From contig JAADCT010000061.1 of NCBI GenBank assembly GCA_013154305.1, forward strand, positions 1 to 34,082: a DNA stretch of 34,082 nucleotides, given 5' to 3'. How positions within the stretch are numbered: position 1 is the stretch's first letter; each line of letters starts with the position of its first letter. Source of the DNA: Aquificota bacterium. GTDB taxonomy: Bacteria; Aquificota; Aquificia; Aquificales; QOAS01. Below the pieces are notes generated by a model. That model saw only the letters and a program-made list of their open reading frames with translations, was not told where the DNA came from and ran no database searches. Made by a program: the position numbers and the translations under genes. Shown here one piece after another: positions 1-34,082 of this stretch.

Positions 1-499
1 CGTCTCCCCTCGTTGCGCCCCTGACAAAAAGGTCGTCCTTGTAAACGAGGGCTATACCCGCCCCGTCGTACTTTGGCTCGACGGCGTATTCTACTTTGTC
101 AACGCCGAGAATTTTTTTGACGCGGCGGTCCCACTCCCTCAGGTCCTCGGGCGAGTAGGTGTTGTCGAGCGAGAGCATCGGCGTCAGATGCTCGACGACG
201 GGGAATTCTTCGGTAATGTCGCTGGCGACCCGCTGGGTTGGGCTGTCGGGGGTAACCAGTTCGGGAAACCTTTGCTCAAGCTTCTTCAGGGCCGCAAAGA
301 GGCGGTCGTAGTCGTAGTCGCTGATAACGGGGTTGTTCTCAACGTAGTACTTGTAGTCGTGGAAGCGGATGACCTCCCTGAGGTCCTCGACGACCCTTTT
401 GGCCTCCTCCTTGTCGGTAATCTTTTCTATTTGGTCCAACTTTTCCAGGAGTTCGTAGGTCTTTTCGAGGAGTTTCTTCTCCTGCTCCTTGGAGTACAT
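1..499 (-). CDS. ligA: NAD-dependent DNA ligase LigA, N-terminal part (truncated by window edge)
   Basis: Minus-strand reading from ATG at 499 gives MYSKEQEKKLLEKTYELLEK...LREVIRFHDYKYYVENNPVISDYDYDRL...TPMLSLDNTY...VEPKYDGAGIALVY..., with the LigA Ia domain and adenylation motif (KYDG). Confidence 0.93.
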   Translation of the reverse strand, partial: MYSKEQEKKLLEKTYELLEKLDQIEKITDKEEAKRVVEDLREVIRFHDYKYYVENNPVISDYDYDRLFAALKKLEQRFPELVTPDSPTQRVASDITEEFPVVEHLTPMLSLDNTYSPEDLREWDRRVKKILGVDKVEYAVEPKYDGAGIALVYKDDLFVRGATRGD

Positions 500-504
500 C
501 ACCT

Positions 505-864
505 TTAATAATTTGGCCTGAGGACCTCGAGGAGGTTTTCCACCTCCTCCACCCCGAGCCGTTTGAGGTAGTCGCGGAAGGACCCGTCGACGGTAATACC
601 CTGACCTTCCAAAAACCTCTTTAGGTTTTTAAAAGTTTTCTCCCCCTGCTTGTCGGCGTCGGTCAGGAGGACCACCTCGGTGACCTCCTCCGGAAGCTCC
701 TCCAAAAGGTCGGCGTAGCTCCTTCCCCCCAGAGTGTAGAGGTTTTTAATTCCGAACCTCCGAAGGAGGGCCTCGTCCCTCCTTCCCTCCACTATCACCG
801 GAACCGAGCGGGAGCGCTCCCTCAAACGGGTCAAAAACTCCCGCAGGACCTCCGCGCGGTCCAT
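505..864 (-). CDS. Small stand-alone TOPRIM-domain protein (RNase M5/UPF0292-like)
   Basis: PVIVEGRRDEALLRRFG...VVLLTDADKQGEK: conserved Glu and DxD of TOPRIM; 119 aa. Confidence 0.75.
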   Translation of the reverse strand: MDRAEVLREFLTRLRERSRSVPVIVEGRRDEALLRRFGIKNLYTLGGRSYADLLEELPEEVTEVVLLTDADKQGEKTFKNLKRFLEGQGITVDGSFRDYLKRLGVEEVENLLEVLRPNY

Positions 865-904
865 CGGAAACGATTTTCACCCGAAGGGAAAATAGAAAAG
901 GTTG

Positions 905-1696
905 ATGCCCTATGAATTGGTGGCCGAAGTCCTCTCCAACCGCCCCCTTTCGGGAATAACCTGGGAACTGAAGCTCCGGGCGCACCCGATAGCCGAGGAA
1001 AGCCTGCCCGGCCAGTTCGTTATGCTCGACACCAAACCGACCGAAGTTGAGGACTACGACCCGCTGAACCGCCGCCCCTTCGCCGTTGGCGACGCCGAAG
1101 GCGCCCAAATAACGATTTTTTACGACGTCGTGGGAAGGGGAACGAGGAAAATAGCCCGCCTGACGGCGGGGGATTCGGTAAGACTTCTCGGTCCCCTCGG
1201 CGACGGCACCTTTCCCCTCTACGGTGACCGGACGGCCGTCGTGGTGGCCGGCGGAATAGGCGCCTCCGGCGTAAGCCTCCTCGTCCGTCGCCTCGCCGAA
1301 AGGAAGGTTCCCACCGTGGTCCTCTACGGGGCCCGCAGCAGGGAATACCTCTCCCTCAAAGAATGGTTCGAAAAAATTTCCCGAAAAGGAGTCGAGGTTC
1401 GCTTTTACACCGACGACGGTAGCTTCGGAAAAAAGGGCTTTCCCCTGCAGGACCTCGACGAGTTCGTTCAAAATCCCGAAAAGGTCGTCGTCTACGCCTG
1501 CGGTCCCAAGCCGATGCTGAGGGCCCTTAAGGAAAAGGCCGAAAAACTGAACTTGGAAACCTACCTCTCCCTCGACCGCCGCATGGCCTGCGGTTGGGGC
1601 GTTTGCCTCGGATGCGTCGTCAAAACGACCGCCGGCTACGAGAGGGTTTGCAAGGAGGGACCCGTTTTCGAGGCCCGAAAACTTGTTGACTTTTGA
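905..1696 (+). CDS. pyrK: Dihydroorotate dehydrogenase electron transfer subunit (PyrK-like, FAD/[2Fe-2S])
   Basis: LPGQFVML, NRRPFAVGD, GPLGDGTF, VVAGGIGASG, and C-terminal CGWGVCLGCVVKT...VCKEGPVF [2Fe-2S] site. Confidence 0.85.
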   Translation: MPYELVAEVLSNRPLSGITWELKLRAHPIAEESLPGQFVMLDTKPTEVEDYDPLNRRPFAVGDAEGAQITIFYDVVGRGTRKIARLTAGDSVRLLGPLGDGTFPLYGDRTAVVVAGGIGASGVSLLVRRLAERKVPTVVLYGARSREYLSLKEWFEKISRKGVEVRFYTDDGSFGKKGFPLQDLDEFVQNPEKVVVYACGPKPMLRALKEKAEKLNLETYLSLDRRMACGWGVCLGCVVKTTAGYERVCKEGPVFEARKLVDF

Positions 1697-1730
1697 CCCC
1701 TCCGGGGTCTATAAATTAATACTTTGGTAA

Positions 1731-1815
1731 GCCGGAGTGGCGGAACTGGCAGACGCGGGGGATTCAAAATCCCCTGGGCCTCGCGCCCGTGCGGGTTCGA
1801 CTCCCGCCTCCGGCA
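1731..1815 (+). tRNA. tRNA-Leu (anticodon CAA)
   Basis: gccggag/ctccggc acceptor stem, anticodon stem-loop gggga-ttCAAaa-tcccc, long variable arm, T arm gcgggttcgactcccgc; class II tRNA of 85 nt. Confidence 0.95.
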
Positions 1816-1848
1816 TCACCCCAAGATTCCTTTCCTTCGGTCCCAGAA

Positions 1849-1932
1849 GCGGGAGTGGCGGAACTGGCAGACGCGCCGGACTTAGGATCCGGTGCCCGTA
1901 AGGGCGTGCGGGTTCGACTCCCGCCTCCCGCA
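1849..1932 (+). tRNA. tRNA-Leu (anticodon TAG)
   Basis: gcgggag/ctcccgc acceptor stem, anticodon loop ctTAGga, long variable arm, gcgggttcgactcccgc T arm. Confidence 0.95.
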
Positions 1933-1951
1933 TGGAAAATTTCCTCCTTAG

Positions 1952-2548
1952 ATGTTCGTAGTCTTTGAGGGTATCGACGGAACCGGCAAGACCACCCTCT
2001 CCAAAATGCTGGCGCATTTTCTGGCCAAAAGGGGGATAAAGACCCTTTGGACGCGCGAACCCTACAGCCCCGAACTGCGGGAGTTTCTGCTCAAAACTGA
2101 GCTTTCCCCTTGGGAGGAAACCTTTCTCTTTTTGGCCGACCGCGGCCGCCACGTGAGGGAGCTGATAAAGCCGAAACTGGAGGAGGGTTTTACGGTCGTT
2201 TCCGACCGCTTTTACCTTTCCACTTTGGCCTATCAAGGTTTCGGAAGGGGTCTGCCCCTCGAAGAACTCAAAAACTTAAACCGAAAAGTGACGGAAAACC
2301 TAAAACCCGACCTGGTTTTCGTCCTCGACCTTCCGCCCGAGGAGGCCCTAAAGAGGTCGGGAAAAACCGGCCAATCCGCCGACAGGTTTGAAAAACTCGA
2401 CTTTTTGAAAAAGGTCAGGGAGGGTTTTTTAAAACTGGCGGAAGAAGAAGAAAATACCTTTCTAATAAATGCCGGGGAAAATCTACATTCGGTTTTCGGA
2501 AAGGTTTTAAAAATACTCGACGATAGACTGTCTAAAAGTCAAGCTTAG
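1952..2548 (+). CDS. tmk: Thymidylate kinase
   Basis: MFVVFEGIDGTGKTTLSKML...TREPYSPELRE...DRFYLSTLAYQG...PDLVFVLDLPPEEAL: P-loop, DRY/F and TMPK motifs. Confidence 0.95.
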   Translation: MFVVFEGIDGTGKTTLSKMLAHFLAKRGIKTLWTREPYSPELREFLLKTELSPWEETFLFLADRGRHVRELIKPKLEEGFTVVSDRFYLSTLAYQGFGRGLPLEELKNLNRKVTENLKPDLVFVLDLPPEEALKRSGKTGQSADRFEKLDFLKKVREGFLKLAEEEENTFLINAGENLHSVFGKVLKILDDRLSKSQA

Positions 2549-2560
2549 AATTATCAATTA

Positions 2561-3025
2561 ATGGATTCTTGGGTTTGGGCGGTGGGTTTGGGCGCGGTGG
2601 TGGGGGGAGGAACGCTCCTCCTGCTGGTGCGCCGCTCCCGCCGAAGGACCGCGGAGGAAGAGGAATACTACGAGGTGGTGGAGGAGGATGAAGTTCCCTT
2701 CCGCGTAAAGGAGGAGGAAAACGAGTGTCCCGAAAGCGTTAAGAAAAAACTTCTCGAATACCAGTCGAGGCTCTTCAAAGAGGCCCACAAGGTTTACCTC
2801 GTAATCACCAACGCCTTTCAGGGAAAAACCCTCCCCCCGCACGTCAAGGAGGAGCTGGAGACCTTCTTAAGGAGCTACAACCGCATAAAGGAACTGAGGG
2901 AGGAGATAGAGGTCTATCCCTTCGGCGACTGCGATAAGGTATTCCACCTCAAGTTCAACTTCTATCAGAAACTCATAAAGGAGACGGCAAAAAGGCTGAT
3001 GCTGATGGCCCGTTCCCTCCGCTGA
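2561..3025 (+). CDS. Hypothetical protein: one N-terminal TM helix, acidic linker, helical cytoplasmic domain
   Basis: MDSWVWAVGLGAVVGGGTLLLLVRRSRRR then EEEEYYEVVEEDEV; ORF fits the gap between tmk and dapF. Confidence 0.6.
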   Translation: MDSWVWAVGLGAVVGGGTLLLLVRRSRRRTAEEEEYYEVVEEDEVPFRVKEEENECPESVKKKLLEYQSRLFKEAHKVYLVITNAFQGKTLPPHVKEELETFLRSYNRIKELREEIEVYPFGDCDKVFHLKFNFYQKLIKETAKRLMLMARSLR

Positions 3026-3028
3026 GCC

Positions 3029-3874
3029 CTACTCTTCAAAAATTTCAAAGCTCAGCGTTCCGTCGAAAACCTTGTAAACCTTTCCCTCCAGGTAAACCTT
3101 TTCCAGGTTTTCGTCAAAGTCGACGACCAGAACCTCTCCCCCTTTGGTGTGGACCTTAACCGGCTTCTCCTTTACCAGACCCTTGAGGTAGGCGATGATG
3201 GCGGCGGCCGTCGAGCCGGTGCCGCAGGCGAGCGTCTCGTCCTCGACGCCCCTTTCGTAGGTCCGAATGGCGATTCGGTCCCCGCCGAGGGTCTTTATGA
3301 AGTTCACGTTCGTCCCCGAGGGGGCAAACATTTCGTGATACCTTATTTGGGAACCGAACTTTTTAACGTCAAAGGTCTCCAGGTCCTCGCGGTAGACCAC
3401 CACGTGGGGAACGCCGGTGTTCAGAAAGTGTCCCGTCAGTTTGGCGTCCGCCAGCGGAATTTCGAAGTCGGTCTTTAGGCCGAAGGGTTTGGTCAGCTGA
3501 ACCTTTACCACCCTTCCGCCCTCTTTAATCCACGCCTCTATTACGCCGGCCAAAGTTTCAAACCTCACGTGCTCCTTTTTGACTATTCCCTTTTCGTAGG
3601 CGAAGCGGACGGCACAGCGCGAGCCGTTTCCGCACATTTCGGCCACCGAACCGTCGGCGTTGAAAAAGCGCCACTTAAAGTCGTTTTCCGGACTTTCGGG
3701 TTCCTCTATCAGGATTAAACCGTCGGCCCCCACCCCCGTGTGGAAGGCGCAGAGTTTCCGGACGAAGGTGGGAAGGTCGATACCCAACTCCTCCACCTTG
3801 CGGTCGACCTTTCCGTCGCGGTTGTCTATCAGAATAAAGTCGTTTCCGGCGCCCTGGCACTTGGTGAATTCCAT
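3029..3874 (-). CDS. dapF: Diaminopimelate epimerase
   Basis: MEFTKCQGAGNDFILIDNRDG...MCGNGSRCAVRFA...ETLACGTGSTAAA; both catalytic Cys motifs. Start set at internal Met (3874) rather than 3928. Confidence 0.95.
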   Translation of the reverse strand: MEFTKCQGAGNDFILIDNRDGKVDRKVEELGIDLPTFVRKLCAFHTGVGADGLILIEEPESPENDFKWRFFNADGSVAEMCGNGSRCAVRFAYEKGIVKKEHVRFETLAGVIEAWIKEGGRVVKVQLTKPFGLKTDFEIPLADAKLTGHFLNTGVPHVVVYREDLETFDVKKFGSQIRYHEMFAPSGTNVNFIKTLGGDRIAIRTYERGVEDETLACGTGSTAAAIIAYLKGLVKEKPVKVHTKGGEVLVVDFDENLEKVYLEGKVYKVFDGTLSFEIFEE

Positions 3875-3898
3875 AACTGTTTTTAGGTTATTCGGCTT

Positions 3899-4636
3899 AT
3901 GAGGATTTTGCTCCTTAGCGACGTTCACGCCAACCTGGTGGCCCTCGAGGCCGTTTTAAAGAGCGCAAAAAAACTCGCGTACGACAAAATCTTTTGCGCC
4001 GGCGACCTGGTGGGCTACTACCCCTGGCCCAACGAGGTGGTCGAGTGGGCAAAAGGGAGCGTCGACGTGTGCGTTATGGGAAACCACGACGCCGTCGTCG
4101 CCGGTCTCGTCGACCCCGCAACCTTTTCCGGACCCGCCCGGGCCGCCATTTCGTGGACCGACCGGGTTTTGACCGACCGAAACAGGAGGTATCTGAGCTC
4201 CCTCCCCCTGAAGGTGGAATTCGAGGCTTTTGGAAAAAACGCCCTGGTTCACGACACGCCGCTCAGACCCCTTTCGATGGAATACGTCCTTTCCCCCTTC
4301 GAGGCGGCCGAAATTTTTGAAAAAACCGACTACGGGAGGGTTTTCTACGGCCACACCCACGTTCCGGTCGTCTTTGAAGGGTCCGAAAGGGGGGTCGTCG
4401 GCCTCAAACCCGAAGGGCTCTTTTTCCTAAAGTCGGAAAATCGCTACCTGATAAATCCCGGAAGCGTGGGCCAACCCCGCGACGGCGTTCCCAAGGCCTC
4501 CTTCGCCCTCTGGGACCTGGAGGAGGACGCGCTTTACTTCGAACGGGTTGAGTTCGACGTGGAAAAGGTAATAAGGGAGTTGAAGGCCAAAGGCCTTCCC
4601 TTGGAACTGGGCTACCGCCTCTACGAGGGTTATTGA
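3899..4636 (+). CDS. Calcineurin-like metallophosphoesterase
   Basis: MRILLLSDVHANLVALEAVL...AGDLVGYYPWP...VMGNHDAV...YGHTHVPV...INPGSVGQPRDG. Confidence 0.9.
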   Translation: MRILLLSDVHANLVALEAVLKSAKKLAYDKIFCAGDLVGYYPWPNEVVEWAKGSVDVCVMGNHDAVVAGLVDPATFSGPARAAISWTDRVLTDRNRRYLSSLPLKVEFEAFGKNALVHDTPLRPLSMEYVLSPFEAAEIFEKTDYGRVFYGHTHVPVVFEGSERGVVGLKPEGLFFLKSENRYLINPGSVGQPRDGVPKASFALWDLEEDALYFERVEFDVEKVIRELKAKGLPLELGYRLYEGY

Positions 4637-5823
4637 GTGCGGTCGTCGAGGACCTCCAGGCAGGGAAGGGGATTGCCCGAAAGGAGCTCCAAAAAGGCTC
4701 CCCCCCCGGTGGAAACCCAACTGATGGCGTTGTAGACGCCCGCCTTGTGGATGGCGTAGTCGGTGTCGCCGCCGCCGGCGATGGTCAGGGCCGGACTTTC
4801 GGCCACCAATCTGGCAATTCCGAAGGTTCCCTCCTTAAAGCGGTCGAGCTCGAACACCCCCATGGGACCGTTCCAAATAATCGTCTGGGCGTCGGCCAAA
4901 ATCTCCTCGGCCAGCTTCAGGGAGGCGGGACCGATGTCGAGACCCATCCACCCGTCGGGAATTTCCTGCCAGGCCACCAGTTTGGTGGGGGTGCTGTCGG
5001 AAACTTCCCTTCCGATTAAAAAGTCGACGGGCAGGTAGAGCTTTACGTCAAGCTTTTTGGCCACCTCCAAAATGTCGCGGGCGGTGTCGAGAAGCTCGTC
5101 CTCGACCAGCGAGCTTCCCACCCCGTAGCCCATCGCCTTGAGAAAGGTAAAGGCCATGGCCCCCCCGATGAAAATCTTGTCCACCCTCTTTAGGAGGTTT
5201 TTAATGACCGCCAGTTTGGAGGAAACCTTGGCACCGCCGAGGATGGCAACGACCGGCCTTTGGGGGCTCAAGAGCGCCTTCGTAAAGTAGGTGATTTCCT
5301 TCTCGAGGAGAAAACCCATAACGGCGGGCTTCAAAATTTGGGGAACCAAGTAGGTGGAGGCGTGACGCCGGTGGCAGGTTCCGAAGGCGTCGCCCACGTA
5401 AAAGTCGCCGAGCTTGGCCAATGCCCTCGCAAATTCGGGGTCGCCCTTGGTCTCGCCCTCGTGAAAGCGTAGGTTTTCCAAGAGGACCACCTCGCCGGGT
5501 TTGGCCTCGGAGACGACCCTTTCGGCCTCGGGCCCCACGCAGTCGGGCGCAAACTTCACCTCCTGGCCCAAAAGGCGCGAAAGCCTCTTGGCAACGGGCC
5601 GGAGCGAGTAGCGCTCGTCGCGCCCTTTGGGTCGCCCCAGATGCGACATCAAAACGACCGTCGCACCCTGGTCCAGCAGGTATTCAATCGTGGGAAGGGC
5701 CGCCCGAATGCGCAGGTCGTCGACGATGTTTCCCTGCTCGTCGATGGGAACGTTAAAGTCCACGCGGACCAACGCCCGTTTGCCGCGGGCGTCGACGTCC
5801 CTTAAAGTTTTCTTGGTAAGCAT
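4630..5823 (-). CDS. pgk: Phosphoglycerate kinase
   Basis: KRALVRVDFNVPIDEQGNI...SHLGRPKG...LLENLRFHEGE...GGAKVSSKLAVI...WNGPMGVFE...GGGDT; upstream alternative start at 5835. Confidence 0.97.
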   Translation of the reverse strand: MLTKKTLRDVDARGKRALVRVDFNVPIDEQGNIVDDLRIRAALPTIEYLLDQGATVVLMSHLGRPKGRDERYSLRPVAKRLSRLLGQEVKFAPDCVGPEAERVVSEAKPGEVVLLENLRFHEGETKGDPEFARALAKLGDFYVGDAFGTCHRRHASTYLVPQILKPAVMGFLLEKEITYFTKALLSPQRPVVAILGGAKVSSKLAVIKNLLKRVDKIFIGGAMAFTFLKAMGYGVGSSLVEDELLDTARDILEVAKKLDVKLYLPVDFLIGREVSDSTPTKLVAWQEIPDGWMGLDIGPASLKLAEEILADAQTIIWNGPMGVFELDRFKEGTFGIARLVAESPALTIAGGGDTDYAIHKAGVYNAISWVSTGGGAFLELLSGNPLPCLEVLDDRTQ

Positions 5824-5836
5824 AAGCTCAATCATT

Positions 5837-6910
5837 TTAAGTTGCCAAAAAAGGGAGCTCCCGGCGGTAGCAGTTCAGAACCTCCCTTGAAAGGTCCCTT
5901 AAGGAACCCTTCGCCCTCGGGGGGTTTTTAAAAACTTGGACCACCCTGAGGGCCAGCTCCCTCCAATCCTTCACCGGAAAGGCGAGGCCGAGTTTCCTTA
6001 AAATCCCCTCGAGGTCGCGAAACTTGTCCACGAAGGGACCGTAAAGGACCGGTTTTCCGAAGTAGGCCGGTTCGAGGAGGTTGTGGCCCCCCACCTTTAC
6101 CAAACTGCCGCCGACGAAGGCCGCGTCCGCTGCGCGGTAAAAGTTTAAAAGCTCGCCGAAGGTGTCGACGACCAAAACTTTTCCCTTAAAGGTGCCCGAG
6201 ACCGAACTCCGGAGGGCCGCCTCCCCTTCGGGGAAAAAGGAGAGGGTCAGCTTAAAAACCTCCCCCGCCCGCGTGGGATGGCGGGGTGCCAGGACCAAAA
6301 CGGCGTTCGGAAACCGTTTTAAAACCTCCTTAAAGGCGGTCAAAATTTCCCTCTCCTCGGGCGGGTGGGTGCTTCCGGCCACCCAAACCTTCGTCCCTTC
6401 GGGAAAGGAGAGGTTCAGTTCGCCTTCGGGCGGCTTCAGCACCGCCTTGAGGTTCCCGCAGGGGACCAAAACTTCGGACCTTACGCCCAAGCTCTCAAAC
6501 CTCTCACAGGTTTCTTCGTCCTTGCACAGGATTTTCCGAAAGGTGTTTAGCTTCGGAACGAAAACGCCCCTAAAAAACCTCAGAAAGCCGTAGCTTCGGT
6601 CGCTCAGGCGGGCGTTTACGAAAAACTTGGCCTCCACCGGGGCCCCCAAAAGGGCCGGATAGCGGTCGCCCTCCACCAGGAGGAGAACCTCCGGTTTTTC
6701 CTCCTTCAGCAGTTTTGAAACCTTCAGCCCGACCGGGGGAAAGAGCTTGTAAACCCTTCGGTCGGAAAGCTTTGACCTCAAAAACCCCTCCGCCCGGGGG
6801 GAGGAGAAGGACAAAAACCACTCGACCTCGGGGGAAAGGAGTTCCAAAAGCGGTCGGACCGTATTGAATTCCCCCACCGAGGGGGCGTGAACCCAAACCT
6901 TAGGACCCAT
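5837..6910 (-). CDS. waaA: 3-deoxy-D-manno-octulosonic acid (Kdo) transferase
   Basis: VWVHAPSVGEFNTVRPLLELL, AGSTHPPEEREIL, LVLAPRHPTR, FVGGSLVKVGGHNLLEPAYFGKPVLYGP. Confidence 0.9.
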   Translation of the reverse strand: MGPKVWVHAPSVGEFNTVRPLLELLSPEVEWFLSFSSPRAEGFLRSKLSDRRVYKLFPPVGLKVSKLLKEEKPEVLLLVEGDRYPALLGAPVEAKFFVNARLSDRSYGFLRFFRGVFVPKLNTFRKILCKDEETCERFESLGVRSEVLVPCGNLKAVLKPPEGELNLSFPEGTKVWVAGSTHPPEEREILTAFKEVLKRFPNAVLVLAPRHPTRAGEVFKLTLSFFPEGEAALRSSVSGTFKGKVLVVDTFGELLNFYRAADAAFVGGSLVKVGGHNLLEPAYFGKPVLYGPFVDKFRDLEGILRKLGLAFPVKDWRELALRVVQVFKNPPRAKGSLRDLSREVLNCYRRELPFLAT

Positions 6911-6926
6911 CGATGAAAGAAAGAGG

Positions 6927-8696
6927 TTAAAGGACCTTAAAAAGGAGCAGACCGAGCAGGAGGCCCGCCAAAAGGAAAACGCCCAGTTTTGCGGTTCCTT
7001 TGGTCGGAAACTTGGGAAGACCGTAGTAGTCGGCAAAGACGCGGTAGCTCTCTTTCATTATCGTCAGGGCCAGGGCGAGCAAAACGGCCGCAACCGCCGC
7101 CAGCGTCCACTTTCCGTCGGCGGCGAACTTGACCGCCTGAAAGACCAAAATCGAAACCGTCGTCGCCGACATAAAGACGGCCGGAACCAGGGTGTACTTG
7201 GTCGGTTTTCGAACGCCGATGAGGTAGGCGGTCAAAACTATCAAAGTCAGCGCCGCTATGAGCTGGTTGGCGCTTCCGAAAACGGGCCAAATTATCGTCC
7301 AGGCGTTGGTCAGGGCAAAGAGCGCCCCCAGCAAAATGCCCGCCAAAGAGGCCAGGTACTTGTTCTTCACTCCGGTGAGGTCGGTGAAAATGAGGCGGTT
7401 AATCCGGCTGGCGCTGTCGAGGGTGGTCATTACGAAGGCGTTTAGCATCATCATCCCGAAGAAGGAGGCGACCGCAAAACCCACGAAGGGAAGGCCGGAG
7501 GAAACGAGTTCGCCGTATCCGTAGCCGAAGGCCAAAATCGGAGACTCCTTCAAAAGGTCCTGAAAGACGAAACCTTCGACCCCTTCCGGTTTGGAAAGCC
7601 AGTAAAGGCCGGCCGAAACCGACAGCAGCGCCACCAGCGCCAACAAACTTTCGAGGAGCATTCCGCCGTAGCCGACGAGCTTGGCGTCGCTCTCCTTGTC
7701 GAGCTGCTTGGAGGTCGTTCCCGAGGCGACCAAGGAGTGAAAGCCGCTGATGGCGCCGCAGGCGATTATTACGAACATAAAGGGCCAAAGGGGCGTCGAA
7801 TCGAGGTGAAAGCCCGCAAAGGCGGGGGCCTTCAGGGTCTCAAAGGCAAAGAGGGCTCCCAAAACCCCCAAGGTCAGTCCGAAAATCAGCTGGAAGGTTG
7901 CCAAAAAGTCCCTCGGTTGGAGCAAAACCCAAACGGGGGTCACCGAGGCCGCAAACGCGTAAAGGAGTAAAATCGCGGTCCAGACCAAAAAGGGGTCCAA
8001 ACCGAAGGAGGGAAGCGTCAAAACGAACCAGTGGTCGTGGCCCGGCTCGTAGGCCGTTCCCACGGTTACCGGCACCTTGTAGCCGAGCCAAAGGAGCCCC
8101 AAAAGGGCTAGAAATCCGACCACCGCCGCCAACCAAACGTTGAGTCCGTAACGGTAAATCAGCGTTCCGACCAAGACGGCGACCAAGATGAGGCCGAAAC
8201 TGGGAACGACCAACTCCGGTTGCTTCATAAAGGTTTTGGCCGTAACGACGGCAAAAACGCCCACCACCAAAGAAAGGGCCACGAACAAAAACACCGAAAA
8301 TACCGTCTTCGCCAGCGGCGAAACCGTCTTTGCCGCTATTTTGACTATGGAGGCGCCCCTCTCGCGAACCGAGGCCACCAGCGTCAGGTAGTCGTGCACC
8401 GCACCCATAAAAATCCCGCCCAGGACAATCCAGAGAAAGGCCGGCGCCCAACCGAACAAACTGGCGGCTAAAACCGGCCCGATAATGGGACCGGCACCCG
8501 CAATCGACGCAAAGTGGTGGCCCAAAAGAACCCACTTGTTGGCCGGAACGAAGTCGAGGCCGTCAAAGCGCTCGTGGGCCGGCGTAGGCCTCGAGTCGTC
8601 GGGCTCGGCTATCTTCCTTTCCAAAAGCCCCCCGTAAAAGCGGTAGCCCAAGTAGAGGGCCGCCAAACCGAGGAGCATTAACACCGTCGTGGTCAT
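6927..8696 (-). CDS. cstA: Carbon starvation protein CstA family (peptide/pyruvate-type transporter)
   Basis: Polytopic; DGLDFVPANKWVLLGHHFASIAGAGPIIGPVLAA, GAISGFHSLVASGTTSKQL, TLDSASRINRLIF. Confidence 0.95.
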   Translation of the reverse strand: MTTTVLMLLGLAALYLGYRFYGGLLERKIAEPDDSRPTPAHERFDGLDFVPANKWVLLGHHFASIAGAGPIIGPVLAASLFGWAPAFLWIVLGGIFMGAVHDYLTLVASVRERGASIVKIAAKTVSPLAKTVFSVFLFVALSLVVGVFAVVTAKTFMKQPELVVPSFGLILVAVLVGTLIYRYGLNVWLAAVVGFLALLGLLWLGYKVPVTVGTAYEPGHDHWFVLTLPSFGLDPFLVWTAILLLYAFAASVTPVWVLLQPRDFLATFQLIFGLTLGVLGALFAFETLKAPAFAGFHLDSTPLWPFMFVIIACGAISGFHSLVASGTTSKQLDKESDAKLVGYGGMLLESLLALVALLSVSAGLYWLSKPEGVEGFVFQDLLKESPILAFGYGYGELVSSGLPFVGFAVASFFGMMMLNAFVMTTLDSASRINRLIFTDLTGVKNKYLASLAGILLGALFALTNAWTIIWPVFGSANQLIAALTLIVLTAYLIGVRKPTKYTLVPAVFMSATTVSILVFQAVKFAADGKWTLAAVAAVLLALALTIMKESYRVFADYYGLPKFPTKGTAKLGVFLLAGLLLGLLLFKVL

Positions 8697-8813
8697 AACA
8701 AATTAAAAAGCTTAAGGCGGGCCGAGGTTGTTAACCCTAATGCGGAAATCCAAAAAATCGGCGACTAAATTATTGGAGTTTGGTTCAAAACGAATACTTT
8801 TAGAGGGGTGAGA

Positions 8814-9836
8814 ATGATAGAGGAAAGGATAGACCTGGGCAGTTTCGACGAAAAGTTTTTCGCCATCGTCGGTAGGGCCGACGAAAACCTCAAGTTCTTC
8901 GCCGACCTTTTCGGCGTAAAGGTAGTCGCCCGCGGAACGGAGGTAATAGTAAAAGGCGAACCCGAAAGGGTAAAAAGGTTTACCTCCTTTCTGCGGAAGA
9001 TGTTGGCCGAGGTTCCGAAGCGCCACCTGAACGCCGCCCAAGTTCGCGAGGAGGCCAAGAGGTATCTCGGCGAACTCGAACAAACCCTCTCGCCCAAAGG
9101 TGAAAAGAAAGTTGCCGACGACGAAGGTGAGGAGGTCATTCTCGTCACCCACCGCAAAAAGGCGATAGTTCCGAAGACCCCCTCCCAAAAGGCCTACATA
9201 AAGGCCATTAAGGAAAACGACATAGTCTTCGGAATAGGACCCGCCGGGACCGGAAAGACCTACCTGGCCATGGCCATGGCGCTGAAGTACCTCAAGGACA
9301 ACAAGATTTCCAAGATAATTTTGACGCGGCCGGCCGTGGAGGCGGGCGAAAAGCTCGGTTTTCTGCCCGGCGGCATAGCCGAAAAGGTTCACCCCTACCT
9401 CACCCCCCTTTACGACGCGCTTTACGACATGGTTGACTTCGACAAGGCCAACTACCTGCTCGAAAAGGGTGTTATAGAAATCGCACCTTTGGCCTTTATG
9501 AGGGGGCGAACGCTCAACGACGCCTTCATAATCCTCGACGAGGCCCAAAACACCACCCGCGAACAGATGAAGATGTTTTTGACCAGGATAGGCTTCGGTT
9601 CCAAGGCGGTCATAACCGGCGACGTGACCCAGATAGACCTTCCCAAAAAGCAACAGTCGGGTCTGCTCGACGCCTTCAGGGTTCTAAAGGGTATAGAGGG
9701 CATCGCCTTCGTCGAGTTCAGCAAAGAGGACGTGGTAAGACACCCGATAGTGCAGAAAATAATACAGGCTTACGAGCGCTTTGAGGAGCGCTCCGACGGC
9801 GAAAATGCGAAAGGCGAAAAGGGGCAGGAAAACTAA
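8814..9836 (+). CDS. PhoH family P-loop protein
   Basis: TPSQKAYIKAIKENDIVFGIGPAGTGKTYLAMAMAL...LTRPAVEAGEKLGFLPG...FIILDEAQNTTREQMKMFLTRIGFGSKAVITGDVTQIDLP. Confidence 0.95.
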   Translation: MIEERIDLGSFDEKFFAIVGRADENLKFFADLFGVKVVARGTEVIVKGEPERVKRFTSFLRKMLAEVPKRHLNAAQVREEAKRYLGELEQTLSPKGEKKVADDEGEEVILVTHRKKAIVPKTPSQKAYIKAIKENDIVFGIGPAGTGKTYLAMAMALKYLKDNKISKIILTRPAVEAGEKLGFLPGGIAEKVHPYLTPLYDALYDMVDFDKANYLLEKGVIEIAPLAFMRGRTLNDAFIILDEAQNTTREQMKMFLTRIGFGSKAVITGDVTQIDLPKKQQSGLLDAFRVLKGIEGIAFVEFSKEDVVRHPIVQKIIQAYERFEERSDGENAKGEKGQEN

Positions 9837-11211
9837 AAGGCCCCTCCTTTGGGTTTCCCTGACGCTTTATCCGGCCTTCCTTGCGCTCTTTTTGGCCCTC
9901 CCCTACGGCGACCCCCTTCTCTTCGGATTGGGGTACGCCTTTAACTTCGCCGTTTTGTACGCCGCCCGCCGCCTTTTAGACTTGAACGAACTCTTTGAGG
10001 ACGAAACCTACTTTACCCTCAACCTGGTGGTCTTTTTCCTCGTCTCGCTGGCCCTCTTCGGAAGCCAGCTGAACTGGTTTCACCTCGAGGGGGCCGAGGA
10101 GGCCTACTACCTCCTTCTGGTCGGTTCCATAGTCGGCGTCCTTTCGAGGACCTTTTTGCGCAAGCGCCCGAATACCGCAATACTGGCCTTGGCGACCTAC
10201 GCCGTTTTTCTGGCCTCCAAAAACATTTTCGTCGCCTTCGGATTTGCGCTGGCAAACCTCATTTCCTCCGACATCTACGGTCGTTATCGGACGACCCTCC
10301 ACGAGATAGCCGCCGTGGCGATTGGCAACGCCGTCTTTTCCGTAATCCTCGCCGCCTACTGGCTGACGCGGGAACCCCACCTCGTTTGGAAACTCCTCTA
10401 CCTTTATCCCACCTCGGTGTTGACCGAAATATTCATCCTCTTCGGTTTGCAAAAGCTTTTGGACCTGCTTCCCTACATGTACAGCGACGAGAAACTCGAA
10501 AACTTCGCCAACTTGTCCAATCCCCTCCTCGAGGAGATGCTCATCCGCGCGCCCGGAACCTATCACCACTCGGTGATGGTTTCCCTCCTGGCCGAAAGCC
10601 TGGCCAAGAAGCTCGGCGCCGACCCCCTCCTGGTCAAGGTCGGCGCCATGTTCCACGACATCGGTAAGTTGGTAAACCCCCACTACTTTATCGAAAACAT
10701 CAACGGTAAGAATCCCCACGCCGAGCTAAAGCCCGAGGTCAGCGCCGCCATTATTAAAAATCACGTCGAAGAGGGCCTCGCCCTCGCCGAAAAGCACAAC
10801 CTTCCCAAGGAGATAATTCCCTTTATCCCGGAACATCAGGGAACCAAACTCATCCGCTACTTTTACTTCAAGGCTTTGGAGGAAAATCCCGACGTCGACG
10901 AGGAGAAGTTCCGCTACGGCGGTCCCATACCCCAGAGCAAGGAAACCGCCATCGTAATGATTACCGACACGGTGGAGGCCATGGTTCGGACCCTCAAGGA
11001 GCCGACCGCCGACGAGGTCCGAAAGGCGGTCCGTTCGGCCCTCGAAAACCTCAAAAAGGAGGGTCAGCTGAAGGCCTCCGGACTGACCGAGGAGGACCTC
11101 AAACTGGTCGAAAAACTTCTTACGGAGCTCATACTCTCTTACTACCACGAGCGGATTAAGTATCCCGAAGGTCCCTCCCGCCGGGCCAAAACCGTAAAAT
11201 CCAAGAGTTGA
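9805..11211 (+). CDS. 7TM-HD (PgpH-like) phosphohydrolase, short form
   Basis: Multiple N-terminal TM segments, then LIRAPGTYHHSVMVSLLAESLA...GAMFHDIGKLVNPHYFIEN...IKNHVEEGLALA...IPEHQGT. Overlaps phoH 3' end. Confidence 0.85.
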   Translation: MRKAKRGRKTKRPLLWVSLTLYPAFLALFLALPYGDPLLFGLGYAFNFAVLYAARRLLDLNELFEDETYFTLNLVVFFLVSLALFGSQLNWFHLEGAEEAYYLLLVGSIVGVLSRTFLRKRPNTAILALATYAVFLASKNIFVAFGFALANLISSDIYGRYRTTLHEIAAVAIGNAVFSVILAAYWLTREPHLVWKLLYLYPTSVLTEIFILFGLQKLLDLLPYMYSDEKLENFANLSNPLLEEMLIRAPGTYHHSVMVSLLAESLAKKLGADPLLVKVGAMFHDIGKLVNPHYFIENINGKNPHAELKPEVSAAIIKNHVEEGLALAEKHNLPKEIIPFIPEHQGTKLIRYFYFKALEENPDVDEEKFRYGGPIPQSKETAIVMITDTVEAMVRTLKEPTADEVRKAVRSALENLKKEGQLKASGLTEEDLKLVEKLLTELILSYYHERIKYPEGPSRRAKTVKSKS

Positions 11212-12107
11212 TGTTCAAGTTAAAACTCCCCTCTCCCGTTCCATTTATGGACCACCGCCTGAAGGCCTACCTGCTATCGCTCCTCCTGGTGGCGGGAAGT
11301 TTGTTTCTGCTCCAATTTCGGGGTTTGAACCTCGGGCTCGACTTTACCGGCGGATACGTCGTGGAGGTGGCCCCCGCCAAACCGGTCGACGAGGAGACGG
11401 TAAAGCGCCTCCTTAAGGAGGCCGGCGTGGAGGGTTTCCTCGTTCAGGAAACCAAGGAAGGTCACATCCTGGTAAAGGTCCGCCTGGACCAACCGGTGGA
11501 AAAGGTTAAAGAGGTCCTCCTGAAGGCTTTGGAGGGGGCAAAGCTCGTTCGTTTTGAAATGATTGGTGCGGTCTTCAGTCAGGAACTCAAGAAAAAGGCG
11601 ATTTACGCCCTTCTGACGGCGCTTATACTGATAACGCTTTACCTCGGTTTTAGGTTTAAACCCCTTTGGGCCCTCACGGCCCTTTTGGCGCTCTTTCACG
11701 ACGTCGTCGTTACCCTCGGCGCCTACTCTCTGACCTACAAGGAGGTAAACCTCGAGGTGATGGGAGCCCTGCTGACGGTCGCCGGCTATTCGGTTACCGA
11801 CACAGTCGTGGTTTTTGACCGCATAAGGGAAAACCTGCGCCTGCGGCCGGCGACGCCCTTTAAGGATGTCGTAAACCTTTCGATAAACGAAACCCTTTCG
11901 AGGACCTTAATGACCTCGATAACGACCTTCAGCGTGGCCCTGGTGCTTTACCTCTTTGGCGGCGAAATGCTTTCCAACATCGCCTTCGCCTTTTTGGTCG
12001 GAATAGTGGTCGGAACCTACTCTTCGATATTCGTGGCCTCGGCCCTTTTGCTGGACCTGGGACGCCTCTTTAAGAGGGAAAAGGGGGAGGCGGTCAAAGC
12101 ATCTTAG
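11211..12107 (+). CDS. secF: Protein translocase subunit SecF
   Basis: LNLGLDFTGGYVVEV...FEMIGAVFSQELKKKA...GYSVTDTVVVFDRIREN...NETLSRTLMTSITT. UGAUG overlap with preceding ORF. Confidence 0.93.
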   Translation: MFKLKLPSPVPFMDHRLKAYLLSLLLVAGSLFLLQFRGLNLGLDFTGGYVVEVAPAKPVDEETVKRLLKEAGVEGFLVQETKEGHILVKVRLDQPVEKVKEVLLKALEGAKLVRFEMIGAVFSQELKKKAIYALLTALILITLYLGFRFKPLWALTALLALFHDVVVTLGAYSLTYKEVNLEVMGALLTVAGYSVTDTVVVFDRIRENLRLRPATPFKDVVNLSINETLSRTLMTSITTFSVALVLYLFGGEMLSNIAFAFLVGIVVGTYSSIFVASALLLDLGRLFKREKGEAVKAS

Positions 12108-12450
12108 CCAGCTCTTCGGCCGCCTTCCTGATTTCCAAGTACAGCAAACCGAGTTTGGCGTCGGCGGGCGCCATTACGGTCAAAACCGCCTCGTCGCCGA
12201 TACCGGTAACTATCACGTATCCCTTCTCCGACTTGACGGTTATCTGCTCCAGGTGCCCCTTGTCCAGCTCGTAGACGGCCCTCTCTCCGAGCGAGAGGAT
12301 GGCGGCCGACATCGCCGCCAGCCGCTCCTCCGAAAGGTTGGCCGGCAGAACCGCCTCCACCGGCAATCCGTCGGCCGTCGTAAGGACGGCCCCTTCCAGC
12401 CCGGCGTCCCTTACCAGCTTCTCCAGTATCGGCTTAAACTTCGTAGCCAC
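12094..12450 (-). CDS. Roadblock/LC7 domain protein (MglB-like)
   Basis: LVRDAGLEGAVLTTADGLPVEAVLP...AAMSAAILSLGERAVYEL...YVIVTGIGDEAVLTVMAPADAKLGLLYLEIRKAAEEL; GTG start with AAGGAGG SD. Confidence 0.85.
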   Translation of the reverse strand: MATKFKPILEKLVRDAGLEGAVLTTADGLPVEAVLPANLSEERLAAMSAAILSLGERAVYELDKGHLEQITVKSEKGYVIVTGIGDEAVLTVMAPADAKLGLLYLEIRKAAEELAKML

Positions 12451-12475
12451 CTCGAAACACCTCCTTAAAGGGTTG

Positions 12476-12491
12476 GCCCCGCCTGCGGGGC
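12476..12491 (-). promoter_or_regulatory. GC-rich hairpin in the 5' leader of the Roadblock gene
   Basis: gccccg-cctg-cggggc; lies between a tataaat-like box (minus strand) and the SD. Confidence 0.4.
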
Positions 12492-12625
12492 TTTGATACC
12501 TAAGGGGTTATTTATACACCATTCGCGCGCGGTTGTGGAAATACCGCATCGGTGCAAGTGAGAATGGTCTGCCGCCGCCCTTTGGGGAAACGGTTTTTCG
12601 AAAAAACGCTTATAGTTAGATAAGG

Positions 12626-12856
12626 ATGCCGACCGAGGTGGGAAAGCTCCTCATTTTCCTCGGCGTGTTTTTAATCGTTTTGGGAACCCTAATGGTGGTC
12701 CTGCCGCGGTTTGACCTACCGCTGGGAAACCTGCCCGGCGACATCCGCATAAAGAAGGACAACTTCGAGTTTTACTTTCCCCTCATGAGTTCTCTGCTTT
12801 TGAGCCTCCTCCTGACGGTGGTTTTAAACCTGATACTGCTGCTCTTTAGAAAGTAA
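12626..12856 (+). CDS. Small two-TM protein, DUF2905-like
   Basis: MPTEVGKLLIFLGVFLIVLGTLMVVLPRFDLPLGNLPGDIRIKKDNFEFYFPL: GxLPGDI.I...NF.FYFP signature. Confidence 0.85.
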   Translation: MPTEVGKLLIFLGVFLIVLGTLMVVLPRFDLPLGNLPGDIRIKKDNFEFYFPLMSSLLLSLLLTVVLNLILLLFRK

Positions 12857-12889
12857 AGACCGACCGATTGACGGTCGTCATTTGACCCG

Positions 12890-12915
12890 CCCCAATCGGG
12901 GTTTAACTTTGTCTT
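12890..12915 (+). terminator. Probable terminator hairpin downstream of the DUF2905-like gene
   Basis: cccc-aatc-gggg followed by tttaactttgtcttt; preceded by a second hairpin cgaccg-attga-cggtcg at 12861-12877. Confidence 0.4.
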
Positions 12916-12948
12916 TCAACCAAAAATCCTTTGCAAGGAGGTAGGGCC

Positions 12949-13356
12949 ATGCCCAAAATTAACAGGTACTCCGAACTCATCAAAACCGCCCAGTCGGAAG
13001 CCAAGGTCGACTTCGTCGACAGGCACTCCCCTTTTGTTTACGTCGAAGGCGAAGCCGTCAAAGGTAAAAAGCTCAAAGTTAAGGTGAAGGTCGGAAAGGA
13101 ATACTCCCACCCGATGGACTTCGACCACTACATCGCCTTCGTCCAGCTTTGGGACGGCAACACCCTCCTGGGCCACGTTCAAATCCAACCCGAGATGCTC
13201 GGCAATCAAAGGGACCAGGTTGAGGTCGACTTTTACATCGTTCCCACCAAAAACAAACTCCAGCTCCACGCCCTGTCCTACTGCACCAAGCACGGCCTTT
13301 GGGAAAGCGACGTCGTAGAAGTCGAGGTCAAAGAGCCCGAAACGGCCACCGCCTAA
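12949..13356 (+). CDS. Superoxide reductase (class II / neelaredoxin-like)
   Basis: VDRHSPFVYV...GKEYSHPMDFDHYIAFVQL...ALSYCTKHGLWES gives four His plus one Cys of the Fe(His)4Cys centre; AAGGAGG SD upstream. Confidence 0.85.
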   Translation: MPKINRYSELIKTAQSEAKVDFVDRHSPFVYVEGEAVKGKKLKVKVKVGKEYSHPMDFDHYIAFVQLWDGNTLLGHVQIQPEMLGNQRDQVEVDFYIVPTKNKLQLHALSYCTKHGLWESDVVEVEVKEPETATA

Positions 13357-13383
13357 AGGTCGGAGAAAGACTTTTACCCTCTT

Positions 13384-13478
13384 TCGGTTTTTCTCCTTTT
13401 CATCCGTCCTTTTGTCGGTTTTGAAAGGAGGGAGTCCCTTTTTCGGTTTTCTTCTAATTAGCGACCGCTTTCGGTTTT
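13384..13478. repeat. Four direct copies of TCGGTTTT at 13384, 13415, 13443, 13471
   Basis: Exact octamer at intervals of 31, 28 and 28 bp in the intergenic region upstream of the Bax-inhibitor-like gene. Confidence 0.7.
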
Positions 13479-13494
13479 GATTAACGCCGACCTA

Positions 13495-13522
13495 TTGATA
13501 ACCCGCAAAGGACTTTTATAAT
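13495..13522 (+). promoter_or_regulatory. Near-consensus sigma70-type promoter
   Basis: TTGATA (13495-13500), 16 bp spacer, TATAAT (13517-13522); ATG at 13533. Confidence 0.7.
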
Positions 13523-13532
13523 TTCCCAAACC

Positions 13533-14255
13533 ATGATGTGGAACCAAAACACCAACTACGCCGCGGAGGCGGTTAAGCAGTCGCTTTTCGTTCGGACTAT
13601 GAACTACACCGCCCTGTGGACGGTCCTTTACGGTCTGTTTGTCGCCTTTTTGATAGGGACCGGTCTCGACAGGGTTTTTGCCAACCCGGTAATTTCGGTG
13701 GTGCTCGTTTTGGCCGTAATGGGCGCCAGCTTCCTCATCCGCAATCCGCTTCAGGCCTCCAAGACCCTCCTTTACGCCTACGGAGCGTTTACGTCCTTCG
13801 CGCTGGCGGCCGTCAGCTCGCTGCTTATTCACTACGTGGCCTACTACCATCAGGGCGTACTGCTGTCGGCGCTCGTAACCACCTTCCTAATCGGCGGTGC
13901 CACCGTTTTGGCGGCCAGGAGCGTAAACATTTCGCAGGACAAGGCGCAGGCGGCCGTTAAGTTCCTGCTCATAGTCGGTATCGCCGCCTTCGTCGCCAGC
14001 CTGCTCAACCTGATATTCTTTAAGTCGGGCCTCTTTGGACTGATAATTGCCGTCGTTTTCCTCGTTTGGTCGGTTGCGGCCCTCTTCCTGACGCTCAACC
14101 AGCTCGACCAAATCGAGGCTGTGGTCGGAAACGACCCCGAACTCCTCGACAAAATCGCCGTTTGGGAGTCGGTCGGCGTTTTCATCCTCTTTTACAACAT
14201 CTTCATCTCCCTGCTTCAAATCCTGCTCTCGTTGGCCGGAAACTCCGAGGACTAA
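13533..14255 (+). CDS. Bax inhibitor-1 / YccA-like multi-pass membrane protein
   Basis: 240 aa, seven hydrophobic segments; YGAFTSFALAAVSSLL, FLIGGATVLAARSVNIS, WESVGVFILFYNIFISLLQIL resemble the BI-1 family. Confidence 0.8.
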   Translation: MMWNQNTNYAAEAVKQSLFVRTMNYTALWTVLYGLFVAFLIGTGLDRVFANPVISVVLVLAVMGASFLIRNPLQASKTLLYAYGAFTSFALAAVSSLLIHYVAYYHQGVLLSALVTTFLIGGATVLAARSVNISQDKAQAAVKFLLIVGIAAFVASLLNLIFFKSGLFGLIIAVVFLVWSVAALFLTLNQLDQIEAVVGNDPELLDKIAVWESVGVFILFYNIFISLLQILLSLAGNSED

Positions 14256-14279
14256 TCCTTTCCCTTTCTTCCCTTTCCC

Positions 14280-14308
14280 TTGACAAAGGTTTTTCTTCCA
14301 ACTAAAAT
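14280..14308 (+). promoter_or_regulatory. Consensus-like sigma70-type promoter
   Basis: TTGACA (14280-14285), 17 bp spacer, TAAAAT (14303-14308), ATG 8 nt downstream. Confidence 0.75.
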
Positions 14309-14316
14309 TGCAAGGT

Positions 14317-14427
14317 ATGCTGGGAGCAATCATCGTTACGGTGGTAATGGGAATTCTCATCGGCGGTCTGACCCTCGCGCTCTGGAAGCTGGGAACCGAA
14401 GAGCCCGCCCACGTCAAGAACAAATAA
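14317..14427 (+). CDS. Putative 36-aa single-TM peptide (absent from the ORF track)
   Basis: MLGAIIVTVVMGILIGGLTLALWKLGTEEPAHVKNK* directly behind a TTGACA-N17-TAAAAT promoter. Confidence 0.6.
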   Translation: MLGAIIVTVVMGILIGGLTLALWKLGTEEPAHVKNK

Positions 14428-14455
14428 TCCCTCCCCGCCCCAGTCTTATCCTTTT

Positions 14456-15238
14456 ATGACCGTTTTGAGGCGGATAGTCGAGGCAAAGCTTCCCTCCTTA
14501 AGGGGGAAGAAGCAAAACCCCGACTACCGGCGGAGGGTTTACGAGCTCGCCGAAAACCGGCGGGAGGTAAAAAACCTCCTCGACTTTTGTTGTCCCAAGT
14601 CCGTCGCCGTCATAGCCGAGGTCAAACGGGCCTCACCGTCGGAGGGTTTGATTAGGGAGGTCGACCCCGTTGAGGTTGCAAAGCTCTATCAAAAGGGGGG
14701 CGCCTGCGCCGTTTCCGTCCTGACCGAGGAAAACTTTTTTAAAGGTTCCCTCGACTTCCTGTCGCGGATAAGGGAGGCGGTGGACCTTCCCCTCCTGCGG
14801 AAGGACTTTATCGTCGACGAACTGGAGGTTTGGGAGGCCAAGGCCTTCGGCGCCGACGCCGTTTTGCTCATCGCGAAGGTCCTCGACGAGGTTCTCCTCC
14901 GAGACCTTATAGAGACGGCCCTCGGACTGGGCCTTCTTCCCCTGGTCGAGGTCTTTGAGGAGAACGAACTGGAAAGGGTCCTGAAGTACTACTCGACCGC
15001 CGTGGGAGTAAACAATCGAAACCTGGAAACCCTCGAGGTGGACCTCTCGGTGTCCGAAAGGCTCCTTCCGCTGATGAAGGAGGCCGGGGTAAAGTGCGCC
15101 GTGGCCGAAAGCGGCATCTTCACCGCCGGGGACGTCAGAAGATTGAAGCGGGCGGGTGCCGACGCCTTTTTGGTCGGAACGGCACTGATGAAAAGCCCCG
15201 ACCCGCTGAAAAAACTTTCGGAGCTCCTCTCGGCCTGA
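14456..15238 (+). CDS. trpC: Indole-3-glycerol phosphate synthase
   Basis: VIAEVKRASPSEGLI...AVSVLTEENFFKGSLDFL...LLRKDFIVDELEVWEAKAFGADAVLLI...GVNNRNLETLEVDL...AESGIFTAGDV...FLVGTALMKS. Confidence 0.97.
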   Translation: MTVLRRIVEAKLPSLRGKKQNPDYRRRVYELAENRREVKNLLDFCCPKSVAVIAEVKRASPSEGLIREVDPVEVAKLYQKGGACAVSVLTEENFFKGSLDFLSRIREAVDLPLLRKDFIVDELEVWEAKAFGADAVLLIAKVLDEVLLRDLIETALGLGLLPLVEVFEENELERVLKYYSTAVGVNNRNLETLEVDLSVSERLLPLMKEAGVKCAVAESGIFTAGDVRRLKRAGADAFLVGTALMKSPDPLKKLSELLSA

Positions 15239-15258
15239 AGTTTTTTTCGGTAAAGACT

Positions 15259-15287
15259 CCCGGCGCCGAAGGCGCCGGGCTTTTTTC
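15259..15287 (+). terminator. Intrinsic terminator after trpC
   Basis: cccggcgcc-gaa-ggcgccggg perfect 9-bp stem followed by ctttttt. Confidence 0.85.
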
Positions 15288-15292
15288 CGAAG

Positions 15293-16204
15293 TTAAGAAA
15301 AGAGTTTTTCCATAAGGGCCATTTGGGCCCAGAGGCGGTTTTCGGCCTGGTTAAAAATCTCTTCCTGGTGTTTTTCGAACACCTCCTCGGTGATTTCCTG
15401 ACCCTTTTTGGCCGGCAGGCAGTGGAGGACCTTGACGCCCGGCGAGGCCATCGAAAGGAGCTTTTCGTTCACCTGGTAGGGTTTTAAAAATTCTTTCTTC
15501 AGTCCGTCTTCGGCGTCGCCCATGGAAACCCACACGTCGGTGTAGACGACGGAGGCGTTTTTGACGGCCTCGTAGGGGTCGTGGGTCAGTTCTATTTTGC
15601 CCCCGGTTTGCTCGGCCAGTTTCAGCCCGAGTTCGTAGGCTTTGGCGTTTGGCTCGTAACCGGGCGGGGTGGCCACCGTCAGGTTCAGGCCGAAGAGCCC
15701 GGCGCCCACCATCAAGGAGTTGGCGACGTTGTTGCCGTCGCCTACGAAGGCGACCTTAATCTTCTTGGTTTCCTCGCCGAAGTATTCGTAAATGGTGGTA
15801 ACGTCGGCCAGTATTTGACAGGGATGGGAAAAGTCGGTGAGGGCGTTTATTACGGGAATCGACGAGTGGCGCGCCAGCTCCACCAGCCAGGCGTGGGCGT
15901 AAGTTCTGACGACAAGGCCGTCCAGGTAGCGGCTGAGGGTGCGGGCCGTGTCGCGGACGTCCTCGCCCCTCGACAGCTGGAGCTGATTGGCCGTCATGTA
16001 AAGGGGATTTCCCCCCAGCTTGTTTATGCCGACCTCGAAGGAGACCCTCGTCCTCGTTGAGGGTTTTAAAAAGAGGAGGCCGACGGTTTTGCCCTTAAGG
16101 ACTTCCGAGCGGCGCGTCCCCCTCTTAAAGTCCAAGGCGTTTTTTACGAGTTCCCAGCCTTCGTCGGGCGAGAGGTCGGAAAGGCAGAGGAAGTCCTTAT
16201 TCAT
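15293..16204 (-). CDS. argF: Ornithine carbamoyltransferase
   Basis: LFLKPSTRTRVSFEVGINKLGG...FSHPCQILADVTTI...VAFVGDGNNVANSL...YTDVWVSMG...VLHCLPAKKGQEI. Confidence 0.96.
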   Translation of the reverse strand: MNKDFLCLSDLSPDEGWELVKNALDFKRGTRRSEVLKGKTVGLLFLKPSTRTRVSFEVGINKLGGNPLYMTANQLQLSRGEDVRDTARTLSRYLDGLVVRTYAHAWLVELARHSSIPVINALTDFSHPCQILADVTTIYEYFGEETKKIKVAFVGDGNNVANSLMVGAGLFGLNLTVATPPGYEPNAKAYELGLKLAEQTGGKIELTHDPYEAVKNASVVYTDVWVSMGDAEDGLKKEFLKPYQVNEKLLSMASPGVKVLHCLPAKKGQEITEEVFEKHQEEIFNQAENRLWAQMALMEKLFS

Positions 16205-16228
16205 AAGGGAAAATTTTAAGGAAAGGCG

Positions 16229-16642
16229 TCAGAGGCTTTTTACCACGACGCCCAAACAGGCGGTCTTTATAAAGTCTATTCGGTCCTTGTACTTTTGTAT
16301 AACCTCCTCGTTCTCGGTGCCCGGTTGGAGCCAAACGTACTTTGCGCCCACTTTGAGGGCGTCCTTTACGACCTCCTCCAGCGCGTCGGGCCTTCGGAAC
16401 ACGTCGACTATGTCTATCGGTTCGGGCACGCTCTCGAGCGAGGGCAGAACCTCCAAGCCCAGAATTTTCCTTCCGGCGTAAACGGGATTGACGAAGTAGA
16501 CCCTGTGGAGTCCCCTTTGAAGGGTCCATTCGGAAACGTAGTAGGAGGCCCTCTCGGGTTTGGGGGAAATTCCGACGACCGCGATGGTTTTGGCCTCTTT
16601 AAGGATTGCCATTATGGTCTCGAGGTCCTCGATGACCGCCAT
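16229..16642 (-). CDS. CoA-binding domain protein (YccU-like)
   Basis: TIAVVGISPKPERASYYVSEWTLQRGLHRVYFVNPVYAGRKILGLEVLPSLESVPEPIDIVDVFRR...YVWLQPGTENEEV. Confidence 0.9.
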   Translation of the reverse strand: MAVIEDLETIMAILKEAKTIAVVGISPKPERASYYVSEWTLQRGLHRVYFVNPVYAGRKILGLEVLPSLESVPEPIDIVDVFRRPDALEEVVKDALKVGAKYVWLQPGTENEEVIQKYKDRIDFIKTACLGVVVKSL

Positions 16643-16679
16643 AGGTGGCTATTTTAAGGACCTCCGTTTCGGGCGCTTA

Positions 16680-16695
16680 TTAACAAAATTGTTAA
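16680..16695. promoter_or_regulatory. Perfect 16-bp palindrome, candidate operator
   Basis: TTAACAAAATTGTTAA (TTAACAA-AA-TTGTTAA) in the divergent intergenic region between the CoA-binding protein and the NtrC-like regulator. Confidence 0.55.
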
Positions 16696-16743
16696 AAGTT
16701 TTCCCCAAAGGGGGGCCCCAAGGCGGGTTAATTTTTCCTCCGA

Positions 16744-18303
16744 ATGGTTAAAAAGCGGCTCCGCCTCAAGACGGAGGAATTGCGAATTATTAACGAAGTT
16801 TTGAAGGGAATTTTAAAGCACAGAAGCCTTGAAAAGCTTTTGGACTTCGTTTTAAAGACTTTTTACAGCCTTTGGAACGTCGAGCACAGCTTTATAGCGC
16901 TCTACGACCCGAAAATCGGCGAACTGAGGGTAAAGAGCGCCTTCGGCTTTTTACCCAAGGAGGTCGAAAGGGCCATATACTCCAAAGGTGAGGGAATTAC
17001 CGGGCAGACCTACAAGCTCGGCATTCCGCTCTTTGCGACCGAGGACGAGCTTTTGAACAAAACGGGACTGTTGGAAAGGATACCCTACAGGGACTTCGGA
17101 TTTTTTACGGCGCCGATAAAGGCGGGTTCGGAGGTCGTCGGCGTCGTCGGCCTTTTTAAGGACCTGCGGCTGGGTCCCACCTCGGTGGAAAAAACGCTGG
17201 AGATTCTGTCGGTCATCGGCTCGATTTTGGGAACCTTCCTCTACCTTCAAAAGGAGTTCGAAAAGGAGAAGAAACTGCTGGAGGAGAGGGGCGGTTCCTC
17301 CCTCCTGAGGGAAAAGGAAATAGCCAAGTACGGGCTCATCGGCGTTTCGGAGGCTCTGGAGCGGTTAAAGAACCTGCTCAAGCAGCTGGAGGGGACCGAC
17401 GTCAACCTCCTCATAAAGGGAAAGGACGGGGTGGGGAAAACCCTGGTGGCGAAGGTGGTTCACCTGACCTCCCAAAGGAGGGACAAACCCCTCCAGGTTT
17501 TGGACCTCAGAAACACCCCCCGGAATTTGGTCGAAATTGAGCTCTTCGGTTTTGAGGGAAACCGCTACCAACCCTTCAAGCCGGGACTTTTGGAGCTGGC
17601 CGACGGCGGCACGCTGATAATAAAGCACGTGGAACTTCTCCCCGTTGAGGTTCAGAGGAAACTCCTCGACTTTTTGAGGACCAAGACGGCCCGCCGCGTC
17701 GGCAGCGAGGAGGACCGAAAGTTTAACGTCCGAATTTTGGCGACCACCTCCGACGACCTCCTCGAAAGGGTCCGCCGCGGCTCCTTTCTGAGGGAGCTCT
17801 ACGACCAGCTGTCTCTCGTAACGGTGGAGGTTCCCTCCCTCGCCGAACGGCGCGAGGACGTTCCCCTTTTGGTAAACCACTTTTTGAAAAAGTACGGAAC
17901 CCGCTACGGTAAGGCGGTTTCGGCCGACGAGGAGCTAGTCCGCTTCCTGACTCTGGCCGAGCTCAAGGAAAACGTTAAGGAGCTCGACCGCCTCATCCAC
18001 CGTCTCGTTTTGCTGTCGCCCTCGGGAAAAAAGCTTACGGTGGAGGACCTCCGTCTGGTCGCGCCCTACCTCTTTGAGGGGAAGGAGGTCTTTACGCCGC
18101 CGGCGCCCCTTTCGGACCTGCCCCTTCCCAAAAAAATAGAGGAGGAGGAAAAGCAAAAGATTGTCTGGGCTTTGGAAAAGACCAACTTCGTAAAGTCGAG
18201 GGCGGCAAAGCTTTTGGGCTACACCCTCCGCCAGCTCGACTACCGAATAAAAAAGTATGGAATAGAGGTTCCTAAGCGCAAAAAGGGCGGCCCGTCCTCT
18301 TAA
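16744..18303 (+). CDS. GAF-AAA+-Fis NtrC/NifA-family regulator with a degenerate ATPase domain
   Basis: GAF-like N-terminus; LLIKGKDGVGKTLVAKVVH (Walker A); IELFGFEGNRYQPFKPGLLELADGGTLIIKHVELLP aligns to the sigma54-interaction domain but lacks GAFTGA and Walker B DE; C-terminal Fis HTH KSRAAKLLGYTLRQLDYRIKKYGI. Confidence 0.85.
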   Translation: MVKKRLRLKTEELRIINEVLKGILKHRSLEKLLDFVLKTFYSLWNVEHSFIALYDPKIGELRVKSAFGFLPKEVERAIYSKGEGITGQTYKLGIPLFATEDELLNKTGLLERIPYRDFGFFTAPIKAGSEVVGVVGLFKDLRLGPTSVEKTLEILSVIGSILGTFLYLQKEFEKEKKLLEERGGSSLLREKEIAKYGLIGVSEALERLKNLLKQLEGTDVNLLIKGKDGVGKTLVAKVVHLTSQRRDKPLQVLDLRNTPRNLVEIELFGFEGNRYQPFKPGLLELADGGTLIIKHVELLPVEVQRKLLDFLRTKTARRVGSEEDRKFNVRILATTSDDLLERVRRGSFLRELYDQLSLVTVEVPSLAERREDVPLLVNHFLKKYGTRYGKAVSADEELVRFLTLAELKENVKELDRLIHRLVLLSPSGKKLTVEDLRLVAPYLFEGKEVFTPPAPLSDLPLPKKIEEEEKQKIVWALEKTNFVKSRAAKLLGYTLRQLDYRIKKYGIEVPKRKKGGPSS

Positions 18304-18322
18304 CCTTAATATTTGATTTACG

Positions 18323-19648
18323 ATGTTTGAACTGCTTACCGGTCGAATAAAAAACGCCGTCGACAAGCTTACCGGGGCAAAGAGGCTTTCGGAAAAGCAG
18401 GTAAACAAGGCCCTTCGGGAAATCCGGTTGGCGCTGTTGGAGGCCGACGTTGAGCCGTCGGTCGTAAAAAACTTCGTAAAGCGCCTCCGCGAAAAAACGC
18501 TTAACCGCGAGGTAATAAAAGGCCTAAATCCCGGCGAAACGGTTTTGAAAATCGTATACGACGAACTGGTCGACATTTTGGGAAAAAATCCGCCCGAGCT
18601 CAAAAAGGGCGTCGTGCTCTTTGTGGGTCTTCAAGGAACGGGTAAAACGACCACCATCGGAAAAGTCGCCAACTGGTTGAAGAAGCAGGGCAAAAAGGTG
18701 GCCGTCGCCTCCACCGACGTGAGGCGGCCGGCGGCCATGCTCCAGCTCAAAAAACTGGCCGAGAGCGTCGGCGTCGACTACTACGAATTTGAGGGGGAAA
18801 CCGACCCCGTAAAGATTGCAAAAAGGGCCGTCGAAAGGGCAAAAGAGGAGGGCGTCGACTACCTCCTGCTCGACACCGCCGGCCGGCTCCACGTGGACGA
18901 GGAACTTATGGAGGAACTTCAAAGGGTCAAGGAGGCGGTCCGCCCCTCGGAGGTTATCTACGTGGCCGACGCCATGCAGGGTCAGGAGGCCCTGCCGGTC
19001 CTTAAGGAGTTTCACGAAAAACTGGGGCTGACCGGCGTGGTTTTGACCAAAATGGACGGCGACGCCCGGGGCGGCTTGGCCCTTTCGGTGAAAGAGAGCG
19101 TGGGCGTTCCGATAAAGTTCGTCGGCGTGGGCGAAAAGCTCGAGGACATCGAACCCTTCTATCCCGACCGAATGGCCCAAAGGATTCTGGGTTTGGGTGA
19201 CCTCCAAACCCTGGTCGAAAAGGCCAAAAGCGCCATTCCCGAGGACGAGGCCGAAGCCCTCGCCCTAAAGGTTTTGCAGGGCGACTTTACGCTCGAGGAC
19301 CTCAAAAAACAGCTCGAGTTTACCCTCAAAATGGGACCGCTGGACAAGATACTGAAGATGGTGCCCGGACTGGGGGCCTACGCCGACAAGATAAAGGTGG
19401 ACGAGAAACTGATAAAGCGGAAGATAGCCATTATCAACTCGATGACGCCCGAGGAGCGGAGAAATCCCAACATCATAAACCTGTCGAGAAAGCAGCGGAT
19501 TGCCCGCGGTAGCGGAACCACCGTTTCGGACGTCAACCGCCTCCTCAAGGAGTACAGGGAAATGAAAAAACTCCTGAAAAGGTTTAAAATAAACAACTTC
19601 GGGGCGAAAAAGGGAAGGTTTCCCTTCCGCTTCCCCTTCCCCTTTTAG
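18323..19648 (+). CDS. ffh: Signal recognition particle protein Ffh
   Basis: VGLQGTGKTTTIGKVANWL...DVRRPAAMLQL...LLDTAGRLHVDEELM...LTKMDGDARGG...M domain NSMTPEERRNPNIINLSRKQRIARGSGTTVSDVNRLLKEY. Confidence 0.97.
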   Translation: MFELLTGRIKNAVDKLTGAKRLSEKQVNKALREIRLALLEADVEPSVVKNFVKRLREKTLNREVIKGLNPGETVLKIVYDELVDILGKNPPELKKGVVLFVGLQGTGKTTTIGKVANWLKKQGKKVAVASTDVRRPAAMLQLKKLAESVGVDYYEFEGETDPVKIAKRAVERAKEEGVDYLLLDTAGRLHVDEELMEELQRVKEAVRPSEVIYVADAMQGQEALPVLKEFHEKLGLTGVVLTKMDGDARGGLALSVKESVGVPIKFVGVGEKLEDIEPFYPDRMAQRILGLGDLQTLVEKAKSAIPEDEAEALALKVLQGDFTLEDLKKQLEFTLKMGPLDKILKMVPGLGAYADKIKVDEKLIKRKIAIINSMTPEERRNPNIINLSRKQRIARGSGTTVSDVNRLLKEYREMKKLLKRFKINNFGAKKGRFPFRFPFPF

Positions 19649-19697
19649 GGACGAATAAAATTTATTAGGAAACCCGAAACGGAAAGGAGGTTAAGAG

Positions 19698-19955
19698 GTG
19701 GCGGTAAGGATAAGGCTGGCGAGGTTCGGAAGGAGACACCACCCCGTATACCGGATAGTGGTTATGGACAGCCGTCGTCCCCGCGAAGGTAAGTACATCG
19801 ATGTTATCGGAACCTACGACCCCGTGAGGCACGAAATTATTACCTTTAACGAGGAAAAGTACAACAAGTGGGTTTCCCTCGGTGCGGAGGTAACCGACCG
19901 CGCCAAGGCTATTTACAAGCTCTACAAAAAGCTTTCGGCCAAACAAAACGCTTAA
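19698..19955 (+). CDS. rpsP: 30S ribosomal protein bS16
   Basis: GTG start; MAVRIRLARFGRRHHPVYRIVVMDSRRPREGKYIDVIGTYDP; GGAGG SD. Confidence 0.97.
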   Translation: MAVRIRLARFGRRHHPVYRIVVMDSRRPREGKYIDVIGTYDPVRHEIITFNEEKYNKWVSLGAEVTDRAKAIYKLYKKLSAKQNA

Positions 19956-19979
19956 ACAAATTAAGGAGGAGGTACGGAA

Positions 19980-20219
19980 ATGAGCGCAATGAAGGACATC
20001 GTCGAAATCTTCGCCAAAACCTTGGCGGAAAAGCCCGACCAAGTTCAGGTCAGGGAAATTGAAGGCGAAAGGACCGTCGTCATCGAGCTGAGGGTCGCCC
20101 CCGAGGACCTCGGTAAAATCATCGGCCGCCAGGGCCGTATAGCCAGGGCCCTCAGGCTTCTCCTGACCGCCATGGCCAGGAAGCAGAACAAGAGGGCCGT
20201 TTTGGAAATCCTCGAATAA
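19980..20219 (+). CDS. khpA: KH-domain RNA-binding protein KhpA
   Basis: [71 protein letters not shown] loop; position after rpsP. Confidence 0.92.
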
Positions 20220-20290
20220 CCTTTTCTTCCCTTCTTTTTCCTCCCTTCGTTCGAAAGATTTCTTTCGTTCCCTGTTTGAGGTTTCGCATA

Positions 20291-20320
20291 AAACCCGTTC
20301 CCTTTCGGGTTTAGCTTTTC
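20291..20320 (+). terminator. Terminator-like hairpin after rpsP-khpA
   Basis: aaacccg-ttcccttt-cgggttt then agcttttctctt; a second hairpin cgaaag-attt-ctttcg lies at 20252-20267. Confidence 0.55.
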
Positions 20321-20351
20321 TCTTAAGAACTTCAAAAGGAGGTCAAAGGCG

Positions 20352-20735
20352 ATGGAAAACCAAAAGGCGGAAAATAAGGTCGAACAAAAACCGGAAGTGG
20401 TTGTAACGGTTACCGAAAAGGCCGCCGAGGAGCTCAAAAAGCTCGCCGAGCAACACGGCATTAAGGAGGTCGTTTTGCGCGTTCAGGCCATCCCCGGCGG
20501 CTGCAGCGGCATATCCTACTCGATGGGCTTCGACGAGGTTCGCGAAAACGACGTCGTTATCGAACAACACGGAATTAAGGTCGTGGTCGACCAAAACTCG
20601 GTTCCCTTCATAAACGGGGCCGAAATCGACTACGTCGTAACCCCCTTCGGCGAGGGCTTTAAGATTAACAATCCCAACGCGATGACCTTCGGAAGCGGTT
20701 GCTCCTCCTGCGGTCCCGGCGCCTGCGGAATTTAA
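20352..20735 (+). CDS. IscA/ErpA/HesB-like Fe-S assembly protein with an atypical C-terminal Cys motif
   Basis: VTEKAAEELKKLAEQ...IPGGCSGISYSMGFDE...GIKVVVDQNSVPFINGAEIDYV...FKINNPNAMTFGSGCSSCGPGACGI; AAGGAGG SD. Confidence 0.85.
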   Translation: MENQKAENKVEQKPEVVVTVTEKAAEELKKLAEQHGIKEVVLRVQAIPGGCSGISYSMGFDEVRENDVVIEQHGIKVVVDQNSVPFINGAEIDYVVTPFGEGFKINNPNAMTFGSGCSSCGPGACGI

Positions 20736-20903
20736 ACCCCGCTCCTTTTCCCTTAACTTTTCGAACGGTGGGGCTTCCGGCAAGCCCTTCCCAAGAATAG
20801 AGGGAGCGGTTCACTTTTTAAGTTTCCCTAAAGGTGAGGGGTTCCCTTCAACCGCCGTCGGCCCGTAGAACCCCTTCCGCAAAAGGCGTTTGAGAAGTAC
20901 TTG

Positions 20904-20930
20904 AGTAAAAACCCGCCCCGAAGGGGCGGG
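20904..20930 (-). terminator. Intrinsic terminator of the minus-strand CCG-domain gene
   Basis: On the minus strand cccgcccc-ttc-ggggcggg followed by tttttactc; perfect 8-bp stem. Confidence 0.75.
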
Positions 20931-20939
20931 CTCGTTTCC

Positions 20940-21812
20940 TTAGGAGGAGGCGGGTGCGTTTACGGTTACTTTGTCGACGGGTATGATGTGGTAGGCCAGA
21001 CCCGCCTCTTTGGGGTCGTAGCCGAGGGCGTAGGCCAGAAGTTCGGGCAGGTAAACGGAGGGAACGCGCGGGGCGTTTTCGACCATGTCCTGGTAGATGT
21101 CCTGGGCCTTGAAGCAGAGGGGACAGGGGGTTACCAGCATCTCGGCGCCGGCCTTTTTGGCCCCTTCGGGCGCCCTGACGACCTTTTTGAGGGCCACCGG
21201 CTTGTTGGTGTAGTAGGCGTGGTAGCCGCAGCAGGCGTCCTTACCCTCGTAGTCCTTGACCGGTTCGGCTCCGAGGGCCTCGACCAGCTCCTCCAGTCCG
21301 CTGGGATTTTCGCTGTCGACGACGGCTACTTCCTTGGGATACTTGATGTGACAACCGTAGTAGGTGGCGACCTTCCAACCTTTCAAAGGTCTCTTTACCT
21401 TTTTCCTTATGGTGTCGACGCCGACCTCCTCCACCAGGTAGGGTAGGATGTGCCAAATTTTGGCGGTGCCCTTGTATTCGAGACCTTCCTCGGCCAGGAG
21501 TTTGTTAATTTCCTCCCTCAGCTGGGGGTCGTTGTCGAGGGCGTGTTTGGTTTTGGCCAGGACCATGTAGCAGGTGTTGCACGAAACGAGGAGGTCCAAG
21601 CCTTCCGCCTCGGCGAGGGCAATGTTTCGGGCGTTGATGGAGTAAACGAGAAACTTGTTGGCCTCGTCTATGGTGTTTCCTCCGCAGCAGGTGGTCCTCT
21701 CGACCAGTTTTATGTCAACGCCGAGGTCGGCAAAGACCTTTTTGAGCATGTCAAACATGTGGGCGTCGGGCCCTTGAAAACAACAACCTTGATAAAAACC
21801 GACCTGTTTCAT
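20940..21812 (-). CDS. CCG-domain protein, HdrB/SdhE-like subunit of non-classical succinate dehydrogenase/fumarate reductase
   Basis: YQGCCFQGPD...TTCCGGNTIDEA...SCNTCYMVL and YYGCHIKYP...DACCGYHAYYTN...TPCPLCFKAQ: twin Cys-rich CCG domains. Confidence 0.88.
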   Translation of the reverse strand: MKQVGFYQGCCFQGPDAHMFDMLKKVFADLGVDIKLVERTTCCGGNTIDEANKFLVYSINARNIALAEAEGLDLLVSCNTCYMVLAKTKHALDNDPQLREEINKLLAEEGLEYKGTAKIWHILPYLVEEVGVDTIRKKVKRPLKGWKVATYYGCHIKYPKEVAVVDSENPSGLEELVEALGAEPVKDYEGKDACCGYHAYYTNKPVALKKVVRAPEGAKKAGAEMLVTPCPLCFKAQDIYQDMVENAPRVPSVYLPELLAYALGYDPKEAGLAYHIIPVDKVTVNAPASS

Positions 21813-21920
21813 CGCTTCCCTCCCGCAAGCTCTTTTACCCCCCTTTAAAAGGGGTTCTAAAGTCCGTTTTAAACTCCTCCGTTTTTAAAACGCAAGGGCT
21901 AACGGGTTTTCCCTCCCGCG

Positions 21921-22328
21921 TCAGGGACCGCGGCAGCGGACGGTCCGCGCGAATTCTACGAGCCCGCCTTCCAGCGAGTAGGCGTTTTCGAAACCCACCG
22001 CCCGCAGGACGAAGGCCGCAACCAGCGAGCGAACGCCGCTCCGGCAGGCCACCACCAACTTCCAACCTTCGTAGGAGGCGAGCCGTTTTAGGTTTTCCTC
22101 CGTAAGGAGTTCGTTCAGCGGAACCTCCAGGGTGTGGGAATACCTGAAGCCCACCAGCGAGGTCTCCGGCGGCGTCCTTACGTCCAGCAGGAGGACCTTT
22201 TCCCCCTCGTCCATCCATCGGAGGAGGGTCTCGGGCGAAACCCTGCAGGGTTTTCGGGCCAGCTCCTTCTCCCCGAGTCGGGAAAGGAGGGGGGCCAGTC
22301 GGGCGGCCAGCTCGAGGTCGGGTTTCAC
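21921..22328 (-). CDS. Rhodanese-domain protein
   Basis: VLLLDVRTPPETSLVGFRYSHTLEVPLNEL...LVVACRSGVRSLVAAFVLRAVGFENAYSLEGGLVEF; CRSGVR active-site loop; GTG start. Confidence 0.88.
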   Translation of the reverse strand: MKPDLELAARLAPLLSRLGEKELARKPCRVSPETLLRWMDEGEKVLLLDVRTPPETSLVGFRYSHTLEVPLNELLTEENLKRLASYEGWKLVVACRSGVRSLVAAFVLRAVGFENAYSLEGGLVEFARTVRCRGP

Positions 22329-22340
22329 CTCTTTACCCCC

Positions 22341-23456
22341 TCAGGAGGCTCCGAAAAACTCTCCCAGCTTCTTCCAAAAGCGGGAGAAGAAGTCCGACTT
22401 TTGCTCTTCAAACTTTTCGGTTATGCGGGTGCAAACGTCGGCCTTAAAGACCTCCTCCACCCGCTTGTCTATGCGCCTGACGTGGTGGAAGTCGATGTCC
22501 AGGTGGGGTTTCTTTTCCTTCATCACCTCCAGTATGAGGTCCCTAAACTCGAGCAGTCCGGGAAGGGGTTTGGGAACCTCCCAAACCTCGGCCCCCTTTT
22601 CGCGGAACTTGTTAATGAGCGGCGTGGGGTCGACGCCGTAGACCTCCTCCGGCAAGGCCAAACGGTTTATCTGGCCGGTGGCGTATACCCAGTCGACGAA
22701 GTGTTGCAGTTTGCGGACGCCGGGATAGTCCCTGAAGCCCATTTCGGCGGCGATACCCCGAACGTTTTGAATGTCCTCGGCGGGCCGGACCCCTTTGGGG
22801 CAAACGTAGATGCACTTTTGGCACTGGACGCAGCTCCAAACGTCGCCCGCCTCGAGGGCGTTTTTGACCATTTCCCGCTTGTGCTCGTCCTTTACGCGGC
22901 TGTCGACGGCGTAGCGGTAAACCCGCGAAAAGGCGAAGGGACCGGCGTACTTGGGGTCGTCCATTACGGCCTCACAGTTGCCGTAGCAGGCGAAGCAGAG
23001 GATGCAGTTGGTGGGCCTTTCGTACTTTTTGACCTCCTCGGGCGGAATGCGGTATTCCCTTTCGGGTATCGGTTCCTTCGGCTCGCACCACGTTTTTAGG
23101 GTTTTGAGGTTTTCAAAGGCCGCGTCGTGGTCGACCACCAGGTCCTTGACCGGTTTCAGGAAGTTGAGGGGTTCGACCGTTATCGGGCGGCCGCCGGAGG
23201 CCTCAACCAGGTCCCTAAAGCGGGTTTTGCACGCGAGACGGGAAACGCCGTTTACCTTTACGGCGCAGGAACCGCAAACGGCCGCCCGGCAGAAGAAGCG
23301 AAAGCTCAGCGTGGGGTCCAACCTCTCCTGGACGAAAAAGAGGGCGTCCAGCAGGGTTTGAACCTCGTCGAGGGGAACCTCGTACTCCCTGTAAAAGGGG
23401 TTTTGGTCCACCTCGGGGTTGTATCGGTAAATCCTGAGGACCGCCTTTTCGGCCAT
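22341..23456 (-). CDS. Fumarate reductase/succinate dehydrogenase iron-sulfur subunit (non-classical)
   Basis: FFCRAAVCGSCAVKVNGVSRLACKTR ([2Fe-2S]); TNCILCFACYGNCEAV and WSCVQCQKCIYVCPKGV (two CX2CX2CX3C clusters); AAGGAGG SD. Confidence 0.93.
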   Translation of the reverse strand: MAEKAVLRIYRYNPEVDQNPFYREYEVPLDEVQTLLDALFFVQERLDPTLSFRFFCRAAVCGSCAVKVNGVSRLACKTRFRDLVEASGGRPITVEPLNFLKPVKDLVVDHDAAFENLKTLKTWCEPKEPIPEREYRIPPEEVKKYERPTNCILCFACYGNCEAVMDDPKYAGPFAFSRVYRYAVDSRVKDEHKREMVKNALEAGDVWSCVQCQKCIYVCPKGVRPAEDIQNVRGIAAEMGFRDYPGVRKLQHFVDWVYATGQINRLALPEEVYGVDPTPLINKFREKGAEVWEVPKPLPGLLEFRDLILEVMKEKKPHLDIDFHHVRRIDKRVEEVFKADVCTRITEKFEEQKSDFFSRFWKKLGEFFGAS

Positions 23457-23485
23457 CTCAAAGAACCTCCTTGTTTTTGTAAAGG

Positions 23486-23677
23486 CTATTGAGACCGCGG
23501 GCGGTTTTTGCCCTTGAGGACCTCCCCGGGGGTGAAAATCGGCTTTTCGACTCCGCCGCCTCGGGTCGCCGGCTTGCCGTCTTTCCTCCCGCGGGTCGAA
23601 ACTTTTGGGGGCCTTTCCCCGGCGGTTGAAACGTCGGCCTTACCTTTTTCGGTTTCCGGCTTATTTAGAACCTCCAT
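23486..23677 (-). CDS. Possible small basic, low-complexity protein between the flavoprotein and iron-sulfur subunit genes
   Basis: ATG with upstream AAGAAAGAGG; MEVLNKPETEKGKADVSTAGERPPKVSTRGRKDGKPATRGGGVEKPIFTPGEVLKGKNRPRSQ; fits the gap in the operon. Confidence 0.45.
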   Translation of the reverse strand: MEVLNKPETEKGKADVSTAGERPPKVSTRGRKDGKPATRGGGVEKPIFTPGEVLKGKNRPRSQ

Positions 23678-23747
23678 CGGTTAAAACCCTCTTTCTTAAA
23701 CTTAGCGCGGTCTTTTTCTCCCCGAAGGCGGCCGAAAGGGGAGGAGG

Positions 23748-25448
23748 TCAATACTTCCTTTCCTGCGGCTGCCACTTGGTAATGACGACCTCCTTCCAAC
23801 CGTGCTCGAGGGTTCCGTCCTCCTTTCTCCTTACGAGGGAGTGTTTGAGGTAGTTTTCGTCGTCCCTTTGGGGGTAGTCGAGGCGGTAGTGGGCGCCGCG
23901 GCTTTCCTTTCTCTCAACGGCGCAGAGGGTGGTCACCTCGGCCAGGTCGAGGAGGTTTAAAAATTCGAGCGTTTGAACCAGGTTGAGGTTAAACCTCCTG
24001 GACCGGTCGACGACGGCCAGACCGCTTTTTGCCCTCTCTTTGAGCTCGCGGATGGCCTCGAGGGCTTCGAGCATCGGCTTTTCCTCTCGGAAGATGCCCA
24101 CCTTCGACGCCATAACTTCGCCGAGCTCCCTCCTCATTTGACCGAGGTTTTCCCTCGGCTCCTTTTCCGTAAGGGACTTTATAAACTCCTCCTCCCTCCT
24201 TACGAACTCGGCGCCGTCGGTGGCGGCGTGCTCGACGCCGACGACGTATTCGGCCGCATCCTCGGCCGCCAGCTTTCCGAAGACCAGTATGTCGAGGAGG
24301 GAGTTTCCGCCCAGACGGTTGGCACCGTGGACCGAAATGCAGGCGGTCTCTCCCGCGGCGTAAAGGCCCTTAATTTCGGTCCGACCGTACTTGTCGGTGT
24401 CTATTCCCCCCATCGAATAGTGGGCCGTGGGCCTTATCGGTATCGGCTCTTTTACCGGGTCGACGCCCTCGTAAACGCGGGCGTGTTCGACCGTTTGGGG
24501 CAGACGCTCCATAAGCTTTTCCTCGCCCAGGTGCCTGAGGTCGAGGCAGATGTAGTCGCCTTCGGGACCGCAACCGCGACCCTCGAGGATTTCCCTCTCT
24601 ATGGCGCGGGCGACTATGTCCCTGGGGGCGAGCTCCATCTTTTCGGGGGCGTAGCGCTTCATAAAGCGCTCGCCGTCCTTGTTTATCAGGTAGCCGCCCT
24701 CTCCGCGGGCGCCCTCGGTAATCAAAATTCCCGTTTTCCTGAGACCGGTGGGGTGGAATTGAACGAACTCCATGTCCTTTAGGGGAATGCCCGCCCGCAA
24801 GGCGGCGGCGCTGCCGTCGCCCGTGTTTCCGAGGGCGTTGGACGTGCGGTTCCAATACATCCGGGCGTGCCCGCCGGTGGCCAAAATTACCGCCTTGGCC
24901 TTGACGAAGTGAACGCCGCCGTTTCGGATGTCCCAGGCGGTGACGCCCAAAACCCTTTCCCCGTCGTGGACGAGGTTTAGGAGAAACCACTCGTTGAGAA
25001 ATTCGACGCCCTGCCGGAGGGCTTGGTCAAAGAGCGTGTGGAGGATTACCAAACCGGTTCGGTCGGCCGCGTAGCAGGTTCGGGGAAAAGAAGCCCCTCC
25101 GAAGGGCCTTTGGGCTATCCTTCCGTCGGGGAGCCGCGAAAAGGGCACTCCGCGGTGTTCTATGTCGTAGATGATTTGGGGACCCATTTGGGTCATCAGT
25201 TCGACCGCGTCCTGGTCGGCCAGGTAGTCGGAACCTTTGACGGTGTCGAAGGCGTGCTTTTCCGGGCTGTCGGGGGCGACGTTTCCGAGGGCGGCGTTGA
25301 TTCCGCCTTCGGCGGCACCGGTGTGGGAGCGAACGGGATAGACCTTCGACATTACGCCGACTTTAAGCTTGGGATTTTGGGAGGCCCAAAGGGCGGCGTA
25401 GAGACCCGCTCCTCCGGCTCCGACGATGAGTATGTCGTATTCGAGCAT
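23748..25448 (-). CDS. Fumarate reductase/succinate dehydrogenase flavoprotein subunit
   Basis: DILIVGAGGAGLYAALWA...RSHTGAAEGGINAALGN...GSDYLADQDAVE...RPFGGASFPRTCYAADRTG...FVQFHPTGL...RPTAHYSMGGIDTD...GETACISVHGANRLGGNSLLDILVFGKLA. Confidence 0.95.
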   Translation of the reverse strand: MLEYDILIVGAGGAGLYAALWASQNPKLKVGVMSKVYPVRSHTGAAEGGINAALGNVAPDSPEKHAFDTVKGSDYLADQDAVELMTQMGPQIIYDIEHRGVPFSRLPDGRIAQRPFGGASFPRTCYAADRTGLVILHTLFDQALRQGVEFLNEWFLLNLVHDGERVLGVTAWDIRNGGVHFVKAKAVILATGGHARMYWNRTSNALGNTGDGSAAALRAGIPLKDMEFVQFHPTGLRKTGILITEGARGEGGYLINKDGERFMKRYAPEKMELAPRDIVARAIEREILEGRGCGPEGDYICLDLRHLGEEKLMERLPQTVEHARVYEGVDPVKEPIPIRPTAHYSMGGIDTDKYGRTEIKGLYAAGETACISVHGANRLGGNSLLDILVFGKLAAEDAAEYVVGVEHAATDGAEFVRREEEFIKSLTEKEPRENLGQMRRELGEVMASKVGIFREEKPMLEALEAIRELKERAKSGLAVVDRSRRFNLNLVQTLEFLNLLDLAEVTTLCAVERKESRGAHYRLDYPQRDDENYLKHSLVRRKEDGTLEHGWKEVVITKWQPQERKY

Positions 25449-25491
25449 TAAGAGAAACCTCCCCTTTTTTAATTCTCAAAATGTTAACAGC

Positions 25492-25545
25492 GGGCAGCCC
25501 TCCCCGTTTAGGAGGGGGACGCCCCTATTTTGTCCCGAAAGCGGG
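25492..25545. promoter_or_regulatory. Tandem inverted repeats in the divergent frdA-like / SBP intergenic region
   Basis: gggc-ag-ccctcc-ccgttta-ggaggg-ggac-gccc (25492-25524) then cccg-aaag-cggg (25534-25545). Confidence 0.45.
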
Positions 25546-25605
25546 GTCGATAGCAATTATTGACCGCAAACGGGGAAAAGAGGCTTTCTATACATAAAAC
25601 TTTGA

Positions 25606-27357
25606 ATGGGGTCGAGCTTTTACTTTTTCCTCGGCGTTGCGGTTTCAATTTTGGCCTTTTTGCCCTTTTACCTTTTGCGTTCGCCGTCGCCGGAGGGCCT
25701 AAACCTCACCCTGGAAAAGGTCGAGCTTCCCGAAAGACCCCTTTTGGGAAAACCGACCGAGGGACCTTTGGTCGTGCGCCTGGCCTCCGACCCCAAGACC
25801 CTAAATCCCGCCCTGGTTCAGGAGACGAGCTCCTCGGCCGTTATCGGCGACCTTTTCAGCGGTTTGGTCAAGGTCGACCCGAAAACTTTGGAGGTGGAGC
25901 CGGACCTGGCGGTCCGGTGGGAGGTCGACCCCTCGGGGCGGACTTGGACCTTCTACCTAAGAAGGGGCGTTCGCTGGCACGACGGTGAACCCTTTACGGC
26001 CGACGACGTCGTTTTTACCTTTAACGAGGTTTACCTCAATCCCGAGGTGCCAACCCCGGTCAGGGACACGCTTTTGGTAAACGGTAAACCCTTTAAGGTT
26101 GAAAAGGTCGACGACTACGCGGTTCGCTTCGTTTTGCCCGAAAGGTTTGCCCCCTTTTTGAGGACCCTGACCGTGGCCGTCCTGCCCGAACACAAACTGA
26201 AAAGGTTCGTCGACGAGGGAACCTTCCTTTCGGCGTGGAACGTAAACACCCCCCCGTCGGAGGTGGTCGGAACGGGACCCTACCGCCTGAAGGTCTACCT
26301 GAAGGGGCAGCGCGTCGAGTGGGAGGCCAATCCCTACTACTACGAGACCGACGAAAGGGGCGTTCGCCTGCCCTACCTAAGGAGGAAGGTGGGATTGATA
26401 ATTCCGGACCCCGACGCGGCCCTGGTTAAGTTTTTGGCCGGCGAGGTCCACCTCTTGGGCGTGGGGCCGTCGCAACTTTTGACCCTGGCGGCCCGCGCCG
26501 GGGAGCGACCGATAAAGGTCTACGACCTCGGTCCGACGCCCTCTTTGACCTTTTTGGTCTTTAATCAAAATCCCGAATCCTCGGTCCCCGACTACAAAGT
26601 TCGCTGGTTCAGAAACGAGAAGTTCCGCTGGGCCGTTTCCCACGCCGTCGACCGGCGGGCGATAGTAAACCTCGTTTACGGCGGTCTGGCCACCCCGCTT
26701 TACGGGCCGGTCACGCCCGCCAACGCCTGGCTCTACTCGGAGGACCTCTTTGAGCCGATAGACTACGACCTTCGAAGGGCCAGGGAGCTTTTGAGGGAGG
26801 CGGGATTTGAGGACAGGGACGGCGACGGCTACTTGGAAGACCCCGAAGGGCACCGCGTCGAAATCGTCCTGTTGACCAACGCGGGAAACAAGGAAAGGGA
26901 GGCCATCGGCAGCATCTTAAAACGGGACCTGGAGCGGCTCGGCATTAAGGTCCACTTTCAGCCGCTCGACTTTAACAACCTCGTTCGGCTTTTGACCTCC
27001 CCCCCCTACGGTTGGGAGGCGGTGATTATCGGACTGACGGGCTCGGTCGACCCCCACTTTGGCAGGAACGTGTGGTGCAGCTGGGGAAGCCTCCACATGT
27101 GGTATCCCCTCCAAAAGAAACCCTCCACCGAGTGGGAGGCCGAGGTCGACCGGCTCTTTGAGGAGGCGGCCACCGAACTCGACCCCGAAAGGAGAAAGGA
27201 GCTCTACCGCCGCGCCTTTAGGATTGTTTACGAAAAACAGCCGATGATTTTTATAGCGACGCCGCGGGAGCTGGTGGCCGCCCAAACGGGTTTGAAAAAC
27301 TTCTATCCCACCGTGTGGGGTTTTTGGAAGGAGCTCTACCTGATGGTGGAGGACTAG
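25606..27357 (+). CDS. Family 5 extracellular solute-binding protein (peptide/oligopeptide ABC-type), membrane anchored
   Basis: N-terminal hydrophobic segment; RLASDPKTLNPAL...LAVRWEVDPSGRTWTFYLRRGVRWHDGEPFTADDVVFTFNEV...VGTGPYRL...FRWAVSHAVDRRAIVNLVYGG. Confidence 0.92.
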   Translation: MGSSFYFFLGVAVSILAFLPFYLLRSPSPEGLNLTLEKVELPERPLLGKPTEGPLVVRLASDPKTLNPALVQETSSSAVIGDLFSGLVKVDPKTLEVEPDLAVRWEVDPSGRTWTFYLRRGVRWHDGEPFTADDVVFTFNEVYLNPEVPTPVRDTLLVNGKPFKVEKVDDYAVRFVLPERFAPFLRTLTVAVLPEHKLKRFVDEGTFLSAWNVNTPPSEVVGTGPYRLKVYLKGQRVEWEANPYYYETDERGVRLPYLRRKVGLIIPDPDAALVKFLAGEVHLLGVGPSQLLTLAARAGERPIKVYDLGPTPSLTFLVFNQNPESSVPDYKVRWFRNEKFRWAVSHAVDRRAIVNLVYGGLATPLYGPVTPANAWLYSEDLFEPIDYDLRRARELLREAGFEDRDGDGYLEDPEGHRVEIVLLTNAGNKEREAIGSILKRDLERLGIKVHFQPLDFNNLVRLLTSPPYGWEAVIIGLTGSVDPHFGRNVWCSWGSLHMWYPLQKKPSTEWEAEVDRLFEEAATELDPERRKELYRRAFRIVYEKQPMIFIATPRELVAAQTGLKNFYPTVWGFWKELYLMVED

Positions 27358-28796
27358 TCGGCGACCTCGACGCGGTTTTTCCCCTTCCTTTTGGCCTCGT
27401 AGAGGGCCCGGTCGGCCTTTTGGAAAAACTCCTTGGGTTCCTCCCCCGAGTATTCGGCCACGCCGAAGGAGGCGGTAACTTTAACGCCGTTTACGGTGGT
27501 TTCCTCCAGTTTGCGGCGCAGGCGCTCGGCCAGCGACAGGGCGGCCGCCCTGTCGCCCCTGACGAAGACGGCAAACTCCTCCCCTCCCCAGCGGAAGGCG
27601 GCGTCCCCCTCCCTTACGGCGGTCCGGAGGAGGCGGGCGACCCTCCGGAGGACCTCGTCGCCGAAGGGATGACCGTAAAGGTCGTTAATCCTCTTAAAGT
27701 CGTCCAGGTCGAGGAGAACGAGGGAAACCTTTTCCCCGTTTCGGTAAAGCTCGCGGACGCGCTTGAGGAGGTATTCGTTAAAGAGGCGGCGGTTGAAGAG
27801 CCCCGTGAGGGGGTCACGGGCCGAGCGCAGACGAACCTCGGCCAAAAGCCGGTTCAAGTTTTCCAGCCCGAGCTTGTACAGCCTCAGGTGGAAGGCCACC
27901 AGCAGGGCGGCCAAAACCAGCCCAACGGTAAAAAGAAGCGCCAGCTCCAGCTGCAGACGCCCCACCTGCGCCTCTATCCAACCCTTTGCCTCGCCGAAGA
28001 CGCGGCAGCGGTATTCCCAAAATCGGCCGACGAAGTCCGAATAATCGGTCAAAAGAAGCTCCGCGTCGCGGTAAAAGCCGCTCAGGAAGGTCCTTATCAG
28101 CGGCGCCTGCAGAAGCTCCCTTTTAAAGAGCTCTTTAAGTTGGTCGTCGGTAAGGAGTGCAAAGTAGGCGTCGAGGTTGGCCCTAAAGAGCCCCTGCAGG
28201 TAGTAGTACTCGTAGTAAAAGTTTTGAAGTCGACCCTCCAAAAAGAGGGCGTTTTCGGCCACGAAGTCGGAACCGACGGCCAGCAGGCGGTGGAGAAAGT
28301 AAAAGTTTTTAAAGACCTCGGCCACTGCCGCCTGCTTCAACCGCAGGCTCAGATTTACGTAGTAGGCGTTAAGGAGGTTGGCGTATCGGCCGAGCTCCCT
28401 CAGCTCCTCGGTTCCCAAAAACGGCTTTTTGACCAGCTCGAGGATGCGCTCGTCGAACTTCAAAAGGTCCCAACAGTTGCAGTACTCGACCCAGTGGGGG
28501 TTTTGAAAGAGCTTTTCCTTCAGAAGGAGGAGTTCCCTTTCCAGCTCCGCAACCGGGTCGTCGGCCTCGGGAAACTCCGGCGGTCGGGGGGCGACCTTAA
28601 GGACCTTGGCGTGGTTGAGAAGCACCACCACCCTCGAGAGGCGGTCTATCGGTTCGGCCAGCTCCTGGACCGTCTTGAGCTCTCCCAACTTGGAGAGGTT
28701 GGTCGTAAAGAGGTACGCCGAAAGCAAAAAGACGACTGCGTAGGGAACGAAAAGGGTCAAGAGAAAAAGCTTTCGAAAGTCGCCTCCCCTTCGCAC
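27354..28796 (-). CDS. Membrane-anchored diguanylate cyclase (periplasmic sensor plus GGDEF)
   Basis: Two TM segments flank a ~240-aa sensor region; C-terminal SARDPLTGLFNRRLFNEYL...LLDLDDFKRINDLYGHPFGDEVL...VREGDAAFRWGGEEFAVFV: GGEEF and RxxD I-site intact. Confidence 0.92.
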   Translation of the reverse strand: MRRGGDFRKLFLLTLFVPYAVVFLLSAYLFTTNLSKLGELKTVQELAEPIDRLSRVVVLLNHAKVLKVAPRPPEFPEADDPVAELERELLLLKEKLFQNPHWVEYCNCWDLLKFDERILELVKKPFLGTEELRELGRYANLLNAYYVNLSLRLKQAAVAEVFKNFYFLHRLLAVGSDFVAENALFLEGRLQNFYYEYYYLQGLFRANLDAYFALLTDDQLKELFKRELLQAPLIRTFLSGFYRDAELLLTDYSDFVGRFWEYRCRVFGEAKGWIEAQVGRLQLELALLFTVGLVLAALLVAFHLRLYKLGLENLNRLLAEVRLRSARDPLTGLFNRRLFNEYLLKRVRELYRNGEKVSLVLLDLDDFKRINDLYGHPFGDEVLRRVARLLRTAVREGDAAFRWGGEEFAVFVRGDRAAALSLAERLRRKLEETTVNGVKVTASFGVAEYSGEEPKEFFQKADRALYEAKRKGKNRVEVAD

Positions 28797-28806
28797 CGCT
28801 TAGGGG

Positions 28807-29979
28807 CTATTGTACGAGGTCCTTTAGGTAGTCGGGAACCTCCTTCGACTTTTTCTTCTTCTTTCCGAAGACCTTGTCCACTATTTTGGGCGCGTAGATA
28901 AAGACTATCGAGCCTATCACGGCGGTGACGATGATGTAGAGGGCCGCCAGCGGTTGAATCGTTTTCGGCGCCATGGCGGTAACCACTATGGAGAACTCTC
29001 CCCGCGGAATCATCTCCAGCGCCGCCCGGAAGGCCAGCCGCGGCGAAAAGCCGGCCATCCGACCGCCCACGTAGGTGCCCACCAGTTTTCCGACGATGCC
29101 CAAAACCACCAGCAGGAGCAAAAAGAGGGGGCTGGGCAGCTCGGTAATTTCGGGAAGGGAGGCGCCGAAGTTGTAAAAGAATATCGCCAGCGAAAGCTCC
29201 TTAAGGTCGTGGAGCGACTTTTCGATGTCCTCGGCAAAGGGCGTTTCGCCGAACATCAGGCCCAAAATGAAGGCGCCCAAAACCTCGCTGATGCCGAGGG
29301 CCTTAAATGCCCCCGCCACCAAAAGCAGCAGACCCAGCATGAGCAGGATGAGGTCCTCGGCTCCGGTCAGTATCTTTTCCAGATACTTGGTTATTCGGAC
29401 CAAAACGAGGCGACCCAAAACGACCGACAGGGCCACCACGACGAACATTATCGCAACGTTGGTCGCAATCGAGGCGGCGCTGACCTGCCCCTGCGTAATT
29501 CCGAAGAGGACCGAAAGAAGGATAATCGCCACCACGTCCTCGAAGATGAGTATTCCCAAAATGAGCTCCGTTTCGGGGTTTATCAGTCTCTTGTAGTCGA
29601 TGAGGAGCTTGGCGATTATCGAGGTGGAGGAGGGATAGGCGACGGTGGCCAAAAAGAGGGCCTCGACGAAGCTAAAGCCAAACAGTAGCGCCAGCCCGAA
29701 AGGGGGGAAGAAGTTTATTACGAAGTCGGCTATGCCCGCCTTCCACGCCTTGGCGGTCATGGACTTGAGCTTTTCCATGTTGAACTCGAGCCCGATGAAG
29801 AAAAAGAGCAAAACGAGCCCGAGTTCGACGAAAAAGTGCAGGTGTTCGGTGTGAAGGAAGTCTTTCGTCAAGAGGCCCAAAAAGATTATCGGTATCAGCG
29901 CCGGGATGCCGAAGCGCCGCGACAGCAGTATCGACAGGTATATCAAAAAGAGGGCGAGGCCCGAGTAGAGTAGCGCCAT
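28807..29979 (-). CDS. CPA2-family cation:proton antiporter (KefB-like membrane domain)
   Basis: Polytopic; LVLLFFFIGLEFNMEKL...TVAYPSSTSIIAKLLIDY...ILIFEDVVAIILLSVLFG...LGAFILGLMFGETPFAEDI...ALEMIPRGEFSIVV. Confidence 0.9.
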   Translation of the reverse strand: MALLYSGLALFLIYLSILLSRRFGIPALIPIIFLGLLTKDFLHTEHLHFFVELGLVLLFFFIGLEFNMEKLKSMTAKAWKAGIADFVINFFPPFGLALLFGFSFVEALFLATVAYPSSTSIIAKLLIDYKRLINPETELILGILIFEDVVAIILLSVLFGITQGQVSAASIATNVAIMFVVVALSVVLGRLVLVRITKYLEKILTGAEDLILLMLGLLLLVAGAFKALGISEVLGAFILGLMFGETPFAEDIEKSLHDLKELSLAIFFYNFGASLPEITELPSPLFLLLLVVLGIVGKLVGTYVGGRMAGFSPRLAFRAALEMIPRGEFSIVVTAMAPKTIQPLAALYIIVTAVIGSIVFIYAPKIVDKVFGKKKKKSKEVPDYLKDLVQ

Positions 29980-29993
29980 AAGTTATAGAAAAT

Positions 29994-31409
29994 TTAATTA
30001 TCGGCCGCTAACGCCAGATAACGCTCGTAGGTTCGGGGAAAGGCGGTCCGAACGTCGACGAAACTTCCGCTGGGAAAGCGACCGAGGTTGGCAAAGACCT
30101 CGACCAGCATCTTGGCGGCGCTCTCGGGCGAGTGTTTGGGTGCCGCCTTCAGCCGCTTTACGGAGGGAAAGCGTTCCCCGTCGTGCTCGAGGACGACCTT
30201 TTGAAGCATCGGCGTCCAAATCAGGCCCGGCGCCAGCGCAATCAGGTGCGAGCGCTCAAACTCGTGGCTGTAGAGCTTTATCGCGCAGTTTAGCGCCGCC
30301 TTCGAAAGCGAGTAGGCGTTCCAGCCTTTGTTGCAGTTTACCGCCGCACCGCTGGAGATTGCAATAATTTGACCCGCCCGCAGGTCTCCGCGGTTTTGAA
30401 GCTCCCAAAGTTGGTCCAAAATCAGTTTGTTGCTCCACAGGTTTACCGCCATTACCTCCTCCAGTTCCCTCAGCGGGAGCCTTACCATCTCCGCCAGCCG
30501 GCCGAGGACGCCGGCGTTCAGAACCGTCCAGGGGAGGGCGGCCTTCAGCCCCCCCAAGAGGCGGTCGGTCTTCAGCTTTACCTCCTCGAGGTTTCGGAGG
30601 TCGGTTTGGACGAACTTAACCTCCCCGCGGTTTTGAAGTTCGGGCGGGAGCTTCCTCGAGAGGGCGAATATCCGATAGCCCCTTCGGAGGTATTCGAGGG
30701 CCAGCGCCCTTCCGAGACCCGAGCCGACGCCCGTTATAAACAGGTTGAGGTGGGGTTTGACGAGCGAAAAGACCTCCTCGAGGACCTCCCCGACCGACTT
30801 TCCGGTGGTGTCGACGACCGCGGCGTCCTCGGCCGGTTTGAAGGGATAGCGCTCCCTCTTTCGGTCCCTCTCGTCCCTTTCGACTATCGCCTTTAGGACC
30901 TCCTCGTAGGAGACCCTTTTGCCGGCCTCCAGCAGTTGGCGGTGGCGCCTCTTTGCCCTCTCTTCGGGCGAGGCGGTCAGAAATACCTTTACCTCGGCGT
31001 CGGGAAAGACGAAGAGACCCGCGTCGCGGCCCTCTACCACCGCGTTGGCCCCGCCCACCAGCCGCCGCTGAAGCTCGAACATCCTCTCCTTTACCTGCGG
31101 GTGGCGGGCAACCAGCGAGGCGACCCGCCCGACCTCCTCGTCCTCTATAAGGTCGGTAACGTCCTCCCCGTCGAGGAAGACCTTAAACTCCCACCCCTCG
31201 AAGGAAACCTCCAGTTTCGTCTCCTCGAGGAGTTTTAAGAGTTCCTCTGGCCCGTAGTCGTCCTTTTTTCCCAACTTCCTCAGGGCCGCCAGCGCGAGGG
31301 CGCGATAGGTTGCCCCGGTGTTCAGGTAAAAGAAGCCGATTCTTTTGGCCAGCTCTTTGGCCACAGTAGACTTTCCGCTGGCGCTGGGTCCGTCCACCGT
31401 CACTATCAT
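29994..31409 (-). CDS. cmk: Fusion protein: cytidylate kinase (N-term, 31409-30750) and short-chain dehydrogenase/reductase (C-term, 30749-29994)
   Basis: Cmk: MIVTVDGPSASGKSTVAKELAKRIGFFYLNTGATYRAL...VVEGRDAGLFVFPDAEVKVFLTAS...ERDERDRKRERYPFKPAEDAAVVDTTG. SDR: LFITGVGSGLGRALALEY...LNAGVLG...IAISSGAAVNCNKGWNAYSLSKAALN...LAPGLIWTPM. Confidence 0.9.
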   Translation of the reverse strand: MIVTVDGPSASGKSTVAKELAKRIGFFYLNTGATYRALALAALRKLGKKDDYGPEELLKLLEETKLEVSFEGWEFKVFLDGEDVTDLIEDEEVGRVASLVARHPQVKERMFELQRRLVGGANAVVEGRDAGLFVFPDAEVKVFLTASPEERAKRRHRQLLEAGKRVSYEEVLKAIVERDERDRKRERYPFKPAEDAAVVDTTGKSVGEVLEEVFSLVKPHLNLFITGVGSGLGRALALEYLRRGYRIFALSRKLPPELQNRGEVKFVQTDLRNLEEVKLKTDRLLGGLKAALPWTVLNAGVLGRLAEMVRLPLRELEEVMAVNLWSNKLILDQLWELQNRGDLRAGQIIAISSGAAVNCNKGWNAYSLSKAALNCAIKLYSHEFERSHLIALAPGLIWTPMLQKVVLEHDGERFPSVKRLKAAPKHSPESAAKMLVEVFANLGRFPSGSFVDVRTAFPRTYERYLALAADN

Positions 31410-31434
31410 CCTCGTTAAAAGAAAGTGTAAATTT

Positions 31435-31453
31435 CCCGCGCCGAAGGCGCGGG
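31435..31453. promoter_or_regulatory. GC-rich hairpin in a divergent 5' region
   Basis: cccgcgcc-gaa-ggcgcggg perfect 8-bp stem between the divergent cmk-SDR and two-TM ORF starts. Confidence 0.5.
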
Positions 31454-31477
31454 CGGGGTTCAAAATAAAAGTGTTAG

Positions 31478-31705
31478 ATGGTAAAAAGGCCGCCCGCCGC
31501 GTTTTTTGAGCTATCGGGAAAGGTTTTGGCCGCCCTGACGGCGCTGGTTTTGCTCCTTTGGTTCGTTCGGCAACAGACGGCCCTCTTTTTGACGATTTTC
31601 GTTTTGCTCCCCCTCTGGGCCCTGTGGATTTGGTTCAATCCCCTTTTGGAGAAAGGGGAGGAGAAACCGACCGGGGAGGCTCAACCTCCGACCGAAGAGA
31701 GGTAA
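31478..31705 (+). CDS. Hypothetical small two-TM protein
   Basis: VLAALTALVLLLWFV and ALFLTIFVLLPLWALWIWF helices; 75 aa; fits the divergent gap and converges on nth. Confidence 0.6.
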   Translation: MVKRPPAAFFELSGKVLAALTALVLLLWFVRQQTALFLTIFVLLPLWALWIWFNPLLEKGEEKPTGEAQPPTEER

Positions 31706-32355
31706 AAGTCGCACAGGTCCTTCAGCGGGCACCTTTCGCACTTTGGCCTTTTCGGGTCGCAGATTGTTTGACCCAATCCCACCAGCAGGTAGTTGACCTT
31801 TCTTTTGTAGCCGTCGGGGGTGATTTTCAAAAGTTCCCTTTCGGTTTCCTCGGGCCTCCGCGTTTGGACCAGTCCGAGGAGGTTCGATATACGGTGGACG
31901 TGGGTGTCGACGGCCACTGCGTCCTTTCCGTGGGCGTGGGTCAGGATGACGTTGGCCACCTTGCGGCCCACCCCGGGAAACTTCACCAGCTCCTCGAGGC
32001 GGTCGGGCAGGCGCCCCCCGTAGTCTTCGACCAGCATTCGGGCGGCCTCTTTGAGGTACTTGGCCTTTTGGCGGTGGAGGCCTATGCCCTTTAGGGCCTC
32101 CTCCACTTCGGACAGGGGTGCCCTTGCCAGCTTTTCCGGCGTCGGGTAGCGTTCAAAGAGGCGGCGGCAGACGGGAACGGTCTTTTCGTCCCGGCTCCGG
32201 GCCGACAGTATTCCGCAAACTAAAATTCGGTAGTGGTCCCTTCCCTGAACCTCGAACATGCGGTGAACGGGCGGCTCGAGGGCGGGGACGAACCTCTCGA
32301 GCCGCCGGACGACCTCGACCACCTTTCGGGTAGGGTCCATAGCTTCTTTAACCAT
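31681..32355 (-). CDS. nth: Endonuclease III
   Basis: ILSARSRDEKTVPVCRRLFERYPTPEKLA...LVEDYGGRLPDRLEELVKFPGVGRKVANVIL...AVDTHVHRISNLLGL...CDPKRPKCERCPLKDLC [4Fe-4S]. Confidence 0.95.
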   Translation of the reverse strand: MVKEAMDPTRKVVEVVRRLERFVPALEPPVHRMFEVQGRDHYRILVCGILSARSRDEKTVPVCRRLFERYPTPEKLARAPLSEVEEALKGIGLHRQKAKYLKEAARMLVEDYGGRLPDRLEELVKFPGVGRKVANVILTHAHGKDAVAVDTHVHRISNLLGLVQTRRPEETERELLKITPDGYKRKVNYLLVGLGQTICDPKRPKCERCPLKDLCDFYLSSVGG

Positions 32356-33016
32356 TTTCGTCGGCCCAACCTTTTGAGACGAAAAAGGGTTTGAGTTCGT
32401 CGGGAACCTCCGAGGGGTCCTTCTTTCCGTTGACGTTTACCAGCAGGAGGGCGCCCCTTCCCCTCCCGTAGAGGTTGGCAAAGTCGTAGAGGCCCCCGGC
32501 CACGGTCAAAAGACCCTTCTCGACCCTGTCGCGGTAGCGCGACAGGGCCACCTCGACCTGAAAGTGGACGTTTTCCAAAACGGCCTCCTCGACGAGGTCG
32601 TGCGTCCTTTTAAACCGCTTTCGGAGGGCGCGGCGAAGGGGCACGCAGAGGGTCGAAAGCTCCTTTACGACCGCCGGCGGTTGGTCGCCGTAGTCGCCGA
32701 GGGCGGCCGAAACGGCGCCGCACCTCACGTGCCCCACTATCAGAAGAAGGGGGGTTTGCAGGTGGAGAACCCCGTAGTCGACCGAACCGAGGGCGTTCAA
32801 AATTTGGTTGCCCGCGTTTCGGACCGAAAAGGCGAAGTTGGTCGCCTCGAGGCCCCAAAGTTCGGTCTGAACGCGCGAGTCGGAGCAGTAAACGAGCGTC
32901 ACCTGCGGCGATTGTTTTCTCAAAAAGGGTCTAAAGTAGTCGGGAGAGAGTTTTTCCCTCTTTCGCAGGTGGCGAAGGAAAACCTCCCTCAGGACGCCGA
33001 TACCTTTTTCCCCCAT
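32348..33016 (-). CDS. Beta-class carbonic anhydrase
   Basis: VTLVYCSDSRVQTELWGLE...FSVRNAGNQI...SVDYGVLHLQTPLLLIVGHVRCGAVSAAL. Confidence 0.93.
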   Translation of the reverse strand: MGEKGIGVLREVFLRHLRKREKLSPDYFRPFLRKQSPQVTLVYCSDSRVQTELWGLEATNFAFSVRNAGNQILNALGSVDYGVLHLQTPLLLIVGHVRCGAVSAALGDYGDQPPAVVKELSTLCVPLRRALRKRFKRTHDLVEEAVLENVHFQVEVALSRYRDRVEKGLLTVAGGLYDFANLYGRGRGALLLVNVNGKKDPSEVPDELKPFFVSKGWADENG

Positions 33017-33076
33017 CGGTTGAAGCGAGTTTAAAACCGAAGGGGAGAAGTTTTTATGCTTTCGAGCAAAGGGGCT

Positions 33077-33895
33077 TTACCTCTGGCGCTTTAGGCGCTT
33101 TAGGCTCTTGTCGACGGCGACCGGCCGCCCCCTTTCCAGGCTCTCCAAAATAAAGTCGCAAAAGTAGCGAACGGCCTCGCTTTGGCCCATCTCCTCCAAA
33201 ACCTCGCGCACGGCTTCTATCAGCCTTTTGTTGGAGGCGAAGATGCGCCGGTAGGCCTTTTCCAGCAACCTCACTTCCTCGGGGGGAAAACCGGCGCGCT
33301 TGAGGGCGACCAGGTTCAGGCCCTTTAGCTCAACGTGGTGCCCCACCGCCCTCGTGAAGGGGGGAACGTCCTTGTTGACGCCGCTGAGGCCTCCCACCAT
33401 GGCGTAGGCGCCGACGCGGCAGCGCTGCTGAACGGCCGACAAACCGCCCAAAAAGGCGCCCCTTTCAACCACGACGTGGCCGCCGAGGGTTGCGGCGTTG
33501 GCCATTATTACGCCGTCGCCCACCTCGCAGTCGTGGGCCACGTGGGCGTAGGCCATGATAAAGACGCCGTTTCCTATTTTCGTGACCCTTTTGTCGAAGT
33601 CGGTTCCCCGATTTACGGTAACGAACTCCCGCAAAACTGTATCGTTACCGATTACGACGCGCCCCTCCCGCCCCTCGTCGCGGGTGTGTTGGGGAGGGCC
33701 GCCTATTACGCAACCGTCGAAAATTCGGCAGTTTTCCCCGATTTCCACGTCGTGGTAGATGGAAACCCGGGCCCCTATTTTGGTGCCCTTGCCGACTTTT
33801 ATCCGACCGCGGAGGACCGAGTAGGGACCGACCTCTACGCCGTCGGCCAGTTCGACCTCCCCCTCCACGACGGCGGTGGGGTGGATTTTGGCCAT
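33077..33895 (-). CDS. lpxA: UDP-N-acetylglucosamine acyltransferase
   Basis: KIHPTAVVEGEVELADGVEVGPYSVLRG...FDGCVIGGPPQHTRDEG...REFVTVNRGT...MAYAHVAHDCEVGDGVIMANAATLGGHVVVE...YAMVGGLSGVNKDVPPFTRAVG. Confidence 0.96.
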   Translation of the reverse strand: MAKIHPTAVVEGEVELADGVEVGPYSVLRGRIKVGKGTKIGARVSIYHDVEIGENCRIFDGCVIGGPPQHTRDEGREGRVVIGNDTVLREFVTVNRGTDFDKRVTKIGNGVFIMAYAHVAHDCEVGDGVIMANAATLGGHVVVERGAFLGGLSAVQQRCRVGAYAMVGGLSGVNKDVPPFTRAVGHHVELKGLNLVALKRAGFPPEEVRLLEKAYRRIFASNKRLIEAVREVLEEMGQSEAVRYFCDFILESLERGRPVAVDKSLKRLKRQR

Positions 33896-33939
33896 GTCGG
33901 AGAATTTAAATTAACAGACCCTAACGGGGTTTACCGAAA

Positions 33940-34082
33940 ATGCAAAAGAAGCTTCTCCTGTGCGTAACCGGCGCCAGCGGCTCCCTTTACGCCCTCCGCT
34001 TTGCCGAACACGCCCTGCGGCTGGGTCTCGGTCTCGAGTGCGTTGTCTCCGAAACGGGTAAAAAGGTTTTGGCCCACGAGCT
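33940..34082 (+). CDS. ubiX: UbiX-like flavin prenyltransferase, N-terminal fragment (truncated by window edge)
   Basis: MQKKLLLCVTGASGSLYALRFAEHALRLGLGLECVVSETGKKVLAHE. Confidence 0.85.
   Translation, partial: MQKKLLLCVTGASGSLYALRFAEHALRLGLGLECVVSETGKKVLAHE

What the first reader, a model, noticed from the sequence alone, without database searches (positions are those of the whole stretch)
16744..18303. NifA/NtrC-type regulator that appears to have lost sigma54 activation and ATP hydrolysis
Seen: GAF-AAA+-Fis layout with Walker A retained (GKDGVGKT). Canonical ELFGHEKGAFTGA is replaced by ELFGFEGNRYQP (17539-17574). Canonical Walker B TLFLDEI is replaced by TLIIKHV (17614-17631), losing both acidic residues. 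The FREDLYYRL segment is FLRELYDQL (17779-17811), so positions equivalent to PspF R162 and R168 become L and Q. Established: GAFTGA contacts sigma54, Walker B Asp drives hydrolysis, and the two Arg act in trans. Some family members (TyrR, HupR) lack GAFTGA, but losing all three signatures while keeping GAF and Fis domains is unusual. Inference: a sigma54-independent, nucleotide-sensing DNA-binding regulator.
Basis: partly seen in the sequence, partly recalled or inferred. Interest (0 to 1): 0.72.

Follow-up and report, generated by a model that had tools for sequence, protein, structure and literature searches.

The report
Sigma54 nitrogen regulator surviving without sigma54
A group of small-genome Aquificota bacteria has lost the sigma54 transcription system, yet kept the regulator that used to drive it: its motor has decayed, but its sensor, its DNA-binding domain and its binding sites in front of the nitrogen-uptake genes are preserved, so it has probably become an ordinary nitrogen switch.

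Summary
The GAF-AAA+-Fis protein lacks GAFTGA, both Walker B acids, both Arg fingers and the sensor II Arg. All 7 genomes of its genus keep the gene with the same losses, and none has rpoN (0/7; 34/34 in sister families). Sister family f2 has an intact orthologue, Aquifex Nlh2, with the same recognition helix. The gene is not decaying: dN/dS 0.03 in the DNA-binding domain, 0.04-0.08 in GAF, 0.16-0.18 in AAA+. A palindrome upstream (16680-16695) recurs before glnA, amtB and porin-glnB: 16 of 22 such promoters in the genus match within one mismatch (0.02 expected; 0/81 control windows). In f2 the same site lies 95.5 bp from the -12 element before glnB-glnA-amtB. In the sigma54-less genus no -24/-12 element remains, and the glnA operator sits at about -64 or -54 from a putative sigma70 start. 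Best reading: a nitrogen regulator converted from sigma54 motor to sigma70-type factor. GAFTGA-less relatives are known; this traceable rewiring with complete catalytic loss is a new variant. Sign of regulation, ligand and ATP binding are untested.

The parts
16680..16695 (.). Palindromic operator TTAACAAAATTGTTAA, 64 to 49 bases before the ATG of the regulator gene
   Evidence: same site before glnA, amtB-1, amtB-2, porin-glnB and cobA-molybdoenzyme in the same genome
16744..18303 (+). Nlh2-type GAF-AAA+-Fis regulator without sigma54-activation and ATPase motifs (519 aa)
16801..17253 (+). GAF sensor domain (residues about 20-170), strongly constrained in the genus (dN/dS 0.04-0.08)
   Evidence: (4g3v, Aquifex Nlh2 GAF, E 2e-26)
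17332..18078 (+). AAA+ domain and lid (residues about 197-445): fold kept, catalytic residues lost
   Evidence: 1ny6_A, rmsd 1.5 over 244 columns
17419..17442 (+). Walker A GKDGVGKT, retained
17539..17586 (+). Remnant of loop L1 (ELFGFEGNRYQPFKPG) in place of GAFTGA; deleted outright in G001-G004
17605..17634 (+). Degenerate Walker B GGTLIIKHVE (Asp-Glu replaced by Lys-His)
17785..17811 (+). Degenerate Arg-finger segment FLRELYDQL (PspF R162 and R168 positions are Leu and Gln)
17971..17985 (+). Degenerate sensor II NVKEL (GNVREL in intact relatives)
18136..18258 (+). Fis-type DNA-binding domain; HTH identical over 26 residues to Aquifex Nlh2 (2m8g)

Best explanation
The protein is the orthologue of Aquifex Nlh2, which in the sister family is the likely sigma54 enhancer-binding protein of the glnB-glnA-amtB operon. 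In the ancestor of this genus rpoN was lost. The regulator then lost the parts needed only for sigma54 remodelling (L1/GAFTGA loop, Walker B, Arg fingers, sensor II) and kept its GAF sensor, AAA+ scaffold and DNA-binding domain. It binds TTWACAAWWTTGTWAA as a dimer in front of glnA, amtB, porin-glnB and, in most of the genus, its own gene, and so keeps nitrogen assimilation under one regulator. Shown by comparison: motif losses, rpoN absence, operator conservation, linkage to nitrogen genes, absence of -24/-12 elements. Inferred: that this protein is the binder (strong); that it activates sigma70-type promoters by direct contact at about -64/-54 at glnA rather than represses (moderate, about 60:30); that GAF binds a nitrogen or carbon signal such as 2-oxoglutarate (weak); that ATP is bound but not hydrolysed (weak to moderate).
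For: rpoN (PF04552) in 0/7 genus genomes, 34/34 others. Same motif losses in all 7 orthologues, one clade nested in the f2 Nlh2 clade, support 100/100. HTH identical to Nlh2 2m8g. Operator: own genome 8 places within one mismatch against 0 for the reversed control; 6 of 8 lie before self, glnA, amtB-1, amtB-2, porin-glnB and cobA-molybdoenzyme. Genus: 16/22 nitrogen promoters within one mismatch, shuffles mean 0.017, control windows 0/81. In f2 the site lies 95.5 bp from the -12 G before the glnB-glnA-amtB genes in nine genomes, where sigma54 promoters need an enhancer-binding protein. f2 genome G021 lacks the Nlh2 orthologue and its glnB promoter has no such site. No -24/-12 in genus promoters; glnA operator centre at -63.5/-64.5 in G001-G004 and -54.5 in G000 from a conserved TGATATAGT (G004 counted by eye from the same element). 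Constraint inverted: AAA+ identity 0.76 in f2 but 0.45 in the genus, GAF 0.54 and 0.66.
Against: No binding or expression data. Operator position is uniform only at glnA; at amtB-2 it lies 20-75 bases before the ATG, where it could repress. The self operator is eroded in G001 (core deleted) and G003. G005 glnA lacks the conserved -10. Two of 22 nitrogen promoters (amtB in L289 and L293) have no good full site.
Confidence: 0.77

Rival explanations
1. Same protein and same operator, but it now acts mainly as a repressor (like TyrR at some promoters), releasing nitrogen genes when the GAF signal changes.
For: Operators near the start codon at amtB-2 (-65 and -20 in G000; -65 and -29 in G002) and at its own gene. 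TyrR and other GAFTGA-less relatives are sigma70-dependent (PMC3162934).
Against: At glnA the operator is centred at -64 in four genomes and one helical turn closer (-54.5) in the fifth, with an extended -10 and mostly poor -35: an activator layout.
Confidence: 0.28
2. The palindrome belongs to another transcription factor; the degenerate protein does something else.
For: Binding was not measured; two extra sites lie near glmS and a Roadblock gene.
Against: In f2 the same site is the upstream element of sigma54 promoters, which must bind an enhancer-binding protein. Only two such proteins are found in each genus genome; in the own genome the other (C26) has a different DNA-binding domain and no operator at its gene. 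The operator precedes this gene in most of the genus, and is missing from the glnB promoter in G021 where the orthologue is missing.
Confidence: 0.08
3. A decaying relic: loss of rpoN left the gene without function.
For: Catalytic motifs gone; AAA+ dN/dS is about 5 times that of the DNA-binding domain.
Against: Intact ORF in 7/7 genomes, overall dN/dS 0.09-0.11, DNA-binding domain 0.03, operators conserved.
Confidence: 0.02
4. sigma54 is present but missed (incomplete assemblies), and the protein works with a hidden motif or as a modifier of an intact partner.
For: The seven genomes are 88-95% complete and only one rpoN domain model was searched.
Against: Absent in 7/7 while found in 34/34 relatives with the same model; the second enhancer-binding protein of the own genome also lost GAFTGA and Walker B; no -24/-12 at nitrogen promoters.
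Confidence: 0.02

Closest known systems
Aquifex aeolicus Nlh2 (NifA-like homologue 2; PDB 4g3v GAF, 2m8g DNA-binding domain)
   Same: Orthologous: same domain order, nested in its clade, 26/26 identical HTH residues; same palindrome before nitrogen genes as in the Nlh2-bearing family f2.
   Different: Nlh2 orthologues keep GAFTGA, DE, Arg fingers and sensor II and live with rpoN; Nlh2 is reported to stimulate sigma54 transcription (review PMC9866876). Here all of that is lost.
Rhodobacter capsulatus NtrC and Caulobacter NtrC
   Same: Nitrogen regulators descended from enhancer-binding proteins, L1/GAFTGA deleted, act at sigma70 promoters (as reported in PMC10274813).
   Different: They carry a phosphorylated receiver instead of GAF; Caulobacter NtrC needs its Walker A and B residues and R. 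capsulatus NtrC needs ATP binding. Here Walker B and Arg fingers are gone.
TyrR, DhaR, HupR, VpsR
   Same: Enhancer-binding protein descendants that lost GAFTGA and became sigma54-independent (PMC3162934).
   Different: Other sensors and regulons; their hosts generally keep rpoN (own knowledge).
Fusobacterium nucleatum and Jannaschia proteins in genomes without rpoN
   Same: Enhancer-binding-like proteins retained without sigma54; sigma70 dependency suggested (PMC3162934).
   Different: Single substitution in GAFTGA reported; no regulon or operator tracing across the loss.

Membership tests
sigma54 enhancer-binding protein (functional) | Sensor-AAA+-Fis layout with PF00158 | tested here: met
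sigma54 enhancer-binding protein (functional) | GAFTGA loop | tested here: not met
sigma54 enhancer-binding protein (functional) | Walker B DE, Arg fingers, sensor II Arg | tested here: not met
sigma54 enhancer-binding protein (functional) | Walker A lysine | tested here: met
sigma54 enhancer-binding protein (functional) | rpoN in the genome and -24/-12 at target promoters | tested here: not met
Nlh2 orthologue group | Phylogenetic nesting and same DNA-binding domain | tested here: met
Nlh2 orthologue group | Shared candidate binding site before nitrogen genes | tested here: met
GAFTGA-less sigma70-acting regulators (R. capsulatus NtrC kind) | Deletion in L1 with DNA-binding domain retained | tested here: met
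GAFTGA-less sigma70-acting regulators (R. capsulatus NtrC kind) | Acts on sigma70 promoters | not testable with these tools
   only promoter geometry available
NifA (TIGR01817 equivalog) | Score above curated cut-off | tested here: not met
   228.6 bits against 528.85

The most novel reading that the evidence does not exclude
A sigma54 nitrogen regulon moved to the housekeeping sigma factor: the enhancer-binding protein kept its sensor, sites and targets but changed from a distal ATP-driven remodeller (site about 108 bp upstream of the start) to a proximal contact activator (about 54-64 bp), with its AAA+ ring reduced to a non-hydrolysing oligomerisation or signal-relay scaffold.
Probability: 0.5. 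Interest if true: 0.75.

Novelty: new variant of a known kind. Interest (0 to 1): 0.62.

Why it matters
Sigma54 promoters are inert without an ATP-driven activator, so losing rpoN should silence the regulon. Here is a natural before-and-after comparison, within one order, of how a regulon survives: the operator is kept, moved nearer the start, and the activator is stripped of its motor. It makes testable whether an enhancer-binding protein can become an ordinary activator and what the AAA+ fold does without hydrolysis.

Tried and rejected
Whole-genome operator counts at two mismatches in the AT-richer members of the genus are barely above the reversed-pattern control, so genus-wide counting is uninformative; only targeted promoter tests work there. 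The neighbourhood of the gene is not conserved beyond ffh in G000-G004. The NifA site (TGT-N10-ACA) was considered, but the site found has a different layout. Family f3 glnB promoters have no such site; f3 proteins have a different recognition helix. Relic and missed-rpoN readings rejected. The structure model (pLDDT 82.5, pTM 0.50) only shows that the AAA+ fold is compatible; its alignment included intact relatives. Papers on the Nlh2 structures were not held, so a published Nlh2 binding site could not be checked.

Full report
Observation. The ORF at 16744-18303 encodes 519 aa with GAF, AAA+ (Sigma54_activat), lid and Fis-type HTH domains. The AlphaFold2 model keeps the AAA+ fold (1ny6_A, rmsd 1.5 over 244 columns), although the alignment included intact relatives.

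The losses belong to a genus, not to one gene. All six other genomes of the genus held here have an orthologue (45-75% identity over the alignment) with the same losses; in four of them the whole L1 loop is deleted, and Walker B reads VVKSFH, LIKRIE or LIRRVE. They form one clade with full support, nested inside the orthologues of family f2, which have every motif intact. The recognition helix is identical over 26 residues to Aquifex aeolicus Nlh2 (2m8g), and the GAF domain's best solved stand-alone relative is Nlh2 (4g3v).

rpoN is gone. The sigma54 DNA-binding domain (PF04552) is found in none of the 7 genomes of the genus and in all 34 genomes of the two sister families. The only other enhancer-binding-type protein in the own genome, a response regulator on C26 close to NtrC1, has also lost GAFTGA and the Walker B acids. 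The two losses fit one cause.

The protein is under selection, but of a different kind. Between close pairs in the genus dN/dS is 0.03 in the DNA-binding domain, 0.04-0.08 in GAF and 0.16-0.18 in AAA+. Among f2 orthologues AAA+ is better conserved than GAF (0.76 against 0.54 identity); in the genus the order is reversed (0.45 against 0.66) while the Fis domain stays at about 0.8 in both.

Operator. Comparing the regions upstream of the seven genes showed a palindrome, TTWACAAWWTTGTWAA: perfect in the window (16680-16695), within one mismatch in five of seven, eroded in G003 and with its core deleted in G001. A search of the own genome with this pattern, defined from the regulator promoters only, gave 8 places within one mismatch against 0 for the reversed pattern, and 12 against 1 within two. 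Six of the 8 lie upstream of the regulator itself, glnA, amtB-1, amtB-2, a porin-glnB operon, and cobA plus a molybdoenzyme that resembles assimilatory nitrate reductase or formate dehydrogenase (the molybdoenzyme is below every curated cut-off). Across the genus 16 of 22 promoters of glnA, amtB and porin-glnB hold the site within one mismatch; dinucleotide shuffles give 0.017 on average and 81 other upstream windows give none, even at two mismatches.

The site is older than the loss of sigma54. In f2, perfect sites occur in 12 genomes; of 12 such places examined, 11 lie upstream of glnB/glnA(-amtB), the twelfth upstream of a transporter cluster. At nine loci the distance from the centre of the site to the G of the -12 element is exactly 95.5 bp. 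G021, an f2 genome that keeps rpoN but has no Nlh2 orthologue, has no site at its glnB promoter, whose -24/-12 has decayed to TTGGCACGTTTTTTACA. Since sigma54 promoters need an enhancer-binding protein (established knowledge), and since this protein's DNA-binding domain is the one shared between f2 and the genus, it is by far the likeliest binder.

Likely mechanism. In the genus no -24/-12 element is found upstream of the nitrogen genes. At glnA a conserved TGATATAGT (extended -10) follows the operator in G000-G004; the operator centre then lies at -63.5 to -64.5 in G001-G004 and at -54.5 in G000, one helical turn closer. In f2 the same site would be near -108. This is the geometry of a contact activator rather than of a looping enhancer. 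Other promoters are less uniform, and amtB-2 sites close to the start codon would also suit repression. That GAF senses nitrogen or carbon status is inference.

Comparison. Loss of GAFTGA with a switch to sigma70 is known for TyrR, DhaR and HupR and proposed for VpsR (PMC3162934), and for nitrogen regulation in R. capsulatus and Caulobacter NtrC (PMC10274813); those NtrC proteins depend on ATP binding or on both Walker motifs. Enhancer-binding-like proteins in genomes without rpoN were noted before. I found no report on this genus or on a regulon traced across the loss of sigma54 (open-access papers only). I therefore file it as a new variant of a known kind: it works like a GAFTGA-less regulator, descends from Nlh2, and is not a functional sigma54 activator.

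Noticed in passing
L154:9410-10753 (G000:C26): Second enhancer-binding-type protein, an NtrC1/NtrX-like response regulator, also lost GAFTGA and Walker B acids but keeps its receiver domain; its targets are unknown.
   Followed up: partly
L294 (G021:C5:109500-111500): An f2 genome with rpoN but without the Nlh2 orthologue and amtB has no operator at glnB and a decayed -24/-12 element.
   Followed up: partly
L176:3248 and L172:8941: One-mismatch copies of the operator about 100 bp upstream of glmS (inside the end of a feoB-like gene) and upstream of a Roadblock/LC7 gene; may be chance or further targets.
   Followed up: no
window 18323-19648: ffh follows the regulator gene by 20 bases, and also in G001-G004 but not G005 or G006; possible read-through into a housekeeping gene.
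   Followed up: no
L170:2443-3510: A BBP2-type porin (PF07642) precedes glnB in the genus under the same operator; a similar-looking secreted protein gene also follows amtB in f2.
   Followed up: partly

Follow-up and report, generated by a model that had tools for sequence, protein, structure and literature searches.

The locus examined here raises the question of why a bacterium should carry a cytidylate kinase (Cmk) and a short-chain dehydrogenase/reductase (SDR) in a single reading frame: whether the two are really one protein and, if so, whether their union reflects a metabolic connection. The window, by which we mean the whole 34,082-nucleotide stretch of DNA that was analysed, contains an open reading frame at exactly 29994-31409, as the earlier note had placed it, and the strand, which was not given there, is minus (ATG at 31409, stop at 29994-29996). 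Its computed product has 471 amino acids and a mass of 52.69 kDa. The claim that a complete Cmk is followed in frame by a complete SDR holds, in that the two Pfam matches are consecutive; PF02224 (E 2.3e-69; 233.8 bits against a cut-off of 26) aligns from position 1 to 210 of the 211-position profile, and PF00106 (E 3.1e-21) falls in the C-terminal half. The motifs quoted in support of that claim (GPSASGKST, DAAVVDTTG, LNLFITGVGSGLGR, NAG, ISSG and YSLSK) are all present in frame. The coordinates of the individual features are collected in Table 1.

Table 1. Features of the cmk-SDR fusion gene, in window coordinates.
Feature	Position	Strand	Basis
cmk-SDR fusion gene, 471 codons and stop	29994..31409	-	ORF and Pfam; homologues share the same start Met
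Cytidylate kinase domain, residues 1-220: P-loop GPSASGKST, GRDAG, ERDERDRKR, last helix 206-220	30750..31409	-	PF02224, TIGR00017, 2cmk fold match
Junction V217-K-P-H-L221, without in-frame start codon	30747..30761	-	AlphaFold model, codon scan, six-species alignment
Classical SDR domain, residues 222-471: TGVGSGLG, LNAG, N323, S353, Y366, K370	29997..30746	-	PF00106; model pLDDT 95.9; alignment
ALSRK after SDR strand 2	30651..30665	-	Alignment; cofactor reading predicted
Insertion of four residues (NRGD, 339-342) ahead of strand 5; fused SDRs only	30384..30395	-	Alignments
SGSFVDVR with invariant Asp452, matching Asp257 of sepiapterin reductase in position	30048..30071	-	Alignment and PMC7520308
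Extra C-terminal helix, residues 455-471	29997..30047	-	Alignments and model

The fusion gene has an endonuclease III-like gene (PF00730) and a carbonic anhydrase gene (PF00484) upstream, which overlap each other by eight bases (31681-33016), and a Na+/H+ exchanger gene (PF00999; 28807-29979) downstream. Elsewhere in the window, the minus strand at 20940-25448 carries genes for FrdA/SdhA-like, FrdB/SdhB-like and CCG-domain (PF02754) proteins, with one for a rhodanese-domain protein lying between them; together they look like a succinate dehydrogenase/fumarate reductase cluster of non-classical type, the domains tested with Pfam being CCG and rhodanese. A desulfoferrodoxin-family protein (PF01880), probably a superoxide reductase, is encoded at 12931-13356. 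At 2561-3025, adjoining a thymidylate kinase-like gene, lies a gene for a protein of 154 amino acids with a probable N-terminal membrane stretch and no Pfam match; in a related genome (G003) a similar-looking small gene adjoins the same thymidylate kinase-like gene.

The fusion is a feature of one genus. Among the 136 Aquificota genomes of our phylum survey, fused cmk occurs only in the genus of the window (g1), in which the reading frame runs to 469-472 amino acids (546 from stop to stop in the window), full-length copies elsewhere in the phylum having 200-259. Complete fused copies come from six species, namely the window and genomes G001-G005; G006, a seventh genome, has the beginning of the kinase at the edge of one contig and the end of the SDR at the edge of another, an arrangement consistent with, though no proof of, a fused gene that assembly has split. 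A scan of contigs for the fusion returned only relatives titled as Aquificota and one contig of the same genus labelled Gammaproteobacteria. The latter, QOAS01000167.1, titled 'Gammaproteobacteria bacterium isolate MAG 128', has a fusion of Aquificales type, and its title looks wrong.

The SDR itself is more widespread than the fusion: 56 of the 136 genomes have an orthologue, these comprising most of family f3, four genera of family f2 and the window's genus, and outside that genus it is a stand-alone gene in every case. These stand-alone proteins of f2 and f3 are 47-59% identical to the fused domain and have the same motifs, but they are 228-245 amino acids long, begin at their own start, are unlinked to cmk and lack the four-residue insertion; the C-terminal helix of the fused SDRs is likewise mostly missing from them, genus g19 excepted. 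In trees, the fused SDRs form one clade (support 100/100), as do the fused kinases (98/96). The SDRs of families f1, f2 and f3 each fall on one side of a branch, which points to vertical descent of the SDR. On these trees, the simplest history would have the SDR inherited vertically, joined to the kinase once in the ancestor of the genus, and lost from other lineages. The Cmk and SDR halves are alike in base composition by codon position, and dN/dS values for the close pairs G003-G004 (0.12 for Cmk, 0.16 for SDR) and G001-G002 (0.09 and 0.10) indicate that both halves are under purifying selection.

A (d)CMP kinase transfers phosphate from ATP to CMP or dCMP, giving CDP or dCDP and ADP. The kinase half scores 213.9 bits with the NCBIfam model TIGR00017, above the (d)CMP kinase cut-off of 135.55, and its best fold match is 2cmk, the CMP kinase of E. 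coli (TM-score 0.90 by target length). GPSASGKST, EGRDAG and ERDERDRKR align with the E. coli and Yersinia enzymes, so that both the P-loop and the CMP-site motifs are present; the roles of the P-loop and of the CMP-site arginine and aspartate motifs we take to be established. The domain thus resembles other bacterial (d)CMP kinases (TIGR00017/PF02224, 2cmk) in being full-length with both sets of motifs, and differs in continuing into an SDR at the point where a normal Aquificota Cmk stops. PF02224 matches once in every genome of the genus, the fused kinase therefore being the sole CMP kinase found, and on these grounds it is expected to be active as a CMP/dCMP kinase.

The C-terminal half bears the marks of a classical SDR, with TGxxxGxG, NAG, the N323-S353-Y366-K370 residues and a Rossmann fold, and both the cofactor motif and the N-S-Y-K residues are intact in all six complete fused copies. 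In SDRs, a basic or an acidic residue after strand 2 indicates NADPH or NADH, respectively. ALSRK at this place provides a basic residue and no acidic one, which points to NADPH rather than NADH, and the fused SDR probably uses NADPH. As to its class, the suggestion that it resembles sepiapterin reductases is borne out by the placement of S353, Y366 and D452 and by the related models, though all the scores lie far below cut-offs. The active site of human sepiapterin reductase includes Ser157, Tyr170 and Asp257 (PMC7520308), with spacings of 13 and 87 residues, compared with 13 and 86 in the window protein, and the Asp452 position is invariant across the 31 SDR relatives aligned. With sepiapterin-reductase-like SDRs (TIGR01500, PRK06924, PRK07023 and the yeast protein YIR035C, 3kzv/6uhx) it has in common TGxxxGxG, NAG, the S-Y-K spacing, a tryptophan before the catalytic tyrosine and a C-terminal SG..VD motif. 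PRK07023 (97 bits against a cut-off of 292) and the benzil reductase model PRK06924 (77.2 against 258) are its best models. TIGR01500 gives 24.9 bits against 206.55 for the C-terminal 130 amino acids, and in a scan of the whole domain it is outside the best 25 models, the lowest of which scores 42.2. Many SDRs of known structure match it, with TM-scores of roughly 0.7-0.8 and identities of 18-24%; none is a close match. By these comparisons the domain resembles a sepiapterin-reductase-type carbonyl reductase and is not assignable as sepiapterin reductase itself; its substrate is most likely a small carbonyl compound, which it would reduce.

Fusions of Cmk to other enzymes have precedents. The earlier note had mentioned such fusions and knew of none to an SDR, and our searches agree with it on both counts: NCBIfam holds PanC-Cmk (NF010004), AroA-Cmk (NF008816) and Cmk-Der (NF007071) families, a fusion of IspH and CMP kinase in a single species is mentioned in PMC4746011, and no Cmk-SDR fusion is named in NCBIfam or in the open-access literature searched, where the papers retrieved for such a fusion dealt with other subjects. 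Like these, the present protein unites a complete Cmk with another complete enzyme in a limited lineage. Unlike PanC-Cmk, AroA-Cmk and Cmk-Der, it has an SDR as its second domain, and the bits it obtains from NF010004, NF008816 and NF007071 derive solely from its kinase half and fall far short of the cut-offs. Given that fusions with PanC, AroA and Der were already known, the SDR is a new partner within a known kind of fusion; that it is new is most likely, going by the NCBIfam names and the literature search. PanC, AroA, Der and IspH have no pathway in common with Cmk. The known partners being outside its pathway, Cmk fusions are weak evidence for a pathway link, and this favours independent activities.

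Our essential contention is that the gene specifies one bifunctional protein, the product of a single fusion and with two independent activities, to which we give a probability of roughly 0.78. In an ancestor of the genus, cmk and a pre-existing sdr gene would have come to adjoin, after which loss of the cmk stop codon and of the sdr start codon would have produced one frame, which has been retained since this single origin. The N-terminal half would be the only (d)CMP kinase of the cell and the C-terminal half a sepiapterin-reductase-like SDR, probably NADPH-dependent, that most likely reduces a small carbonyl compound. The two active sites would most likely work independently, and the gain, if there is any, may lie in having an essential enzyme and a non-essential one expressed and stabilised together. 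Within this account the one open frame, its conservation and its single origin, the purifying selection acting on each half, the intact motifs and a confidently predicted fold of two domains are demonstrated; we infer both activities, the cofactor, the mode in which the fusion formed and the lack of pathway coupling. Retention across the genus at about 60% identity means that the physical link could matter, and the insertion and C-terminal helix of the fused SDR could be adaptations to its partner.

The best-surviving alternative places the SDR in nucleotide metabolism, with a nucleotide, a nucleotide sugar or a reduced pterin or folate for thymidylate synthesis as its substrate, and takes the fusion to tie its activity to the phosphorylation of CMP. 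The fusion is fixed in the genus, the SDR is sepiapterin-reductase-like with a conserved pterin-site Asp, and dihydrofolate reductase (DHFR; PF00186) is missing from all 136 Aquificota genomes, being present in 9 of 14 control genomes, which makes another pterin reductase conceivable. Moreover, the R and K of FPSVKR..PK, in the probable substrate loop, are invariant and would suit a phosphorylated or anionic substrate, so that a nucleotide link is not impossible. However, while DHFR is missing throughout, the SDR was not found in 80 of the genomes; the two profiles do not match, and the SDR as a substitute for DHFR in thymidylate synthesis is unsupported. Nor was any pterin-dependent aromatic amino-acid hydroxylase found above cut-off in the Aquificota genomes surveyed, which leaves the candidate role of a sepiapterin reductase feeding such enzymes unsupported. 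An operon link in unfused relatives also fails to appear: in the genomes outside the genus where both genes were located, the SDR was not found beside cmk, and its neighbours vary by genus: in one, for example, they are genes for V-type ATPase and GMP synthase, in another RlmI-like and TruD-like genes (names by eye). A metabolic link between CMP kinase and SDR is therefore not supported by gene context, and we regard this alternative as unlikely. In the particular form of a (d)CMP kinase coupled to NADPH-dependent reduction of a nucleotide-, pterin- or phosphate-bearing substrate, which would be a new pyrimidine-nucleotide-connected step in deep-branching thermophiles, it is quite improbable. 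The earlier proposal of a bifunctional enzyme thus stands in so far as two probably functional enzymes with intact motifs are joined; its other part, a kinase tied to an NAD(P)H-dependent reduction in its own pathway, finds no support in view of the patchy, stand-alone distribution of the SDR, its changing neighbours and the known Cmk fusions that also join partners outside nucleotide synthesis.

The SDR might instead have lost catalysis and serve only to stabilise or regulate Cmk, for example by sensing NADP(H). AlphaFold2, given aligned relatives both with and without the fusion, predicted two intact, packed domains (whole-chain pLDDT 95.4, pTM 0.92), and the high pTM suggests that Cmk and SDR are held in a defined arrangement; this predicted packing, together with the fusion-only insertion and C-terminal helix, would suit such a role. 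Against it, the conservation of cofactor motif and catalytic residues in every complete fused copy and the dN/dS of 0.10-0.16 for the SDR half make a degenerate or moonlighting domain highly unlikely.

That the halves are produced as separate proteins, by internal initiation or cleavage, is scarcely credible. In-frame GTG codons do occur near the join in G001, G003, G004 and G005, but in the window no in-frame ATG, GTG or TTG lies between 15 codons before and 10 codons after it, as had been claimed, and our codon scan of the fused copies found no start near the join common to all species. The near-absence of a linker, also claimed from the start, is confirmed by the model, in which the last Cmk helix (ending at 220) and the first SDR strand (222-226) stand about one residue apart and no linker is available for cleavage.

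A sequencing or assembly artefact, such as a missed stop codon, can be dismissed: although the named fusion copies all come from metagenome-assembled genomes, the check among relatives that the earlier note proposed shows the fusion in five further species, in assemblies produced independently by separate projects and plainly distinct in sequence (60-64% identity), and the join reads [KE]P[HY]LN[LV]FITG, ungapped, in all six species aligned.

This analysis adds an entry to the list of Cmk fusion partners, and one that marks an entire genus of uncultured, heat-loving Aquificales, and it draws notice to an SDR family conserved in the Aquificales. If the link between the two enzymes is functional, the fusion would be a Rosetta-stone clue to the pathway in which the SDR operates. 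If it is not, a fusion has been kept for the lifetime of a genus without metabolic logic, and this would advise caution in fusion-based prediction of function.
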